A DNA stretch of 64,000 bases from contig JAPKBW010000005.1 in assembly GCA_028823235.1 (NCBI GenBank), positions 124,001 to 188,000 of the forward strand, read 5' to 3'. The position numbers and the translations under genes were made by a program. Shown one piece after another: positions 1 to 64,000 of this stretch. How positions within the stretch are numbered: position 1 is the stretch's first letter; every line of letters starts with the position of its first letter. Origin of the DNA: Longimicrobiales bacterium. GTDB taxonomy: Bacteria; Gemmatimonadota; Gemmatimonadetes; Longimicrobiales; Gaopeijiaceae. A model generated the notes under the pieces. The model did not search any database and was not told where the DNA came from. It worked only from the letters and a program-made list of their open reading frames with translations.

Positions 1-1
1 C

Positions 2-1978
2 ACAAGGGAACCGATCCAGGACGGGGAGCGGTCCGTAACTCTCGAGCGCGTCGGTGAGGTGCCCGCAGCCCTCTCCGTATACCACATCCCGCCTGGCGCC
101 CACGAAGACTACGCGCCGACTGACATCCTGACATTCGTTCTCGGTGATGCTCCATCCGGGCGTCTATACCAGGCGATGGTCGAGACAGGCCTGGCGACAC
201 AAGCTGGAACACAGTCTCTCCAGAGAGCGGAGGCTGGATCCATGCTCACGTTCTCCATGCTCTCGGCCGGCGCGGATGTCGACGCCGCCCTGCGCACGAT
301 GAACGAGACGGTAGAGGGTGTACTGACGTCGCCGGTGACAGGTGATGAGGTCGAACGTGCGAAGGCCTCCCGGATGAATGACATCAACCGCGCCTTCACG
401 TCATCAGCCGGAATCGCGCTGCAACTTTCCGAGTGGGCCGCGCGTGGAGACTGGCGCCTCTTCTTCCTCCACCGGGACCGCATCGAGGCCGTGACCGCCG
501 ACGACGTAAACCGTGTGGCGCAAGCCTACATCAAGCCGTCAAACCGGACGGTCGGTCGCTTCATCCCCACTGCCACTCCTGATCGCGCAGAAATTCCCGA
601 CGTCCCGGACGTCGCGGCGATGGTCGCGGGTTATACCGGCCGCGAGGCGGTGGCGCCGGGCGAGCCGTTCGATCCCTCTCCGGCGAATATCGACTCGCGA
701 ACGGTTACCTACGAACTACCCAACGGAATGGAGGTCGCTCTCCTGCAGAAAGAGACCCGTGGAGATGTGGCGATGATTCGGATGCGGCTCCATTTCGGAG
801 ATGCGGAATCCCTTATGGGCCGAGGCACGGCCGGTGGAATGGCGGGTGCGATGCTGATGCGAGGCACTGTGGCGCGGACGCGTCAGGAGATTCAGGATGA
901 GCTGGATCGCTTGCAGGCGACCGGCGGGGTCGGTGGCACCTCGACGATCGCGAATGCTCAGTTCCAGACCGTGCGCGCCAACGTCACCGACGTGATCCGA
1001 CTCATGGCAGAGCTAGCTCGTCGGCCGTCCTTCCCAACCTCGGAATTCGACATCATTCGCGAGCAACGGATCGCTGGCCTGGAAGAATCAGGGACCGATC
1101 CACAGGTCCTAGCACAGCTGGAACTAGCGCGAATCATGGACCCGCGCCCAACTGGCCACCCGAGCTACACCGAAACAATCGAAGAGGCGGTGGCAGCTCT
1201 TCAAGCGACAACCCTCGAGGAAGCTCAGGCCTTTTATCATGATTTCTGGGGGCCACAAAACGGGAAGATCGTACTGGTAGGCGATTTCGACGAAGCCGAG
1301 GCACGCCAGGTGATCGATGAGGCGTTCTCCGACTGGGAAAGCCCGCACGCCTTCGAGCGCATAGCGACTCCGTTCGTCGATCCCGATGCTCAGAACATCG
1401 AGATAGAGACACCCAACAAGGCCAACGCAATGCTATGGGCGCGCCAGAATTTCGAACTTCGAGAGAGTGATCCCGACTATGGTGCGCTGCTCATGGCTGG
1501 AGAAATGATCGGCGGAGGAGTCCTCAACTCTCGGCTCGCGAATCGTATTCGTAACCAGGACGGGCTCAGCTATGGTGTCCAGGCCATGATCTCAGGACAC
1601 CCCGTCGACGCGGCTGGGCAGTTCATCGCAGTCGCGATCTTCGCGCCGGAAAACGTCGACAAGGTCGAGACCGCGCTAATCGAAGAACTCGAGAAGGTCC
1701 TGGCGGACGGATTTACCCAAGAGGAGTTCGACGCCGCGCGACAAGGATGGCTTGAAGGGCGCCAGTTGAGTCGATCACAGGACGGCAATCTGGCCGGAGC
1801 ACTCGCTCAGAACCTCTACTTCGACCGAACGTTTCAATTCGACCAAGAACTCGAAGATCGGGTGCGCACGATTACTCTGAATGAGGTAAACCAGGCCATC
1901 CGTGATCGCCTGGACCTCGAAAAAATGACGATCGTTAAAGGCGGGGACTTCGCGAACAAGCGGGTCACCATCGGGTGA
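2..1978 (+). CDS. M16 (insulinase-type) zinc peptidase, C-terminal part
   Basis: The reading frame is open from the first bases of the window, so the gene starts upstream; a GTG at 59 is not a credible start. About 658 residues are visible. The first part is the end of one M16 unit and the second unit begins near the segment RTVTYELPNGMEVALLQ. That second unit lacks an HxxEH zinc motif (the equivalent stretch reads AGGMAGAMLMRG) but keeps NRIRNQDGLSYGV, the R...Y region that closes over substrate in M16 enzymes. This is the usual arrangement of a two-unit periplasmic M16 peptidase with the active zinc site in the missing first half. The stop overlaps the next start by four bases, so the two genes are probably translated together. 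The substrate is unknown. Confidence 0.9.
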   Translation, partial: TREPIQDGERSVTLERVGEVPAALSVYHIPPGAHEDYAPTDILTFVLGDAPSGRLYQAMVETGLATQAGTQSLQRAEAGSMLTFSMLSAGADVDAALRTMNETVEGVLTSPVTGDEVERAKASRMNDINRAFTSSAGIALQLSEWAARGDWRLFFLHRDRIEAVTADDVNRVAQAYIKPSNRTVGRFIPTATPDRAEIPDVPDVAAMVAGYTGREAVAPGEPFDPSPANIDSRTVTYELPNGMEVALLQKETRGDVAMIRMRLHFGDAESLMGRGTAGGMAGAMLMRGTVARTRQEIQDELDRLQATGGVGGTSTIANAQFQTVRANVTDVIRLMAELARRPSFPTSEFDIIREQRIAGLEESGTDPQVLAQLELARIMDPRPTGHPSYTETIEEAVAALQATTLEEAQAFYHDFWGPQNGKIVLVGDFDEAEARQVIDEAFSDWESPHAFERIATPFVDPDAQNIEIETPNKANAMLWARQNFELRESDPDYGALLMAGEMIGGGVLNSRLANRIRNQDGLSYGVQAMISGHPVDAAGQFIAVAIFAPENVDKVETALIEELEKVLADGFTQEEFDAARQGWLEGRQLSRSQDGNLAGALAQNLYFDRTFQFDQELEDRVRTITLNEVNQAIRDRLDLEKMTIVKGGDFANKRVTIG

Positions 1979-3801
1979 GCAAAGGCCACGAGAGTGCCGA
2001 CGAGATCCTCGCGGCCGCGCCTGACTCGATCGGTACGATCCCGTCATCACTGACCGGTCTCGCCCACGCGGCACCCACCGGGGACGCGCCCTTTCTCGTG
2101 GAGGGGTTACGGGCGCACGCCAACGGGCATCAAAAACGCCCGGCCTCGGACATCTCGATAGACGGAAGGGCCGTGGTCCGCCTCGACAGTGGGCTAGCTA
2201 CAGCCGTGAACCTGCTCCTCTTCCCCGGCGTCGCCCGGAGGGAGTTCATCGGCAGCAGAGGCCTTGAACAGGAGACGCTACTCGTCGCCCCGACCCTGCC
2301 ACTGGTAGTGGCGCAGTGGGACAGCGATGCGGACGGGGGGCCGATCCAAGTGACAGTGCTCACCGACCCGATGGGAGGGAATCCGACTCCCGACTGTGTC
2401 CAGGATGGCCGCATCATCGTGGCCTCGCTCGACCCAATGCGTCCGGACCCACTGGACCCCACATGGATCGTTGTCTCAGTGGCTCCACGCCCACGAAGAA
2501 TTATTCAGGGTGACAAGAGCTGGACGTTCCTCATCGATCCACAACCTGGCGAGGCCGTGAGTGTGGCCGTATCTGCCGGGACCTCGGGCGAGGTCCGCAC
2601 CGCCCTCACCGCTGCAGCCCATGCCCCGGGGCATGCGATACGCGCCGCTCGCGGACCCGAGGAAGGTTTGTACCTCGAGACAGGTGTTGAAGAGATCGAC
2701 GACGGTATCGCCTGGGCTAGGGCGCGACTAAGACAGATACGCCCCGCCAATGACGTATCAGGAGCGGCCGTCGGGCTCGCTTCCGCTGCGGTTGGCGATC
2801 GAAGTACACTCGATCGGCTCCGCGACGACATCGCAGAATCGAGTCCCTGGGCAGTCCTTCTAGCAGCCCAGACCGCCACTTCCTTCGGCGATGCGTCTCC
2901 CGCCAGTGCTGCCGCAGATCTCATCCTGCGTGAAATAGAGCGGGGTGCTGTGCCTGATTCGACTCCGATCATGAAGCTATCCATTGGACGGCTCGCAGAT
3001 GCTCTTCGCTACGCGGCCACGGACTCGACAATCGCAACCCTCCGATCCCTCTCAGCGACCAAGAGATCCGCTGCCCCGCCGGCACCGCAAGCCGAGGGCA
3101 CATCTGTTGGCGGCCGGACCCTGCCAATGGCGGGACCGCGCCCGCCACTCGTGGAGGCGAGTGTGGAGGCGAGGGAAGCCGGCTGGCTCGGGAGCCTGCT
3201 CGACGGCACCCCCCTGAGTACGGGCGTCGCGTCCGTTGCTTCGGGGTCAGATCGGATCCGCCGGATCGCCGAGGAGTTCGTTACAAATCCCGACGAAGCC
3301 TGGGTCGCGTGGCGACGCATCCTCACGGAAGGTCTGACATCGGGTCCCGCCGGCCCATGTAGCTGGAGCAATTTGCCCTCTGACCTCCGAGGCCCCGGAG
3401 CGGACGAAACCACCGAGCTCATTCTGGCGCTGACGCAGGGGCTTCTCGGACTCACGCCCGACGCACCGGTCGGGCGTCTTCGCCTGGCTCCACGCTTCCC
3501 AAATCACGTAACGCGATTCACTGTCGGAGGCATCGTCCTGGGCGACTCCGTCGTGCGACTGGAGTACGTGCGCAATGGGACGCGCCTGCGGTACACCCTG
3601 ATACCGGAACGTGCCTCCGTCCCCCCTCTGATCATCCTGGAGCCCACGCTGCCAACCGGCATCACAGCCGCCCGCGTCGATGGTGAGCCTGCCGACCTCG
3701 TTCAGACTCCCGTCGCCGGGCTCGTCATGGTCTCTGTGCAGCTCCCGCTCGATGCATCGCGGACGCTCGAAATCGACCTGGCTTCCGCCGAAGACGCCTG
3801 A
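1975..3801 (+). CDS. Six-hairpin-glycosidase-like protein of unknown function
   Basis: A 608-residue protein with a GTG start overlapping the stop of the M16 peptidase (GTGA). I do not recognise a named family. The central stretch VEEIDDGIAWARARLRQI looks like the opening of an alpha/alpha-barrel as in amylo-1,6-glucosidase-like or GH15-like enzymes. The C-terminal region (GLLGLTPDAPVGRLRLAPRF, then a beta-rich tail) resembles the beta-sandwich that closes such glycosidases. The barrel portion is short, about 200 residues before the closing segment, and no catalytic acid pair is evident. No signal peptide is seen, which is odd next to a presumably exported peptidase. It may be a degenerate or non-catalytic relative. 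The frame is intact and codon use matches its neighbours. Confidence 0.7.
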   Translation: MSKGHESADEILAAAPDSIGTIPSSLTGLAHAAPTGDAPFLVEGLRAHANGHQKRPASDISIDGRAVVRLDSGLATAVNLLLFPGVARREFIGSRGLEQETLLVAPTLPLVVAQWDSDADGGPIQVTVLTDPMGGNPTPDCVQDGRIIVASLDPMRPDPLDPTWIVVSVAPRPRRIIQGDKSWTFLIDPQPGEAVSVAVSAGTSGEVRTALTAAAHAPGHAIRAARGPEEGLYLETGVEEIDDGIAWARARLRQIRPANDVSGAAVGLASAAVGDRSTLDRLRDDIAESSPWAVLLAAQTATSFGDASPASAAADLILREIERGAVPDSTPIMKLSIGRLADALRYAATDSTIATLRSLSATKRSAAPPAPQAEGTSVGGRTLPMAGPRPPLVEASVEAREAGWLGSLLDGTPLSTGVASVASGSDRIRRIAEEFVTNPDEAWVAWRRILTEGLTSGPAGPCSWSNLPSDLRGPGADETTELILALTQGLLGLTPDAPVGRLRLAPRFPNHVTRFTVGGIVLGDSVVRLEYVRNGTRLRYTLIPERASVPPLIILEPTLPTGITAARVDGEPADLVQTPVAGLVMVSVQLPLDASRTLEIDLASAEDA

Positions 3802-3862
3802 GCGGCGCGTACGCACGCGCCGAAAGCTGGCCTGGGGAGTATGTCCGCCCTTCCCTGCGGCG

Positions 3863-4075
3863 TCAGTCCTCTCCGACGACGATGTAACCCTTCTCGATCA
3901 GCAAGTCCTGCATCCGACCTTGCCGCTCGGGTAGAATGGTCTTCGCGATCGCGCGCGCGAACTCAATACGATGAGGCTCGGTCACCTTGTCGAGAATGGC
4001 AATCGGTGCGCCGTAGCGAAGCAAAATTCGCTTGGCGTCGATGGCGACGGAATCATCCACGGGGTCGTCACTCAC
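3863..4075 (-). CDS. Small conserved-looking protein, unknown function
   Basis: A 70-residue protein with a GTG start and a balanced composition (acidic N-terminus, amphipathic middle such as RIEFARAIAKTILPERQ). It has no cysteines, membrane segment or recognisable motif. It lies 93 bases downstream of apaG on the same strand and may share its transcript. Opposite-strand frames here are arginine- and serine-rich shadows, so this frame is the more protein-like. Function unknown. Confidence 0.55.
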   Translation of the reverse strand: MSDDPVDDSVAIDAKRILLRYGAPIAILDKVTEPHRIEFARAIAKTILPERQGRMQDLLIEKGYIVVGED

Positions 4076-4168
4076 AATTCAGGGAGTATCGAAAGCCGCC
4101 AAGGATAACCGGAGTACGGGTCGTGATTCTAGTGGAGGCCGTTAGTAGAACCTCCGTGGTGTCCGAAA

Positions 4169-4609
4169 TCAGTGCAGCACTCCGGGAGGATCATCGCCCT
4201 CTCCCGACGATTCAGGACCCAGATTCGGCATCACCAAAGGCCCGTTAAGGTGGAACCGCGGGACCTCGACGCGGAACTGCTCGCCGTTCTGTCGAACGAA
4301 GGTGTAGTGACCCTCCATATACCCAACCGGAGACCGCAGCACGCAGTAGCTCTGGTACTCGTGAGACTCGCCAGGCTCAAGCATCGGCTGCTCGCCCACG
4401 ACACCCTCGCCGTCGACCATGGAGTCATCCCCGACCGAATCGTGGATCTTCCAGTGGCGGAAGAGCAACTGAGCAGGCGCATCGCTCTCGTTCGCCATGT
4501 TAATGCGATACGAGAACACGAAGCTCCCACCTAGCGGATGGGAGTCCGCAAGGGAGAAGTCAGGCTGCACCTGAACCCGGATGCCTTCTGTGGCTTTCTC
4601 GTAGTTCAT
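4169..4609 (-). CDS. apaG: ApaG family protein
   Basis: A 146-residue protein with a single ApaG/FBXO3-type immunoglobulin-like beta-sandwich. The signature is clear: FSYRINMANES, then LLFRHWKIHDS, then GEGVVGEQPMLEPGESHEYQ, then SPVGYMEGHY. ApaG proteins are small cytoplasmic proteins linked genetically to Co2+/Mg2+ homeostasis and to diadenosine tetraphosphate metabolism in enterobacteria; the biochemical role is not settled. The C-terminal 20 residues, rich in G, E, P and D, extend past the usual domain. The ATG at 4609 fits the normal family start, although no strong ribosome site precedes it. Confidence 0.93.
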   Translation of the reverse strand: MNYEKATEGIRVQVQPDFSLADSHPLGGSFVFSYRINMANESDAPAQLLFRHWKIHDSVGDDSMVDGEGVVGEQPMLEPGESHEYQSYCVLRSPVGYMEGHYTFVRQNGEQFRVEVPRFHLNGPLVMPNLGPESSGEGDDPPGVLH

Positions 4610-4701
4610 GACAAGTCGAGACAGGGTGGATTTGACGACATTTTACACCGCCACGATCTGAAAGTCCCGTGGGGGGCACTCCCGCGCTAGCCCTGCCCCG
4701 A

Positions 4702-5123
4702 TCAACTACCGTCGATGACGACCGTGTGCGTGTTTCCAGCAGAGAAGACAAACGCCTCCTCACCGACCTTCGCGCTTAACAGATACGTGTCGCCTTGCGC
4801 CATGCAGTCGCAATTCACCCCAAGTGGGTCGTTCGCCCTAGCGAGCGTCTCGGGGGGCTCCCCTCACAAACTGCAAAAGCGGCCACCCGTGTGATCGTAA
4901 TGAAGACCATGTCCTGCGTTCCCTGCACATGCTCCGCAGTCGTCCGGGGATCAATGTTCGGCTTCGCGATCAGGAAGTCCGGCTGTGCGATCAAGAAGCA
5001 CAGGGTGAACACGCCAAGGTTGGCCATAAGCAGAAACGTCGACTTCGGAAGGCCCTTGCTAGTGGTATTTTTTTCTCGTCTGGTCTCGCTCAGCGGTGTG
5101 GCCGAACACATCTGCAACAACAT
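4702..5123 (-). pseudogene. Frameshifted single-pass membrane protein, unknown family
   Basis: Two overlapping frames join into one sensible protein of about 140 residues. The start at 5123 has a textbook AGGAGG six bases upstream. The first frame encodes a short N-terminus, one membrane segment (FLLMANLGVFTLCFLIAQ) and an outer segment ending near FAVCEG. It would stop at 4815. The other frame, entered at the C run 4860-4863, continues EPPETLARANDPLGVNCDC and ends HTVVIDGS with a stop at 4702. Restoring one base in that run joins the halves cleanly. Either the gene carries a one-base deletion or this is a sequencing error. The anchored topology suggests a periplasmic domain; function unknown. 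Confidence 0.7.
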
Positions 5124-5289
5124 CAACCGCCTCCTGACCGAGGGTGACTTCCTTTGCGTGGCAAAATTTTGACTGACTCTGGTCACTCGCAACTCGGATC
5201 TCACTCCACCGACGCCCGTGACTGAAAGACCGTCATTCACAACAGGGCCGGTCGCTCGACGCAACAGAGGCCCCGCGGTAGTTTTGCAT

Positions 5290-5970
5290 ATGACCTCACG
5301 CGCACTTTCTCGATCGGTCGAGGACTACCTGAAGGCCATCTATGGCCTGTCAGGCAGCAGCGAATCGGTGTCGACATCGGCCATCGCCGACGCACTGGAT
5401 ATTCAGCCCGCATCAGTCACCGGTATGGTCAAGCGAATGGCTGAGTGGGGGCTACTGGAGCATCTACCCTACAAGGGTGTGGTGCTCACTGAACCGGGCA
5501 CACGTGAGGCACTGCGAGTCCTTCGACGACACCGGATTCTCGAGACCTATTTGTGTGAACGGCTCGGCTTTTCATGGGCCGATGTACACGACGAGGCAGA
5601 GCGCCTCGAGCATGCCGCCTCTGATCACCTCATAGAGCAGATGGCGACTGCGCTCGGCTCACCGAGTCACGATCCGCACGGCTCGCCCATACCCACGCCC
5701 GCCGGCGACATCGAAAACACTGTGCTCTCGACCCTCGCTGACGCGAGACCAGGAGCACGGCTCGTGATTCGCTCCGTCCGAGACGAAGACGGCGAAGCGC
5801 TACGCTCGATGGCCGAAGAAGGGCTGGTCCCAGGTGCGCACGTCACGGTCGCCAAAGGCACGCCGCTGACCGGCTCGGTCGAGTTCGCGGTCGGAAACGG
5901 CAGCGCCGGAAAAGGCTCAGTCTCGAGCGAAGTTGCTCGCCATGTCTACGTCTTGCCCGATCCGCGGTAG
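5290..5970 (+). CDS. DtxR/MntR-type metal-dependent transcriptional regulator
   Basis: A 226-residue regulator. Residues 8-70 form the winged helix of the family (SVEDYLKAIYGLS, then AIADALDIQPASVTGMVKRM, then GVVLTEPG). Residues about 70-140 form the metal-binding dimerisation domain (RRHRILETYLCERLGFSW, then HDEAERLEHAASD). The C-terminal 75 residues form an SH3-like FeoA domain (VRDEDGEALRSMAEEG...VPGAHVTVAKG). Such proteins repress metal uptake genes when Fe2+ or Mn2+ is plentiful. I chose the ATG at 5290 because the family normally begins just before SVEDYLK; an in-frame GTG at 5218 would add 24 atypical residues. No metal transporter lies beside it, so its targets are probably elsewhere, though the TonB receptor further on is a possible one. 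Confidence 0.92.
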   Translation: MTSRALSRSVEDYLKAIYGLSGSSESVSTSAIADALDIQPASVTGMVKRMAEWGLLEHLPYKGVVLTEPGTREALRVLRRHRILETYLCERLGFSWADVHDEAERLEHAASDHLIEQMATALGSPSHDPHGSPIPTPAGDIENTVLSTLADARPGARLVIRSVRDEDGEALRSMAEEGLVPGAHVTVAKGTPLTGSVEFAVGNGSAGKGSVSSEVARHVYVLPDPR

Positions 5971-5992
5971 TCGATCGAATCGCGCTGGCAGG

Positions 5993-6934
5993 TCAGGGCT
6001 GAGGCACGTGTCCACAGTCATAGAATTCCGTCATCGCATCGTCGGTGATGAGCGTCTGGATGGAGTGCCCGTACGTCGACCCGAAGACACCAGTACCATC
6101 CCCTCGAACGCTCGGGACCCGGACCTGGCCCGACGGGTTGAAACTTCCCCCGCGGGCCCAGTTGAAGAAGTTTCGGTCAACAGCGCGGATCGTGATCTGA
6201 CTCGTAGCCTTGTTCGGGAGACCTCGTTGTAGCCGCGCGGCGAGACCTGCCTGCAGGTCGAAACGATTGAAGATTCCAAATTCGGACGGATAGACGATGG
6301 TGGTATCCGAATCTGAAATGGAAAGACCAAGCAGGTACAGCGGATCGTCGTTCATTGCGATCCCTTCGGTAGCAAGCAGCTCCGGAAGACCCCGAATGGC
6401 AGTCTCGTTCAGGTAGGCCCATGCTCGCTCGGACCGCGTCCACTCGAGTCGCAACTTGGTGTCAGGCGGAATCCGGCATATCCCCTCGACACCTCGGACC
6501 GTAAAGGCGCCTGGAATCTGCGTGACCCCCTCGAGAACGCCACCATCCACGAGCTGAATCGTGAGCTCGAGAATATCCCCCGGAAGGAGCTGCTGGACCT
6601 CATCCTCATCCGCCTCGAAGCATGCTCCGGGGGCCGCCTCAGGAGAGGTCTCCACGCATTCGTCGATGTCGTCGTTGGTCAGAGCGAAGACCACTCCGTC
6701 GGTCCGCCGGATGGTGACCACAGCATCATCGAGGTCATCTATACCCTGATCCACCTGCCCAACAGTACGGTGAAGGAAAGCTCGGATCTCGTTGTTCGTG
6801 GAGTCCGGCATCAGGTTCACGTAGACCTCTGCGATCACCACGTCTTCCACTTCGACGAGGGTCACTTCCTCAAGCTCGCAGCCTCCCGCAGCGACAGCGG
6901 CAAGAAACCCGAGTATCCACCTGGAGCGCATCAT
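5993..6934 (-). CDS. DUF4249-like outer-membrane lipoprotein, partner of TonB receptor
   Basis: A 313-residue lipoprotein. The N-terminus has a signal peptide with a lipobox ending AAGGC (Cys 19). Beta-rich segments follow, with an Ig-like first half (VVIAEVYVNLMPDSTNNEIR, VVTIRRTDGVVF) and a larger C-terminal domain. This layout and the position immediately behind a TonB-dependent receptor match DUF4249 proteins, which accompany receptors of this type in Bacteroidetes relatives. The start overlaps the receptor stop by four bases, so both proteins are co-translated. Likely role: surface lipoprotein acting with the receptor in substrate capture. The substrate is unknown, and family membership is by resemblance only. 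Confidence 0.75.
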   Translation of the reverse strand: MMRSRWILGFLAAVAAGGCELEEVTLVEVEDVVIAEVYVNLMPDSTNNEIRAFLHRTVGQVDQGIDDLDDAVVTIRRTDGVVFALTNDDIDECVETSPEAAPGACFEADEDEVQQLLPGDILELTIQLVDGGVLEGVTQIPGAFTVRGVEGICRIPPDTKLRLEWTRSERAWAYLNETAIRGLPELLATEGIAMNDDPLYLLGLSISDSDTTIVYPSEFGIFNRFDLQAGLAARLQRGLPNKATSQITIRAVDRNFFNWARGGSFNPSGQVRVPSVRGDGTGVFGSTYGHSIQTLITDDAMTEFYDCGHVPQP

Positions 6935-9333
6935 CGGAAAGAAATCTCCAGGCCGATCGTGGGAAGTACGGGGAACATCGAAATCCCCGAGCGAGTTGGC
7001 GGATCGAGGTTGTACTCGTAGAAGTAGAACAGGACGTTCCGCTGGTTATAGGCGTTCACCAGGTTCACGTAGGGCGTCATGGATCCCCAGGATTTCGCAA
7101 ACGTCCTTCGAAAACTCGCGTCTAGCCGGTGGTAGTTCGGGTAGCGAACTCCATTTCGATCTCCCAACACCACCCCGTAGCCGCCTTGGCCCTCGAGGTC
7201 GTCCTCGGAGCCGGTCCAGTCGAGCCCCCCGCCCGCCACGTAGCGCGACGTGTAGTAGGAGTACGACCCGAGAGCTCGGGTGTATGGGATCCCACTACCG
7301 AAGTTCCAGCGTAGCCCTCCCTCCCAGCCGAATGGGGCGGGGTAGCGGAGCACGAAGTCGACATCGACGCGCCTGTCGAAGATCGGCGCGAAAGTGATCT
7401 CCGGAGCCGGCGTGATCGGAGAGAGCGGGTCAGGAAAGGTCCGCTCAGCCTCCAGATAGGAGACGGCCACCCAGCCGGTCACATCGCCGGTTTCCTTGCG
7501 CAGCATGAAGTCCGCACCCCATGACGTGCCGCGACCACTCAGGATGTCATCGAGTTCGTCGTTCGGATTGTCAGCCCAATTCAGCGACACAACGCCATCG
7601 AATTTCCGATAATAGCTCTCGACAGACCAGAACCAGTCGATGTCGTGATAGCCTTCCACTCCGAACTGGATCTGATCGGAGACGGTGTGGGGAGCTCGCT
7701 CACCGGCGATGACCCAGATGTCGAGGCCAAGTGGAAGTTCCTCGTCACGCAGCGAGTGGATGAACTGCGTGTATCGACCCGCCGCGAGCTTGAAGGCGAT
7801 GTCACCGTTCTTCACGAATCGCTTCACTGCGAGGCGTGGGGACACCTCGAGGATCGCCTCGCCTGAGCTGGGCTGAAATCCGTCGGCCCGGGCCCCGATC
7901 TCGAGCAACCACGCTCTGGGCTTCGTCCACCGTGCCTGCGCGTAAGCGCCATAGAGAGAACCGGTCCCAAGAGCGCCGCCGAACTTCGTCCCTCCTGTAA
8001 TGAAGCTATTCTCATAGGAGAGTCGCTCGGCAGCGCCTCCAACCTGCACCGCCCAATGGGGCGTAGGTCGGGTGTCGAGATCGACGCGGACCTGGGCCTG
8101 CTGGATCTGGCTGCGGAAGTCCGTGTCACCGAAGTCAGGGAAGACGAGGCCGGTCTTAAAACGACTGAAGTTCGTTCGCACATCGAGGGAGCCTCCACCT
8201 CTGCGAGGTCGAGTCCATCCGAACCCGATCGCGTCGTTCCCCCAGTCCCAGTCGATCCGGAGCGGGAAGCCAGAGTCGACGCTGGCAAGATCAAAGACGT
8301 CACGGCCGGTATAACCAGTGAACGTCAGGCGATCCCCTCTCTTGGTCCAACCTTCGACGAACGTCTGTACGTCAGTCAGGTTGTACGGGAAGTCGAAGGC
8401 CGGCTTGAAGAGAATGTCGAAGTACGATCGACGAGCCGACACCTTGTAGCGGATGCTCTCCTGACCCAGGGCATTAGCGACGCCCTCCGACACCTTGCCA
8501 CCCACCGCGACTCGAGTGGAAAGCAGTGACACAGCGGCATCGACGCCGAACTCTCCCCGTCCCGCATCACTCTCGATATCAAGGACCGAAGAGACACGGC
8601 CCCCGTGCTCAGCGGGGAAGCCCCCGGACTGCAACTCGACGCGGTCGATCATGTCCGCGTTGAAAACGGAGAAAAGACCGCCCAGATGAAACGGCGAGAA
8701 CATCGGGATGCCGTCCAGCAGGATCAGATTCTGATCCTGAGAGCCTCCGCGGACGTGGAACGATGCCGAGTAATCAGACGTCGACACCACACCGGGCAAG
8801 ACCTCGATGGCTCGGACCGGGTCTGGCTCCGCCACCCCTGGGATCAGCCGGACCTGATCAAGATTCAGTTCCCGAACCGTCGCGCCGCCGATCTCCTCGA
8901 AGCGCGCGCGCTCCCGGCTCCGTTCTGCCTCGACCGACAGGCCTTCGAGCTGGAGGGCGCGCTGCTCTACCTGAAGATCGAGCTCGATTGTGGCGCTGAG
9001 CCCGACGTCGATGGTCTCCTCATACTCGGCATAGGCGAGACCTTGAACTCGCACCTGGTAGGAGCCCGGGCGCACCTCAGAAATCCGAAAAGAGCCGAGA
9101 CGATCCGTACCCGCCGCATAGCGACGAATCTCGCCCTGATAGAGGGAGACCGTGGCACCATATACGCCGGCGCCATCCTGATCATGAACCCCACCCTGGA
9201 CAGTTCCGAGCTGACCCTGAATGGACATGGGCGACAAAAGCGCTAGAGCGAGCGGAAACAAAACGCTGACAGCGGGGCTCAATCGCCTTGAGGATAACAC
9301 CGACAGGTGACAGACGATGAAGACGTTTCTCAC
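6931..9333 (-). CDS. TonB-dependent receptor with N-terminal carboxypeptidase-regulatory-like domain
   Basis: An 800-residue outer-membrane receptor. A signal peptide (to about residue 40) is followed by a CarboxypepD_reg-like beta-sandwich (GTVQGGVHDQDGAGVYGATV). The plug domain comes next (about 130-245: VLPGVVSTSDYSASFHVRGG, then LILLDGIPMFSPFHLGGLFS, then ELQSGGFPAEHGGRVSSVLD). The rest is an amphipathic 22-strand-type barrel ending LPTIGLEISFR with a terminal aromatic/basic pair. The family imports large ligands such as peptides, glycans or metal chelates using TonB. It forms an operon with the lipoprotein downstream. Upstream it is divergent from the HDAC-family gene across about 180 bases. 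The ligand cannot be read from the sequence. Confidence 0.92.
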   Translation of the reverse strand: MRNVFIVCHLSVLSSRRLSPAVSVLFPLALALLSPMSIQGQLGTVQGGVHDQDGAGVYGATVSLYQGEIRRYAAGTDRLGSFRISEVRPGSYQVRVQGLAYAEYEETIDVGLSATIELDLQVEQRALQLEGLSVEAERSRERARFEEIGGATVRELNLDQVRLIPGVAEPDPVRAIEVLPGVVSTSDYSASFHVRGGSQDQNLILLDGIPMFSPFHLGGLFSVFNADMIDRVELQSGGFPAEHGGRVSSVLDIESDAGRGEFGVDAAVSLLSTRVAVGGKVSEGVANALGQESIRYKVSARRSYFDILFKPAFDFPYNLTDVQTFVEGWTKRGDRLTFTGYTGRDVFDLASVDSGFPLRIDWDWGNDAIGFGWTRPRRGGGSLDVRTNFSRFKTGLVFPDFGDTDFRSQIQQAQVRVDLDTRPTPHWAVQVGGAAERLSYENSFITGGTKFGGALGTGSLYGAYAQARWTKPRAWLLEIGARADGFQPSSGEAILEVSPRLAVKRFVKNGDIAFKLAAGRYTQFIHSLRDEELPLGLDIWVIAGERAPHTVSDQIQFGVEGYHDIDWFWSVESYYRKFDGVVSLNWADNPNDELDDILSGRGTSWGADFMLRKETGDVTGWVAVSYLEAERTFPDPLSPITPAPEITFAPIFDRRVDVDFVLRYPAPFGWEGGLRWNFGSGIPYTRALGSYSYYTSRYVAGGGLDWTGSEDDLEGQGGYGVVLGDRNGVRYPNYHRLDASFRRTFAKSWGSMTPYVNLVNAYNQRNVLFYFYEYNLDPPTRSGISMFPVLPTIGLEISFR

Positions 9334-9517
9334 GCTAGCACACCAGAAAGGCTGGACGATAGGACTGATGGTAGACGATGATGAGACCTACTACGACAAC
9401 GGAGTGTTAAAGTCGACGGGTGTGACCCCGCCATCGAACGCGAAACCCCTTCACCACCGCAATTCGTCTGTTTTTTAGATAAATTCCCGTCCAACCAGCC
9501 ACTCCTGCCACAGATTC

Positions 9518-10435
9518 GTGCGCGCCTTCTACTGCGACCACTTCGTACTCCCGCTCCCGCAGGAACACCGCTTCCCTATGGAGAAGTATCGCCTACTTCG
9601 CGGGCGAGTCGAGGGATTCCAAAATCTCACACTTTCCGTTCCGGACGCTGCCACCGACAAGGCTTTGTGCCGGGTCCATACACAGGACTATGTGAAACGC
9701 GTCTCGACCGGAGCCCTCACCCGCGATGAAATCCGGCGTATCGGTTTCCCATGGTCGTCCGAGTTGGTCGAGCGCTCACGGCGCTCTGTGGGTGGGACGA
9801 TCGCTGCCGCACGAGTTGCACACGTCGAGGGGGCCGCGGCCAACCTGGCCGGTGGCACCCACCACGCTTACCCCGATCGGGGGGAGGGGTTTTGCGTGTT
9901 CAACGACGTAGCGGTCGCGATCCGTGAGATGCAGGCCCACCATGCCGTGACGCGGTGCGCCGTTCTCGACCTCGACGTACATCAGGGCAACGGAAATGCA
10001 GCGATCTTCGCAAACGATCCGGACGTGTTCACACTCTCCGTGCACGGCGAGAGCAACTATCCGTTCAAGAAGGAAGAGAGCGACTTCGACGTCGCTCTCC
10101 AAGACGGCGCGGGCGACGACATGTTTCTAGAGGCGGTCCGAACCGGTGTGGCCCGGGCCCTCTCACCTGCGCCCGACCTCGTATTCTACGTCGCGGGTGC
10201 CGACCCTTTCCGGGGAGACAAGTTAGGGCGTCTTGACGTTTCGAAGGCCGCCCTTGGGGAGCGTGACTCGCTCGTGATTGACGCATGCGTTTCGGCGAAC
10301 CTTCCGCTGGTAGTCGTTATGGCAGGAGGCTACGCAGAAGAAGTCGCGGACACCGTCGATATTCACGCAGCGACCGTAAGGGCAGCAATAGAAGCGACGT
10401 ATCGTCCGACCTCGACCGGGGTTCACGCAGGATGA
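9518..10435 (+). CDS. Histone-deacetylase/AcuC family metal-dependent deacetylase
   Basis: A 305-residue enzyme of the arginase/deacetylase fold. The diagnostic segments are GGTHHAYPDRGEGFCVFND (112-130, with the two active-site histidines 115 and 116), DLDVHQGNG (Zn ligands Asp 153 and His 155) and GADPFRGDKLG (third Zn ligand Asp 229). Bacterial members remove acetyl groups from lysines or small amines, for example acetyl-CoA synthetase regulation or acetylpolyamine breakdown. It starts with GTG. Its stop overlaps the next start (ATGA), which couples it to a PLP enzyme. This pairing hints at a shared small-molecule pathway, but the substrate is not determined. Confidence 0.93.
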   Translation: MRAFYCDHFVLPLPQEHRFPMEKYRLLRGRVEGFQNLTLSVPDAATDKALCRVHTQDYVKRVSTGALTRDEIRRIGFPWSSELVERSRRSVGGTIAAARVAHVEGAAANLAGGTHHAYPDRGEGFCVFNDVAVAIREMQAHHAVTRCAVLDLDVHQGNGNAAIFANDPDVFTLSVHGESNYPFKKEESDFDVALQDGAGDDMFLEAVRTGVARALSPAPDLVFYVAGADPFRGDKLGRLDVSKAALGERDSLVIDACVSANLPLVVVMAGGYAEEVADTVDIHAATVRAAIEATYRPTSTGVHAG

Positions 10436-11424
10436 GTGATACCGACGCCCTCGCACGACTGGCCGCATGGCCGCGTGTCTCTCTGGCTCACCTCCCAACG
10501 AGACTCCTCCCGGTGCCTCGGCTCGCCGAACGAATCGGTTGTCGAAAGCTGTACGTGAAGATGGATGCCGAGTCGGGTTTCGCCCTCGGGGGAAACAAAG
10601 TTCGAAAGCTCGAATTCGAGCTCATTCCGGAGCGACTGGAAGGGATCACTCATCTCATTACGGCAGGGGGAGCGCAGTCGAATCACTGTCGCTTGACCGC
10701 GGCGTTCGCGGCTCGGGCCGGACTGAAGTGCGTGCTCGTTACCGTCGGACCGGAACCAGAGTCCCCGACAGGAAACGCCTTGCTCCATCGATTGTTCGGA
10801 GCAGAGATCCTGACCGTTCCAGAGCGGGAGGATCGTACCCCCGCCATGGACGTGTTGGCGCGTCGGATCGCAGCTGAGGGCGGGCGCGCCCTCATCATCC
10901 CCATTGGCGCGTCCACGGGTCTCGGGAGCCTCGGGTACGCGAGTGCCGCGCTTGAGCTTCTGGAGCAACTCGACGCACTCGATGACGGAGCCGACAGCAC
11001 GCTCCTCTTCGGATCGACGTCTTCGTGCGGAACGTTCGCTGGTCTGCTTCTAGGGCTGACCTTGGCCGGCCGCGCTGATGTCCAGCTCATCGGGGTGAGC
11101 GCAGACGCACCTGCTTCGGAGATCACTTCTGCGACGCTCAAACTCGCAGTAGATGGTGCACGACTTCTCGGCACATCACTCGGACTTACTCCCGCGCCAC
11201 TGCATTCCATGGACAGTCAGATCGGCGCCGGATACGGTATCCCGACCTCGGCATCGATCGAGGCGACTGACATGTTCGGGCGGCTCGCGGGCATCGTCTT
11301 GGATCCTACGTACACCTCGAAAGCGGCCGCAGGAATGATCGAGTGGCTGGAACGAAAGGGAGTCGAAAAGGGGCGGAGAGTGGTTTTCCTGCACACCGGC
11401 GGCGCGCCGGGGCTATTGAGCTAA
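10432..11424 (+). CDS. PLP-dependent D-cysteine desulfhydrase / ACC deaminase family
   Basis: A 330-residue fold-type II PLP enzyme. The family signature GGNKVRKLEFE lies at 53-63, with the Schiff-base lysine expected at 56. The substrate serine/asparagine loop follows (ITAGGAQSNHCRLTAAFA), as does the phosphate-binding glycine loop GSTSSCGTFAGLLLG. Members deaminate D-cysteine, 1-aminocyclopropane-1-carboxylate or L-cysteate, and sequence alone does not separate these. The ATG at 10432 overlaps the HDAC stop; a longer in-frame extension back to 10285 lies inside that gene and was rejected. Confidence 0.9.
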   Translation: MSDTDALARLAAWPRVSLAHLPTRLLPVPRLAERIGCRKLYVKMDAESGFALGGNKVRKLEFELIPERLEGITHLITAGGAQSNHCRLTAAFAARAGLKCVLVTVGPEPESPTGNALLHRLFGAEILTVPEREDRTPAMDVLARRIAAEGGRALIIPIGASTGLGSLGYASAALELLEQLDALDDGADSTLLFGSTSSCGTFAGLLLGLTLAGRADVQLIGVSADAPASEITSATLKLAVDGARLLGTSLGLTPAPLHSMDSQIGAGYGIPTSASIEATDMFGRLAGIVLDPTYTSKAAAGMIEWLERKGVEKGRRVVFLHTGGAPGLLS

Positions 11425-11464
11425 TCGAACCGTCCGTCCGGCGAAGGAGGAGTCGGGCGGCGCG

Positions 11465-11740
11465 TCATGACCAAGAGACGGTCCTACCGGCAGAGGGGCA
11501 TCGAGGAGCCACCACACAGTCTTTGTCCCACACGATCATCGCGAGGCGCTTGTCAGCCTGCGTGCGTATCGTCGCCCATGCGAGCAGAACGCGATCGAGC
11601 TCGAGGCACAGGTCCCAGTGGAGGTTCCGGGCCGCAGGCTTATGAACGACGACGATTCTCCCAGGCGCCCAGACCCGCCCTCCGGAAGGCTCCGGCGTGC
11701 GCGACGCCTCTCGCCTTTCACAACAGGTAGCGAGGAGGAC
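11465..11740 (-). pseudogene. Remnant of a DNA ligase D 3'-phosphoesterase domain
   Basis: The minus strand reads, in one frame ending at a stop at 11465-11467, SRTPEPSGG, then RIVVVHKPAARNLHWDLCLE, then LDRVLLAWAT and ADKRLAMIVWDKDC. This follows the conserved start of LigD phosphoesterase domains (RTPEP...FVVQKHxAxxLHYDxRLExxGVLxSWA...DKRLA) closely and in order. The frame has no good start codon and ends about 80 residues before the domain should. The invariant Arg of LHYDLRLE is replaced by Cys. It is therefore a decayed fragment. Such domains trim DNA ends in non-homologous end joining; no Ku or ligase gene is in the window. The remaining intergenic bases to 11852 show nothing I can identify. 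Confidence 0.65.
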
Positions 11741-11852
11741 GTTGCGAATGTAGGTGCGACACCGGGTCCTTCTGCGAAATGGGTGCCCTCTGAATCGTTA
11801 CTTTGTGAGCTGCCCTCCACATCACAAATCACCTTAGTGAGACGTCTCCACG

Positions 11853-12695
11853 ATGCATACCCTCGGCCCCGCCGCCTCGCCTCACACACTGAGGAGAAAG
11901 ACGTACAACGTGATCTTCGGTCAGGAGCCGGGTTGGGGCCGCAGGTTCGATGCGATCCTGATCGTGATGATCGTACTCAGCGTCAGCGCGGTGATGCTTG
12001 ACTCTGTAGAAAGCCTTCGAGTCAGCTATGGCGCAGAGCTTCACGCCATCGAATGGGCTTTCACGGTGCTCTTCACCCTCGAGTACCTAGTCCGTATCTG
12101 GTGCGTTCGTAGGGTTCGGACATACACGCTCTCTTTCTTCGGGATAATTGACCTGCTCTCGATCCTCCCTACGTACTTGAGCGCCCTGCTTCCGGGCGGC
12201 CAGTTCCTCGCGGTCATTCGAATCCTGCGCGTGATGCGGGTCTTCAGGGTCTTCAAGCTCGTACGATTTCTGGGCGAGGCGAGCGTCTTGTCGACCGCGC
12301 TTCGAAACAGTCGCTACAAGATCGCGGTCTTCCTCATCACAGTCGTTTGTGTCGTGATTGTGGTTGGATCCCTCATGTACCTCATCGAGGGTGCCGATGC
12401 CGGCTTCACCAGTATTCCTCGGGGCGTGTACTGGGCGGTCGTGACGCTCACGACCGTGGGATACGGAGATATCACCCCGCTCACACCCGTGGGACAGTCT
12501 CTCGCGGCCTTCGTGATGATTCTCGGTTACGGCATCATCGCTGTCCCCACTGGCATCGTCACCGCGGAGCTGGCTCAACTCCCAGGCGGCGGGAGCTACC
12601 CCGCTTCGTCCTGCCCCGGCTGCGAGTATATCGAAAGTGATCCAGAGGCTCGCTTTTGTCGCTTCTGTGCTGCGCGGCTCTCTAGCAACGCTTGA
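11853..12695 (+). CDS. Voltage-gated potassium channel with C-terminal zinc ribbon
   Basis: A 280-residue six-transmembrane channel. S1 lies near 33-50 and S2-S3 near 65-112. S4 (122-138) carries regularly spaced arginines in IRILRVMRVFRVFKLVR. S5 is near 155-178, the pore helix and selectivity filter are at 190-206 (TLTTVGYGD), and S6 is near 212-240 (AAFVMILGYGIIAVPTGIV). The filter is that of a K+ channel and the S4 charge pattern predicts voltage sensing. After S6 the cytoplasmic tail is only 40 residues and holds two CxxC/CxxC pairs (Cys 254, 257, 269, 272), a small zinc ribbon. It is inner-membrane and probably tetrameric. The ATG at 11853 places a short cytoplasmic N-terminus before S1. 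Confidence 0.93.
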   Translation: MHTLGPAASPHTLRRKTYNVIFGQEPGWGRRFDAILIVMIVLSVSAVMLDSVESLRVSYGAELHAIEWAFTVLFTLEYLVRIWCVRRVRTYTLSFFGIIDLLSILPTYLSALLPGGQFLAVIRILRVMRVFRVFKLVRFLGEASVLSTALRNSRYKIAVFLITVVCVVIVVGSLMYLIEGADAGFTSIPRGVYWAVVTLTTVGYGDITPLTPVGQSLAAFVMILGYGIIAVPTGIVTAELAQLPGGGSYPASSCPGCEYIESDPEARFCRFCAARLSSNA

Positions 12696-12709
12696 TCGCT
12701 TCGGTGTGT

Positions 12710-12727
12710 GACGGGGTTAACCCCGTC
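12710..12727. terminator. Perfect palindrome between convergent genes, possible bidirectional terminator
   Basis: GACGGGGTTAACCCCGTC is a perfect 18-base palindrome that can form a 7-bp GC-rich stem with a TTAA loop on either strand. It sits 15 bases after the K+ channel stop and 6 bases before the end of the convergent exchanger remnant. That position suits a bidirectional terminator, but no T tract follows. A protein-binding site is the alternative. Confidence 0.5.
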
Positions 12728-12732
12728 GCTAC

Positions 12733-13130
12733 CTAGCCGAGATGCACCCCTATAAGGTCCGTGACCCCGAACGCCTCGAGCGTCATCCAGATGCGGAAGC
12801 CGACGTAGAGGACCATCATCACATGGGCCTCTCGCATCGACAGCGCCATGTCGCGAAGCACGAACACCAGCATCGCAATCGTGCCAAGACAAGGAATGCC
12901 GTCACCGGCACGATCTGCGTGAAATTGACGACGATCGCCCCGGTAAGCATGACCCCGAGCAGCACAGCGACAAGTAGATCAAAGACGTTGCTACCGATCA
13001 TGTTCGAGACACTCGACTCGGTGCGCCCCATCACGGATGCTCGCCCGCATATCTGGACTCTGTTCGCCTCGACCGCGATGTGGCGGTCGCGGTACCGCTG
13101 GCGCCTAACCGGGCACCGCGCTCATGATAA
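12733..13130 (-). pseudogene. Remnant of a Na+/Ca2+ exchanger family protein (C-terminal end)
   Basis: The minus strand encodes SSVSNMIGSNVFDLLVAVLL, the hallmark of the second alpha-repeat of CaCA exchangers (SN-x-IGSN-x-F-D/N). A hydrophobic helix (MLTGAIVVNF...VPVTAFLVL) follows. Near 12885-12889 the frame shifts and continues IAMLVFVLRDMALSMREAHV, then MMVLYVGFRIWMTLEAFGVT, to a stop at 12733. That is the expected final membrane region. The part before the alpha-repeat (toward 13130) has in-frame stops and only faint similarity, and the whole first alpha-repeat is missing. So the gene is truncated and frameshifted. It once encoded an inner-membrane cation antiporter. Confidence 0.75.
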
Positions 13131-13192
13131 GGGCCGTGCACAAGTCGGTCTCGACAATCACCGTCGAGGCCCCACCCTAGGAGCCAGGCATC

Positions 13193-13459
13193 ATGGTCAA
13201 CGCAGTCGTTCTCATCGAAGCAGAGTCCGACAAAGTCACTCAACTGGCGGAGGACCTGGTTGAAATCAACGGGGTGCCGGAGGTCTTCTCCGTCGCCGGA
13301 CGGTACGATCTCGTAGCTATACTTCGCGTGCCGGAAAATCAGGACGTCGCCGACGTGGTCAGCAACAAGATCCGCCAGCTGAAGGGAGTAAAAAAGACCG
13401 AAACTCTCATCGCGTTTCGTGTCTATTCGAAGGAGGACATCGAGGGAGCGTTCGGTTGA
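13193..13459 (+). CDS. Stand-alone RAM (Lrp/AsnC ligand-binding) domain protein
   Basis: An 88-residue protein made only of the regulation-of-amino-acid-metabolism domain. The opening is VNAVVLIEAESDKVTQLAED, then INGVPEVFSVAGRYDLVAIL (the loop that carries ligand contacts in Lrp/AsnC proteins), then the helix QDVADVVSNKIRQLKGVKKT and a final strand TLIAFRVYS. There is no DNA-binding helix-turn-helix. Such proteins form octamers or larger rings that bind amino acids and may modulate full-length regulators. A GGAG lies 11 bases before the ATG. The stop overlaps a TTG start of the next gene. Confidence 0.9.
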   Translation: MVNAVVLIEAESDKVTQLAEDLVEINGVPEVFSVAGRYDLVAILRVPENQDVADVVSNKIRQLKGVKKTETLIAFRVYSKEDIEGAFG

Positions 13460-15024
13460 GTCTCGGACCGACTCGGCGAGCAGCAGACCTCCCGCTTCGC
13501 TATAACGCAGTTGAGATTCTTGAGCGGAATCTGGAGAAACGCTCCCATCACACTGCCCTTCTCTCCGATGGGCGGGAAATGACGTTCGGCGAGGTCTCTG
13601 CGGAAGTGAATCAGGCAGGCCATGCCCTGAAAAGCATTGGGGTGCGTGAGGGAGACGCGGTAGGATTCCTCTCTCTCGACACGGCTGAGTGGGCCATCTC
13701 GTTCTTCGGATGCCTCAAGGTCGGAGCCGTCACGGTCGCCATGAACACGCTGCTCACTCCGAAAGAGCTCGCGTACATCCTCATCGATGCCGGAGCCCGA
13801 GTCCTGCTCGTGCATACTGCGTTGATGGACGTAGCGAAGGAAGCGCTTGAACTGACCAACCACGTCGGGCACGTGGTGGTCATTGGCGGCGATGGTGACT
13901 TGCCCGAGGGTTGGGCACACTACGTCGACTGGATCGCCGGACGGCCGACAGAACTCACCGCAGCAGATACGCACCGCGCTGACTTCAGTACGCTCAACTA
14001 CTCCAGTGGTACGACGGGTGCACCGAAAGGGATCTACCACGCGCACCAGGACTGTCCGCTCACGGCTCAGCTGTGGGGCGAAGACGTCCTCGGCATGACA
14101 TCGGAAGACCGCACCTTTTCGGTCGCGAAGCTCTTCTTCACGTTCGGCCTCGGTGGAAATCTGCTCTTCCCTTGGTCGGTGGGCGCCTCGGTCGTCCTGT
14201 ATGCAGGAAGTCCGAGAAAGGCGACTGATGTCCTCGGAATGATCGACCGGTTCAAGCCAACCATCCTGCTCAATGCGCCGACCGGGTACGCATCAATGCT
14301 TGCCATCGATGGCTTCACCGACCATTGGAACATTACGTCACTTCGGGCAGGCGTATCGGCTGGGGAGTCGCTCCCGGCACCGGTCTGGCAAGGAATAAAG
14401 GACGCGACCGGGCTTAAGCTCATCGACGGGATCGGCTCCACGGAGATGTTTCACATCTTCGTCTCAAATCGCCCCGGTGACATTCGACCCGGAAGCAGCG
14501 GGAAACCCGTGCCGGGCTATGAATGCCGAATCGTCGACACCGATGGTGCACCAGTACCCGGCGGAGAGGTCGGGAATCTCCACGTAAAGGGTGAGACCGC
14601 GGCACTGTTCTATCTGCACGAGCCCGAGCGCTCACGCACGACATTTCTCGGAGAGTGGGTCAACACTGGTGACAAGTATCGCGTCGACGAGGACGGCTAT
14701 TACTGGCACGCGGGTCGGTCCGACGACATGCTCAAAGTCGGGGGTATCTGGGTCTCACCGGTCGAGGTCGAGAGTACACTGATCGAGCATGGCGCGGTGC
14801 TCGAATGTGCGGTCGTGGGAGTGGCCGACGCGGTGGACCTAATCAAACCGAAAGCCTATGTCGTTCTGACTAAAGGGCACCTCGCGGGAGATGCACTCAC
14901 CGAGGACCTGGTAAGTCACTGCGTCGAGCGCATGGCCGCATACAAGCGGCCACGGTGGATCGAGTACGTCGATGAGCTGCCGAAGACCGCGACCGGAAAG
15001 ATCCAGCGGTACCGTTTACGCTGA
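13456..15024 (+). CDS. Benzoate-CoA-ligase-like AMP-binding acyl-CoA synthetase
   Basis: A 522-residue adenylate-forming enzyme. It has the P-loop YSSGTTGAPKGIYHAH, the A5 motif GIGSTEMFHIF, the A7/A8 region (WVNTGDKYRVDEDGYYWHAG, then DDMLKVGGIWVSP) and the C-terminal catalytic lysine in LPKTATGKIQRYRLR. The GSTEMFHIFVSN and YHAHQD segments are typical of the benzoate/aryl-carboxylate CoA ligase branch rather than acetyl-CoA synthetases. Reaction: aromatic acid + ATP + CoA to aryl-CoA + AMP + PPi, in the cytoplasm. The best start is a TTG at 13456 that overlaps the RAM stop (TTGA). The next in-frame ATG falls inside the conserved region. No other aromatic-degradation gene is nearby, so the exact acid is uncertain. 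Confidence 0.88.
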   Translation: MSLGPTRRAADLPLRYNAVEILERNLEKRSHHTALLSDGREMTFGEVSAEVNQAGHALKSIGVREGDAVGFLSLDTAEWAISFFGCLKVGAVTVAMNTLLTPKELAYILIDAGARVLLVHTALMDVAKEALELTNHVGHVVVIGGDGDLPEGWAHYVDWIAGRPTELTAADTHRADFSTLNYSSGTTGAPKGIYHAHQDCPLTAQLWGEDVLGMTSEDRTFSVAKLFFTFGLGGNLLFPWSVGASVVLYAGSPRKATDVLGMIDRFKPTILLNAPTGYASMLAIDGFTDHWNITSLRAGVSAGESLPAPVWQGIKDATGLKLIDGIGSTEMFHIFVSNRPGDIRPGSSGKPVPGYECRIVDTDGAPVPGGEVGNLHVKGETAALFYLHEPERSRTTFLGEWVNTGDKYRVDEDGYYWHAGRSDDMLKVGGIWVSPVEVESTLIEHGAVLECAVVGVADAVDLIKPKAYVVLTKGHLAGDALTEDLVSHCVERMAAYKRPRWIEYVDELPKTATGKIQRYRLR

Positions 15025-15030
15025 AGCTTC

Positions 15031-15540
15031 CTACGCCTCAGTCCTGAGAGCCCTCACCCGTTCGGCAGGTCCCATCAATCCCAATTCCTTCCGGATCTGC
15101 CCGATCGCGCCCATGTGATATCCCTCGTGCCAAGCGAAGAAGACGACCTGGTCTCTAAGGACCTGCTCCTCGTGCCGGCCGTCCTCCAGCTGGCCTCCCA
15201 GTTGCTCCTCCGTAAGGTCGTCGAGCGCGGACATGAATTCTGCGCCCACGGCGTTCCATGCGACACGGAAATCGTCCAGTGATGGATACCCTGACCCATC
15301 GGTCGCGGGGACATTTCCAAAGCGCGCCTCCCACGGATTCGACCATTCCACACCGAACCGATTCAGCATGAAGACCCGGTAGTTCAGGAGGTGTCCGATC
15401 GACCACGCGATCGACGGCCCGCCATCCCCACGGGGACGGGCATATGCCTGCTGATCCGTGAGATCATCGAGAACCATCGGAAACATGAACTCCGTCATCC
15501 CAAACAGGCCCGACAGGGCCTTCGCACTACCTGACATCAC
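15031..15540 (-). CDS. DinB-family putative metal-dependent protein
   Basis: A 169-residue four-helix-bundle protein of the DinB/YfiT superfamily. The three metal-binding histidines are visible: His 50 (AWSIGHLLNYR), His 138 and His 142 (FFAWHEGYHMGAIGQIRKEL). Members bind Zn2+ or Ni2+. Many use bacillithiol, mycothiol or glutathione as cofactor in thiol-transfer and detoxification reactions, but most are uncharacterised. It is convergent with the CoA ligase (six bases apart) and lies 45 bases after the POT transporter stop on the opposite side. Confidence 0.88.
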   Translation of the reverse strand: MMSGSAKALSGLFGMTEFMFPMVLDDLTDQQAYARPRGDGGPSIAWSIGHLLNYRVFMLNRFGVEWSNPWEARFGNVPATDGSGYPSLDDFRVAWNAVGAEFMSALDDLTEEQLGGQLEDGRHEEQVLRDQVVFFAWHEGYHMGAIGQIRKELGLMGPAERVRALRTEA

Positions 15541-15585
15541 AGCCTCACAACTCGTATCCCGGATCCGACCGAACTGCTGAACAAT

Positions 15586-17097
15586 CTACTTTGTGTCCCC
15601 CATCATCTTCGTAAAGAAGGGGCTCACAAAGAGGGCGACGATCCCCACGCTTCCGATGATCATGGCAACGGTACGGAAGAGGTCCATCGGGAGCATGGTA
15701 TCGAGTTGACCTGCCACCAGGCCGGCGAACAAGTTCCCGAGTGCCGCTCCGACGAACCAGATCCCCATCATCTGCCCGACACGACTCTTCGGCGAAAGCT
15801 TGGTGATCGCAGAGAGGCCAATCGGGGAGATGCACAGTTCTCCAACGGTGTGCAGGAAGTATGTAACGACCAGCCACGACGGTGAGACCAGGCTCTCGGG
15901 CGAAGCGTTCGCCGCACCCCAGGCGAGCACGAAGAAGCCGGCGGACAGACCCAACAACCCGAGCCCCGCCTTAACGGGAATCGATGGGTTTTTCTGACGA
16001 GAGTCGAGCCAGACCCACAACATGCCGAACACCGGCGCGAGCAGGATGATGAAGCCCGCATTGATGGACTGAAGCGTTGAAGCGGGGATCTCCAACCCGA
16101 AAACCGACCGATCCGTGAGGTCGCGCGCAAACAGGTTCAGCGACGTACCTGCCTGCTCGAAGCCAGACCAGAACACTGCAATCATGAGGAAGAGCCAGAA
16201 AATCACACCGATCTTCTTGTTCTCTTCCGGAGAGTGGCCACCCATGGTGAAGACGTAGACGAAGTACGCCACCACCATCGCGAGCACGCCCTTGCCCAGC
16301 ATCTCGGCGATTTCGGTCACCGACATCGCGATCGCGCCACTGTTCACCATGAAGGCGAACAGCGCGATGGCCGCAACAACACCGCCAAACGTGCCAAAGA
16401 ACTTCCGTGACATCGCGGCGACTTCTTCGGGAGTTTTGTCGGTATCGAGCAGGCCAGCATCTCCGAGGTGCTTTTGACCGAAGTGGAACTGAATCAGTCC
16501 GAGCACCATGCCGACGCCCGCCGCACCGAAGCCCCAGTGCCAGTGGTAACCCTCGCCGAGAAACCCGGTGATGAGCGGGCCGAAAAAGGCACCCAGGTTG
16601 ATGCCCATGTAGAAAACAGAGAATCCAGCGTCCCTCCGGGCACCACCCTCTGGATATAGGTCAGCAACCACCGTCGATACGTTCGGCTTCAGGAGGCCTG
16701 TACCGCAGATGATCAGAGCCAGTCCGCCAAAGAACGTCGGCGTACCCGGAACCGCCATCGTGAAGTGACCCGCAGCGATAATCCAGCCGCCCACCCAGAT
16801 CGCCTTTCTTTGACCCCACAGGTTATCTGCGATCCAACCGCCCGGCAGCGCCGTGATGTACACGAGTGCGGTATACATCCCGTAGATCGCACCCGCAGTA
16901 GCGACATCGAATCCGAGCCCAGGGTTCGTCTCGATCGTAGCGGTCGTCATGAAGAGTGTGAGGAGCGCCCGCATACCGTAGTAGGAGAAGCGCTCCCACA
17001 TCTCGGTAAAGAAGAGCGTGGACAGGCCCCAAGGGTGACCAAAGAAAGTCTTGCCGTCCTGTCCTGGTCCGGCCGCTGCCGCCGCTGAATTAGTCAC
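15586..17097 (-). CDS. POT family proton-dependent oligopeptide transporter
   Basis: A 503-residue inner-membrane transporter of the major facilitator superfamily with about 14 predicted helices. The opening FFTEMWERFSYYGMRALLTL contains the ExxERFxYY motif that couples proton and peptide in POT/PTR2 carriers. The second signature GAFFGPLITGFLGEGYHWHW follows the first half, and the typical C-terminal helix pair (YFLHTVGELCISPIGLSAIT, ending LSPKSRVGQMMGIWF) is present. It imports di- and tripeptides with protons. Given the several exported peptidases in the window, it probably takes up their products. The ATG at 17097 starts a short polar leader normal for the family. Confidence 0.95.
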   Translation of the reverse strand: MTNSAAAAAGPGQDGKTFFGHPWGLSTLFFTEMWERFSYYGMRALLTLFMTTATIETNPGLGFDVATAGAIYGMYTALVYITALPGGWIADNLWGQRKAIWVGGWIIAAGHFTMAVPGTPTFFGGLALIICGTGLLKPNVSTVVADLYPEGGARRDAGFSVFYMGINLGAFFGPLITGFLGEGYHWHWGFGAAGVGMVLGLIQFHFGQKHLGDAGLLDTDKTPEEVAAMSRKFFGTFGGVVAAIALFAFMVNSGAIAMSVTEIAEMLGKGVLAMVVAYFVYVFTMGGHSPEENKKIGVIFWLFLMIAVFWSGFEQAGTSLNLFARDLTDRSVFGLEIPASTLQSINAGFIILLAPVFGMLWVWLDSRQKNPSIPVKAGLGLLGLSAGFFVLAWGAANASPESLVSPSWLVVTYFLHTVGELCISPIGLSAITKLSPKSRVGQMMGIWFVGAALGNLFAGLVAGQLDTMLPMDLFRTVAMIIGSVGIVALFVSPFFTKMMGDTK

Positions 17098-17245
17098 GAT
17101 GTTCTCAGCACTCCGCTACGATGATGCACGCCACTTCCTTGCGTACGCAACACTCGTAATCGGGAATCGGTGACGGTAACGCAAGTATTTTCAGGTGTTT
17201 CGCAGAACACATTTCGCCCGACAAGCGTCCAGGAACCTTACGTGG

Positions 17246-18469
17246 CTACCCGTGAACGCGAAGCTCGGTGGGCCTGCGGAACTCATATCCGGCGAGAGGA
17301 GGCACCCCCGCATCTTCGAACGTGAGGGCCGGCGCCCGCTGAGCCAGCCCATCGAGGACAGCCGCGACTTCGATCCGGGCCAAGAGCGCACCGAGGCACA
17401 GATGGCGTCCAGTCCCGAACGACAGATGGTCTCCGGCGTTGGTCCGCTCCGGGTCGAAGTCGTCCGGGTCGCTGAAGTGCGACGGGTCACGGTTCGCACC
17501 GCCGATCATACACTGCACGACGTCACCCTTGGAGATGCTCACGCCCTCCAGCTCCATATCACACCTGGTGTGGCGCGTGATCGACTGCACCGCTGGCTGC
17601 CATCGAAGTGACTCCTCGATCACGCCAGAGAGACGCGCCCGATCTTCATCCAGCCACTGCCACAGCTCATTGGCCAGAACGCTCCAGACGGTGTTGCCGA
17701 TCATTGAAGCGGTCGTTTCGATACCTCCGAAGAGCATGATGAGCGCATTGGAGATGATCTCCTCGTCTTCCAGCCGATCCTCTCCTCGCGTCGCGAGGTG
17801 AGCGAGCAGGCCTCGGTCTTCGATCGAGGCCGAACGAATCTGCGGCACGACCGCCTCGGCGAATGCCTCGGCGGCAGCCTTACCACGCATGCGTGCGTCC
17901 GGGTCGCCGGAAAAGTTTGCCAACGCCACTGCGAAATCGGCGAACCATTCCGTGATTCGGTCGGCGAGCTCGAGCGGCAAGCCGAGTACATAGAGCGCGC
18001 TATCCACAGCGAGAGGAGTCGCTACATCAGCCATAATCTCCCATTCCGTAGGGCCCGTCCAAGTGTGTCGACCTGACGCATCGAGCAACGCGACTGCTCG
18101 CTTCTCAACCCATGGCGCCATTTCGCGAGCGAGCACATCTGCCCGAAACGCATGGAGGCAGCTGCGCTTGTACCGCAGCGCCTCGTCACCGTCCGTGGTC
18201 ATCATGTGCCGTCCGAAGATGTCTCGAATCGTCGACCGGTCCGCGTCGGTCGTAAATCGCTCACCATCTCGGAGGATTGCGACCTGGTCGGCCCTGCGAG
18301 TGACGAACCACATCTGTGTCTCGGGCACCCATGTCACGGGTTCACTCTCGCGCAGTCGAGCGAGGACCCGGTACGGATCCGCATCGAGTGCGTCGAGCGT
18401 CACCGCGGCGCCAAGCGGAAATCGCACGGCTCGTTCATCGATATGCGATGTGGTCACGCGGCCCACCAT
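17246..18469 (-). CDS. Cytochrome P450
   Basis: A soluble bacterial-type P450 of about 407 residues. Landmarks are the I-helix with LMLFGGIETTASMIGN (the E-T pair that handles oxygen), the K-helix VIEESLRWQP (ExxR), and the haem loop LSFGTGRHLCLGALLARIE with the cysteine that ligates iron. PDDFDPERTNAGDHLSFG is the usual approach to that loop. The substrate is unknown. No ferredoxin or reductase is adjacent. The start is uncertain: ATG 18469 and GTG 18457 both give family-like N-termini. A longer frame back to 18568 would run antisense to the upstream region and adds an unusual leader, so I rejected it. Confidence 0.9.
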   Translation of the reverse strand: MVGRVTTSHIDERAVRFPLGAAVTLDALDADPYRVLARLRESEPVTWVPETQMWFVTRRADQVAILRDGERFTTDADRSTIRDIFGRHMMTTDGDEALRYKRSCLHAFRADVLAREMAPWVEKRAVALLDASGRHTWTGPTEWEIMADVATPLAVDSALYVLGLPLELADRITEWFADFAVALANFSGDPDARMRGKAAAEAFAEAVVPQIRSASIEDRGLLAHLATRGEDRLEDEEIISNALIMLFGGIETTASMIGNTVWSVLANELWQWLDEDRARLSGVIEESLRWQPAVQSITRHTRCDMELEGVSISKGDVVQCMIGGANRDPSHFSDPDDFDPERTNAGDHLSFGTGRHLCLGALLARIEVAAVLDGLAQRAPALTFEDAGVPPLAGYEFRRPTELRVHG

Positions 18470-18582
18470 CCTGTGAATGGCACGATTCGAACCACCCCAT
18501 CGTAGGGGAGCAGAAAGATGGTGGACACCACCGCATGTCCACGCTTCCTTTGCCAGACGTATAGTCAACCCCAGGGGCGAAA

Positions 18583-18768
18583 ATGGAAGAAGTCACCGAC
18601 GCTGCGCTGTTTTTGCTTGCCAACCCGCTGTACCTGATTCCGGCACTGCTGTTGGCAGGTGTCATGGTCTACGCCATCCTGAAGAAGCTCATCAAGATGG
18701 CCGCGATCATTGCGATCGCAGGCGGGCTGTATGTGGTGATGGTGGAGTACTTCGGAGCCGGCTTCTAG
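18583..18768 (+). CDS. Small two-helix membrane protein, unknown function
   Basis: A 61-residue hydrophobic protein: a short polar start (MEEVTD), one membrane helix (LFLLANPLYLIPALLLAGVM), a basic turn (KKLIK) and a second helix (MAAIIAIAGGLYVVMVEYF). The composition is strongly membrane-like and the frame is free-standing, so I consider it real. Its stop overlaps the 3' end of the convergent barrel gene by four bases. It is divergent from the P450 gene. No function can be assigned. Confidence 0.65.
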   Translation: MEEVTDAALFLLANPLYLIPALLLAGVMVYAILKKLIKMAAIIAIAGGLYVVMVEYFGAGF

Positions 18769-19610
18769 AACGGCAGAACGCGCGTCAGATTGAAGCCCAA
18801 GCGCAGTTCGTCCCAGGTGAACGCATGCCGTGAGCCCGCGAGGAACTGGGTCGGCTGCATTCGATCCTGGTTCGTCACCACGATCTTGAAGAAGTGACCT
18901 CGCGTCTCAAGTTCGATCCCAAACGTCCCGCTGTCATGGGGCGTGTCCGCGATCTCTTCACTGAAGATCCATTCTCCCAGCAGACTCATCGCAGCAGTCA
19001 GATACCACTGACCATGCAACCCGACGGCGACCGCCGAAAACGTCTCCAGGTCCCGCAGTCGAGGGTTATGTATCCAGGCCGGAGCCACACCGATCGCAAC
19101 GCGTTCATCGAGTGTGAGAACGTCCGCAATGAGCTGTACGTAGCCCTGGAATTCGTTATCGGTCGCTCCATCGACAGGCACCACGTCCATGTTCCATGCG
19201 GCCCCGCCCATCGCCGCGATCGCGAGTCGTGAGGTGCCTATCGCGCCTTCATGGAATCGCCCCTTCGCATTGAACTCGAGGTTGTCGTCGAGGTTCGACC
19301 GGATGACACTGAGCAACAAGCCATCCGCAGGGGCGAACGAGAGGCCGAGTCGATTGTAGACCGGACCATCCAGCCCCCAGAGGGCACCGACCCCTTCCGA
19401 GATCCGCGGGGAGAATCGGTGCGAGATTTCAAATAGCCAGTTACCGCCGCGTAGCGTCTCGGTCGTCGGGAGGTTCGCCGACTGCGTCGAGTGAAAAACG
19501 CGCTGGCCCGCGAGGGAGGGCGGTGCGATGAGCGCCAGGCACAGCATGATCATGGTCACCCGCGGTGTAGCTGCCGTCCCAGATTCTTTCCAATGGTGCT
19601 GCATCATCAA
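18765..19610 (-). CDS. DUF5777-like outer-membrane beta-barrel protein
   Basis: A 281-residue exported protein with a signal peptide (MIMLCLALIAPPSLAG). Alternating amphipathic strands follow: NWLFEISHRFSP, NRLGLSFAPADGLLLSVI, RVAIGVAPAWIHN, WYLTAAMSLLGEWIFSE, ending LRLGFNLTRVLPF with a terminal aromatic. The length and the GGNWLFEISHRF opening resemble DUF5777 barrels. It begins four bases inside the end of the haem lipoprotein gene, so the two are co-translated and probably work together at the outer membrane. Substrate and partner are unknown. Confidence 0.75.
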   Translation of the reverse strand: MMMQHHWKESGTAATPRVTMIMLCLALIAPPSLAGQRVFHSTQSANLPTTETLRGGNWLFEISHRFSPRISEGVGALWGLDGPVYNRLGLSFAPADGLLLSVIRSNLDDNLEFNAKGRFHEGAIGTSRLAIAAMGGAAWNMDVVPVDGATDNEFQGYVQLIADVLTLDERVAIGVAPAWIHNPRLRDLETFSAVAVGLHGQWYLTAAMSLLGEWIFSEEIADTPHDSGTFGIELETRGHFFKIVVTNQDRMQPTQFLAGSRHAFTWDELRLGFNLTRVLPF

Positions 19611-20083
19611 TTGTTCGGTGCGCCGTTCGATATCCAGTTCCGCAGGTTGGTCAGATCAATGTTGTCGAGCGCCCCGGAGCCTAGCGGCATGCGCTGCCCA
19701 ATCGTCTGCCGCCCTTCAACCTTGATGATGATGTAGCTGTTGGCGGGGTCACCGGGGTCTACCTGCAGGAAATCTTCGGACGATGCCTGAACACCCAAGA
19801 TGGCGGCGTAATTCCCCGAGGCACCCGTCCCGAGCGTCATACCACTCGCGCCGTTCCCGTGACAAGATCCACTGGAGCAACCACGGCGCTGGAAAATTTC
19901 GTTGATGTTGGTGACGAACGATGGCGCGGCCAGGATTTCTCGCTGCGAACTCACCGGACTCTCATCACCAGGATCCGTAACAAGATCAGTGGGGCTGTCA
20001 CTGCATCCTGTCAGGCCAAAAACGAGGGCGCATCCAAGAAACACCGGACGATGAAGGTTCATGTTTTGTGCTCGATGCTCCAT
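19607..20083 (-). CDS. Planctomycete-type mono-haem cytochrome c lipoprotein
   Basis: A protein of up to 158 residues with a lipoprotein signal (LGCALVFGLTGC). The haem-binding motif is an unusual CxxxCH form: RRGCSSGSCHGNGAS. The C-terminal segment DNIDLTNLRNWISNGAPN is the typical end of PSCyt1-like domains, where a methionine (probably in GQRMPLGSG) would be the second iron ligand. It probably transfers electrons at the periplasmic face of the outer membrane. Two ATGs (20083, 20062) are possible and no ribosome site decides. An AT-rich control region with a perfect inverted repeat lies 90-110 bases upstream. Confidence 0.8.
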   Translation of the reverse strand: MEHRAQNMNLHRPVFLGCALVFGLTGCSDSPTDLVTDPGDESPVSSQREILAAPSFVTNINEIFQRRGCSSGSCHGNGASGMTLGTGASGNYAAILGVQASSEDFLQVDPGDPANSYIIIKVEGRQTIGQRMPLGSGALDNIDLTNLRNWISNGAPNN

Positions 20084-20170
20084 GCCGCGGCGACGCGTAC
20101 AGTTTCACTTTGAGGTGTGCGGGCGTGCCCCAGCTATCGTACTATGTATAAGTCTTGTGAAAAGATAAGT

Positions 20171-20193
20171 TATACAAAGATAATATTTGTATA
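20171..20193. promoter_or_regulatory. AT-rich control region with perfect inverted repeat
   Basis: TATACAAA (20171-20178), a seven-base spacer GATAATA, and TTTGTATA (20186-20193) form a perfect 8+8 inverted repeat. It lies within a 70-base AT-rich island (about 20141-20205) in otherwise GC-rich DNA. A further half-site-like TTTGTAC follows at 20197-20203. It is 88 bases upstream of the haem lipoprotein gene, whose transcript would read leftward. It looks like an operator/promoter for a dimeric regulator. On the minus strand the island also contains TATCTTTG, a match to the TAnnTTTG -7 box of Bacteroidetes promoters; its use here is unproven. Confidence 0.6.
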
Positions 20194-20258
20194 TGATTTG
20201 TACAGGTGATGTCTATCGTGTGGATCCGTGCATACGAATGAGAAACTCAGCTATTCGG

Positions 20259-21683
20259 TCACAAGATCCAAAGTACGTAGACCACCGCAATGGCGATCTG
20301 GACGAGTGCAAATGGTGCGGCCTTCTTCACGAATCCCATGAATGAAAGGCGTAACCCCTGTCGGTGGATGATCGTGACTGCAACCAGGGTCGAGGCGGAT
20401 CCGATCGGAGTCAGGTTGCCACCAAGGTTGGCGCCGAAGATGACGGCCCACCACAGCGGATCCGTCGGAGGTCGGACCAGACCGTCAGCCATCGGAATCC
20501 CAGCAATGATCTTCGACAACATCGCCGCCAGCGGGATGTTATCCGTCACCGCGCTGAAAGCGGACGTGGCCACCATCACAGTGCCGGTCCCGAGCATCGG
20601 GCCCAGAGCGATCATCCGCTCGAGTCCAATGCCGATCAGGGCCAGAACCTGAGCATGCTCCATCACGTTGATTACGACAAAGAGAGCCCCGAAGAAGCCC
20701 AGTAGATCCCAGTCGACCGTTCGATAGAACTGGTCGACGTCATGCTTGTACCGCACGAGCATGATCAGCGCGAAGCCTATCGCCACGAACCCCATGCCGA
20801 GATCGGATACATACGGAAGGACCGATGTCGTTGCGATTGCCACAATGAACAGGATCAGCATCGCTGCCGCGAACCAGAAGAATCCCGGACTCTCGATGCC
20901 GTCATTCTCATCGAACCCCGACACCAGTTCGACCGCCGCAGCCCGGGCTTCTGCATCAGGCAGCCCGCGGATGTCGAACAGCCTCATCCCCATCACGATC
21001 GTGATCACCGTTGCGACGAGGACGAAGGGGCTCGATCTCATGAAGAACGACACGAAACTGATATCCGCCGCGGTGCCCACGATAATGTTCGGCACGGAGC
21101 TGATCAGCGTGAGCAGCCCCCCGATGTTCGTGAGCAGTCCCTCGGTCAGGAGAAACCCGAGGAGCATCTCACGCCGTCCGAGTCGATCGAGTGAGACTGC
21201 GGTGAGAGAACCCACGATGATCATCGCGGTCACGTTGTTCAGGACCGCGCTGAAAACCACCGTCATCACGCCATAGGCCCACAGGAGCCGCACCGGGTCA
21301 CCGCTCGACGCCTTCGTCAATCGGATCGCGATCCATGTGAACAGCCCCGACCGTGATGTCACGTCGACGAACAGAGACGCGCCAAGAATGATCGTGATCA
21401 CGCCCCAGTCGACCGCCGGTATATAGACAGGCATCGCGATGTCGTGCCCGCCGATCGAATAGGGCCCGAACGGCATTGGCAGAAGGATCGCTCCGAGCAG
21501 GAGCGAGACCATCGCGAAGAGGCCAACGATCAGAGACTTCTTCGCGTGCAGTTTCTCCTCGAGAGCCAAAGACATGATCATCGCGGCGAGAATTGCCGCG
21601 AAGAGCATCGTCGTCCCAAAAGGCACGTGAGGCACTATGTGCTCGAGGGCTTGTGCCCCACCTCCCTGCGCAATCCGCATCAC
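20259..21683 (-). CDS. NhaD/ArsB-type ion transporter (SLC13 superfamily)
   Basis: A 474-residue inner-membrane protein with about 12 helices. Family features are VDWGVITIILGASLFVDVTS, LLWAYGVMTVVFSAVLNNVT (the discontinuous helix with the ion-contacting asparagines), and the repeat-related TVMVATSAFSAVTDNIPLAA in the second half, then GANLGGNLTPIGSASTLVAV. These two inverted hairpins are shared by NhaD Na+/H+ antiporters, ArsB arsenite carriers and SLC13 transporters, and the sequence does not settle the ion. The N-terminus overlaps the stop of the stress-protein-like gene upstream, so the two are coupled. That suggests pH or salt regulation. Confidence 0.85.
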   Translation of the reverse strand: MMRIAQGGGAQALEHIVPHVPFGTTMLFAAILAAMIMSLALEEKLHAKKSLIVGLFAMVSLLLGAILLPMPFGPYSIGGHDIAMPVYIPAVDWGVITIILGASLFVDVTSRSGLFTWIAIRLTKASSGDPVRLLWAYGVMTVVFSAVLNNVTAMIIVGSLTAVSLDRLGRREMLLGFLLTEGLLTNIGGLLTLISSVPNIIVGTAADISFVSFFMRSSPFVLVATVITIVMGMRLFDIRGLPDAEARAAAVELVSGFDENDGIESPGFFWFAAAMLILFIVAIATTSVLPYVSDLGMGFVAIGFALIMLVRYKHDVDQFYRTVDWDLLGFFGALFVVINVMEHAQVLALIGIGLERMIALGPMLGTGTVMVATSAFSAVTDNIPLAAMLSKIIAGIPMADGLVRPPTDPLWWAVIFGANLGGNLTPIGSASTLVAVTIIHRQGLRLSFMGFVKKAAPFALVQIAIAVVYVLWIL

Positions 21684-22534
21684 AGGAGCAGCAGAGGGAT
21701 CGACCGAACCTCAACGGCGAGCGGATAGGCCAGTCCATGCATCGCGAGTTGATCGTCGTCCTTGGTGTTCATAACGAGCAGATCGGCATCGCGCTCGTCG
21801 ACGATTCGGCGGTACTCTGACAAGTGGTGCCCCTGTGTCACGATCTCTTCGACATTAAGCGGAAGGCCCGCCTTCGCGAGAGCCCTCACACAGCTCCCCA
21901 TGTAATCCTTGGCATCGCGCAGCAACCGGCCCTCGATCTGCTCCCGCACGTCGTCGGTGGAGATGCTTGGGATCTTGCCGACGACCTCCATGAATCGCTC
22001 GAAAGCGAGTACGTCTTCGACGTTCGCCAGCACAAGTCGACCATCATCAGCGGTGAAGCGCGCAGCCCAGTTCACGAGCGCATCATCACCCACCATATGG
22101 TCCGTCATCCCCACAACCATATCGGTGTCAGTAATCGCCCGCTCAGACGGGCGTTTGGGGTGAGGGAGAACGAGCACCGGCGTGGAGGTCGCCTGCGTGA
22201 GGACGTCGACGTACTCACCCAGCGTGTAGGGCCACTGCCACGAATCACTGTGGAGATGCCGGAAGGTGCAGATCAGGCCCGGACGATCCCGCTCGATGAG
22301 TTCGAGCAGCTCCGGCACAGTGCTGAACTGCCCCCCATGAACGGTATTCCATCGGATGTTCTCACCGCGTTCCAGAACCGAAAGAAAGCTCCGCACACGA
22401 CCGGCAAAGTCACCCGCCTCCACCTCAGGCTGGTCCGTTACGACCAGGACCGAGCCAATTTGAACCGGGTCGTAGTGAAACGGCGTCTTCGACGCTGCGC
22501 GAAAGACTGATGCGAACTGATCGACCTTTGTCAT
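21680..22534 (-). CDS. Universal-stress-protein-like protein coupled to transporter
   Basis: About 284 residues, resembling two UspA-like alpha/beta halves. The first half holds VQIGSVLVVTDQPEV, then PVLVLPHPKRPSERA. The second holds DMVVGMTDHMVGDDALVNWA, then the helix FERFMEVVGKIPSIS, then EYRRIVDERDADLLVMNTKD and the closing strand PLAVEVRSIPLLLL. The classical ATP-binding GxxGS...GS(V/T) loop is not clear, so it may be a non-nucleotide member. GGACGG sits before the ATG at 22534, which I chose over 22603 because the latter runs into the next gene. The stop overlaps the transporter start (four bases). The pairing suggests a cytoplasmic regulator of that transporter, as seen for USP-like domains of SLC13-type antiporters. 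Confidence 0.7.
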   Translation of the reverse strand: MTKVDQFASVFRAASKTPFHYDPVQIGSVLVVTDQPEVEAGDFAGRVRSFLSVLERGENIRWNTVHGGQFSTVPELLELIERDRPGLICTFRHLHSDSWQWPYTLGEYVDVLTQATSTPVLVLPHPKRPSERAITDTDMVVGMTDHMVGDDALVNWAARFTADDGRLVLANVEDVLAFERFMEVVGKIPSISTDDVREQIEGRLLRDAKDYMGSCVRALAKAGLPLNVEEIVTQGHHLSEYRRIVDERDADLLVMNTKDDDQLAMHGLAYPLAVEVRSIPLLLL

Positions 22535-22547
22535 CTGACCCGTCCAC

Positions 22548-24638
22548 TCATTCGCTGACGGGGCGTGATGGTGTCTTGTATCGCTCGAACCACTCCAGGA
22601 CATTCGCGATCTTCGCGATCAGATTCGACGGGCTGCTCCCGGCGATTCCGTGTCCGGAGTTCTGGATGCGGACCATCTGAGTCGGCACTCCCCGCAGCTT
22701 GAGCGCCTGGTAGTACTGTTCAGTCTCAGCCATGGGCGTTCTCAGATCGTCTTCTCCGGTCATGAGCATGGTTGGTGTCTGCACGTTCCCGACCAATGAC
22801 AGCGGCGAGCGCGACCAGTAATGCTCGAGATTCCCTTCCTCCCAGACCGGACCGGGGAGCCAGTACTGGTAGTAGTTCGCGTAGCCATCGGATGTCAGTG
22901 AGAAACTGATCCAGTTGATGACCGGCTTCACCGAGACCGCGGCCCTGAAGCGATCGGTCTTCCCGACAATCCAAGAAGTGAGCACTCCGCCACCGCTCCC
23001 TCCCGTCACCATCAAGTTGCTCTCGTCCACGTAGCCGCGCGCGATGACGGCATCGACGCCGGACATCAGGTCGTCGTAGTCATTCCCCGGGTAGGCGTGA
23101 TGGATCAGGTTGCCGAAATCCGCCCCGTAACTCGTGCTGCCGCGAGGGTTCGTATAGAGAACCACATAGCCCGCCGCGGAGAGCAGTTGGACCTCAGGCG
23201 AGAAGCGCGGCCCATAGTTCGAAAATGGACCACCGTGGATCTCGAGCATGAGTGGATACTTCTGACTCGGGTCAAAGTCAGGTGGCGTGGCGATCCACCC
23301 CTGGACTCTTTGGCCGTCGAACGAGGACTTCCACCAAATCTCCTCGACCTCCGACAGTTTCTTGTGAGCAAGAAGGTCATCGTTGAGGTGCGTGAGCTGA
23401 CGCCAGCCCTCCCCACGCCGCGCGACGGCGACATCTGAAGGGCGACTCGTGGAGTTGTGCGTGTATGCGATGCGGCCGTTCTCCGACACGCTATAGGCAC
23501 CATCGGCGTACGGCCGACCGAGCCCCATGCCCCCCAGGTCCGAAGCAAGCGTCTCCACTTCACCATTCAGCCCGACATATCCGACCTTCGTCACCCCTTC
23601 GTCGTCGAACTGAAAAAACAGTCCGCGCCCGTCGGGCGACCAGTTGAGATTGCCGATGTCCCGATCGAGATCGGTAACCTGTCGGCTACCACTTCCGTCG
23701 CGATTCATGACGTACAGGTGGGTGACCTGGTAGCCCTGGTAATCGTCGTCGAGTCCGGTGTACGCGATCTGCTGCCCGTCCGGAGAAACGGCGGGTGATC
23801 CGTCCGGACCGAAGCGGTCGGTCAGCTGCGAAAGAGCTCCCGTAGCGACGTCGATTTCGAAGACCTCGCTGTTGCGAACGTCGAAGTCGGGATTGTCACG
23901 GTTTGCACTGAATGCGATGGAACGCGAATCCGGAGCCCACGAAAGCGACCCATCGTGATTGTACGAACCGCTCGTCAGTCGCCTCGGCGTACCACCGTCC
24001 GCAGGCATCACGAAGATGTGTGAATAACCGCGCGGGAGATAACCGCGGCCGTCTCCTCGGTACTGCAGGCGATCGATCACGATCGGTGCCTCGTTCCACT
24101 GCGCTCCCTCCGGCCTCGCCGGCATCTTCGCGAAGGTGGGCTGAGCCTCGGGGACGAACATCGTCATCGCGACCCAGTTCCCATCGGGGGACCAAGTGAT
24201 GCTGCCGGGCGACTCCGTGACGTTCGTAAGCTCGGCAACCTGCCCGGTGTCCATCCACCGCACGAAGAGCTGTGAAGAACCGCCCTCCGAGGAGACGTAC
24301 AGGAGACGGTTTCCGTCAGGAGACCAGCTCGGCGATCCGACACCGCTGTTCCCGTCCGTGAGGGCTCGGTGATTCGTGCCGTCAGACGCGAGGGTCCAGA
24401 GAGCGGTCCGACTCTGATCCGTCATGATGTCGAAGCCCCGACGCACATAGACAATCTGAGAACCATCCGGTGAGATCTGCGGGTCGGCCGCGACTTCCAT
24501 TTCGAACACGTCGAGATACTGGAGGCGATCAGAATCGGCCGCTGCTTCGTTCACCTGGGCGGACATACCCGCCGGGACCATCAAGGCTAACGTGATGGAT
24601 GCGGTCAGGGCCTGCAGAGCTCGTGGAGTACTGCTCAT
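22548..24638 (-). CDS. S9 family exported peptidase (prolyl-oligopeptidase type)
   Basis: About 696 residues with a signal peptide (ITLALMVPAGMSAQ). Residues 40-400 are a TolB-like beta-propeller with repeated ISPDG/WSPDG blades (QISPDGSQIVYVRRGF, PSWSPDGNRLLYVSS, AVSPDGQQIAYTG). The C-terminal 260 residues are the alpha/beta-hydrolase domain. The nucleophile motif is GGSGGG (Ser flanked by VTGG and GVLTSWIV), the acid is in TGEDDLRTP, and the histidine is in NSGHGIAG. It cleaves short peptides outside the cytoplasm, acylaminoacyl-peptidase or dipeptidyl-peptidase like. I used the ATG 24638 before the signal peptide. A longer frame from 24701 overlaps the amidohydrolase stop and is possible. 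Confidence 0.92.
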   Translation of the reverse strand: MSSTPRALQALTASITLALMVPAGMSAQVNEAAADSDRLQYLDVFEMEVAADPQISPDGSQIVYVRRGFDIMTDQSRTALWTLASDGTNHRALTDGNSGVGSPSWSPDGNRLLYVSSEGGSSQLFVRWMDTGQVAELTNVTESPGSITWSPDGNWVAMTMFVPEAQPTFAKMPARPEGAQWNEAPIVIDRLQYRGDGRGYLPRGYSHIFVMPADGGTPRRLTSGSYNHDGSLSWAPDSRSIAFSANRDNPDFDVRNSEVFEIDVATGALSQLTDRFGPDGSPAVSPDGQQIAYTGLDDDYQGYQVTHLYVMNRDGSGSRQVTDLDRDIGNLNWSPDGRGLFFQFDDEGVTKVGYVGLNGEVETLASDLGGMGLGRPYADGAYSVSENGRIAYTHNSTSRPSDVAVARRGEGWRQLTHLNDDLLAHKKLSEVEEIWWKSSFDGQRVQGWIATPPDFDPSQKYPLMLEIHGGPFSNYGPRFSPEVQLLSAAGYVVLYTNPRGSTSYGADFGNLIHHAYPGNDYDDLMSGVDAVIARGYVDESNLMVTGGSGGGVLTSWIVGKTDRFRAAVSVKPVINWISFSLTSDGYANYYQYWLPGPVWEEGNLEHYWSRSPLSLVGNVQTPTMLMTGEDDLRTPMAETEQYYQALKLRGVPTQMVRIQNSGHGIAGSSPSNLIAKIANVLEWFERYKTPSRPVSE

Positions 24639-24697
24639 TGGAATCTCATGTTTCGTTGGGGTGATGCGGGCGAGTGTAGCCATTAGCGATGCGGCAC

Positions 24698-26455
24698 TCA
24701 ACGCGGGCGAACCTCATGTCGTTTCAGGGAGACGCCGGGCAGGGCCCCCGTCACGACTCCGGCATCGACGACCGCGACACCGTTCACGAACACGAACTCG
24801 ATACCGTCGTTGTGCCCCCCGGGATTCAGGATCGTCGCGTGGTCCTGGACGCGGTCATAGTCGAACAACACCAGATCCGCCGCCTGCCCTGGGCGTATCA
24901 GTCCACGATCCGGCAGGCCGACAATCTGGGCGGGGAGTCCCGTCGATGAGCGGACGAAAAACGGAAGCGTGATCAGCCCCTTCTCTCGAACGTACGTGGC
25001 GATCTTGTGTGGATACGTGCCGTAGTACCGAGGGTGCTGTCCCGCCCGAGCCACCGGCACGATGCCTCCATCAGTCGAAGTCGCTGTGTATTCTTGAGAC
25101 ATGTAGCGCTCGACATCGTCCGCAGACCCCGCACGGCCCCTGTACCGCACACCTGACCGAAGCTCAGGTGTGCCGAGATCGAGCGCGAGCCGGATGACCT
25201 GCTCAAGGGGGCTGAGTCCGTTCTCCACGGCCACCTCGGCCAGGGTGCGCCCCACCAACAACTGATCTCTCGGAGAAATGACGATGATGTGTCGATCGGC
25301 CCCGCCCTGCAGGTCCAAAATGAACTCCGTGTCCTCAACCAGCTCTTCGTTCAGGGCGGGATCGGCGAGATGAGCACGCAGGTTCTCGGTCGCATTCGCC
25401 ATGAGGCCCGGACGCCCCCAGTCGGGGTCGTCGAGCCCCCCGCTTCGATCGGTGCCCACCGGCGCGTAATACCAACGCGGAATGATCTCGACCGAGCCGC
25501 CACCGAACGTCTCATATGGATATTGATCGAGGTAAACCTGGACGCCTTCGGCACGCGCCCGGTCGATCGCCATGACGTCGACGGCCGACTGCCCCCACGT
25601 GGTCGGACCCTTCGCCTTGATATGCGTGCCCACGACCCGGATGCCTGATTCGCGTCCGATTCGAATCGTCTCGGCCATCCCATCGGTGGCTGTCAATCTC
25701 CAGCCTGCCGGCCACGTCGGTGGCGGAGTGTACTCGTCGACGATGCTCGGGGTCAGCCAGAGCGGAAGCGGAGACTGGCTGCGCTGATGTGAATAGTAGA
25801 AGCCGTCGTAGTCAGCTACCACGTGTGCGAGCGCGATGATCTCCTCGGTCGACGAGAACCGCCCGGGCCGATACTCCGGCCCAGCGCCCAGGCCCCAAGC
25901 GCCCTCTTCCATGCCATGTCGCACGAGAACAGCCATCTGTCTGATCTCGTCCTCGGTGGCATGGCGCTCGTTGTCCTCTCCCATAACCTGCGTGCGTACC
26001 GTGCCGTGGCCCACCATGGGAACGACGTTGAGCCCGGTGCCGCCGGCATCGTATCCAGCGATCTCTGCCGAGATCGGCCATGTCGGATTCCGGCCATCCG
26101 GTCCGACAACGATGGTGGTGATACCTTGCGCGACCAGGTTCTCGGCAGCTCGCGTCTCGGCGTCGCCGCTAAACAGTGATCCGTCGGCATGGGAATGCAT
26201 GTCGATGAACCCGGGAGACAAGACCAGCGCCTCTGCATTGATGATCCAGTCCGCCGTGGCGCCGGCCAACGCCCCAACAGCAGCGATTACACTGCCCTGT
26301 ACGGCGATACTGGTTCGGACTCCAGGGGCGCCGGTTCCGTCGAGTACCCAGGCATCCTGGATGATCAGGTCGTACGCCTGCGCATGTGCGGCGGGCGGCG
26401 GCACGATCAACACGGCAATCGCAGAGATCGCCAGAAGGGGAAATGGGTGTGACAT
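24698..26455 (-). CDS. Exported amidohydrolase, N-acyl-D-amino-acid deacylase type
   Basis: A 585-residue protein of the metal-dependent amidohydrolase superfamily with a signal peptide (LLAISAIAVLIVPPPAAHAQ). The N-terminal beta-domain holds DLIIQDAWVLDGTGAPGVRT. The barrel opens with LVLSPGFIDMHSHADGSLFS, the HxHxD metal site. VVGTHIKAKG (second metal region) and the C-terminal LPAQIVGLPDRGLIRPGQAA, DLVLFDYDRV are typical of D-aminoacylases and related dihydroorotase-like enzymes. Likely reaction: hydrolysis of N-acylated D-amino acids or related amides in the periplasm. It is upstream of and nearly contiguous with the S9 peptidase, so both may be one peptide-utilising operon. Confidence 0.9.
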   Translation of the reverse strand: MSHPFPLLAISAIAVLIVPPPAAHAQAYDLIIQDAWVLDGTGAPGVRTSIAVQGSVIAAVGALAGATADWIINAEALVLSPGFIDMHSHADGSLFSGDAETRAAENLVAQGITTIVVGPDGRNPTWPISAEIAGYDAGGTGLNVVPMVGHGTVRTQVMGEDNERHATEDEIRQMAVLVRHGMEEGAWGLGAGPEYRPGRFSSTEEIIALAHVVADYDGFYYSHQRSQSPLPLWLTPSIVDEYTPPPTWPAGWRLTATDGMAETIRIGRESGIRVVGTHIKAKGPTTWGQSAVDVMAIDRARAEGVQVYLDQYPYETFGGGSVEIIPRWYYAPVGTDRSGGLDDPDWGRPGLMANATENLRAHLADPALNEELVEDTEFILDLQGGADRHIIVISPRDQLLVGRTLAEVAVENGLSPLEQVIRLALDLGTPELRSGVRYRGRAGSADDVERYMSQEYTATSTDGGIVPVARAGQHPRYYGTYPHKIATYVREKGLITLPFFVRSSTGLPAQIVGLPDRGLIRPGQAADLVLFDYDRVQDHATILNPGGHNDGIEFVFVNGVAVVDAGVVTGALPGVSLKRHEVRPR

Positions 26456-26550
26456 GCAAAGCCTCTCCGGAAGGTGGGACGGGGAGGATGGGCCCTGTCG
26501 CGCAGGAAAGTCCAGTGCACCTAGGGCCCGAACGTAATTCTCGAGCCGTG

Positions 26551-27345
26551 CTACCAGATCCGGAGCACGACCAGCATGGGACGATGGTCTGACGCAACCG
26601 ACTCTTCGATGACCCGATGCTCCACGACCTCGAAAGCAGACCCGGGTCTCAGCATGACGAAATCGATCTCGCGGGCCGGACTGTCGGACGGGAAGGTGTT
26701 CGCCGGCCCATCCTTGTCGACGACGAACCAGTTAGCCTGGAGCAGCGACTGCAGGACAACATCACCTCTGCGTGAGTTGAAGTCGCCCGCGAGAACGACC
26801 GGATGCTCGAGGTCTGCGAGAAACTCCGAGAGCATTTCAGCCTGAGCCAGTCGCTCTTCGGGCGTCCGGTAAAAGTGAATCCCCACCACCGACACCGGAT
26901 CCCCGTCCGGTCCGGCAGCCACCTTGACCTCGAGAGCAGTCCGCGGTTCCTCTCCGTCCGGGAGGCGATGGTTCGTCACCGAACTGACCGGCAGCCTTGT
27001 AAGGATCGCCATCCCGTACTCACCGCCCTGGTACGGCATGAAGTCGCCGAAGTGGGCGGACATTCCGAGAAGGGTGCCCAACTCGGTAGCCTGCCGAACC
27101 CGGTCGCTTCTTTCGACTCCCTCGTCGATCTCCTGAAGCGTGATCACGTCGGCATCCAGTGGTCGGAGTACCGATGCGATCCGTTCCAGATCGATCACGC
27201 TGTCCATCCCCAGCCCGTGCCTCACGTTGTAGGCAGCGACACGCAAGGTCGTCTGTGCCGGCAACGGTGCGGTAGCGGTGAGCAGACAGGCGAGCATGAG
27301 GAACAGATGACACGTCGCTCGCATGGTCAGGCGATCCCCGCGCAT
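26551..27345 (-). CDS. Endonuclease/exonuclease/phosphatase (EEP) family protein, exported
   Basis: A 264-residue protein with a signal peptide (MRATCHLFLMLACLLTATAP). EEP-fold motifs are in order: LRVAAYNVRHGLG (first Asn), VITLQEIDEGV (metal Glu), VSVVGIHFYRTPEERLAQAE, VVLAGDFNSRRGD (catalytic Asp-Asn pair) and VASDHRPMLVVLRI (Asp-His). The family includes nucleases, phosphodiesterases and sphingomyelinase-like enzymes; the exported form without other domains is common in lipid or phosphate hydrolysis. The start ATG at 27345 overlaps the stop of the MaoC gene upstream by one base (TGATG), which fixes the choice. Confidence 0.9.
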   Translation of the reverse strand: MRGDRLTMRATCHLFLMLACLLTATAPLPAQTTLRVAAYNVRHGLGMDSVIDLERIASVLRPLDADVITLQEIDEGVERSDRVRQATELGTLLGMSAHFGDFMPYQGGEYGMAILTRLPVSSVTNHRLPDGEEPRTALEVKVAAGPDGDPVSVVGIHFYRTPEERLAQAEMLSEFLADLEHPVVLAGDFNSRRGDVVLQSLLQANWFVVDKDGPANTFPSDSPAREIDFVMLRPGSAFEVVEHRVIEESVASDHRPMLVVLRIW

Positions 27346-27596
27346 CAGCCCTCGCCCTCGACCATGAACCGATAACACCAGGCCTCACCTTCGAGGACCG
27401 TCTCTTGGCTCTCTCGCTCGACGCCGACCTTGAGCTCACAAACCGGCTTCGATGCATGAACGCTCGCGAAGTCCTCATCAAAGTGGAGCGGATTTCGGTC
27501 GCCCGAGATCTCCGCGTACATCCGGATGTGCTCGGACGTCACATGCATCGATCGACTGGCGACCTCACCTGCGGTCAAATCAAGCGGCTGCGGCAT
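27345..27596 (-). pseudogene. MaoC-like hydratase gene with internal deletion
   Basis: An open frame of 83 residues that joins the two ends of a MaoC-like hotdog protein. The N-terminal part, HIRMYAEISGDRNPLHFDED, contains the hydratase motif (Asp and His of GDRNPLHFDE). It is followed after only four residues by SKPVCELKVGVERESQETVL and EGEAWCYRF, the last strands of the domain. A normal protein of this group is near 140-150 residues, so the central 55 or so residues (the second core helix and strands) are absent. The deletion keeps the frame and the EEP gene remains translationally coupled. The product is unlikely to fold as an active enzyme. Confidence 0.7.
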
Positions 27597-27614
27597 TAGT
27601 GTCTTCTCGCGTGT

Positions 27615-28151
27615 TCATCGTTGAAGATCGTCGAGTCGCTCCGCTAGCGACTCGTGTCCACATTCCCGCCCCCAGTGCAGCGCGGTAGCTCCGAAATAAC
27701 CAACCGCAGCCACTTCTGCACCTCGGTCCAATAGCAGACGAGCGACCTCGTGTTCCCCGTTGCGACAGGCAATGTAGAACGCGCCAGACACGCGATCACC
27801 AAGACGAAACGCACAGTCCGCAGGCCAGCCCGTCGGATCAGTGTCAGGACGAGGCGTCACACCCGAGGCGTTCTTAGGCGTGGTGCCCCCCGCACCAGGA
27901 GCCGCCGGTCCGCCTCAATCGGCGATTCGACGAGATCAAGCAGCACGGCAGAAGACCGCTCAGCGTTCATGTTGGCGGCCCATTCGAAGGCCGCCTGCAG
28001 CCAGGTCCTGCTCGACGACGGCGTGCACCAGAGTCATGCCCTGGTCACCTCGCTCTGAAACCCCGCTGGGGGCCTCCTCGAGAAGTGTCGCGAGCGTATC
28101 CGTGTCTCGCCTCTCCCACGCTCGCGAAGGCCGCATGCAGACACCCCCCAC
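27615..28151 (-). pseudogene. Decayed ankyrin-repeat protein gene
   Basis: Three minus-strand frames each give parts of an ankyrin-repeat protein. The first part reads DTDTLATLLEEAPSGVSERG, then GMTLVHAVVEQD, and stops near 27963. The second, in another frame, is WLQAAFEWAANMNAERSSAV, then LLDLVESPIEADRRLL. The last, in a third frame and open from a start at 27860, is SGAFYIACRNGEHEVARLLL, then DRGAEVAAVGYFGATALHWG and RECGHESLAERL, which are good repeats. At least two frame changes are needed, so this is a pseudogene. The last frame alone could give an 81-residue peptide. Confidence 0.6.
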
Positions 28152-28236
28152 TCACCTTGCCCTCCTCCTTCGCGTTTCGGCATCTTCGCCCCGGAACCTG
28201 CGATTCCACCTACCCAAGCGTGAGGCAGCACCTGAC

Positions 28237-29592
28237 ATGGAGATACTTGAGTCCATCAACCCGGCAACCGGCGAGGTCGTCGGAGAAGTATCGGTGACAC
28301 CGGGCGTCGACATTCAGGCCGCCGTCGACCGGGCCCGCGAGGCACAGCCCGGTTGGGAGGCCCTCGGAAGCGACGGACGCGCAGAGGTACTGAAACGAGC
28401 CGCAGTGATCCTCCTGGAACGAGCCGAGGCTCACGGCGAGCTGATGACTCGCGAGCAAGGCAAGCCGCTCAAGGAAGCCGTCGGAGAAGCGATGTCCCTT
28501 GGTGCGGGCTTGGCTCACGAGATCGACGAAATCGTCGACGCGCTCGCCCCAGACGTCCTGAAGGATGATCGGTTCCGCTCGACGGTGTACCACGATCCGC
28601 TCGGGGTCGTCGGTGCCATCACGCCATGGAATTTTCCGATGTCCATGCCGCACTGGATGATCCTTCCCTCACTCGCCGCAGGTAACACGGTAGTCTTCAA
28701 GCCCTCAGAGGAAACGCCTCTGTGCGCACAGGCCTACGCCGACGTACTCAACGAGGTGCTTCCCGAGAACGTTCTCGTCGTCGTCCACGGTGCGGACGAT
28801 CAAGGCAAGGCGCTGGTCCAGTCTGATGTCGACATGATCGCATTTACCGGCTCGCGCGAAGTCGGAAAGCATATCATGCGTGAAGCGAGCGGCACCCTAA
28901 AACGTGTCTTACTGGAGCTTGGCGGAAAGGATCCGATGATTGTCCTGGAAGACGCGGACCTGCAAAAAGCCGCAGAATTTGCTGCCTTCAACTCCTTCAG
29001 AAATTGCGGCCAGGTCTGCGTATCAACAGAGAGGATCTTTGTGATGGAGGAGATCGCCGACGAATTCGAGGCCACCGTCAAAGAACTGGCAGGCGCATTC
29101 TCGGTGGGCAACGGTCTGGAAGGATCAGACATCGGGCCCATGGTAAATTCCGGCCAGCGGGATCACGTGCTGGCGCAGGTCGAGTCAGCCGTATCCGCCG
29201 GAGCGACGGTCCTCGTCGGAGGTGAGGGGCACCATGACAACTTCGTAACGCCAACCGTACTCACTGGCGTGACCGAGGAGATGGATATCGGCACAGTCGA
29301 AACGTTCGGTCCGGTCGCCTGTATCTCACGTGTGTCATCCGTGGACGAAGCGGTAGAACGCGCAAATGACACGAAGTTCGGGTTGGGGGCCGTGGTATTC
29401 GGTGGTGACCCCGACAATACGGAAGCGGTCGCCAGACGACTGACCGCAGGGATGATCGGCGTGAACCGGGCCGCGGGCGGGGTATCCGGAACCCCGTGGG
29501 TCGGAGCACGAGAAAGTGGCTTCGGTTTTCACAAGTCGAAGGACGGTCACCGCCAATTCACGCAGACACGCGTTCTTACGAGGGCCTTGTAA
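28237..29592 (+). CDS. NAD(P)-dependent aldehyde dehydrogenase (succinate-semialdehyde type)
   Basis: A 451-residue ALDH. Cofactor and active-site segments are [20 protein letters not shown] (residues 123-142), [27 protein letters not shown], the general-base Glu 227 in [10 protein letters not shown] and the nucleophile Cys 261 in [13 protein letters not shown]. The closest group by feel is succinate-semialdehyde/NAD-dependent ALDHs. The upstream open frame back to 27841 is antisense to the ankyrin remnant and lacks homology, so I start at the ATG 28237, where the family begins ([12 protein letters not shown]). It is coupled to the hexosaminidase by TAATG. Confidence 0.93.
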
Positions 29593-31199
29593 TGGGTCGC
29601 CCCACCCTAGACCACGCGGCGCTCCTGCTCATGACTGTAGCCGGCCTCACCGCCTGCGAGCAGCCGCGTCACGACATCGTCCCGACCCCAGTTCAGGCTG
29701 AGTTGACGCACGGGTCCTTCGAGATCACCGCTGCGACGGGCATCACGGTGGCTGACGGTAGTGATGGGGCCATGCGGGCCGTGGATACCTGGGCGGAACC
29801 ATATCGCGCTCAAGGCATCACTCTCTCGACTGATGGCGTGTCGGCCCCGGGGATCCTGGTCACGATTAGCGACGGACTCGCGACCGAAGCGTATGAACTG
29901 AGTGTCACGCCCGAGGGGATCACAGTCACCGGCGGGGACGCGGCGGGAGTTTTCTACGGTCTGCAGACGCTCAGTCAGCTCATGAGCGCGGACGCAGCGA
30001 CTGGAAAAGGAGCGAGTATCTCGGTCCAGGCGGCTGAGATATTTGATTCGCCACGCTTCGAGTATCGGGGCATGCATCTCGACGTCGCGCGTCACTTCCA
30101 AGGGCCAGAGTTCGTGAAGCACTACATCGATCTCCTGGCGATGTACAAAATCAACCGCTTCCACTGGCACCTTACCGAAGACCAGGGGTGGCGCATCGAG
30201 ATCGACGCCTACCCGAAGTTGACCGAAATCTCTGCCTGGCGTGAGCAGACCCAGATCGGGCACGGTAGCGACGAATTAAACGGCGACGGGCAGCGGTACG
30301 GTGGCTTCTACACCAAGGACGAGATCCGAGAGATCGTGGCGTACGCCGGAGATCGATTCGTCACGATCATCCCCGAGATCGAAATGCCGGGTCACGCGCA
30401 GGCGGCACTCGCAGCGTACCCAGAGTTCGCGTGCACCGAGGGACCGTTCGAGGTCGCGATGACGTGGGGCGTGTTCGAAGACATCTACTGCCCCTACGAC
30501 GAGACGTTCGAGTTCCTGGAAACGGTCCTCGCAGAAGTGATCGAGCTCTTCCCTGGTGAGTACGTGCATATCGGAGGCGACGAGGCACCCAAGACACGAT
30601 GGGAAGAAAGTCCCTTCGTGCGCGACCTCATGCAGCGCGAAGGCATGACTGACGTCGATCGGGTCCAGAGCTACTTCATTCGCCGCATAGAGCGTTTCCT
30701 CAATGACAACGGCAAGCGGATGATCGGCTGGGACGAGATTCTGGAGGGCGGCCTCGCGCCAAACGCGACGGTCATGTCGTGGAGGGGCACGCTTGGTGGC
30801 ATCGAGGCCTCTCGCATGGGCCATGACGTGGTCATGACACCCTACAGCAATCTCTACTTCGATTACTACCAATCCGAAGACCAGGGGAATGAGCCGTTTG
30901 CCATCGGTGGCTTCCTGCCGCTCGATTCGGTCTACGCGTACGAGCCGGTCCCGCAGCAGATGCGAGCGGAGGACGCAGCCCACATCATAGGAGCACAGGC
31001 CAACGTGTGGACGGAATACATGAAGACTCCAGAGCACATTGAGTACATGATCTTCCCGCGGATGTTCGCCTTGGCTGAGCTAGCATGGTCACCAATGGAA
31101 GCCAAGGACTTTGCCGACTTCCGTCAGCGGATCGAGTGGCATGTGGCGCGACTGGACGCTCTCGGCGTGAACTACCGTCCGCTCGACCCCATCAACTAG
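29592..31199 (+). CDS. Beta-N-acetylhexosaminidase, GH20, lipoprotein
   Basis: A 535-residue lipoprotein with lipobox VAGLTAC (Cys 22). The N-terminal GH20b-like domain runs to about residue 150 (VPTPVQAELTHGSFEITAAT). The catalytic TIM barrel starts at FEYRGMHLDVARHFQGPEFV and contains NRFHWHLTEDQGWRIEID. The catalytic pair is Asp 330-Glu 331 in HIGGDEAPKTRW. MIGWDEILEGGLAPNATVMS and ANVWTEYMKTPEHIEYMIFP complete the site. It removes terminal GlcNAc/GalNAc by the substrate-assisted route, for example from chitin oligomers, glycans or peptidoglycan fragments. The ATG shares one base with the ALDH stop. A longer frame inside the ALDH gene was rejected. Confidence 0.95.
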   Translation: MGRPTLDHAALLLMTVAGLTACEQPRHDIVPTPVQAELTHGSFEITAATGITVADGSDGAMRAVDTWAEPYRAQGITLSTDGVSAPGILVTISDGLATEAYELSVTPEGITVTGGDAAGVFYGLQTLSQLMSADAATGKGASISVQAAEIFDSPRFEYRGMHLDVARHFQGPEFVKHYIDLLAMYKINRFHWHLTEDQGWRIEIDAYPKLTEISAWREQTQIGHGSDELNGDGQRYGGFYTKDEIREIVAYAGDRFVTIIPEIEMPGHAQAALAAYPEFACTEGPFEVAMTWGVFEDIYCPYDETFEFLETVLAEVIELFPGEYVHIGGDEAPKTRWEESPFVRDLMQREGMTDVDRVQSYFIRRIERFLNDNGKRMIGWDEILEGGLAPNATVMSWRGTLGGIEASRMGHDVVMTPYSNLYFDYYQSEDQGNEPFAIGGFLPLDSVYAYEPVPQQMRAEDAAHIIGAQANVWTEYMKTPEHIEYMIFPRMFALAELAWSPMEAKDFADFRQRIEWHVARLDALGVNYRPLDPIN

Positions 31200-31208
31200 G
31201 GTCGACGG

Positions 31209-32069
31209 CTAACTGCCTCGCTCCAGCGGGCGTGTGAGGCAGGTCGGTCCGCCGCATCCCTTGAGACTAATTTCAGCACCTTGGTAGCTGTGCACCTCGA
31301 CCCCAGCAGCCTCCATCCGGCGCCGAGTCTCCGGATTTCCCTTCAGCGCGACGGCAAGGGACGGCCCTGCCGCGAGGACATTGCAGCCCTGAGAGTCGAA
31401 TTCTTCCTCAGGGACCTCGACCAGACGAAACCCACGCTTGACCACCATCTGCCGAAACACCACGGGCAGCAGGGGTGAGTAGACGAGAAGCAGGTCCTCG
31501 TCGAGCGGGGATAAAATCGACATGAGGTGAAACACATCCTTGGGACCCTTCCAGTGTGGAAGATCAACGGTGACGACCTTCACCTCCGGAAGCAGGTCTC
31601 GTACCTGCGCGACCCCAGCCTCGTTCGTCCGATAGCCACGGCCGATGACCAGAGTCTCTGAGTCCAGCCAGGTGGTGTCGCCACCTTCGAGCGTACCCGC
31701 CCCGGAGATCGATCCGGCCACGCGGAGACCCGCTTCCTCGAACCACGCCTGCTGTCGATCGGGCTCGTTCGAACGAGAGCCCTTCCCCATGTGACAGAGC
31801 ACAACTCCTTGTTCGCTGACGATCGATGCGTCCCGCACGTACATGGAATCGAGCCCGACGTCCTCCCTGGGCATCCACTCGATTGATACGCCGAGTTCTT
31901 CGAGCACCCTCACGAACGCATCGTATTCGCGGCATGCGACATCGTAGCTCGGCTCAGACAGATAATTGAGGGCGCGCCACTGCTCCCCGGTTCGTTCGGC
32001 CGACACGAAGGCATCTCGGGCATGCTTCAGGAGCACTCGCTTAAGTGAAGCGGTCTCACTTTGGTACAT
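31209..32069 (-). CDS. Amidinotransferase-superfamily hydrolase (dimethylarginine dimethylaminohydrolase-like)
   Basis: A 286-residue protein of the five-bladed alpha/beta-propeller guanidino-modifying superfamily. Landmarks are MYVRDASIVSEQGVVLC (the Asp near the start), SGAGTLEGGDTTWLDSETLV, the catalytic His in KDVFHLMSILSPLDED, and the terminal nucleophile region ISLKGCGGPTCLTRPLER, with Cys 277 the likely nucleophile. DDAH and bacterial relatives hydrolyse methylated or free arginine-type guanidines to citrulline. The exact substrate needs assay. It is convergent with the hexosaminidase across a nine-base gap and probably cytoplasmic. Confidence 0.85.
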   Translation of the reverse strand: MYQSETASLKRVLLKHARDAFVSAERTGEQWRALNYLSEPSYDVACREYDAFVRVLEELGVSIEWMPREDVGLDSMYVRDASIVSEQGVVLCHMGKGSRSNEPDRQQAWFEEAGLRVAGSISGAGTLEGGDTTWLDSETLVIGRGYRTNEAGVAQVRDLLPEVKVVTVDLPHWKGPKDVFHLMSILSPLDEDLLLVYSPLLPVVFRQMVVKRGFRLVEVPEEEFDSQGCNVLAAGPSLAVALKGNPETRRRMEAAGVEVHSYQGAEISLKGCGGPTCLTRPLERGS

Positions 32070-32105
32070 CGGGAACCTCCATTACTTGCCCATGGCGAAC
32101 GGATC

Positions 32106-33263
32106 TCAGCCGGCGGGCGCCGTATAGCGCAGCGTCACGCCGCGCCCTGTGTGATCAGATCCATATGAATCCTCGAGTCGGCGGTAGCCGTCCACGGAGT
32201 ACATCGTGAACGACTTTCGGCGGAAGAAGATGTGGTCCGGCGGGAAGCCGCCTCGAGTATCAAGGCCGTCCCACTCCGGGGACTCCGGGAACGCCTGACG
32301 CATCAGCTTGAGTGAGGACTCGGTGCTCGTCCACGTATTGAAGTCCCCGCCGATCAGGTTGACGGCGGTCAGGGGACCGTCGTCCTCCGCCCGGTCGATG
32401 GCGTCGATCAGGCCGTTCGTCTGGCGCGCGCGCGTCTGATTCCCGCTCAGGAGCGTACGAACGAGTGTGGAGACGACATCGAGCTGAGCCGACATCACGC
32501 GAACCCGCTGGCCGCCCGGGCCATATACCGTTGCGGCGACTGCCACCTTGCGACCGCCCTCGAGCGGAAGATCCATTGCGATCGGTGTGGACAGCGGAAG
32601 AGTCGACAGGATTGCGTTTCCCTTGTCCTCGTCCGGGCGGTCGCTGTCATCCACACCGTTCTGGACGGAGGGCACATAGACTAGGGCTAGACCGCAGGCC
32701 TTGGCTGCCACAACGATGTCGATGTCAGGGGTTGGCTCAGTCTTCCGTTCGGGATCGATCACCCTCGGAACGACGGAACTACCCTCGACCTGGCGCAGAC
32801 TTGCCGAAGAACGCCAGACCTCTTGGAGCAGTACGACGAACGGTGGGCGGCCGCTCCGAACAGACGGACTGGCAGCAGAGCAGTCGAGTCCGAACTCCGC
32901 ACGGAGCATGCGGTACAGATTTTTTCCGCCGATATTCATATTCCAGCTGATGATCTCCAGCCCTTGGTTCGGCTCCCAAGATGAAAACGTCGAGGCCGGG
33001 GTGAGCTGAATCACCGGCTCGCCGACCGTGGCACACCGCTGTGACGCCAGCGACACGTCCCGTTCGTTTGCCGCTCGGTACCACTGCAACTGCGTCGTAT
33101 CCGGTGCCTCCACCGCACTCCCGAGACTCTCCCCCGGGCAGGCAGGGGTCGCTGGAGCTGCCCTTTCCATCTCAGGACTCATGCTGCACGCGGAGCCCGC
33201 CAGAACCGCGAGAGCCAGAATGAACGACTCGCAGGCCGGGGCTCGGTGGATGACTCTATTCAT
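32106..33263 (-). CDS. Second EEP-fold lipoprotein
   Basis: A 385-residue lipoprotein with a signal sequence (LALAVLAGSACS). EEP motifs are GLEIISWNMNIGGKNLYRML (Asn), VVLLQEVWRSS (Glu), KGNAILSTLPLS, VNLIGGDFNTWTSTESS (Asp-Asn) and YGSDHTGRGVTLRY (Asp-His). The 80-residue segment before the first motif is poorly conserved. It differs from the EEP protein at 26551-27345 in size and lipid anchor. It overlaps the downstream end of the glycine-rich membrane protein gene (four bases), so these two are coupled. Confidence 0.88.
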   Translation of the reverse strand: MNRVIHRAPACESFILALAVLAGSACSMSPEMERAAPATPACPGESLGSAVEAPDTTQLQWYRAANERDVSLASQRCATVGEPVIQLTPASTFSSWEPNQGLEIISWNMNIGGKNLYRMLRAEFGLDCSAASPSVRSGRPPFVVLLQEVWRSSASLRQVEGSSVVPRVIDPERKTEPTPDIDIVVAAKACGLALVYVPSVQNGVDDSDRPDEDKGNAILSTLPLSTPIAMDLPLEGGRKVAVAATVYGPGGQRVRVMSAQLDVVSTLVRTLLSGNQTRARQTNGLIDAIDRAEDDGPLTAVNLIGGDFNTWTSTESSLKLMRQAFPESPEWDGLDTRGGFPPDHIFFRRKSFTMYSVDGYRRLEDSYGSDHTGRGVTLRYTAPAG

Positions 33264-33913
33264 CGAATTGGGATCGAAAACGCGGGCGAAAATGTCGCTT
33301 CCATCAGCCGGTTCGCATTAGCAGCCCCAAGGGCCCAGTCATAAATCCCTCCCACCGCGAGACCGGCCAGCGTGAACATCACGAAGTCATCCAACCCTCC
33401 GTTGGGCATGACGAGCCAGTATGCCCCGCCAGTGGCCAGTCCGATGCCAGCCCCGATGCCGGACCCGCGCGGCGCCGCGCCCACGGCTCCGCCGATCGCC
33501 GCCACAGCCGCCACGTCAGTCCAGTCGTACTTTCTCACGCCGTACCGCAGTCCGGCACCTACCGCCGCCCCGACCAGAGTCCCAATGCCAGCGCTCGTGA
33601 GCCTGCCGTTCAGGTCCGTCGGATTCTGGGCTCCAACGAGGCCACCCATGGCGAGCGCGACTGCGCCACCTGCGCTGGCCCCAGAAGCTGCACATTTACC
33701 TCCCTGCAGCGTCTGGTTACACGGAATCATCGTGCCTAGGAGGCCGAGTACGGATCCCGAGTACGCACCAAGCAACAACCCACCCGCAGTACTCCCCGTG
33801 CTCCCCTCGAAACTTTGCCCCGCAACGTGGTCGAGTCGAAGCACCGATGCTCCCAACACAAAAAGTGCCAGCACGACGGCAGGGCAGCGGATCATGTTCA
33901 CAGATGCATTCAT
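33260..33913 (-). CDS. Glycine-rich membrane protein with signal peptide, unknown function
   Basis: About 217 residues from the ATG 33913. After a signal peptide (MIRCPAVVLALFVLGASVL) come repeated Gly/Ala-rich helical segments with GxxxG spacing: STAGGLLLGAYSGSVLGLLG, ASAGGAVALAMGGLVGA, GTLVGAAVGAGLRYG and IGGAVGAAPRGSGIGAGIGL. A pair of cysteines (IPCNQTLQGGKCAA) could form a disulfide. It looks like a glycine-zipper membrane protein. The longer frame to 34105 adds a leader with no membrane character, so I prefer 33913; 33895 is also possible. It is coupled to the EEP lipoprotein. Confidence 0.6.
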   Translation of the reverse strand: MNASVNMIRCPAVVLALFVLGASVLRLDHVAGQSFEGSTGSTAGGLLLGAYSGSVLGLLGTMIPCNQTLQGGKCAASGASAGGAVALAMGGLVGAQNPTDLNGRLTSAGIGTLVGAAVGAGLRYGVRKYDWTDVAAVAAIGGAVGAAPRGSGIGAGIGLATGGAYWLVMPNGGLDDFVMFTLAGLAVGGIYDWALGAANANRLMEATFSPAFSIPIR

Positions 33914-34130
33914 GCTTAGGGCGGATTCACGGGCACGGCCCCGACGGGACAGTTCGCTGAGCGCCTCACAAGTAGTGGCCGGGGAAGAGGTAACATACGA
34001 CTCCGGGCCCACTGAGGACCAACGAACGTTTCCGCGCCACAGCCGCTGTGCCATTGATCTCAGCATCTGGTCCTCAATACCGACGAGTTGATCGCGCCTA
34101 TGCACCGTTCCCAGGAATCGTAGAACCGCG

Positions 34131-34497
34131 GTGACCAGGCATTTCTTGACGGGGCTGCTCGGGGTCTGCCCCCTGATGCCGTTCGCTGCCGGAGCTCATG
34201 CCCAGGACAGTCACTACTGGGCGGAGCAGTTCGGGGCACGGGCGTCGCTACTCGGTAGTGTCCTGATCGGGAGCCTTCGCTTGGACGAGCTCGGTGACCA
34301 CCAGCTCACGTACTCGCTCCTCCTTCGCCAGCAGTTTGACACAACGGTGACCGTGCAAGGAGTGGTCGAGCGGCCAGCCATGGGCGGAGGTACCGAAGAT
34401 GCCACCGCCAGCTACTCGAGGGACGCGACCAAAAGAGTGAGCAGGTTCGGACTCTCCTGGGCCTTTCCGATCGGGGAGAGCATGGCGCTCGGAATGA
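34131..34497 (+). pseudogene. Truncated outer-membrane protein gene
   Basis: The frame begins with a signal peptide (ending AGAHAQ) and then DSHYWAEQFGARASLLGSVL, an opening seen in FadL-like or transport-type outer-membrane proteins of this lineage, where a much longer barrel follows. Here only about 90 further residues are barrel-like (QLTYSLLLRQQFDTTVTVQG, RVSRFGLSWAFPIGESMALG). The frame then runs into a basic, low-complexity tail (from about 34505) that is antisense-like, because the next remnant is encoded there in another frame. So the gene lost most of its 3' portion and probably part of its middle. Confidence 0.55.
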
Positions 34498-34647
34498 CGC
34501 AACACGGTGCTGTTCGCGAGCACGCTGAAAGAGCTCGACGCGCAGGTCATGAACGGTCCGATGGAGGTCCTGGGCGGCGACTTGGTCGCCCAGTGCATGG
34601 ACCCGAAGGACACCATGCTCGTGGCACACTCGGTGGTCGCTGGGTAG
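34498..34647 (+). pseudogene. C-terminal remnant of a VOC (glyoxalase-fold) protein
   Basis: This frame opens right where the outer-membrane remnant loses sense and reads NTVLFASTLKELDAQVMNGP, then MEVLGGDLVAQCMDPKDTML, then VAHSVVAG before a TAG at 34645. The pattern VxNGPMEVxGGDxxAQCxDPxGxMFA is the standard end of many vicinal-oxygen-chelate proteins. No start or N-terminal half is present. So two unrelated gene fragments have been joined near 34498, which marks a deletion breakpoint. Confidence 0.65.
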
Positions 34648-34770
34648 CACCCTGCAGACCCTGAACGCCGTGGCAGCCCTCGTACCAAAAGCTGTGCACT
34701 CCGGACATGGCTCGGGGCGCACAGTCGTTTTCGGGTTGACACGTCCACGCGGTCGCCAGACGCTTCGGCC

Positions 34771-35520
34771 ATGATTCCTTCCCTGCCAAACCTTCGGGCC
34801 TCCCGAGTCGTGCTCGCGATCGCCGTCGGCATGGCCGGGCACTCACTTCCGGGGAGGGCGCCTGTTGTTGCCGGGCAGGCGACTGGCGAGCAGAGCCTAT
34901 CATCGCTCGAGACCGCCCGAGTGGAGCGAATGCTTGAAAGCCGGGTGGCCTGCCTCGGGTGTCATCAGATCGATGGTGCTGGCGGCCGTATCGGGCCATC
35001 TCTCGACGGATTGTCCGCTCGGTCGGACTTCGCTTATGTGCTGAGAGTCATACAGGATCCTTTGGGTCTCGGGCCGGCCACGACGATGCCTCATCAGGCG
35101 ATGCCTCGCATGGAAGCGGAGCGCCTGGCCCATTTCCTCCTGTCGCTGGAGCCGAACACATCCACACCCGGACCGACGCCTGAGGCTCCCCCGCTTCTCG
35201 CCCCCTCGGACCGCCTGGATGGTAGCGCACTCTACGCACGACACTGCGCGGCCTGTCATGGTGATCAGGGAGGCGGGGACGGCTGGAACGCTCCTGCGCT
35301 GCCAATCTCTCCGACCACCCATGACGACCCCACACTCATGGGGCGCCGTCCAGACGACACCCTGTTCGACGCCATCTATCGCGGTGGATATGTACTCGAC
35401 AAAAGTGCGCGCATGCCCGCCTTCGGGGCGATGCTCGAGCCAGGCCAGATCCGTGCCCTCGTAGGGTACATCCGCAAGTTGTGCGGATGCGCTCAGCCCG
35501 CCTGGGCTGGCGGCTCATGA
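34771..35520 (+). CDS. Di-haem c-type cytochrome
   Basis: A 249-residue exported protein with an N-terminal signal or anchor (VVLAIAVGMAGHSL) and two class-I cytochrome c domains. The first haem site is VACLGCHQIDGAGGRIGPSL (residues about 60-80). The second is HCAACHGDQGGGDGW, in about 155-170. Candidate methionine ligands are in TMPHQAMPRMEAERLAHFL and KSARMPAFGAMLEPGQIRAL. The two-cytochrome layout resembles small electron shuttles of periplasmic chains. Its stop overlaps the start of the octahaem protein (ATGA), so they are co-translated and very likely partners. Confidence 0.9.
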   Translation: MIPSLPNLRASRVVLAIAVGMAGHSLPGRAPVVAGQATGEQSLSSLETARVERMLESRVACLGCHQIDGAGGRIGPSLDGLSARSDFAYVLRVIQDPLGLGPATTMPHQAMPRMEAERLAHFLLSLEPNTSTPGPTPEAPPLLAPSDRLDGSALYARHCAACHGDQGGGDGWNAPALPISPTTHDDPTLMGRRPDDTLFDAIYRGGYVLDKSARMPAFGAMLEPGQIRALVGYIRKLCGCAQPAWAGGS

Positions 35521-37805
35521 GCAGGCGACTTCGCAACGCGGCCCTCGTGCTTGGCCTCACACTCGCCGCGTGCGATGCCAACGATTCCAACACTGCGACA
35601 ACCGCTTTCCTCGACTTCCCTGCACCCACTGCCGCGCCAGCGCGTACCGTATCAATAGGCGACTTTGCAGGCGCGGAGGCATGTGCCAGCTGCCACTCCG
35701 ATCAGTACGATGCGTGGGCAACATCGACGCACGGACAGGCCGGCGGCGTTCCTGGACCCGACATCGTCGTCGCTCCATTCACCGGCCGCTCCATCCAGTT
35801 CGCTGACGCGACGGTTACACCTCAAGTTCGCGGTGGCACGTATGAGTTCGTGGTGCAGCAGGGGGGCTTTGAAGAGTCGACGTTCGAAGTCAGCGGGGTG
35901 ATCGGTGGGGCACATATGATCGGAGGCGGCACACAGGGCTTTATCACCGGCCGAACCGATGGGACCGAGCGTTTCCTGCCGTGGGACTGGTCGGGTGCCT
36001 CATCAGAGTGGTTCTGCAACACCGGCTCAAGAACCGATCAGGGCTGGGAACCCATAACCTCCGACATGCGCCTCGCCGACTGTGGCGACTGGCCGCCTGT
36101 GCGCCCGATCGGCACCATCGATCGGTTCGCGAACTGCCAGGAGTGCCACGGCAGTCAGGTCCTGACCGAGCTCGATCCAGGATCCGGATATACAACCCAG
36201 TACACGACCCTTCAGGTCAACTGCGAATCGTGTCACGGGCCAGCTCAGCGTCACGTCGATCTCGCGAGCTCCGGCGTCATTTCTGCGGACGGTGACATGG
36301 GTATCGAGAGCCTCGTATATCGGGACAAAGACGAGTCGCTGTCGGTCTGCTTCCAATGCCACGCTCTCAAGGATGTCCTCCAGGAAGGCTACCTGCCGGG
36401 CGAATCCCTCGAGGCCTTCTACGCGCTCAAGTATCCAGTTCTGGGCGACCAGCCCTACGCTCCCGACGGTCGAGTTCGGAGCTTCGCGTATCAGGCGAAT
36501 CATCTCGCCAGCGCGTGTTACCTGCTCGGCCCGATGGACTGTGCGAGCTGCCACGAGCCACACGCTCAGGGGTATTGGGACATCGACCGCAGGCCGCTGG
36601 CAGATCCGCTTGACGACGGGCAATGCACGTCATGCCATGTTAGCAAGATGCTCGACGTCGAGGAGCACACCTTCCACCCTGCTGAATCGGATGGATCTCA
36701 GTGTGTCTCATGTCACATGCCCTATCTGCAGCATTCGGAGGTCGGTGCCGGCATTGAGTTCGCACGTTCGGACCACACGATCGCGATACCGCGCCCAGTC
36801 TTCGACGGAGACATCGGTCTCGAGGGGGCATGCGTCCAGTGCCACACCGACCAGACTCCGCGGCAGCTTCAGTCTCAGATGCGGACGTGGTGGGGTGAGC
36901 TAAAGCCTCATCGCCCACTCGTAACCGGAATTGCGACCGAGTTCCGGGCCAGGAACGTCTCCGAGGCAGCAGATCTGCTCCTGCACCCGGAGGAAAACGA
37001 TCCGTTCATTCAGTTCCAGGCGTTAAGTCGACTGCTGACGGCCTACCTGCAGGCGGACGTCGCAGCAATGCCGGAGAACGTCGAACAAGGCTTGCTCGCT
37101 CTGACGGCAAGCGAAGACCTGGACGTTCAGTCGCTCGCACTCGCGGCCCTTCACTGGACCCGCGGTGACGATCCGGCGGTCCGTGCCCGCCTGGTGGAGG
37201 CCCTGTCCAGCGCGGCCACAGACGGTCCGCTCCGTGGACGCTGGATCCTGGCGCTTGGATTCCTGGGCGACCGCGCGCGGGACGACGCGGACTACGCGAC
37301 GGGTGCCATCGCATACCGAAAAGCGCTGGAACTGAGTCCCAATGACCCCCGGGTGCTTCACGCCCTAGGACAGCTACACAATCGATCGGGCTCATGGCCG
37401 CTGGCGATCCAGGCGATCGGGCAGAGCTTGGTCGCAGACCCTGATCAGCCCCTCGCGTGGGTGAATCTGGGTATCGCCCAGGCTGGAAATGGTGACCCCG
37501 AAGCCGCCCGGACCTCTTACGAGTCGGCGCTTCAGCTCAACCCGCATGAGCCACTCGCCCACTTCAACCTCGGCAACGCGCATCAGAGGGCTCAGCGCCA
37601 CGAGGAGGCAGCAATCGCTTACGCACGGGCCGTCGACGCCGATCCGGGACTCGGGCTCGCGCACTTCGAGCTGGGCCGCACTTACATTCGTCTGGAACGA
37701 TTCGAGGACGCGCTCAGACATGCCCGACGGGCCGTCGAGTTCTTGCCAGACCATCAAAGTTCACGCCAGATGCTCGCCGACCTCGAACGCGCGCTCGGCG
37801 AATGA
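35517..37805 (+). CDS. Octahaem cytochrome c with C-terminal TPR domain, lipoprotein
   Basis: A 762-residue lipoprotein (lipobox LTLAAC, Cys 19). Eight CxxCH motifs are present at Cys 56, 207, 236, 278, 342, 370, 396 and 439, in ACASCHSD, CQECHG, CESCHG, CFQCHA, CASCHE, CTSCHV, CVSCHM and CVQCHT. After residue about 585 there are at least four TPR units (AIAYRKALELSPNDP, AIQAIGQSLVADPDQPLAWV, ARTSYESALQLNPHEPLAHF, AIAYARAVDADPGLGLAHFE). The multihaem layout with a HxxHGxAxxH-like segment (CESCHGPAQRHVD) resembles cytochrome c552/octahaem reductase relatives, but the active-site haem ligand (CxxCK) is absent. The ATG at 35517 overlaps the cytochrome stop. Likely role: electron transfer or reduction of an unknown acceptor at the outer membrane; TPRs suggest a protein scaffold. 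Confidence 0.93.
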   Translation: MSRRLRNAALVLGLTLAACDANDSNTATTAFLDFPAPTAAPARTVSIGDFAGAEACASCHSDQYDAWATSTHGQAGGVPGPDIVVAPFTGRSIQFADATVTPQVRGGTYEFVVQQGGFEESTFEVSGVIGGAHMIGGGTQGFITGRTDGTERFLPWDWSGASSEWFCNTGSRTDQGWEPITSDMRLADCGDWPPVRPIGTIDRFANCQECHGSQVLTELDPGSGYTTQYTTLQVNCESCHGPAQRHVDLASSGVISADGDMGIESLVYRDKDESLSVCFQCHALKDVLQEGYLPGESLEAFYALKYPVLGDQPYAPDGRVRSFAYQANHLASACYLLGPMDCASCHEPHAQGYWDIDRRPLADPLDDGQCTSCHVSKMLDVEEHTFHPAESDGSQCVSCHMPYLQHSEVGAGIEFARSDHTIAIPRPVFDGDIGLEGACVQCHTDQTPRQLQSQMRTWWGELKPHRPLVTGIATEFRARNVSEAADLLLHPEENDPFIQFQALSRLLTAYLQADVAAMPENVEQGLLALTASEDLDVQSLALAALHWTRGDDPAVRARLVEALSSAATDGPLRGRWILALGFLGDRARDDADYATGAIAYRKALELSPNDPRVLHALGQLHNRSGSWPLAIQAIGQSLVADPDQPLAWVNLGIAQAGNGDPEAARTSYESALQLNPHEPLAHFNLGNAHQRAQRHEEAAIAYARAVDADPGLGLAHFELGRTYIRLERFEDALRHARRAVEFLPDHQSSRQMLADLERALGE

Positions 37806-39310
37806 ACCACGACGAGTACCTCCAGCACGACGCGACAGCGCTCGCCAGGCGCGTCCAGGCCGGTGACCTAAAGGCCGACGAACTGGTCGAGATAGCTCTG
37901 GCGCGCATCGAAGCCTTCAATCCGAGGCTCAATGCCGTGGTCCGACTGATGACGGATGACGCCCGTCGGAGCGCAGCGAACCCCCTGTCTGGACCCTTCA
38001 CCGGCGTGCCGTTTCTCGCGAAGGACCTGGGCAGCATGTACGCCGGGCATCCGACCTCATCCGGGTCGCGCTACCTGGCCAACACGGTCGTCGGCTGGGA
38101 CAGCGAACTCGCCAGCCGAGTGAAATCCACCGGAGTCTCCGTGGTGGGGAAGACGAACACGCCCGAGTGGGGACTGCTGCCGGTTACCGAGTCAGCCCTC
38201 TTCGGACCATGTCGGAATCCTTGGGACAGAGATCTGTCTCCGGGTGGGTCAAGCGGTGGGGCCGGTGCAGCAGTCGCTACGGGCATCGTGCCTATGGCGG
38301 GGGGAGGCGACGGCGGCGGCTCCATTCGTATTCCCGCGTCCTGCTGCGGCCTTTTTGGCCTGAAGCCGACCCGAGGACGCACCCCGACCGGCCCGAATCG
38401 GGGTCAGTTGTGGCGAGGAGCAACCATCGAGCATGTCCTCACGCGGTCGGTGCGCGATTCGGCCGCAATGCTGGACGCGACGGAGGGGCCGGACGTTGGC
38501 TCAGCGTTTGAGATTGCGCCTCCCACCCGCGCCTACACGGAAGAGGTCGGTGCTCCGGCCGGCCGGCTCAAGGTCGCCTGGACGACGACCCCGTGCGTAC
38601 CAACCGACGTACACCCGGACTGCATCGCCGCGGTCGAGGACGCTGCCCGACTCCTTGAGGAGCTCGGGCACGACGTTGTCGAGGACGACGTCCCGATCAA
38701 TGGTCAAGAATTCTCCCAGAACTTTCTGACCGTGGTCGCGGGGGAACTCGGAGCGGATCTCCGTGATGCCGAACGCTTCGTCGGCCGACCGCCCGGCCGT
38801 GGCGACCTTGAACCGAGCACGCGCGCGCTCGGGTTGATCTCGGAAGCTCTGTCCGCACAAGAATTCGCCGGAGCGCTGCGAGGTCTGGAACTCCTCGGTC
38901 GACAGGTCGGCACCTTCTTCGAGGACTACGACATCATCCTCACTCCCACGCTCTCCAAGCCTCCACCACCCATCGGCACGATCGGGTCGACCGCGGCCGA
39001 GCAGGCGCAACTCCGTTTCCTCGGACTATTTGGGTCGGGCCGCCTCATGAAGGCGGCGGGACTTATCGAGAAGGCGGCCCAGAGTGCGCTCGACTTCATT
39101 CCGTGGACGCCCATCTACAATGTGACCGGACACCCCGCAATGTCCGTTCCGCTCTTCTGGAACAGCGCCGGCCTTCCTGTAGGTGTGCACTTCGTAGGCC
39201 GTTTCGGTCGCGAAGATGTCCTCTTCCGGCTGGCCGCCCAACTCGAAGAGGCGCGACCGTGGTTCGACAGGCTCCCCCCGATCGCGAGAGAACCGGCCGG
39301 CGCAACGTAG
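37802..39310 (+). CDS. Amidase signature family enzyme
   Basis: A 502-residue amidase. The Ser-cisSer-Lys triad is visible: Lys 74 (GVPFLAKDLGS), Ser 150 and Ser 174 within LSPGGSSGGAGAAVATG and GGDGGGSIRIPAS. PASCCGLFGLKPTRGRTPTG follows. The overall layout resembles 6-aminohexanoate-cyclic-dimer hydrolase and aryl-amidase branches more than GatA. No signal peptide is seen, so it is probably cytoplasmic. The start overlaps the stop of the octahaem gene (ATGA), which is an odd partnership for a cytoplasmic hydrolase. The substrate is not determinable. Confidence 0.92.
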   Translation: MNHDEYLQHDATALARRVQAGDLKADELVEIALARIEAFNPRLNAVVRLMTDDARRSAANPLSGPFTGVPFLAKDLGSMYAGHPTSSGSRYLANTVVGWDSELASRVKSTGVSVVGKTNTPEWGLLPVTESALFGPCRNPWDRDLSPGGSSGGAGAAVATGIVPMAGGGDGGGSIRIPASCCGLFGLKPTRGRTPTGPNRGQLWRGATIEHVLTRSVRDSAAMLDATEGPDVGSAFEIAPPTRAYTEEVGAPAGRLKVAWTTTPCVPTDVHPDCIAAVEDAARLLEELGHDVVEDDVPINGQEFSQNFLTVVAGELGADLRDAERFVGRPPGRGDLEPSTRALGLISEALSAQEFAGALRGLELLGRQVGTFFEDYDIILTPTLSKPPPPIGTIGSTAAEQAQLRFLGLFGSGRLMKAAGLIEKAAQSALDFIPWTPIYNVTGHPAMSVPLFWNSAGLPVGVHFVGRFGREDVLFRLAAQLEEARPWFDRLPPIAREPAGAT

Positions 39311-39393
39311 CCGCTATCAGTTCGCGCGGAACCCGATCGGGCTCGACACCAGCACAGAAACGTGGCGATCCGAGTTCAAGGCGGGCCGAGCTC

Positions 39394-39417
39394 GACCAAC
39401 TGAGTGAAGAGTTGGTC
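39394..39417. terminator. Inverted repeat between convergent genes
   Basis: GACCAACT (39394-39401) and AGTTGGTC (39410-39417) are perfect inverted arms separated by eight bases. The site is 84 bases beyond the amidase stop and 44 bases before the end of the broken hydrolase on the other strand, so it is placed for bidirectional termination. There is no T tract and the stem is not GC-rich, so this is tentative. Confidence 0.35.
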
Positions 39418-39460
39418 ATGCCTGGCCGGCGCAGCACCCTCAGCGGACACCGACATCCTC

Positions 39461-40453
39461 TTAAGTCAGGATCGCTCGCAGAAAGTCTGCAATAACGCCA
39501 TGCACGGCATCATTCGAGGCAGGAGAGAGTATGTCACCCGCAGGCACATGCCCCGACGGGTCCTCGCTTAGCAGGTCGGTGAGCTGCGTTACAATGGCAG
39601 GCGGCATCCGCTCGACGACTCGCGCCGTCTCCGTCGGGTCCACGACCTGATCATCCGTCGAGTAAACCACTAGGGTCGGGGTGGTGATCCCCGAGACGTC
39701 GAGAGGGCGCACGAACTCGACGAGTCCCATCATGGTTGCGATTGCAGAGATCGGATAACACGTAGTCCAGTGACACGCCTGCTCACCGTTCTCAGCGGTG
39801 GAGCACCGCTCCGTACCAGCTACGAGCCGAGCGACGAGCGCTCGCCAGGATAGCAACATGATCCGCGCCTGACTGTCGCTGGCTGGTAGTTCGGCGACAG
39901 CATAACGACGGCGCCGAGTCGATCCTGTGCTTCCTCACGGGTAGCGGCCCACATGGCGAGCGTGCCCCCTGTGGAGGTCCCGATGAGTACCACGGTCTCT
40001 CCCAATCCTGCCACCGACGCCGACAGCCTCCGCGGCATCAGACAACCAGCCCTCAACGGTCGCCTCGGCCATCGCCGGGCCGGGCCGTCCGTGCCCCATC
40101 AGTCTCGTGAAATGGACGTTCGCAACGAATGTCGAGGCCAGATCCGATACCACTGGCTCGATCTCGTGTCGGTCAGCGGAGAAGCTGTGCAGGTATACGA
40201 TAGAGATCGGTGTGCGTGCGCGAGACTCCGTGTCGTGCCAGACGCTTCCTCTCGCGTCCCCGGTTCGAATCTCGGGGATACCACCTTCTTCGCTCGCAAT
40301 CCAGCGATCCAGATCGTCCGTAGGGGAGGCTTCTCGCCACTCAACCTCGAAGCGCACCCGAGGACCCATGACCACGGCAAGCACCAGCCCAACACCCACC
40401 GCGACGCCACCGAGCCGCCGCCTTGAGGACCGTGGTTTCCGCGTCGTCATCAC
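39461..40453 (-). pseudogene. Alpha/beta-hydrolase gene with two frameshifts
   Basis: Three minus-strand frames combine into one membrane-anchored alpha/beta hydrolase of about 330 residues. The N-terminal frame starts with a membrane anchor (LGGVAVGVGLVLAVVMGP) and includes SIVYLHSFSADRHEIEPVVS and EGWLSDAAEAV. Near 40010-40024 the frame changes to SVAGLGETVVLIGTSTGGTL, with the nucleophile Ser in GTSTGG. Near 39880-39884 it changes again to QARIMLLSWRALVARLVAGT and the C-terminal TLVVYSTDDQVVDPTETARV (acid) and PSGHVPAGDIL (His). One-base indels at both points restore the gene. Either it is a pseudogene or the sequence has two local errors. Confidence 0.75.
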
Positions 40454-40493
40454 TGTCCACGCTGCCGGCGCACTCTTCTGGTTGCCTTAAATC

Positions 40494-43325
40494 CTACCCC
40501 TGCTCAGAGATCACTTTCTTGCTCGTCAACTTGAGGCCCAGTGTCTCTCCCTTGAGGATGGCCGGTACGCCCTCATCCATCCACACCGGCGCCGGTGCAT
40601 CCATGAGGTAATGGTCGAAGAACTGCTGCATGCGTACCGCCCAGTCTCGCTGATTGTGCTCCTGTCGCAGCCCGTGTGCCTCGCCATTGTAGTTGAGCAT
40701 CCAGACCGGCTGGGCCAGCCGGCGCAGCGCCACGAAGAACTCGATGCCCTGGTACCACGGCACGGCCCCGTCGGCGTCGTTGTGCATCATCAGGAGCGGG
40801 GTGCTGATCTTGTCAGCCGTGAAGATCGGCGAGTTCTCGATGTAGCGAAGAGGAGTGTCCCAGAGGGATCCACCAATTCGACTCTGCGTTCGCTCGTACT
40901 GAAACGCCCGGCTCATTCCCGTCTGCCAGCGGATACCGCCGTAGGCGCTGACCATATTCACTACGGGAGCACCCGCCTCAGCGGCCGCGAAGAGGTCTGT
41001 TCGAGTAACCATGTACGAGATCTGATAGCCGCCCCACGAATGCCCTTGGACACCAATCTTGTCGCGGTCGACGAAGCCTCGGTCGACCAGACCGAGAACG
41101 CCGGGCACTACAGCATCAACAGAACTCTCGCCGGGGTACCCGATCTTGTAGGGGATGTCGGGCACGAACAGCAGGTAGCCACGGCTCACATAGAAGCTAC
41201 GGTCGATCGAAGAGCTTCCGGCGGCGGGAACGAAGTACTGGTGCAGGCCGTCCGAGGACCTCTCGTAGAAGTACACCATCATCGGGTACTTCTCAGTGGG
41301 GTCGAACCCGTCTGGCTTGTAAAGAATTCCTTGCAGCGGAGCCCCGTCGCTCGACGTCCATTCCACGATCGCCGCACTCCCCCAACGGTACTCTGATTGC
41401 TGCGGGTTCGCGTCCGTCACCTTCCGGGGGTCCTCGAGCGCGGAGTTGGTCACCCAGATGTCTGGGAATTCCTCAAAGGTCGAGCGCGTGAACGTCACGA
41501 TGTCCGCGTCCTCCGCCCTTCGCACTCCGGCAAACCGTGCACCAGCCTCTATCATCGCCTCGGGGGCATCGCTCCCCTCGAATCGGTCGGTGTAGATGCC
41601 GGCGTCCTTCGTGTACAGGTGGAAGGAGGAGAGCATCACGTCGTCGTCCGCAGGCACCACAGGGTCATCCCGATCCAGATCGAGGTACCGGAAACGGGTA
41701 TCCGTGGCCCGGCCAACGCCTTCGGTGAGGTTACGCGGTGCGTCTCCACCCGTTGGGTCGATGGCCCAGATGTCGAACTGATCGTACACCACGAACGCTT
41801 CATCATCCGCAGTCCAGCCGGCGGACCCGTACGAACGCAGCGCATCAGGATGGTCATCGAGCAGGTCGTGGAAAGGCACGGCCATGTCGCCCGTGAGATT
41901 GATCGTCTCACCGGTCTCGACGTCGACCCCGAACCACGCTTTCTCGAATCCGTCCCACCGTGTCACATAGCGCTCGGACGGCGAAAGGGTGCCATCCCCG
42001 CGGATCATCTCAGCCGCGAGTCGACGGGAGCCGTCTGTCACATCGACTAGGTAGAGATCCGAATAGAAGCCGTCCCACGAGATCAACTGCCGATAGGGCA
42101 CATCACTCGACCCCAGCGCCACATCTCCGTCTCCGTCGGAGCCAACCTCGACGTCCGGCATGTCCGGGGTCGCCAGCTGCAGCGTCCGGCCACTCTCCAG
42201 GTCGAGCATCGCTTGGTAGGTGCGCTCCCGCTCTCGCTCAGCCTGGACCAGCTGCATTGGCTGAAGCAGCGGGTCCTTCCAGTTCCAGATGTCTACCTCA
42301 ACTCGATCCCCCTCTGGCGTCTCGTTTTCGGCGTCGGGGCGCGGGGCGATGGCGGTCCCGAAAAACACTCGATTTCCCGAGTCCGAAAAAGAGATGTCAC
42401 CGTTCTCGCTCGGGGCCCATCCCGCAGTCAAACCCGATCCACCCGGCGCTACCCGAGCCGTCGCCGCGCCATCCTCCGCGACATACAGCGCGAACGCAGG
42501 AGCTTCGTTCGTCCGGTCATCCCGATCTGTCAGAAACGCAGCTTCACCTTCGTCGGAGACAGCAAGCTGCACGTAGCGGCCCTCTCCGAACGCTACGGCA
42601 TCTGCGGATTCAGTCGTCCCTATGCGGAACACACCATCCGCGCTCCCATCGAGGCCTGAAGCCGTGTAGAACATCGCCGAGCCACCCGAGGCGAACTGGT
42701 AGTCGACGACGTGGTCGAAGCGGCGCTCCGATCCGGATTCGAACGTACGGACGACCAACGTGGCACCGTCATCCAGGCGAGGCGCCGAATCCTCATCGTC
42801 ATCCTCTGCCGCTTCGTCGTCCGAGTCGGCGGCATCGTCCGAGACATCGTCACCGGCGGACTTGCGCAGATACGCGAACCAGTCGGCATCCTCCTCTGGC
42901 ATTCTGAAAGACTGCACGTCCGCGACACGGGTCACAGAAAAGTTGGACAGGTCGACGATGGCGAGAGAGTCCCCGGGCAGGTCGTCCCCACCCTGTCCAT
43001 CCTCACGAGCAGCATCGACCGCACCTTCCATCGGTGCGACGAGCGAGACGAGATAGCGGGAATCCGAAGTAAAGCGGGGAGAGGCGCCACGCTCCACCGT
43101 CACGCTTCGGTCACCGGCGAGGCTCTGAATCACGAGGGAGGCGTCTCCGCCCCCCGGCACCAGCCGGTAGGCAAGCCATGACCCATCGGCCGACATCAAA
43201 TCATTCTGGATGCGATTCCAGAGATCGTAGTCCGTGTGCTCAAGCACACGGGGCTCCTGAGCTGCGAGCGGGCCGGCGATCAGAAGCAGCGGAAGAAGTC
43301 GCAGAAAGGCAGGGATGATCTTCAT
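40494..43325 (-). CDS. Large S9 family exported peptidase
   Basis: About 944 residues with a signal peptide (LLPLLLIAGPLAAQ). It is a prolyl-oligopeptidase-type enzyme with a long N-terminal propeller and a C-terminal alpha/beta hydrolase. The nucleophile loop is KIGVQGHSWGGYQISYMVTR, the acid is in HNDADGAVPWYQGIEFF and the histidine in NYNGEAHGLRQEHNQRDW. An Asp/Glu-rich surface insertion (SDDAADSDDEAAEDDDEDSA) lies in the N-terminal propeller. It is much longer than the S9 enzyme at 22548-24638. Start ATG 43325 directly precedes the signal peptide; a longer frame to 43418 has no support. It is divergent from the PQQ dehydrogenase. Confidence 0.92.
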   Translation of the reverse strand: MKIIPAFLRLLPLLLIAGPLAAQEPRVLEHTDYDLWNRIQNDLMSADGSWLAYRLVPGGGDASLVIQSLAGDRSVTVERGASPRFTSDSRYLVSLVAPMEGAVDAAREDGQGGDDLPGDSLAIVDLSNFSVTRVADVQSFRMPEEDADWFAYLRKSAGDDVSDDAADSDDEAAEDDDEDSAPRLDDGATLVVRTFESGSERRFDHVVDYQFASGGSAMFYTASGLDGSADGVFRIGTTESADAVAFGEGRYVQLAVSDEGEAAFLTDRDDRTNEAPAFALYVAEDGAATARVAPGGSGLTAGWAPSENGDISFSDSGNRVFFGTAIAPRPDAENETPEGDRVEVDIWNWKDPLLQPMQLVQAERERERTYQAMLDLESGRTLQLATPDMPDVEVGSDGDGDVALGSSDVPYRQLISWDGFYSDLYLVDVTDGSRRLAAEMIRGDGTLSPSERYVTRWDGFEKAWFGVDVETGETINLTGDMAVPFHDLLDDHPDALRSYGSAGWTADDEAFVVYDQFDIWAIDPTGGDAPRNLTEGVGRATDTRFRYLDLDRDDPVVPADDDVMLSSFHLYTKDAGIYTDRFEGSDAPEAMIEAGARFAGVRRAEDADIVTFTRSTFEEFPDIWVTNSALEDPRKVTDANPQQSEYRWGSAAIVEWTSSDGAPLQGILYKPDGFDPTEKYPMMVYFYERSSDGLHQYFVPAAGSSSIDRSFYVSRGYLLFVPDIPYKIGYPGESSVDAVVPGVLGLVDRGFVDRDKIGVQGHSWGGYQISYMVTRTDLFAAAEAGAPVVNMVSAYGGIRWQTGMSRAFQYERTQSRIGGSLWDTPLRYIENSPIFTADKISTPLLMMHNDADGAVPWYQGIEFFVALRRLAQPVWMLNYNGEAHGLRQEHNQRDWAVRMQQFFDHYLMDAPAPVWMDEGVPAILKGETLGLKLTSKKVISEQG

Positions 43326-43475
43326 AGCGAAGCCAGTTTCGATGTCGGGAATCCGAAGCCTACGGTACCTGCCGTCCACGGCCCCGGCAACGGAACCCGT
43401 GGGCATCTCACCCTTCATGCAACTGGCGACAGGACTTCGTCCAGACCACGTTATCCGCCGCTCTGCACCTCCCTT

Positions 43476-45425
43476 ATGAAACCGATGACGGCTACCTCGA
43501 CGATGATACGATCCTCAACCCTCCTCCTCTCCTGCATGTTCGCCCTCGCGGCATCAGCAGCCGCTCAGTCAGGTACTGAGCGCGGGGAGTGGGCAGTGTA
43601 CGGGGGCGATGCCGGGCACACGCGGTACGCACCTCTCGATCAGATCGACGCAGAGAACGCGGGCACCCTCGAGATCGCCTGGCGCTGGAGCGCACGGAAC
43701 TTCGGGCCGAACCCGTTCGTCCGGTCGTCGACGACGCCGCTAGTGGTGGACGGGGTGATGTACGCGACAGCCGGCATGCGTCGAGCCGTAGTTGCGATTG
43801 ATCCTGGGACAGGAGAGACGCTCTGGACCTGGAGCATGAACGAAGGCGAGCGCCTGGCCAGGGCACCGAGACCGAACCCTGGTCGTGGAGTGAGCTACTG
43901 GTCTGACGGGGCTGGGGACGACCGCATCCTCTCGGTTACGCCGGGATACCACATGGTGGCCCTCGACGCCGACACCGGATATCCGGTCGAAGAATTCGGG
44001 GATGGCGGAACGCTCGATCTCATGGAGAACCACCGGTCCCGCGATGGAATTCCACTGGTCGGGACGATCGGCTCAAGCTCACCTCCCACCGTCGTCGGTA
44101 ATGTCATCGTCGTCGGATCGGCTCACCACGTCGGCCTCCGTCCGCCGTCGCGTGTGAACACTCCCGGGGATATCCGAGGCTTCGACGCCCGCACCGGAGA
44201 CCTCCTGTGGACATTCAAGACGATCCCGGAGCCAGGAGAGGAAGGCCACGACACCTGGCTGAACGAGTCTGCGAGCTACACTGGCAACGCAGCGTCCTGG
44301 CCACCCATCTCTTATGATGCCGAGACCGGCTACGTCTACGTCCCGACCGAGGCAGCGACAGGCGACTACTACGGGGGACACCGGCCCGGGAACAACCTGT
44401 TCTCGACGTCGCTGCTCTGCATCGACTCCAGGACCGGCAAGAAGATCTGGCACTACCAGATCATCCATCACGACATCTGGGACTGGGACAACCCGACTTT
44501 CCCGATCTTGGCCGACATCGACATCGACGGCGTGCCACGGAAGATCGTCGCTCAGCTCACCAAGCAAGGCTTCACGTATGTGTTCGACCGCCTCACGGGC
44601 GAGCCCGTATGGCCGATCGAGGAGCGTGAGGTCCCGCAGACGGACGCGCCGGGTGAATGGACATCACCCACCCAGCCCTTTCCTACGAAGCCACCGCCGT
44701 TTGAGCGTCAGGGCTTCACCGAGGACGATCTGATCGACTTCACGCCGGAGATCAAGGCACGGGCGCTGGAAGCGGTCGCGGATTATCGAATGGGTCCGAT
44801 ATTTTCGCCGCCGTCCATAATTGACGCGCCGGACGGAACCATGGGGACACTGTCCCTGCCTAGCACGATCGGCGGCGCCAACTGGGAGGGCGGGGCGCTC
44901 GATCCCGAGACGGGAATGCTGTACGTCGGCTCCCAGACGAACGCTTCGATTCTCCAGTTGATCCCTGGCGGGGATCAATCGGACATGGATTACATCTTCG
45001 GTTTCGCGCGCGCCTCGATCGCGCGCGGCGTACCGATCGTAAAGCCGCCCTGGGGCCGGATCACCGCTCTCGACCTTTCGTCAGGGGATATGGCATGGAT
45101 GGTCCCCAACGGCGACACCCCGGAGGGAGTAGCCGAGAGTCTCGGCATCGATGAGTCGCTGGTACCCCGGACTGGAAAGGTCTCACGGGCCAGCGTGCTG
45201 GTGACCCGGACGCTGCTGCTCTCAGGTGAAGGGGCTTCCGGGGCGCCCACGTTCCGTGCACTCGACAAGGCAACCGGAGCCACGATCGCCGAAATCGAGC
45301 TTCCCAACGCACAGATCGGCCTGCCCATGACCTACATGCACGAAGGCCGGCAGTACATCGTGATTTCGGTCGGAGGCGGCGGCGAGCCGGCCGAACTGAT
45401 CGCGCTGGCGCTTCCATCAGACTGA
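43476..45425 (+). CDS. PQQ-dependent dehydrogenase, periplasmic
   Basis: A 649-residue eight-bladed propeller quinoprotein with a signal peptide (LLSCMFALAASAAAQ). Blade motifs are WAVYGGDAGHTRYAPLDQID, GEWAVYGG and DARTGDLLWTFKTIPEPGEE, with LDLSSGDMAWMVPNG and LDKATGATIAEIELPNAQIG among the W-motif-like blades. WHYQIIHHDIWDWDNPTFP lies by the PQQ and calcium site. It resembles the soluble membrane-anchor-free glucose/quinate-type enzymes rather than methanol dehydrogenase, since no adjacent CxxC disulfide ring and no cytochrome domain are seen. It oxidises alcohols or sugars and passes electrons to a cytochrome or quinone. No pqq biosynthesis genes are in the window. I chose ATG 43476; 43485 and 43503 are alternatives. 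Confidence 0.92.
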   Translation: MKPMTATSTMIRSSTLLLSCMFALAASAAAQSGTERGEWAVYGGDAGHTRYAPLDQIDAENAGTLEIAWRWSARNFGPNPFVRSSTTPLVVDGVMYATAGMRRAVVAIDPGTGETLWTWSMNEGERLARAPRPNPGRGVSYWSDGAGDDRILSVTPGYHMVALDADTGYPVEEFGDGGTLDLMENHRSRDGIPLVGTIGSSSPPTVVGNVIVVGSAHHVGLRPPSRVNTPGDIRGFDARTGDLLWTFKTIPEPGEEGHDTWLNESASYTGNAASWPPISYDAETGYVYVPTEAATGDYYGGHRPGNNLFSTSLLCIDSRTGKKIWHYQIIHHDIWDWDNPTFPILADIDIDGVPRKIVAQLTKQGFTYVFDRLTGEPVWPIEEREVPQTDAPGEWTSPTQPFPTKPPPFERQGFTEDDLIDFTPEIKARALEAVADYRMGPIFSPPSIIDAPDGTMGTLSLPSTIGGANWEGGALDPETGMLYVGSQTNASILQLIPGGDQSDMDYIFGFARASIARGVPIVKPPWGRITALDLSSGDMAWMVPNGDTPEGVAESLGIDESLVPRTGKVSRASVLVTRTLLLSGEGASGAPTFRALDKATGATIAEIELPNAQIGLPMTYMHEGRQYIVISVGGGGEPAELIALALPSD

Positions 45426-45483
45426 ACTGAGTAGGTGCCAGGGTCTAAAACGGCCCCCAAACTGCGTTACGATGGAGCATATA

Positions 45484-45939
45484 ATGCCAGGCATCGACCA
45501 CGCTCGTTCGCATCCTGCGCTGACCGACGCGCAGACGGGGCTGGCAAATCGACTACGCTTCGATCTGGTGTACAACTACCTGTTCCTTGCCAGGAACCCT
45601 GGGTTTTCGTTCACGGTCCTGCTGGTGTCGGCCGAATAAGAGGAACGTGCGTCGACGCCTGAGATCCGAGCGATGGGGCAAGCGATTGAATTCCACGACC
45701 CGAGACTCTGACCTCGTCTCTCACATCGGGCGGGGGCCGCTATGTCGTCCTGGTACTTGGGACAAACCTACAGGGCCGATCGTATCGAGGCTGCGCTGAT
45801 GGACCTCGCTCCGGGCAATATCTGCTTCGTCCTAGCTGTGTACTCCGACGAAATTCAGAGCTCCCTGGCCTTGCTTTGCTCAGCTGATACGGCACTCCTG
45901 GCTCCTGAAGCCTCCGGCGGCGGAATGGAATTCGCCTAG
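45484..45939 (+). pseudogene. Decayed GGDEF (diguanylate-cyclase-like) domain gene
   Basis: Pieces in three frames follow the order of a GGDEF domain. Starting at ATG 45484 (GGAG six bases before), the first is HPALTDAQTGLANRLRFDLV, which corresponds to the DxLTGLxNRxxF opening, and YLFLARNPGFSFTVLLVSAE. The frame stops at 45639. Then RLNSTTRDSDLVSHIGRG occupies the place of the SDxxxRxGGDEF loop, then another frame gives ADRIEAALMDLAPGNICFVL and LALLCSADTALLAPEASGGG, equivalent to the final LLxxADxALYxAKxxGxN. The catalytic GGDEF loop has become IGRG. So it is a dead signalling gene with several indels, not a sequencing artefact at one site. Confidence 0.7.
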
Positions 45940-45969
45940 CCGACTACTCCACTCGGCCGACGGTCGGCC

Positions 45970-46323
45970 TCAGCAGTCGACGAGCTCGATCGCGTCGGGC
46001 TGATTGGGCACCACACACAGGAACGAGAACCCGTTCTCCTCAGCCTCGTAGTTGTGCTGCACCCCGCCGGGGATATACACCACGTCACCCGCCTTCACGT
46101 GGTGGACATCGTCACCGATCTGCACCTTAGCACTACCACTCAACACGTACTGTTCGTGCTCGACCTTGTTCGTATGAAGCGGCATGCCTCCACCGGGCTC
46201 CATGATGAAGCGCCGGAGTGCGAAATTCGGGCCCTGATCGGGACCGATGAGGATTTGAATCTTCGTGTCCTTGCCAGCCTTCACTTCTTCGGCGGGCAAA
46301 GTATCGACATGTCGTACCGACAT
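45970..46323 (-). CDS. Small cupin-domain protein
   Basis: A 117-residue single-domain cupin. Motif 1 is PGGGMPLHTNKVEHEQYVLS with metal-type histidines 50 and 56; motif 2 is GDVVYIPGGVQHNYEAEENG with His 90. Such small cupins bind a metal ion and may be dioxygenase-like, isomerase-like or sensory; no activity can be assigned. The start at 46323 has GGAGG nine bases upstream; a longer frame to 46413 reads into the divergent gene and was rejected. The divergent start is only 25 bases away. Confidence 0.88.
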   Translation of the reverse strand: MSVRHVDTLPAEEVKAGKDTKIQILIGPDQGPNFALRRFIMEPGGGMPLHTNKVEHEQYVLSGSAKVQIGDDVHHVKAGDVVYIPGGVQHNYEAEENGFSFLCVVPNQPDAIELVDC

Positions 46324-46348
46324 CGCTGAAAACCTCCGGGAATCACAC

Positions 46349-47302
46349 ATGAGACGTAGCAAGAACAGGAGCAAAAGTCTGCTCGGTGCGCAACTCACGG
46401 CCCTGTTCGTCATCGGCGGCTGTCAGTCGAACGACGCGGAACCGTCACTCATTCCAGTAGAACAGCGTACGCCCAAGGTTCTGCTCATCGGCATCGACGG
46501 TGTCCGCGCTGACGTCCTCGCCGAGGTGCTCACCCCGAACATAGACGCGCTCGCCGCGGTCGGATCCTTCACGGCCCGGACCCGAACCACGACGCCGTCC
46601 GTGAGCGGCCCGGCGTGGTCCTCCATGCTGACGGGCGTCTGGCCGGAGAAACATGGAGTGACAAGCAACGATTTCACGGGCCGGAGTTACGGGGAGTATC
46701 CAGATTTCCTAACTCGCATTGAGCAGGACAACCCGAATATGGCCACGTTCGCCGCGGGCGACTGGATTCCACTCTTGGAAATCGAAGGTGGCAATCCCAC
46801 GCTCTCACACGAGATCGACGTGAGGTTTCCACTGGACGGCTATGATCTGGGCTGGGCCGAGGGGGATGCAGAGGCCACATCGCTTGCGGTGCGTCATCTC
46901 AACGAGGCGGACCCTGACGCGATGTTCGTCTACCTCGGGAATCCCGATGAAACCAGTCATGAAACGGGCTCGATCGGATCAGAGTATCGTGCAGCGATAG
47001 CCCTTTCCGATCAGCACGTCGGGGCACTCGTCGCGGCCGTCCGTTCGCGGCCGAGCTTCAGGGCAGAGAACTGGCTGATTCTGATCAGTACCGATCACGG
47101 GCGCACCAGCGACGGTGACCACGGCGGTGACTCGCCAGTGGAAATGACGACCTTCATCCTGGCCAGTGGCCCTGGAACTGCGATCGGAACCCCCTCCGAG
47201 GAAACGTTCATCGTCGACGTCGCAGTGACCGCACTGGACCACCTCGGCATCGCCATCGACCCAACCTGGGGTCTCGACGGGAATCCAGTAGGAGTGCGCT
47301 GA
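46349..47302 (+). CDS. Alkaline-phosphatase-superfamily phosphodiesterase lipoprotein
   Basis: A 317-residue lipoprotein (lipobox VIGGC, Cys 25). It has the type I phosphodiesterase/nucleotide pyrophosphatase layout. KVLLIGIDGVRADVLAEVLT holds the first metal Asp 50. The nucleophile Thr region RTTTPSVSGPAWSSMLTGVW precedes PEKHGVTSNDF, and the metal residues of the second site follow in LGNPDETSHETGSIG and LISTDHGRTSDGDHGGDS. It probably hydrolyses phosphodiesters or phosphate esters in the periplasm. The start is chosen at 46349 because earlier ATGs lie inside the divergent cupin gene; no strong ribosome site is visible before it. Confidence 0.88.
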   Translation: MRRSKNRSKSLLGAQLTALFVIGGCQSNDAEPSLIPVEQRTPKVLLIGIDGVRADVLAEVLTPNIDALAAVGSFTARTRTTTPSVSGPAWSSMLTGVWPEKHGVTSNDFTGRSYGEYPDFLTRIEQDNPNMATFAAGDWIPLLEIEGGNPTLSHEIDVRFPLDGYDLGWAEGDAEATSLAVRHLNEADPDAMFVYLGNPDETSHETGSIGSEYRAAIALSDQHVGALVAAVRSRPSFRAENWLILISTDHGRTSDGDHGGDSPVEMTTFILASGPGTAIGTPSEETFIVDVAVTALDHLGIAIDPTWGLDGNPVGVR

Positions 47303-47497
47303 CCCGGGAGCCAGTCCGTTTGTCGAGCGAAACGATGGGGGCGGCGTAGGAGCTTCCCCACACTTCCTGATTCACCCCAAGATCGATTCCCGTGTCAGCC
47401 CTTCAGCCGATACCGCGAGATTCGAGGCGGTGGATCGATGTAATAATTGAAGTGCATTTATTCTCGCCTTGGACGATCGAGTTACTGATTTTCAGGC

Positions 47498-47857
47498 GTG
47501 ACTTTGGCTGATCCCGGCACCCTCATTTTCGACGATGGCAATGCCATCAGCAGGGAGGCTCTCAACTGCCACCTGCGCCTTCTCAAGGAGACGGTCGAGC
47601 AGGAGTTGGTCGGTCTCCGACTGCACAGCGCCTTCAGCCTCCTAGGTCAACTTGACGGTCTAGATCAAGTCATATTCACTCTCGAAGTCATCGACCGGAA
47701 TGGACGTCTCACGGGTTTGACGAAAGCCGACTTCGTTGAGTGCATTGCCTTAGGATTCAAAGCTGACGCTCTGATATGCCGAACCGTAGCGGCGGAAGAC
47801 TCTGCTGCTCAAGTCAGGAACCTGGGGTTAGCAGTGCGGCCAGTTCTTCCGGTGTGA
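47498..47857 (+). CDS. Uncertain 119-residue open frame, possibly a remnant
   Basis: A GTG-started frame with a moderately protein-like composition (SREALNCHLRLLKETVEQEL, RLHSAFSLLGQLDGLDQVIF). I recognise no family and there is no ribosome site. Its last 44 bases overlap the 3' end of the convergent helicase gene. The upstream region (47303-47497) also has no feature I can name. It could be a real small protein, a decayed gene, or chance. Confidence 0.25.
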   Translation: MTLADPGTLIFDDGNAISREALNCHLRLLKETVEQELVGLRLHSAFSLLGQLDGLDQVIFTLEVIDRNGRLTGLTKADFVECIALGFKADALICRTVAAEDSAAQVRNLGLAVRPVLPV

Positions 47858-49073
47858 GGTCCAAGGCAGACTTGGCGCCCATGCCTCCAGCGATACGCTT
47901 CTTGGGGCCCTTGAACTTCGACTTGCCCTCAGTGGGAGGTGCGCCCGCATAATCGAACTCGTCGAGGTGGATCTTGTCCACACCGCGACCGAGGCGGTGC
48001 TCCAGACTCTTGATCGCCCCCAGATCGCCAGCGGTGACAAATGTGATCGCTGTTCCAGTCGCGCCTGCGCGACCGGTTCGTCCGATGCGGTGAACGTAGT
48101 CTTCCGGATCAAGCGGGACATCGTAGTTCACGACATGGGTAATTCCATCGACGTCGAGCCCGCGCTGGGCGACGTCGGTGGCGACCAGCACGCGAACTTC
48201 ACCCTGGGCGAACCGCTCCAGGGCACGCGTCCGAGCCTTCATGTGCTTGTTGGAGTGCATCGCATCGACCTTGATGCCTTCGCGGCTGAGCATCCCTTCC
48301 AGGACGTCGGCGCCGGCCTTCGTCCTCGTGAAGATCAACACATGATCCCATCCCGGCTCCTTGATAAGACTGCGAAGCAGATCGTTCTTCTTGTCGGGCT
48401 TCACCGAGTAGAAGCGCTCGTCGATGCCGTCTGCGGTCGTGCCCGGAGGCGTCGCCTCGATCCAGAGGGCTTCGTTCGTCAGGCGCAAAGCGAGGTCGTG
48501 AACGCCGTTTGGCATCGTCGCGCTGAAGAGCATCGTCTGACGCTTCTTCGGCATGCCTCGAAAGACATCCTCAATCTGAGGCCGGAAGCCCATGTCGAGC
48601 ATCCGATCAGCCTCGTCGAGTACGAGGTAGTTCACCTTGCTCAGGTCAACACGCTTCGACTGCATGTGGTCGATGAAGCGCCCAGGGGTAGCGACAATCA
48701 CCTCGTAGCCCTGCTCGAGAGCTTTGATTTGATGGGTGTAGCTGACGCCCCCGAAGATCGCCTCAGAGCGAATGCTCGTGCCCTTAGAAAGCTCCACGGT
48801 GTCATCCGAGACCTGCTGAGCCAACTCACGGGTCGGACAGAGCACGAGTACCTGCAGGCCTCCTCCGATGTTGATCCGTTCCAGAGCTGGAATCATGAAG
48901 GCCGCGGTCTTCCCGGTCCCGGTCTGAGCGATGCCGACGACGTCGGATCCGGTCAGTCCGGCAGGAATTCCCTGGGCCTGAATAGGAGTGGGGACTTCCC
49001 AGCCAAGCGCCTCGACGGCAGCCAGGCGTTCGGGTGATAGCCCAAGATCAGAAAAGCGTTTTGTATCCGGCAC
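47814..49073 (-). CDS. DEAD-box RNA helicase
   Basis: About 419 residues from a GTG at 49073 with GGAAGG eight bases before it. The Q motif (FSDLGLSPERLAAVEALGWE, then PTPIQAQGIP) is followed by motif I AQTGTGKT, motif Ia CPTRELAQQV, motif II LDEADRMLDMGF, motif III LFSATMPNG, motif V VATDVAQRGLDVDGI and motif VI YVHRIGRTGRAG. This is an intact ATP-dependent RNA helicase of the RhlE type. The C-terminal extension is short and basic (KSKFKGPKKR) and ends with a small LTPEELAALL helix. The longer upstream frame to 49226 lacks the family start. Confidence 0.95.
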   Translation of the reverse strand: MPDTKRFSDLGLSPERLAAVEALGWEVPTPIQAQGIPAGLTGSDVVGIAQTGTGKTAAFMIPALERINIGGGLQVLVLCPTRELAQQVSDDTVELSKGTSIRSEAIFGGVSYTHQIKALEQGYEVIVATPGRFIDHMQSKRVDLSKVNYLVLDEADRMLDMGFRPQIEDVFRGMPKKRQTMLFSATMPNGVHDLALRLTNEALWIEATPPGTTADGIDERFYSVKPDKKNDLLRSLIKEPGWDHVLIFTRTKAGADVLEGMLSREGIKVDAMHSNKHMKARTRALERFAQGEVRVLVATDVAQRGLDVDGITHVVNYDVPLDPEDYVHRIGRTGRAGATGTAITFVTAGDLGAIKSLEHRLGRGVDKIHLDEFDYAGAPPTEGKSKFKGPKKRIAGGMGAKSALDLTPEELAALLTPGS

Positions 49074-49514
49074 GAAGCTATCCTTCCAACGAGAGCTCCG
49101 ACCGTTACGAAATCGAGGGCGAAGCAGGAACGGGGGAAAGCTAACGAGCTTCAAGTGCGCGTCCCAGACAAAACGGTGGCCGCGCCCCGGAGACACCTCC
49201 GAGAAAGCGAACAATGCCCGGCCCACGCATGCAAAAGTGAAGCCCGGACAGTGGCCGCGTGGAACAACTGACTCAGAGGGATGTCGGCTTAGGTCAACCT
49301 ATCTCTTATCCCAATTCACGAGCGAGAAAATGGAAACTGGCGACCCTCTTTGAGGATGTTGTTCAGGCCCACCGGAAGAAGACAGTCACCTGCCCCACCA
49401 TGTCCCGGAGGGAAATTCCTTGCGAAGGGGGTGATGCTCAAACAAATTGGCCGCCGAGTGAACCAAACACCCGCGCGGCTCAAGTGAGCGCCCAACCAAT
49501 CTGGCACTCGGACG
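49074..49514. other. Intergenic region between helicase and phosphatase genes
   Basis: This 441-base divergent region must hold promoters for both the helicase (leftward) and the phosphatase (rightward). I see no gene remnant, RNA structure or repeat that I can defend. Confidence 0.5.
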
Positions 49515-50009
49515 ATGGACACGAACAATTCCGACTCCCCTCGCACGTCGGTTCTTTTCGTCTGCCTCGGCAACATCTGCCGATCGCCTCTCGCCGAGGG
49601 GATCTTTCATCATCTCGTCGATGAGGCCGGACTCTCGGAGCGCTTCGACGTCGACTCGGCCGGCACCGGATCCTGGCACCTAGGCGAGCTACCCGACGCC
49701 AGAGCCAGCATGGTCGCCAGTCAGCATGGCGTCGAGCTCACCACGCGCGCTCGACAACTGACGCCGGAAGACATGCAGCGCTTCGACGTCGTGATTGCAA
49801 TGGATCATGAGAACCTGCGCAACATCGAGCGTATGGCTGACGCTGCAGGATCCGAAGCCCGGATCAAACTACTGCGGGCCTACGACTCGGACGGTGACGG
49901 GGAAGAAGTGCCGGACCCGTACTACGGTGGTGCCAGTGGATTCGAAAACGTCTACGAGATGGTCCGGCGCTCCTGTCAGGTACTACTCGAGGAACTGCGC
50001 GCGGCGTAG
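49515..50009 (+). CDS. Low-molecular-weight protein tyrosine phosphatase
   Basis: A 164-residue enzyme. The P-loop VLFVCLGNICRSPLAEGIFH gives the nucleophile Cys 17 and Arg 23, and the general acid Asp 134 lies in VPDPYYGGASGFENVYEMV. It dephosphorylates phosphotyrosine and also arsenate or small phosphates in some members. Length and motifs are normal. No kinase gene is near, so its partner is unknown. Confidence 0.95.
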   Translation: MDTNNSDSPRTSVLFVCLGNICRSPLAEGIFHHLVDEAGLSERFDVDSAGTGSWHLGELPDARASMVASQHGVELTTRARQLTPEDMQRFDVVIAMDHENLRNIERMADAAGSEARIKLLRAYDSDGDGEEVPDPYYGGASGFENVYEMVRRSCQVLLEELRAA

Positions 50010-50044
50010 TTGTCCACGTGGTCGTCCAACGGCCACCGAATTTG

Positions 50045-51244
50045 TCAGGCGGTCGAGTCGACACCGACCATCGCCCCGATTCGTCCGAATCCCTCTTCAA
50101 GAATTTCGTCTGAGGTCGCAAAGCTGAGTCGAACCCACCGGTCGTCACCGAAAGCGGCACCCGGAACCAGGGCGACCCCCTGTTGCTCAAGGAGATCGGA
50201 GCACCACGCCGTGGCGCTCTGGACCTCCCCATCGAAAAATCCGTCGACGCGGAAGTAAAGATAGAACGCTCCACCCGGCTCGACATAGGCGACACCGGGG
50301 AGAAGGTCCTTAAGTCGTGCTACTACGAGGTCCCGGCGTCGACGAAAGGCGGCACCCATCTCGTCGAGGGAGGCATTGGCCGAGTCCTCGTCGGAGTAGG
50401 CCGCCAGCGCCGCGACCTGTGAGGGCGTCGCTGCATTCGAAGTGATCTGACTCTGAAGCGCGGTGAACTTCTTGGCGACCTCCGGATCCGTCCACGAATA
50501 CCCGATGCGCCAACCAGTCATCGCATAGCTCTTCGATGCTCCATCGATGAGAACGAATGGCCCGAGACTTCCCTCGGGGAGATCGAGAATCCCCGGCGCG
50601 GCACCGTCGCCATCGTGGTAAATGTTTCGATAGATCTCATCGCTCAAGAGCCACACACGGCGGTCTCTGCACCACTCCGCGATCGCCTGCAGTTCGGCCG
50701 TGGAGTAGATGGCACCCGTGGGATTGCTTGGGCTGTTGATCACCAGGCCTCGAGTAGCGTCTGTGACCGCCGCATCGAGTTCGGCTGGCGTAATCTTGAA
50801 GTCCCTCGACTCTTCGCCGAAGACGGCCTTCGGCTCAGCACGGGCGATTGTGACGAGGTCTGGATAGGTGGTCCAGTAGGGCGCGGCGATCAGCACTTCA
50901 TCGCCGGGGCCGAACAGCGTAAAGATTGCGTTGAAAAGGCACTGCTTCGCTCCCGCAGTGACGACGACGCCCTCCCACGACATCTCACGATTCGCCCGTT
51001 TTGAGAGATGACTGCCAATGGCTTTCCGTAGATCCTGGATTCCGGCAGGCGGCGTGTATCTTGTTTTTCCCGCTCGGATTCCGTCGATGGCAGCCTCCGA
51101 AATGAACGCAGGGGTGTCGAAGTCCGGTTCGCCCGCACTCAAATTGATGATGTCCCGACCTTCTGCGGCCAGCTTCTTCGCGAGAGTACTGACTGCGATC
51201 GTGGCGGATGGCTTGAGCTTTTCGACGTTGGAGCTGAACTGCAT
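50045..51244 (-). CDS. Class I PLP-dependent aspartate/aromatic aminotransferase
   Basis: A 399-residue fold-type I aminotransferase. Features are the substrate-binding start INLSAGEPDFDTPAFISEAA, the residues NPTGAIYS after VINSPS, LLSDEIYRNI (Asp for the PLP ring) and the Schiff-base Lys 238 in LIDGASKSYAMTGWRIGY, with the C-terminal RLSFATSDEILEEG carrying the substrate-carboxylate Arg. Likely reaction: aspartate + 2-oxoglutarate to oxaloacetate + glutamate; prephenate or aromatic activity is possible in this subgroup. It is convergent with the phosphatase (about 36 bases apart). Confidence 0.93.
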   Translation of the reverse strand: MQFSSNVEKLKPSATIAVSTLAKKLAAEGRDIINLSAGEPDFDTPAFISEAAIDGIRAGKTRYTPPAGIQDLRKAIGSHLSKRANREMSWEGVVVTAGAKQCLFNAIFTLFGPGDEVLIAAPYWTTYPDLVTIARAEPKAVFGEESRDFKITPAELDAAVTDATRGLVINSPSNPTGAIYSTAELQAIAEWCRDRRVWLLSDEIYRNIYHDGDGAAPGILDLPEGSLGPFVLIDGASKSYAMTGWRIGYSWTDPEVAKKFTALQSQITSNAATPSQVAALAAYSDEDSANASLDEMGAAFRRRRDLVVARLKDLLPGVAYVEPGGAFYLYFRVDGFFDGEVQSATAWCSDLLEQQGVALVPGAAFGDDRWVRLSFATSDEILEEGFGRIGAMVGVDSTA

Positions 51245-51363
51245 CGGTACCTCGGCCTAAATTCTGCAGGGGGGTGAATATGGCGGTAGCCCATTCCGCA
51301 TGAAAGCGCAGACGCACGCCGCCACTGGACCGAGCTACAGGCACCGATCACCTTCCGCCCCCC

Positions 51364-51939
51364 ATGAACACACCAATTCCTCACCTGCATTTCGACTTCG
51401 TCGACCCGCGCTCGTGGTTCGTATCGCAGTTGATCGAAGCAGACGAAGCGCTCACACCTGCTACGATCGTTTGGTCCGGCTTCGAGACACGGCCGCCGCC
51501 GACCGTGATGGTCAGCCGAGACGACCCGGCCCTGGATGACCTCTGGTCGGAAGCCCACGCGATCGCGGCGGAACTGGAGATCACGCTCAATCCGCCCCCG
51601 CTAGTGCCGTGGACAAGGAAGGCACACGAACTGGTCTTGCACGCCGAGAGGTCAGGCTCAGGGCCCCAGCTGCGGCGTTCGATCTTCGAGGGATACTTCA
51701 TGGAGGGGCTCGACATCGGACGCGTCGACGTGCTCGTGGAGCTCGCCCGGGCGACGGGACTCGACCCCACCGAGGCCAAGGCGGTCCTCGATGTGGACCG
51801 ATTCCAGGCCGAGGTTATCCAGAGACAGGCCGAGGCGATGCAGCGTGGGATCACCCAAGTGCCGGTCCTGGAGTTAGGCGACGCCCGGCTCACGGGCTTC
51901 CACAACGCCGCTGTCCTCCGCACCTTTCTCAGCATCTGA
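51364..51939 (+). CDS. DsbA/FrnE-family thioredoxin-fold protein without CxxC
   Basis: A 191-residue thioredoxin-fold protein of the DsbA/2-hydroxychromene-2-carboxylate isomerase group. The N-terminal strand leads into FDFVDPRSWFVSQLIEADEA, where related proteins have CPWCY; here PRSW replaces the redox cysteines. The all-helical insertion (FMEGLDIGRVDVLVELARAT, GLDPTEAKAVLDVDRFQAEV) is followed by the cis-Pro segment GITQVPVLELGDARLTGFHN. So the fold is complete but disulfide chemistry is not expected. It may be an isomerase- or chaperone-type relative. Confidence 0.85.
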   Translation: MNTPIPHLHFDFVDPRSWFVSQLIEADEALTPATIVWSGFETRPPPTVMVSRDDPALDDLWSEAHAIAAELEITLNPPPLVPWTRKAHELVLHAERSGSGPQLRRSIFEGYFMEGLDIGRVDVLVELARATGLDPTEAKAVLDVDRFQAEVIQRQAEAMQRGITQVPVLELGDARLTGFHNAAVLRTFLSI

Positions 51940-51971
51940 TCTTCATCCCCCGACACCCATCGCAACGAATC

Positions 51972-52274
51972 ATGGCCGGTTACCAACGCAAGACGGCATT
52001 CTCGCCCCAGGAAATTCTGGAGAGAGCACAGGGATTTCTCCCTGACATGCTCGGATTGAGCCGTTCGAAGGAGTCCTCGCACAGCGCTACGTACAACGGC
52101 GCCGAGGGCACCGTCACAGTATCTGCGCATCGCCACGGCCCCTACACAGATGTAGTTGCGAACACCGACCGACTGCGTACGTCGAGGCTCGATTACGAAG
52201 TGCAGCGATTCCTTAATCAGCTGCCGTACGAGCCCGGAGACGCAGGTGGTCCCGGCTCAGGCGCGCCGAGCTGA
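51972..52274 (+). CDS. Small hypothetical protein upstream of helicase-like gene
   Basis: A 100-residue protein starting at ATG 51972. It has a basic N-terminal helix (QRKTAFSPQEILERAQGFLP) and a C-terminal half with an amphipathic strand-helix pattern (SHSATYNGAEGTVTVSAHRH, VVANTDRLRTSRLDYEVQRF). A Gly/Pro tail ends it. It precedes the helicase-like gene by ten bases and is likely co-transcribed. I do not recognise the family. The longer frame to 51609 is antisense to the DsbA-like gene's real frame and was rejected. Confidence 0.55.
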   Translation: MAGYQRKTAFSPQEILERAQGFLPDMLGLSRSKESSHSATYNGAEGTVTVSAHRHGPYTDVVANTDRLRTSRLDYEVQRFLNQLPYEPGDAGGPGSGAPS

Positions 52275-52284
52275 AGAGAACAAC

Positions 52285-53817
52285 GTGGAAAACTTTGAAG
52301 ACCTCGGCGTCGCACCCGAGCTAGCCGAGGCACTCGCTGCCGAAGGCATCGAAACCCCTACCCCCCTCCAGAGAGATGCCATTCCGATCATTCGGAAAGG
52401 CAACAACCTCGTCCTGGAGGCGGGCCCAGGCAGTGGTCTCCTCGTCGGATGGGCGACTGGTCTGATTGAGCGGATCGAGGCGGCCGGTGAGGGCCCCCGG
52501 GTCTTGGTTCTAAATTCAACGGACGAAGCCGCCGATCAGTTGGCCGAGGCCATGGCTCGCCTGACGGTCGGTACCGACCACCGTGTGGCGGCCCTTGGCG
52601 GAGCCTGGGTGCGGCCCGAGAAGGCCGACATCGTCTTTGGGACGCCCACGAGCATCCTGCAAGTCGTGGCCGAGAACAATCTATCGCTCGCACTCGTTGA
52701 TGCAGTTGTTGTCGATCAGGCACAGCTCCTCGAGTCAGTCGGGCGTCTTCCGGGGGTTGAGCAGGTCTTCGATTACCTGCCCGAGGGTACACAGCGTGTA
52801 CTGTCTGCCTTGCCCATAACGCCGGCAGTTGCTGATCTGGTGGATCGGGCTTTCAAACGAACGGTGACAATTCCGTCGACAATGAACGAGGTCACCGCAA
52901 GCCGGGGCACCGTTCGCTTTCGGATCACACCTGAGCCGCGTGAAGCGGCTGCCCTGAATGTCATCGAATCGCTTCTGGGTGACGGAGCCCGGCACGCGCT
53001 GGTCTACTGCCGGACAGAGGACCGAGCGGCTGATATCGGCGATTACCTCACGCTGCACGGATTTACCGCAGGGGCACCGGGTGACGAGTCTGTGCCGGTC
53101 TGGCTGGGCGTGGACGCGCTCGAGGCCCGTGCCCAGGCTAAGGATGTCGAAGGTGTGGTTGTCGTGAGCTGCGACTGCCCCGCTGATGACGACACATTGG
53201 ATCGCCGTCATTCGATGGGCGCCGACAACGTCGTGGTGCTGCTTCCGCGAGAAGTTGCGCATCTCAAACGACTCGGGCGACGCACCGGCTATGAGACAGT
53301 CCCGTTTCCACCGAAGTCCGGGCCGAACGACAGTGTCGCTCAGCTGCGTGAGTCGATCGATCGCGCTATGGAGACGGAGGACATCACCCCCTACTTGGTG
53401 GCGCTCGAGCCTCTACTGGCCCGCTACGATGCGGCCGAGATCGCGGCAGCGGCCCTCGCGCTGCTCAGGAAGAAGACAGCGCCCGCAGCTCCGGCATCGC
53501 CAGCTCAGCCACACCGTGCTGCGGCACAAGCAACCGGGACGCCCTCCTGGGCGAAGCTCTTCATCACCGTGGGTGAACGCGATGGTCTCGAGAAAGGCGA
53601 CCTGCTCGGAGCGATTACCGGCGAAGCCGGAATCGATGGCGCTGCGGTCGGGCGCATCGACATCAAGGAGAGCCACTCGGTCGTCGAAGTTCACGACGCG
53701 GTCGCCCGGAATGTGATCCAGGCACTCAACGGGACGTCGATCAAAGGGCGTTCGGCCCGCGTTGACTTCGACCGGCCCCGGAAGACACCAGCACGGCATC
53801 CCAAGTCTCGTAACTGA
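52285..53817 (+). CDS. Catalytically degenerate DEAD-box-like protein with DbpA RNA-binding domain
   Basis: A 510-residue protein with a GTG start and an intact frame. The Q motif is conserved: NFEDLGVAPELAEALAAEGI, then ETPTPLQRDAIPI. Motif I is lost: AGPGSGLLVG replaces AQTGTGKT, so the ATP-binding lysine is gone. Motif II is VVVDQAQLLE instead of DEAD. Motif III-like SALPI replaces SAT, and no HRxGRxGR is present, only KRLGRRTGYETVPF. The C-terminal 80 residues (AKLFITVGERDGLEKGDLLG, AITGEAGIDGAAVGRIDIKE) are a well-kept DbpA/RBD (RRM-like) RNA-binding domain. It therefore probably binds RNA, perhaps ribosomal, without ATP-driven unwinding. Confidence 0.85.
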   Translation: MENFEDLGVAPELAEALAAEGIETPTPLQRDAIPIIRKGNNLVLEAGPGSGLLVGWATGLIERIEAAGEGPRVLVLNSTDEAADQLAEAMARLTVGTDHRVAALGGAWVRPEKADIVFGTPTSILQVVAENNLSLALVDAVVVDQAQLLESVGRLPGVEQVFDYLPEGTQRVLSALPITPAVADLVDRAFKRTVTIPSTMNEVTASRGTVRFRITPEPREAAALNVIESLLGDGARHALVYCRTEDRAADIGDYLTLHGFTAGAPGDESVPVWLGVDALEARAQAKDVEGVVVVSCDCPADDDTLDRRHSMGADNVVVLLPREVAHLKRLGRRTGYETVPFPPKSGPNDSVAQLRESIDRAMETEDITPYLVALEPLLARYDAAEIAAAALALLRKKTAPAAPASPAQPHRAAAQATGTPSWAKLFITVGERDGLEKGDLLGAITGEAGIDGAAVGRIDIKESHSVVEVHDAVARNVIQALNGTSIKGRSARVDFDRPRKTPARHPKSRN

Positions 53818-53835
53818 CCGCCGGGCAGACCGTCC

Positions 53836-53878
53836 AAAAAAAGAGACCGTGTCGCTTTCGCGACACGGTCTCTTTTTT
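53836..53878. terminator. Strong bidirectional rho-independent terminator
   Basis: A run of A, then GAGACCGTGTCG, a short CTTTCG turn, CGACACGGTCTC, and a run of T. Arms 53836-53854 and 53861-53878 pair almost perfectly over 18 bases (A tract with T tract included). It lies 18 bases after the helicase-like gene (+) and 76 bases beyond the HU gene end (-), and serves both strands. Confidence 0.92.
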
Positions 53879-53954
53879 CTCGGTCAGCAAGGGCAGTACA
53901 ACGTGCACCCTCACTAGCCTGACATCAGGCTCTCACACCCCGATCGGGCAAGAA

Positions 53955-54239
53955 CTACTGGATCGCGTCTTTCAGACCCTTACCAGCCCGGAACGCCGGC
54001 GTGTTCGTGGCCGAGATCTGAATCGTCTCGCCCGTGCGCGGGTTACGGCCCTGACGAGCCTTCCGGTGCTTCGACTCAAAGGTGCCGAAGCCAGTGATCT
54101 GAACGCGCTGCTTGTTTTTGAGGGCTGCGGAGATGATCCCATCAGCCGGAGCGAACATGGCATCAACTGCACGAGCGGCGTCAGCTTTGGTCATACCCGT
54201 GGCGTCGGCGAGGGCATCTACGAGGTCGGACTTGTTCAT
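53955..54239 (-). CDS. hup: HU-family nucleoid DNA-binding protein
   Basis: A 95-residue HU/IHF protein starting at ATG 54239 with GGGAG before it. The order is NKSDLVDALADATGMTKADA, then the hydrophobic core, then the beta-arm region with GFGTFESKHRKARQGRNPRT, and the tip of the arm (RNPRTGETI) with the conserved proline. It wraps and bends DNA as a dimer. The longer frame to 54338 adds an unrelated leader. Gene name hup is generic; alpha/beta or IHF identity cannot be told. Confidence 0.95.
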   Translation of the reverse strand: MNKSDLVDALADATGMTKADAARAVDAMFAPADGIISAALKNKQRVQITGFGTFESKHRKARQGRNPRTGETIQISATNTPAFRAGKGLKDAIQ

Positions 54240-54751
54240 TTGGCGGCTCCCTACGTTAGAAACAGAGTGAAGAGTGTGCGGCCGGAGCCGCTCTGATTTG
54301 CAGGTCCGGAAAGCCTCTCGAAAGAGAGGGTCAAACACTCGAAAATCCGCATGGGATCAAGTGTTTCCGAACCCATGGCTCCTGTACCAAGGTACGGTAC
54401 AGGAGCCGCGAGCGGCCGTCAAGGGAAGAGGGTGCCAAAAACCGCATAAGGCCTAGTTTTTCTGCCCATTGCGACACATTCGCAATGATTCGACCTCGAA
54501 CAGAGAAATTCAACACGAGCGCCGAGCTCGACCGGGCGGGAGTCGCCGTATCGGAGGAGGGTTGCTACTCCTCGACGGTCACGTCGACCAGACGAAAAAC
54601 CCGACCGTACAGACCAAGGCGAGCTACACGGTCAGCATGAGGCCGGACAAACCGACGGCTGAGACTTTGAAGAACGACTTCATGGGGTTCCCCAAAAGAC
54701 GTTGTGCTTCCTGAATCGTCCTGCGGAGCGCAGCGAGCCCGGGTTTCGGTA
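54240..54751. other. Intergenic region upstream of HU with hairpin and possible micro-ORF
   Basis: This 512-base region between IF-1 and HU (both leftward) contains the inverted repeat listed at 54377-54407 and the HU promoter. On the minus strand, ATG 54683 (with GGGGAA upstream) opens a 19-residue peptide MKSFFKVSAVGLSGLMLTV that stops at TAG 54624. Reading past it gives LALVCTVGFFVWST to a stop at 54579, completing a membrane helix. Otherwise I see no gene. Confidence 0.4.
54377..54407. repeat. Perfect 12-bp inverted repeat in HU upstream region
   Basis: GGCTCCTGTACC (54377-54388) and GGTACAGGAGCC (54396-54407) are perfect 12-base inverted arms with a seven-base spacer AAGGTAC. It lies 138 bases upstream of the HU start and could be an operator or an RNA hairpin terminating IF-1 transcription; no T tract follows on the minus strand. 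Confidence 0.55.
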
Positions 54752-54967
54752 CTACTTGTAGCGGTACGTCACGCGACCACGCGATAGGTCGTACGGGGAC
54801 ATCTCGATCTTCACCCGGTCGCCCGCGAGCACCCGGATATAGTTCTGCCTCATCTTGCCCGACAGATAGGCCAGAACCTTGTGGTCATTCTCGAGGGTTA
54901 CGCGGAACGTCGCATTGGGGAGAACCTCGGTAATGGTCCCTTCGATTTCGATCGCGTCTTTCGCCAC
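54752..54967 (-). CDS. infA: Translation initiation factor IF-1
   Basis: A 71-residue S1-fold protein from a GTG at 54967: [20 protein letters not shown], then [40 protein letters not shown] and [10 protein letters not shown]. This is the whole family signature. It binds the ribosomal A site during initiation. The longer frame to 55063 has no family match. It is not next to ribosomal protein genes here, and follows the DUF5916 gene by 130 bases. Confidence 0.97.
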
Positions 54968-55097
54968 TACGTGTCGACTTCCGTTGAATCGTGAAGGCCC
55001 TGAAGGGGCCGCATACCTTACACTGACGCTCCGGCTAGGGCAACGAGCAAAGAACACCCCCACCGGGAAAGAAATCCCAACTCAAGGCCACGGATGT

Positions 55098-57518
55098 CTA
55101 CAAACGGAACCGATAGCTCAGCTTCACGAAAAGTCCGTCCTGTGTCGCCTGGACATCCTCGAAGCCGAACGCGGTCGCGTCCTGCATCTTGCGTGTGTAC
55201 CCGAAAAAGAAGACGGTCCCTGGGGACGGCTCATAACCAATGAGTCCCTCAACCCGGAAGTCATGACCCTCTGAGCCGGAGCGAGCCACGCAGCGCCCCT
55301 CGAAGCAACCGTAGAGCGGGAGGCCTGTCTCCGGGTCTCTGAGGTCTGTGCTCACCTGAGAGCCGTACTCAAAGATCCCGCGCAGGAAGAGTGCTCGGGA
55401 GAACTGATACTGAGTCCGGATCCGCGGGATGATGGCCTCGGAATGCTCGACGCCGTCCTGCTCACGATTAAGCCGGCTGTACGTCACTCCGATCTCAGCA
55501 AGCAACGCGCTCGTCGGGTAGAGATTCATACTCACTCGGCTGGACATCGATTTTGCGATCTCCACAGCGACGCCGTACCTGCGATCAAAAATCGGCGTGT
55601 CGCTCCAGGTCAGCATAGCGTTCCCGCGGACGCGTTCCCATTTGTTGATCCAAAGGCCCGTCGTGACGCTCTTCAGCTGACCAAAATTGTCTTGACCAGG
55701 CCGGAATGCATCGAACGATCCGTCCGGATTCCCGACGAACATTCCCTCGTACTGCTCCGGCTGGAATTCGAACATCTTCAGCTTGTAGTTTGCCCAGACG
55801 GTGATGTTGTCCTTGAAACTGAAGCGGCTGTTGAGCTGGATCTCCCCCTCCCCCATGCCCTGCCCGTCCCAGAATCGGTCGTGGTCCCAGTAGCTCTTCA
55901 CTTCAAGCGTGGGATTGATTTGCTCCAGGAACGCGCCGCGACCGCCGAACCACGTGTACGATGCGCGCCCATTCGCCTGCGTCGTTCCAATGCGCTGAAA
56001 GAAACCACTGCCCGGGTCAAACAGCGGTTGCGTGTCCTCAAGTTCCGCGTTCATCGAGAACGTCCGACCCGCACGCTCGAATCGGAACGAACCCATCCGA
56101 CCCTCAGACCGCTCGGCCAGATTCTCGTTGTTGGTAAAACTCTGCGCGCCCATCAACGTGAACGTGTAGCGCCCGCCAAGTTGAATCCGAGCGTCCGCAC
56201 CACCGACACGATTGAAATCGGCCGACGAAATCGTGCGGTCGGTGTAAACGGCACCCATGGTAGACGACGCTCCAATGTCGGCCCGCGCGCGCACGAGGTT
56301 CACATAGACGTCCGGTCCATCGGCAGAGAAAGTCTCATCAATGGCGCCGAGGTAGCCCATGTTCAGACCGCCCACTTTCCCTGTCAGTTTTCCGCCGGCG
56401 ATCGGGTTCTCTACCGTCCGGGTGTAAACCAGCTGCTTGGGCATCCCGAATATCTCTGTCCCTTCGAGAAAGAAGGGACGCTTCTCTGGATAAAACAGAG
56501 CGAAGCGTTCGTTGACCTGCACCTGCCCGGCATCGGCCTCGATCTGGCTGAAGTCAGGGTTGTAGGTCGCATCGAGCGTGAGGTTGGAGGTCAGGCCATA
56601 TGTGGCGTTGAAGCCGAACTCACCTTCGGGGTCCTGATGATTGAAGTCGCCGAGCTCGTCGATCTTGCCGCCCCTCGAGCCTGTCAGGAACGGATTGATC
56701 TCCATGAACAGGCCCATGTCCAAGTTACGAAGCCCCGTCAGCTTGCCAGCCTGCGTGAGCTTGTTCGCCACGTCTCCGGTGATGGGCGCCCAAGAGCTCT
56801 TGTAACCGTTCCGCTGGATGTTGCGCTCGACCTGAAGTCCCCAGACCTGCTCGTCCAGCTCCGGAAAACGAAGGCTCTTGAACGGGATCCTTATCTCCGC
56901 CTCGTAGCCCCACTCCGTCAGGTGCGCGCCGGAATCCCAGAGGAAGTCGGGGTTCTGGTCGATCGGCGACCCGAAACTGCCGTGGCCGCGACGGCCAGTC
57001 CCACCGCCACTTTCGTTCCAGAGGCCGTCGTGCTGAACGCCGAGCGGGTTCACCGTGAAGACATAGGCACGCCGCTGATCGTCGAAAGTGTCGAGCACGA
57101 AGCGGATATAGTCATCAGAAAACGTGAACGAATCGCGCTCCGACAATGTGGCCCGAATCTCGCTCGGATTCTCGTCGTAGGCCCGGACAGCGAAGTAGAT
57201 CGCGTCCGAATCAACCAACACCAGCACCTCGGTGCGCTGTGAGGCCGCGGACCCTTCGATGGGATCGTACTGGGTGAAGCCGTCCAGGAGAGCAGCCTGC
57301 TCCCAAGACACGTCATCGAGTCGGCCGTCAATGTCGATGTCGGCAGATTCGACTGAGGGCGTCGCTACTTCGATCTGTGCGGCGGCCCCGGTATAGCGTG
57401 CGGCCGCGGTCGGCTCGGGCTCGGTGCCCGCGACGGGGCCACGTGGCCGAGCAGGGTCATCTCCGCCCGATGTGAGTATGGCGGCCGCGACGGCCACCTG
57501 AAAAAAGGACTGGATCAT
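55098..57518 (-). CDS. DUF5916-type outer-membrane protein with CBM9-like domain
   Basis: An 806-residue exported protein. The N-terminus is a signal or anchor with a low-complexity stretch to about residue 45. A CBM9-like beta-sandwich follows (SADIDIDGRLDDVSWEQAAL, then AIYFAVRAYDENPSEIRATL, AEIRIPFKSLRFPELDEQVW). The rest is a large barrel of the DUF5916 type (LTLDATYNPDFSQIEADAGQ, EKRPFFLEGTEIF), ending KLSYRFRL with a terminal aromatic and basic pattern. DUF5916 proteins lie beside peptidases and glycan genes, but their function is unknown. It is divergent from the zinc-ribbon/NudC pair. Confidence 0.87.
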   Translation of the reverse strand: MIQSFFQVAVAAAILTSGGDDPARPRGPVAGTEPEPTAAARYTGAAAQIEVATPSVESADIDIDGRLDDVSWEQAALLDGFTQYDPIEGSAASQRTEVLVLVDSDAIYFAVRAYDENPSEIRATLSERDSFTFSDDYIRFVLDTFDDQRRAYVFTVNPLGVQHDGLWNESGGGTGRRGHGSFGSPIDQNPDFLWDSGAHLTEWGYEAEIRIPFKSLRFPELDEQVWGLQVERNIQRNGYKSSWAPITGDVANKLTQAGKLTGLRNLDMGLFMEINPFLTGSRGGKIDELGDFNHQDPEGEFGFNATYGLTSNLTLDATYNPDFSQIEADAGQVQVNERFALFYPEKRPFFLEGTEIFGMPKQLVYTRTVENPIAGGKLTGKVGGLNMGYLGAIDETFSADGPDVYVNLVRARADIGASSTMGAVYTDRTISSADFNRVGGADARIQLGGRYTFTLMGAQSFTNNENLAERSEGRMGSFRFERAGRTFSMNAELEDTQPLFDPGSGFFQRIGTTQANGRASYTWFGGRGAFLEQINPTLEVKSYWDHDRFWDGQGMGEGEIQLNSRFSFKDNITVWANYKLKMFEFQPEQYEGMFVGNPDGSFDAFRPGQDNFGQLKSVTTGLWINKWERVRGNAMLTWSDTPIFDRRYGVAVEIAKSMSSRVSMNLYPTSALLAEIGVTYSRLNREQDGVEHSEAIIPRIRTQYQFSRALFLRGIFEYGSQVSTDLRDPETGLPLYGCFEGRCVARSGSEGHDFRVEGLIGYEPSPGTVFFFGYTRKMQDATAFGFEDVQATQDGLFVKLSYRFRL

Positions 57519-57669
57519 CTATATCATCTTGTTAGTGGTGCGTCTTTCATAAGCTTGTGATATCGACCTAAATCATCTGGGCGAGACAAGTCTGCAGCCC
57601 AAGCCTGTTGTATAGTGTCGGCTGAGAAATGACACGCCGTACATCTTCCGTGCTGAGAGCCACTCTCAA

Positions 57670-57885
57670 ATGACTCGTAGAGAACGTTTCACCAATGACG
57701 AGGCTCAACTTCTGCGGTCCGCGTTCCGGGACGGCGAATCACTCGCCTGTCCTCGATGCAAAAGTCCTCTCGACCGCCGAGCAGTTCCGCCCCGCCCCGA
57801 CGTCTCTTACGTGAGAGACCGAGTCTGGGTTTCGTGTGCCGTATGTCACGCAACGATGGTGCTGGACAGGCGACAGCCCGAATGA
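57670..57885 (+). CDS. Small zinc-ribbon protein
   Basis: A 71-residue protein with two CxxC pairs: LACPRCKSPLDRRAVPP and VSCAVCHATMVLDRR, which would bind one zinc ion. It starts at ATG 57670 and its stop overlaps the NudC start (ATGA), so it is co-translated with that enzyme. The function is unknown; small ribbons of this kind often bind nucleic acid or protein. Confidence 0.8.
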   Translation: MTRRERFTNDEAQLLRSAFRDGESLACPRCKSPLDRRAVPPRPDVSYVRDRVWVSCAVCHATMVLDRRQPE

Positions 57886-58673
57886 CAGGAGAACTGCGCG
57901 TCATCGCTTTCGCGGGCACGAGACTGATTATGAAAGTCGAGGGTGACACGCTTCGGTTCCCGCAGTTCGACGAACTTGAGGCCGCAATCGGCGGGGATAT
58001 GCTGTCGGCTGCAGGCCTGCCCGCAGCCGACGGAGGCTTGACCAGCGAGTCGCTCATCTCTCTCCCGGAGAACTTAGAGTTGCCTGGGAACTTTCGAATC
58101 GACGGGCTTCGCGCCGCGTATCACGCGCTCAACAAGGCCGACTTCCGGGCGGCGGGCCGGGCTCGCCAGATCATCGAGTGGCACAGAACGCACCGATTCT
58201 GCTCGCGATGCGGCACCGCAACCGAGCGCGAGCTGCGGCAGGATTCGATGACCTGCCCGTCCTGTGGGCAGAGGCACTTTCCGCGCGTCGCGCCAGCAGT
58301 GATCGTACTCGTGCAGCGAGGGCGCCAGGCGCTCCTCGGGCGCTCACCCCACTTCACGGAGGGCGTCTACTCGACCCTGGCGGGCTTCGTCGAACCCGGC
58401 GAGTCGCTCGAGGAATGCGTCCACCGCGAGATCGCCGAAGAAGTCGGTGTCCGAGTCGGCAATCTTCGATATTTCGCTAGTCAGCCGCACTCCTTTCCTA
58501 ACTCACTCATGGTCGGCTTCGTCGCTGACTGGATCGAGGGTGGGATTCAGATCGATGCGCAGGAAATTGAGGACGCGCGCTGGTTCGACCGGGATCGGCT
58601 ACCGACCCTGCCCCACCCGATGTCGATCGCCCACGCCTTGATTAAGGACTTCGTGGAGCGAACTGCACCCTAG
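57882..58673 (+). CDS. nudC: NADH pyrophosphatase NudC (Nudix family)
   Basis: A 263-residue enzyme. The N-terminal domain is followed by a zinc ribbon (FCSRCGTATERELRQDSMTC, PSCGQRHFPRVAPAVIVL). The Nudix box is GFVEPGESLEECVHREIAEE VGV in two parts, and the family signature SQPHSFPNSLMVGF follows. Reaction: NAD(H) to NMN(H) + AMP, and removal of 5'-NAD caps from RNA. The ATG at 57882 overlaps the zinc-ribbon gene stop. Its stop overlaps the convergent PorV-like gene end by four bases. Confidence 0.95.
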   Translation: MTGELRVIAFAGTRLIMKVEGDTLRFPQFDELEAAIGGDMLSAAGLPAADGGLTSESLISLPENLELPGNFRIDGLRAAYHALNKADFRAAGRARQIIEWHRTHRFCSRCGTATERELRQDSMTCPSCGQRHFPRVAPAVIVLVQRGRQALLGRSPHFTEGVYSTLAGFVEPGESLEECVHREIAEEVGVRVGNLRYFASQPHSFPNSLMVGFVADWIEGGIQIDAQEIEDARWFDRDRLPTLPHPMSIAHALIKDFVERTAP

Positions 58674-59656
58674 CGCCATCGCAGTCCGAAGCGATGGGAA
58701 CCGCCCTCATACGCATTAGGGGACTCCGGATCGCCGGTGTATTCCTTAAAGGGACGGAACGCCCACTCGATCGTGATCTCATCGCCCCAGAACGCAAGTC
58801 CGGTCGTAAACGGCTTGGCCTCACTACCGCCGGGGACACTCTGGAATCCTGCCCGCACGACGAACGTGCGACCCTGCACCGGCCAGTACCCGATCTCGAC
58901 GCCCCCGCCGTAGGTCACCTCGTCATCGGCGAAGCCGAGGTTTGCGGCATAGCCCAAGTCGAAGATCCCGACCTGCTGACCATACCCACCCGCACCAAGC
59001 ACGACCTTCGCTAGTCCGGCCCCCGAATCGACAATCGGCTTTTTTCCGAGATCATGGACTGTCAGTCCGATTGCCAGAGGCCCTACGTCCCGAGCCACCC
59101 CGATATCGAACAGAACGACGCTCTGCCGATCGCTATCGACCCTCTGGTCCACGAGATCGACCCCGATGCCGAGATCGATGTCGAAGAAAGTTTTTCGGGC
59201 ATATCCGATCGTGGCTACCCTCTCGGAGACCGGAACGGATCCGAAACCGAAGAGGTGATCCTGACCCGCCGGCGCGGCGAGCACGCCAGCCCCGAACGCA
59301 CTGTACTGCAGCGTCCGCACACCGATGCCGACGCCTCCGCCAAGCCACTGAACCGCCGCCGACACCGTGGCCGAACTGCTGTTGGCACCCCACCGCTGGA
59401 TCTCGAAGCCGACGCCCGACGCTCCAGCAAGCAGGGCGGGATGGTAGAAGAGAGCGTCCGCATGGCCCGCATTCATAATGTATGAGTCACCGAGGGCCAT
59501 CGCTCTCGTCGAAGCAGGCAACTGGGTGGTCTTCGGCAGTACACCAGCCGTCTGCGCACTGACTTCAGTGGCTGTGACTCCAAGCATCAGGGCGAGAACC
59601 GAGAGCAGGCCCGAGCAGCAGAGGTCGAACGTCTGCGTCCGCGTAGAGGAGATCAT
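58670..59656 (-). CDS. PorV/PorQ-like outer-membrane beta-barrel protein
   Basis: A 328-residue exported protein with a signal peptide (SVLALMLGVTATEVSAQ). ASTRAMALGDSYIMNAGHAD, then ALFYHPALLAG, is the opening of PorV/UPF0164 barrels, in which a helix plugs a 14-stranded barrel. Strands follow (VGIGVRTLQYSAFGAGVLA, RVATIGYARKTFFDIDLGIG, QVGIFDLGYAANLGFADDEV), ending SHRFGLRWR with a terminal aromatic. Such proteins carry surface-bound or secreted proteins in type IX and related systems in relatives. No type IX core genes are in the window. The start overlaps the hydrolase stop on the same strand by one base. Confidence 0.85.
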   Translation of the reverse strand: MISSTRTQTFDLCCSGLLSVLALMLGVTATEVSAQTAGVLPKTTQLPASTRAMALGDSYIMNAGHADALFYHPALLAGASGVGFEIQRWGANSSSATVSAAVQWLGGGVGIGVRTLQYSAFGAGVLAAPAGQDHLFGFGSVPVSERVATIGYARKTFFDIDLGIGVDLVDQRVDSDRQSVVLFDIGVARDVGPLAIGLTVHDLGKKPIVDSGAGLAKVVLGAGGYGQQVGIFDLGYAANLGFADDEVTYGGGVEIGYWPVQGRTFVVRAGFQSVPGGSEAKPFTTGLAFWGDEITIEWAFRPFKEYTGDPESPNAYEGGSHRFGLRWR

Positions 59657-61623
59657 CAGCTGCCCTCCACACGCGCGCCGAGGAATCCCGGATCCAGGTC
59701 ACTGAAGCCAACCTGATCGATAATGACCTCTCCCGCGTGCACTTGGTCGAAGACGAAGCTGATCTGGGTGATCTGCCGCACATCGAGTGATCGATTGTCC
59801 GCCAGGAAATCCCGCAACGGAATTGAGTAGGTCTGTAAAATCATCTCCCAATGCGTCTGGAATCGGGCCGCCTCGCGGTCTCCTCTCCGCATTACGTACG
59901 TATCCAGAGGGCGTCGCACTGCGCCATACTCACTCAGCGTTACGCGAGCCATTCGCCCGGACGAGTCGAGCAACTCAATGGAGAGATCCACATCTGGGTC
60001 TTCCTCCTCTTCGTCGTCATCCCCTCCACGACCAGCGGCGTCCGTCTCATCGTCCTCGTTGTCCTCCTCTTCTTCCTCGTCATCCTCCGAGGTCGGCGCT
60101 TTCCGCGGTCCCGGGACGTCGTTTGTCGGGGCAAGCATGAAGTCCAGCGTCGAGCCCGCCGAGAGTCGCCAGTCCGCCGCGAGTCCAGCGGGCAGGCCTA
60201 GCGTGTATCGTGCGGTCGGGCCGTGGGCCGTGGTATCTGGGCCCGCCATCCGGTTGTTCCAGCCGACCGTAACTCCCTGATTGTCCTGGGAAGCTGAGGT
60301 ATTGGCCCGATTACTGGAACGGAGGAGCAGGTTCGCCTCTTTCCATGTGGCGAGGGAGTCACCAGCAATCGTCACGCCGTGCTCACTTCCACTGGTGACG
60401 TCGATGTCTTCCTCGAAATCAGCGAGCGGCCGAAACGCGCTGGTCTCGAAGCGGGTGATGTACATCGTTTCCGGAAGCCACTCGCCAATGACCCGATGAT
60501 CGCGAAAGATCGGTAGGTAGCTCTTGTCCCCTCGCGTCACGACCTCGAGAAAAGCCGAGACATAGATCTCGGCGAACCGGCGCTGGTCCTCCTCTGGAAT
60601 CAGGCCACGGAGGTCGAGGATCCGTGCGCTGCGAGGGCCACTGTCGTGTGAGCCCCAGACGCTGTTCCACTGACCATGGTTCGCGCGATAGACGTACACC
60701 GCGGACTTGAAGTTGAACGTATCAGGGTCATTGAACTTCATTCGATCGTAGATGCGGAGACCGTGGAAGCTGGTCACGTCCCCGTCGTGCGACCCATGGA
60801 AGGTCAGGTAGCTCATGTCCTCAACGACCACGGGACGGCCGGTCGGGAGATACTGCCCGTCGACCGGTGCAATCGAGATGATCCCCTTGATGTCGTATCC
60901 GAAATCGAACTTGAGGGAGGCGTCGTCCGGGTAGTGTGTCAGGTCGTTGAACGCAGCCGCGTTCGCCACCGCTTCTCCACCCCGGGAGTGACCCATGAGC
61001 ACAATATTGCTCATGTCGACCTTGCCCTCGAACGGATTTCCAGCCTCGGCGTTGAACTCCTCGAATAGCTGCACATGGCGCAGGAGGAACCACCCGCGCG
61101 CGTCATTCTCACCGCGAATGCCGCCGTTGATGAAGTTCTCATCCACGCTCACCAAGATGTATCCACGACTCGCCAGCAACTCTCCGAAGTAGTCGTACCC
61201 GGGGTCGGAAAAGTCCCGCATGTCGTGGTTTCCGTGGACGACCAGAACCAACGGGAAAGGCCCTTCACCATCGGGATACCACACCCGCGCGTTGAGGGGC
61301 ATCTCCTTCGGCGTGAAGTCCCAGTAGTCGTTCCGTTCGGACGCCGAGGCTCCCAGGCTCACCATCTTCGACACGTCCACAGTCGGCGTCGTGATCGCAA
61401 CCGAATCCCTATACTCGGGACGGTTCTTGTCCGTACCAGAGCCGTAGTAGAGCGCCTGCACTCCGAACGAGCCGGGCTGGCCGGGGTCGGGCGCCTCGAG
61501 GATCTGCCGAGCGAGCACCACATCGGCATCGCTCGGCGTCAGCTTGAGTGCAGGCGTGCACGCTGTCACGCCCAAGATCGCCACCGCGGACCACTGAATC
61601 ACTTTCGTCATGGAAACCATCAT
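59656..61623 (-). CDS. Alpha/beta-hydrolase lipoprotein with acidic insertion
   Basis: About 655 residues with a lipoprotein signal (VAILGVTAC). The catalytic domain has LVVHGNHDMRDF (oxyanion hole), the nucleophile Ser in NIVLMGHSRGGEAVANAAAF and the acid and His regions in LTFHGSHDGDVTSF and ANHGQWNSVWG. The C-terminal part is a beta-sandwich with an Asp/Glu-rich insertion of about 40 residues (DDEEEEEDNEDDETDAAG...DDDEEEEDPD). The insertion may bind metal or act as a spacer. ATG 61623 has GAAGGGG five bases upstream, so I chose it over 61647 and 61611. It belongs to an exported hydrolase family of unknown substrate. Confidence 0.88.
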   Translation of the reverse strand: MMVSMTKVIQWSAVAILGVTACTPALKLTPSDADVVLARQILEAPDPGQPGSFGVQALYYGSGTDKNRPEYRDSVAITTPTVDVSKMVSLGASASERNDYWDFTPKEMPLNARVWYPDGEGPFPLVLVVHGNHDMRDFSDPGYDYFGELLASRGYILVSVDENFINGGIRGENDARGWFLLRHVQLFEEFNAEAGNPFEGKVDMSNIVLMGHSRGGEAVANAAAFNDLTHYPDDASLKFDFGYDIKGIISIAPVDGQYLPTGRPVVVEDMSYLTFHGSHDGDVTSFHGLRIYDRMKFNDPDTFNFKSAVYVYRANHGQWNSVWGSHDSGPRSARILDLRGLIPEEDQRRFAEIYVSAFLEVVTRGDKSYLPIFRDHRVIGEWLPETMYITRFETSAFRPLADFEEDIDVTSGSEHGVTIAGDSLATWKEANLLLRSSNRANTSASQDNQGVTVGWNNRMAGPDTTAHGPTARYTLGLPAGLAADWRLSAGSTLDFMLAPTNDVPGPRKAPTSEDDEEEEEDNEDDETDAAGRGGDDDEEEEDPDVDLSIELLDSSGRMARVTLSEYGAVRRPLDTYVMRRGDREAARFQTHWEMILQTYSIPLRDFLADNRSLDVRQITQISFVFDQVHAGEVIIDQVGFSDLDPGFLGARVEGS

Positions 61624-61705
61624 GGCGTCCCCTTCGGAGGCTGGCAATCAGATGTCGGGTTGTTTAGCCTTGGCATCTGAAATTGCCCAGCACATGGAGT
61701 AAAGA

Positions 61706-62179
61706 ATGGCCAACCCAACGGTCACAATTGAGACGAATCACGGCACCATCGTTGCCGAGATGTTCATGGACGTCGCGCCGAAAACCGCCGGCAACTTCAT
61801 TGACCTCGCAAAAAAGGGGTATTACGACGACCTCGTCTTCCATCGCGTGATCAGGGATTTCATGATCCAAGGTGGTTGCCCGGACGGAAGGGGAACTGGT
61901 GGTCCCGGCTATAGCATCCCGGATGAATTCGCGCCTGGCCTCACGCACGACGTCGCGGGCTACTTCTCGATGGCGAACTCGGGCCCGAACACGGGCGGAT
62001 CGCAGTTCTTCATCACTCTTGCCCCGACCACGTGGCTGGATGGCAAGCACGCGATCTTCGGCAAGGTCACCGCTGGCATGGACGTGGTCGAGGCGATTGG
62101 CGTCACAGAGACCGGTATGGGTGACCGCCCTGCCGACGACGTCGTAATGAAGAGCGTAACGGTCAGCGAGAGCGAGTAG
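61706..62179 (+). CDS. Cyclophilin-type peptidyl-prolyl isomerase
   Basis: A 157-residue single-domain cyclophilin. TNHGTIVAEMFMDVAPKTAG precedes the active-site region VFHRVIRDFMIQGGCPDGRG (Arg of FHRVIxxFMIQGG), FSMANSGPNTGGSQFFITLA and the substrate loop WLDGKHAIFGKV. It catalyses cis-trans proline isomerisation, probably in the cytoplasm since no signal peptide is present. GGAG lies seven bases before ATG 61706. Confidence 0.96.
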   Translation: MANPTVTIETNHGTIVAEMFMDVAPKTAGNFIDLAKKGYYDDLVFHRVIRDFMIQGGCPDGRGTGGPGYSIPDEFAPGLTHDVAGYFSMANSGPNTGGSQFFITLAPTTWLDGKHAIFGKVTAGMDVVEAIGVTETGMGDRPADDVVMKSVTVSESE

Positions 62180-62233
62180 GCCGATCGCCCGCCAGTGACA
62201 CGACTGCGCAAGACGCGGTTCTCTTGCGATACT

Positions 62234-62263
62234 GAGGCCGGACTCCGAAAAGGGTCCGGCCTC
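62234..62263. terminator. GC-rich hairpin after cyclophilin gene
   Basis: GAGGCCGGAC (62234-62243) and GTCCGGCCTC (62254-62263) are perfect 10-base arms with a ten-base loop. It follows the cyclophilin stop by 54 bases. It has no T tract, so its strength as a terminator is uncertain; the 140 bases to the next gene end hold nothing else I can name. Confidence 0.55.
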
Positions 62264-62408
62264 TCGTGTTGGCGGCATCGCTGCGAGCGCGTCGTTTTAT
62301 CCACAATCCGCAGCTAATGCGAATCACACTGCCTGCCGTGTAGTACGCACCGACGATTCCTGACACGTATCGGGTGTCGGTCGCGATCGTCCTTCGACTC
62401 GCTTCTTC

Positions 62409-64000
62409 TCAGCCAATCGGCCGATCCATCTGGCCGATTTTGTATCCCTGCGGAGGTTCTGCGCCAAGAAGGTGCCGTACGAAGTAATCCCAGCGCCTCC
62501 TCATCATGTACGGCTCATTGCCAAAACCATGTCTGCGATTGGGCAACAGGAGCATGTCGAAGTCCTTGTTCGCCTCAATCAATGCATCCACCACGAGCAT
62601 CGTGTTGGACGGGGGCACGTTGTCGTCGACGGTCCCGTGAGCGATCAGCAACTTCCCACGCAGGTTCTCGACAAGAAGCTGGTTCGCCTGATTGTCGTAA
62701 TTCGTAGTCCCGTCGGGATACTCTTCGAGCAGGCCCTGCCACTTCTCGCCCCAGTCGTCTTCGTAGTTGCGGTTGTCATGATTCCCTGCCTGGGACACGG
62801 CTACCGAGTAGAAATCCGGGTAGCGCATGATTGCGTCAGCGGCGGCGAAGCCACCTCCCGAGTGCCCGAAGATCCCGACCTTGGACACGTCGATCCATTC
62901 GTGCCTCGCGGCGAGCTGCTCGATTCCACCCATCTGATCCGGCAGTCCGTTGTCGCCCATGTTTCCGTAGTAGGCCTCATGAAAAGCCTTCGAGCGCATC
63001 GGGGTGCCCATCGCATCGAGCTCGATGACGACGAAACCAAGCTCCGCGATCGACTGGAGGTCCCGGTGCGAGGCACGAAAACTTCGTGAGCCCACTGAAC
63101 CGCTCTGGGGGCCAGGATAGAGGTAGTTCACGACCGGATACTTCTCGTTCGGATCGAAGTCGAGTGGACGGAACATCAGTCCATACAGGTCCGTCTCACC
63201 GTCTCTCGCCTTCACGCTGAACGGCATTGGCGGCTGCCAGCCTGAGGAAACCAGCCGCGATGCATCCGCTTCTTCGAGCGTCATGACCTCGTCACCATCA
63301 CGGTCTCGGAGGACCGTCACGGTGGGGATCACCGGCGTGGAGTAGGAGTCCACGAAGTACGCCCCGTCCGGCGAAATCGACACCGCGTGATTCGCGCTGT
63401 CGGGGGTGAGGAGAGAAACATCGCCATTGTCCAGCCCGACCCGGTACAGGTACTGGAAGTACGGGTCGCCTGGCTCTCTCTCATTCCCCATAAAGGTGAC
63501 CGTACGGTCTTCTGCGTTGACCTCCCGCAGGTCGAGCGCGTTCCAGTCGCCCTCTGTGACCTTCCGCTTCAGCGCACCAGTCCGGGAGTCGTACAAGAAG
63601 AGGTTGCCCCAGTTGTCGCGCTGCGAGAACCAGAGGATCTCGTTCGACGCCGAGAGATAGCGCCAGCCGCTTTGCGACTCGTAGAACGTCTCCTCGACCT
63701 CCTCGAACAGGTCGCGGACGTCGCCTGTGACAGCATCAGCTGTGCGAACGCTCGCGACCTTGTGGTCACGGGAGGACGACACGAAAACGAAGTGTGACCC
63801 ATCGGCACTCCATTCGAGATCACCGATTCGGCCGCCACATTCGATGTGGTCGCTGCACGTCGAACGATGCTGGTCAGGGTCCATATCCAGCCGAACCATG
63901 TGGTCCCCAGCCGGGCGATCAAGATCGAGTACGACCCGAGACACTCGAAAAATGACCGTGTCTTCGGGCATCGGATAACGCCACGCATCGAGCTCCGGAT
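62409..64000 (-). CDS. S9 family dipeptidyl-peptidase-IV-type peptidase, C-terminal part
   Basis: The frame is open to the window edge, so the N-terminus lies beyond 64000; about 530 residues are visible. The DPP-IV-like propeller is seen from PELDAWRYPMPEDTVIFRVS and GDLEWSADGSHFVFVSSSRD. The catalytic domain begins near FDPNEKYPVVNYLYPGPQSG. Nucleophile: VGIFGHSGGGFAAADAIMRY. Acid: HGTVDDNVPPSNTMLVVD. Histidine: PNRRHGFGNEPYMMRRR. It is the third S9 peptidase in 64 kb. It cleaves dipeptides from N-termini, probably in the periplasm; the signal peptide is outside the window. Confidence 0.92.
   Translation of the reverse strand, partial: PELDAWRYPMPEDTVIFRVSRVVLDLDRPAGDHMVRLDMDPDQHRSTCSDHIECGGRIGDLEWSADGSHFVFVSSSRDHKVASVRTADAVTGDVRDLFEEVEETFYESQSGWRYLSASNEILWFSQRDNWGNLFLYDSRTGALKRKVTEGDWNALDLREVNAEDRTVTFMGNEREPGDPYFQYLYRVGLDNGDVSLLTPDSANHAVSISPDGAYFVDSYSTPVIPTVTVLRDRDGDEVMTLEEADASRLVSSGWQPPMPFSVKARDGETDLYGLMFRPLDFDPNEKYPVVNYLYPGPQSGSVGSRSFRASHRDLQSIAELGFVVIELDAMGTPMRSKAFHEAYYGNMGDNGLPDQMGGIEQLAARHEWIDVSKVGIFGHSGGGFAAADAIMRYPDFYSVAVSQAGNHDNRNYEDDWGEKWQGLLEEYPDGTTNYDNQANQLLVENLRGKLLIAHGTVDDNVPPSNTMLVVDALIEANKDFDMLLLPNRRHGFGNEPYMMRRRWDYFVRHLLGAEPPQGYKIGQMDRPIG

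Follow-up and report, generated by a model that had tools for sequence, protein, structure and literature searches.

The gene at positions 52285 to 53817 of the window (the whole 64,000-nucleotide stretch that was analyzed) raises the question of whether a protein laid out like a DEAD-box RNA helicase, and lacking the motifs for ATP hydrolysis, is the product of a decaying gene or has been kept by selection for a role that does not use ATP. The best reading, to which we give a probability of about 75%, is that it is a pseudo-helicase that binds RNA independently of any ATPase activity and may act on 23S rRNA during assembly of the 50S subunit.

Layout of the gene and state of its catalytic motifs

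The domain order, RecA1, RecA2, DeaD-type dimer region, and DbpA RNA-binding domain, is that of DeaD/DbpA-type DEAD-box proteins (Table 1), and in the alignment the column of the GTG start is common to nearly all orthologues. In Pfam, the DbpA RNA-binding domain scored 82.3 bits (E 2.6e-23) and the DeaD dimerization domain scored 25.8 bits (cut-off 23), whereas the DEAD match was weak at 47.9 bits, compared to 176.6 bits for the neighboring helicase, and there was no Pfam match to Helicase_C. The best NCBIfam match was DbpA, at 144.3 bits, below its equivalog cut-off of 524. The AlphaFold model (65 sequences) had a pLDDT of 91.4 and a confident helicase fold, with both RecA-like lobes present (Z 27 to 31 to DEAD-box structures). 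RecA1 matched the RecA1 domain of DeaD (5gju) with an rmsd of 1.6 over 197 residues, and the best Foldseek match in the PDB was E. coli DbpA (7pli). The full-length frame and the preserved C-terminal DbpA domain that a preliminary description of this DNA had noted were therefore both borne out.

Table 1. Positions of the pseudo-helicase gene, its domains, and two neighboring genes in the window
Feature	Position	Strand	Evidence and remarks
Pseudo-DEAD-box protein, 510 aa, GTG start	52285..53817	+	Open frame, Pfam, orthologues, alignment
RecA1-like domain, residues 1-200	52285..52884	+	Q motif kept; Walker A AGPGSGLL and motif II VDQA degenerate; Z 31.0 to 5gju
RecA2-like domain, residues 201-345	52885..53319	+	Without motifs V and VI; family-specific stretch EDRAADxGDxLxLHGFxAGxPGD...WLGVD
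DeaD-type dimerization region, residues 346-400	53320..53484	+	PF25399
DbpA RNA-binding domain, residues 419-497	53539..53775	+	PF03880; guanine-pocket motif VGRI at residues 455-458
Conserved 100-aa upstream protein	51972..52274	+	Synteny, profile matches, model pLDDT 89; probably co-transcribed
Intact RhlE/CshA-like DEAD-box helicase	47814..49073	-	Pfam, NCBIfam, neighborhood

The motifs were compared among 80 orthologues (58 from f1, the window's own family, and 7, 9, and 6 from f2, f3, and f9, other families of the class), 25 more degenerate proteins from families f4, f6, f7, and f10, and 19 intact paralogues. In the window protein, AGPGSGLL stands in the place of the Walker A GxGKT, VDQA in that of the motif II DEAD, and SALP in that of the motif III SATx. 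Motif V (ARGLD) is not recognizable, and other residues occupy the place of motif VI (HRIGRxGRAG), where about six residues have been deleted. The reported absence of Walker A, motif II, and motif VI thus held in the alignment, and motifs III and V proved to be degenerate as well. All 80 aligned orthologues have degenerate motifs II, III, V, and VI, and the same kind of loss across all of them is more than would be expected by chance.

Several trends were apparent among the individual residues. First, the Walker A lysine is present in all 19 intact paralogues and in none of the 58 f1 or 7 f2 sequences, and it is kept in 9 of 9 f3 sequences (as GKT) and in 5 of 6 from f9. Since these last two families keep Walker A, ATP binding without hydrolysis is possible there, and the protein might be a nucleotide sensor, a switch that binds ATP and does not hydrolyze it. 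However, this is improbable as an account of the family, because the lysine is lost in every f1 and f2 sequence, that of the window included. The sub-clades in which Walker A is kept without the DEAD motif are L024, L025, L027, L029, L030, and L068-L071, and L059-L064. Second, 56 of the 58 f1 sequences have Q, G, or D in place of the motif II glutamate, which is present in 19 of 19 intact helicases; VDEAD is kept in one f4 sequence (L103). The threonine of SAT has become proline in 58/58 f1 sequences and is changed in most other pseudo-copies, and in no pseudo sub-clade does the second arginine of the motif VI HRxGR (19/19 in the intact set) rank among the three most frequent residues. Third, most of the arginines by which motifs Ia and Ib contact RNA are missing from the pseudo-copies. 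This means that neither ATP hydrolysis nor an ATP-gated RNA clamp should remain. Across 65 orthologues, the Q motif and two P-loop glycines (G49 and G51) do not vary, as might be expected of an ATPase still active through unusual residues, but with no conserved motif II glutamate, SAT, motif V, or arginine finger such activity is very hard to credit. Finally, some positions show conservation of a new kind. A good example is the WP fixed in place of the motif II EA (AWPE-like) in 14 out of 14 f6/f10 proteins (L110-L118, L126, L128-L131), where the motif II position behaves as if it had gained a new role. The RecA2 lobe of the f1 proteins likewise carries a newly conserved stretch (Table 1).

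Descent of the family and selection on it

Relatives of the pseudo-helicase were found in 37 of the 39 nearest genomes (E<=1e-20). With the stricter threshold of E<=1e-40, a search of 295 class genomes gave relatives in 119, belonging to families f1, f2, f3, and f9, and none of these matches contained an internal stop. A contig search that reached close relatives only gave five Gemmatimonadota orthologues, the named relatives placing the window in this phylum, and one ordinary Omnitrophota helicase, and no DbpA domain was found in three genomes outside the class. Among the f4, f6, f7, and f10 proteins that were tested, Pfam matches to DEAD were slight or absent. With the DbpA domain removed, their cores matched the profile of the window family at E 1e-29 to 1e-44, compared to 1e-13 to 1e-24 for intact helicases. 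Genes for AspAT and/or HU flank 21 of 25 DbpA loci in these families, as they do in the window, compared to 0 of 15 intact-paralogue loci.

In a tree of 84 proteins, the 63 sampled pseudo-copies formed one clade (SH-aLRT 100) apart from the 19 intact helicases, and this single clade persisted when the motif columns were left out. The trees were of the "quick" type and the stem branch is long (1.1), which leaves the unity of the clade more secure than its precise position; a tree of the DbpA domain only (75 columns), which needed two changes of label, was too short to decide. Independent losses in each family are disfavored by the one clade obtained without motif columns, the common flanks, and the profile matches. 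Judging from these comparisons of sequence, the pseudo-helicases of the class are a single old family, spread across families of one Gemmatimonadota class.

The ratios of dN to dS were low, from 0.03 to 0.43 by YN00 in ten close pairs and, for the ten pairs with the smallest dS, from 0.06 to 0.30 by NG86. Additional f3 pairs, which have a high G+C content, gave NG86 ratios of 0.4 to 0.7, where the method probably underestimates dS. For the window gene itself, the nearest relative is 65% identical, and its own dN/dS is therefore not directly computable. Conservation is highest in the DbpA domain, with a mean of 0.71 compared to 0.58 to 0.60 for the lobes. The broken frames and dN/dS near 1 of a pseudogene are not seen in the family, and local decay of the window gene is rejected by the orthologues in relatives, the open frames, and the dN/dS values. 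The check proposed in the preliminary description, motif conservation and dN/dS among homologues, thus found the same loss in a clade under purifying selection, and the opposing outcome, homologues with intact motifs together with relaxed selection, did not appear. With the motif loss in 80 orthologues, dN/dS well below 1 in close pairs, and no internal stops, it is very likely that the protein is a pseudo-helicase selected for a non-ATPase role, as that description had argued from the sequence.

The pseudo-helicase is not present everywhere. Three f1 genomes (G107, G205, and G263) gave no match in the E<=1e-40 search. In the near relative G107 (L149, G107:C13:50056-56352), the AspAT, DsbA-like, small, and HU genes are all present, and the pseudo-helicase is cleanly missing between the last two; as read from the locus, this is a natural deletion of the pseudo-helicase gene with the 100-aa gene retained. 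Several f7 genomes carry the intact paralogue only, and these together with the clean loss in G107 mean that the pseudo-helicase is not universally needed. Such a loss, the missing catalytic motifs, and an evolution faster than that of the neighboring helicase (in L033, 65% identity for the pseudo-helicase compared to 82%) are what a slowly decaying helicase gene without function might show. However, frames that stay open throughout the class, dN/dS values below 1, membership of a single old clade, and the new conserved motifs in f1 and f6/f10 leave slow decay with very little probability.

RNA binding, possible role, and known relatives

In YxiN (I436, G437, and I439) and Hera (V461, G462, and V464), the pocket residues of the RNA-binding domain bind guanine through their main-chain amides, and K463 of Hera stacks on the neighboring guanine (PMC3695512). 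The pocket glycine is retained in 105 out of 105 pseudo-copies. In 103 of the 105 it is followed by R or K, compared to A, T, S, or G in all 19 intact helicases; at this position E. coli DbpA has K. This pattern suggests that RNA binding is under a constraint of its own, with no particular target indicated; hairpin 92 is not singled out by the guanine pocket, which DbpA-type domains share in general, those of Hera and DeaD among them. Binding of RNA through the DbpA domain is likely from this conservation. Hairpin 92 of the 23S rRNA and 50S assembly are the leading guess for the target because DbpA uses the same domain there (PMC7973409), and by this analogy a role in 50S assembly has a chance somewhat short of even.

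The most likely course of events is as follows. A copy of a DeaD/DbpA-type helicase lost its ATPase activity before diversification of the class and has been retained as a structural RNA-binding protein. Its DbpA domain would dock on RNA, most plausibly on 23S rRNA around hairpin 92, as in DbpA and YxiN, and the inert core, which would not cycle between open and closed states, might serve as a scaffold or placeholder, perhaps a dimeric one. This scaffold could hold a pre-50S (or other RNA) intermediate or recruit factors, perhaps with the 100-aa protein. Of the 38 f1 genomes with a DbpA domain, 32 show no DbpA-domain protein other than the pseudo-copy (positions were compared by eye, and drafts may hide intact copies). 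A bolder version, which we think less likely than not, is that this class-wide inert family took over from an active DbpA-type helicase. If true, then in most f1 genomes, where the one DbpA-domain protein is inert, a passive scaffold bound to rRNA, with a dedicated small partner, would carry out a step of large-subunit assembly that is normally driven by an ATP-dependent helicase.

The dimer region retained in the pseudo-helicase also allows a role as partner or regulator, in which it would use this region to heterodimerize with an intact helicase, of the DeaD/DbpA or the RhlE type, which it would target or restrain. Candidates for such a partner exist: the source genome, a 3.1-Mb draft of 90 contigs, carries an intact DeaD/DbpA-type helicase (L001) on another contig, and an RhlE-type gene lies within the same conserved block. 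However, no intact DbpA-domain paralogue was seen in those 32 of the 38 f1 genomes, and the RhlE-type neighbor has no Pfam dimer domain match, which makes a partner role unlikely compared to the ATPase-independent RNA-binding pseudo-helicase.

Pseudoenzymes are well known among kinases, whereas very few helicases have been described as such, judging from a full-text search on pseudohelicases. That search, which covered only a minority of subscription papers, turned up no DEAD-box pseudohelicase from a bacterium; the individual pseudohelicases in the literature that it covered were Utp25 and bacterial PriA. Utp25, from the eukaryotic small-subunit processome, also has the fold of a helicase but vestigial motifs, in a context of RNA, and those motifs were shown by mutation to be dispensable (PMC9539457). 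The window protein likewise carries vestigial catalytic motifs on a helicase fold, and by analogy Utp25 is its nearest named functional parallel, although Utp25 is eukaryotic and has mutational proof, whereas the family here is known from sequence and model. PriA of Deinococcus radiodurans is a bacterial helicase relative without unwinding activity, but it is a DNA replication-restart protein of another helicase family (PMC4504706). Among active enzymes, E. coli DbpA and B. subtilis YxiN, helicases recruited to hairpin 92 of 23S rRNA, share with the pseudo-helicase the domain order, the DbpA domain, and the guanine-pocket motif (V/I)GxI (pocket residues in PMC3695512). They differ from it in the core, which in the pseudo-helicase is without ATPase and RNA-clamp motifs and scores 144 bits against the DbpA cut-off of 524. 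Helicases of the DeaD/CshA/Hera type have in common with it the DeaD_dimer region, by which it might dimerize, and a C-terminal RNA-binding domain, and differ in that the catalytic motifs are lost in the pseudo-helicase. The family forms a natural series, with active paralogues in some genomes, graded motif loss, and replacement motifs. Its gradation, from two sub-clades with Walker A to one sequence with DEAD, lets one ask which functions of a DEAD-box protein need ATP.

The upstream 100-residue gene and the surrounding block

The suggestion that the small protein encoded just upstream may belong with the pseudo-helicase is supported by synteny. In most f1 and f2 loci its gene is the one immediately upstream, at 43 to 84% identity and often with a TGATG stop-start overlap. 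The distance grows to about 1.2 kb in f9 and to a few kilobases in some f4 genomes, and profile matches to the 100-aa protein were found in 133 of 149 genomes of the class. The predicted fold is compact beta-alpha. There was no sequence match in Pfam, NCBIfam, or the PDB, and the Foldseek matches of the model were weak, the best (E 1.5e-3) being to KA1-like regulatory domains; with matches this weak, neither a KA1-like nor any other function is claimed. Across the class, the 100-aa family is better conserved than the pseudo-helicase.

The block conserved in f1 contains genes for the RhlE-type helicase, an LMW phosphatase, AspAT, a DsbA-like protein, HU, and IF-1 (Pfam names). Its helicase, with a Helicase_C match of 113.4 bits in addition to that for DEAD, is the intact DEAD-box enzyme that it had been taken for. 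No Rfam family was found near the pseudo-helicase gene, and a promoter/terminator scan around it gave nothing useful. A long perfect hairpin with flanking A and T runs lies at positions 53834 to 53878, between the convergent pseudo-helicase and HU genes; read by eye, and not listed by the scan, it looks like a bidirectional terminator.
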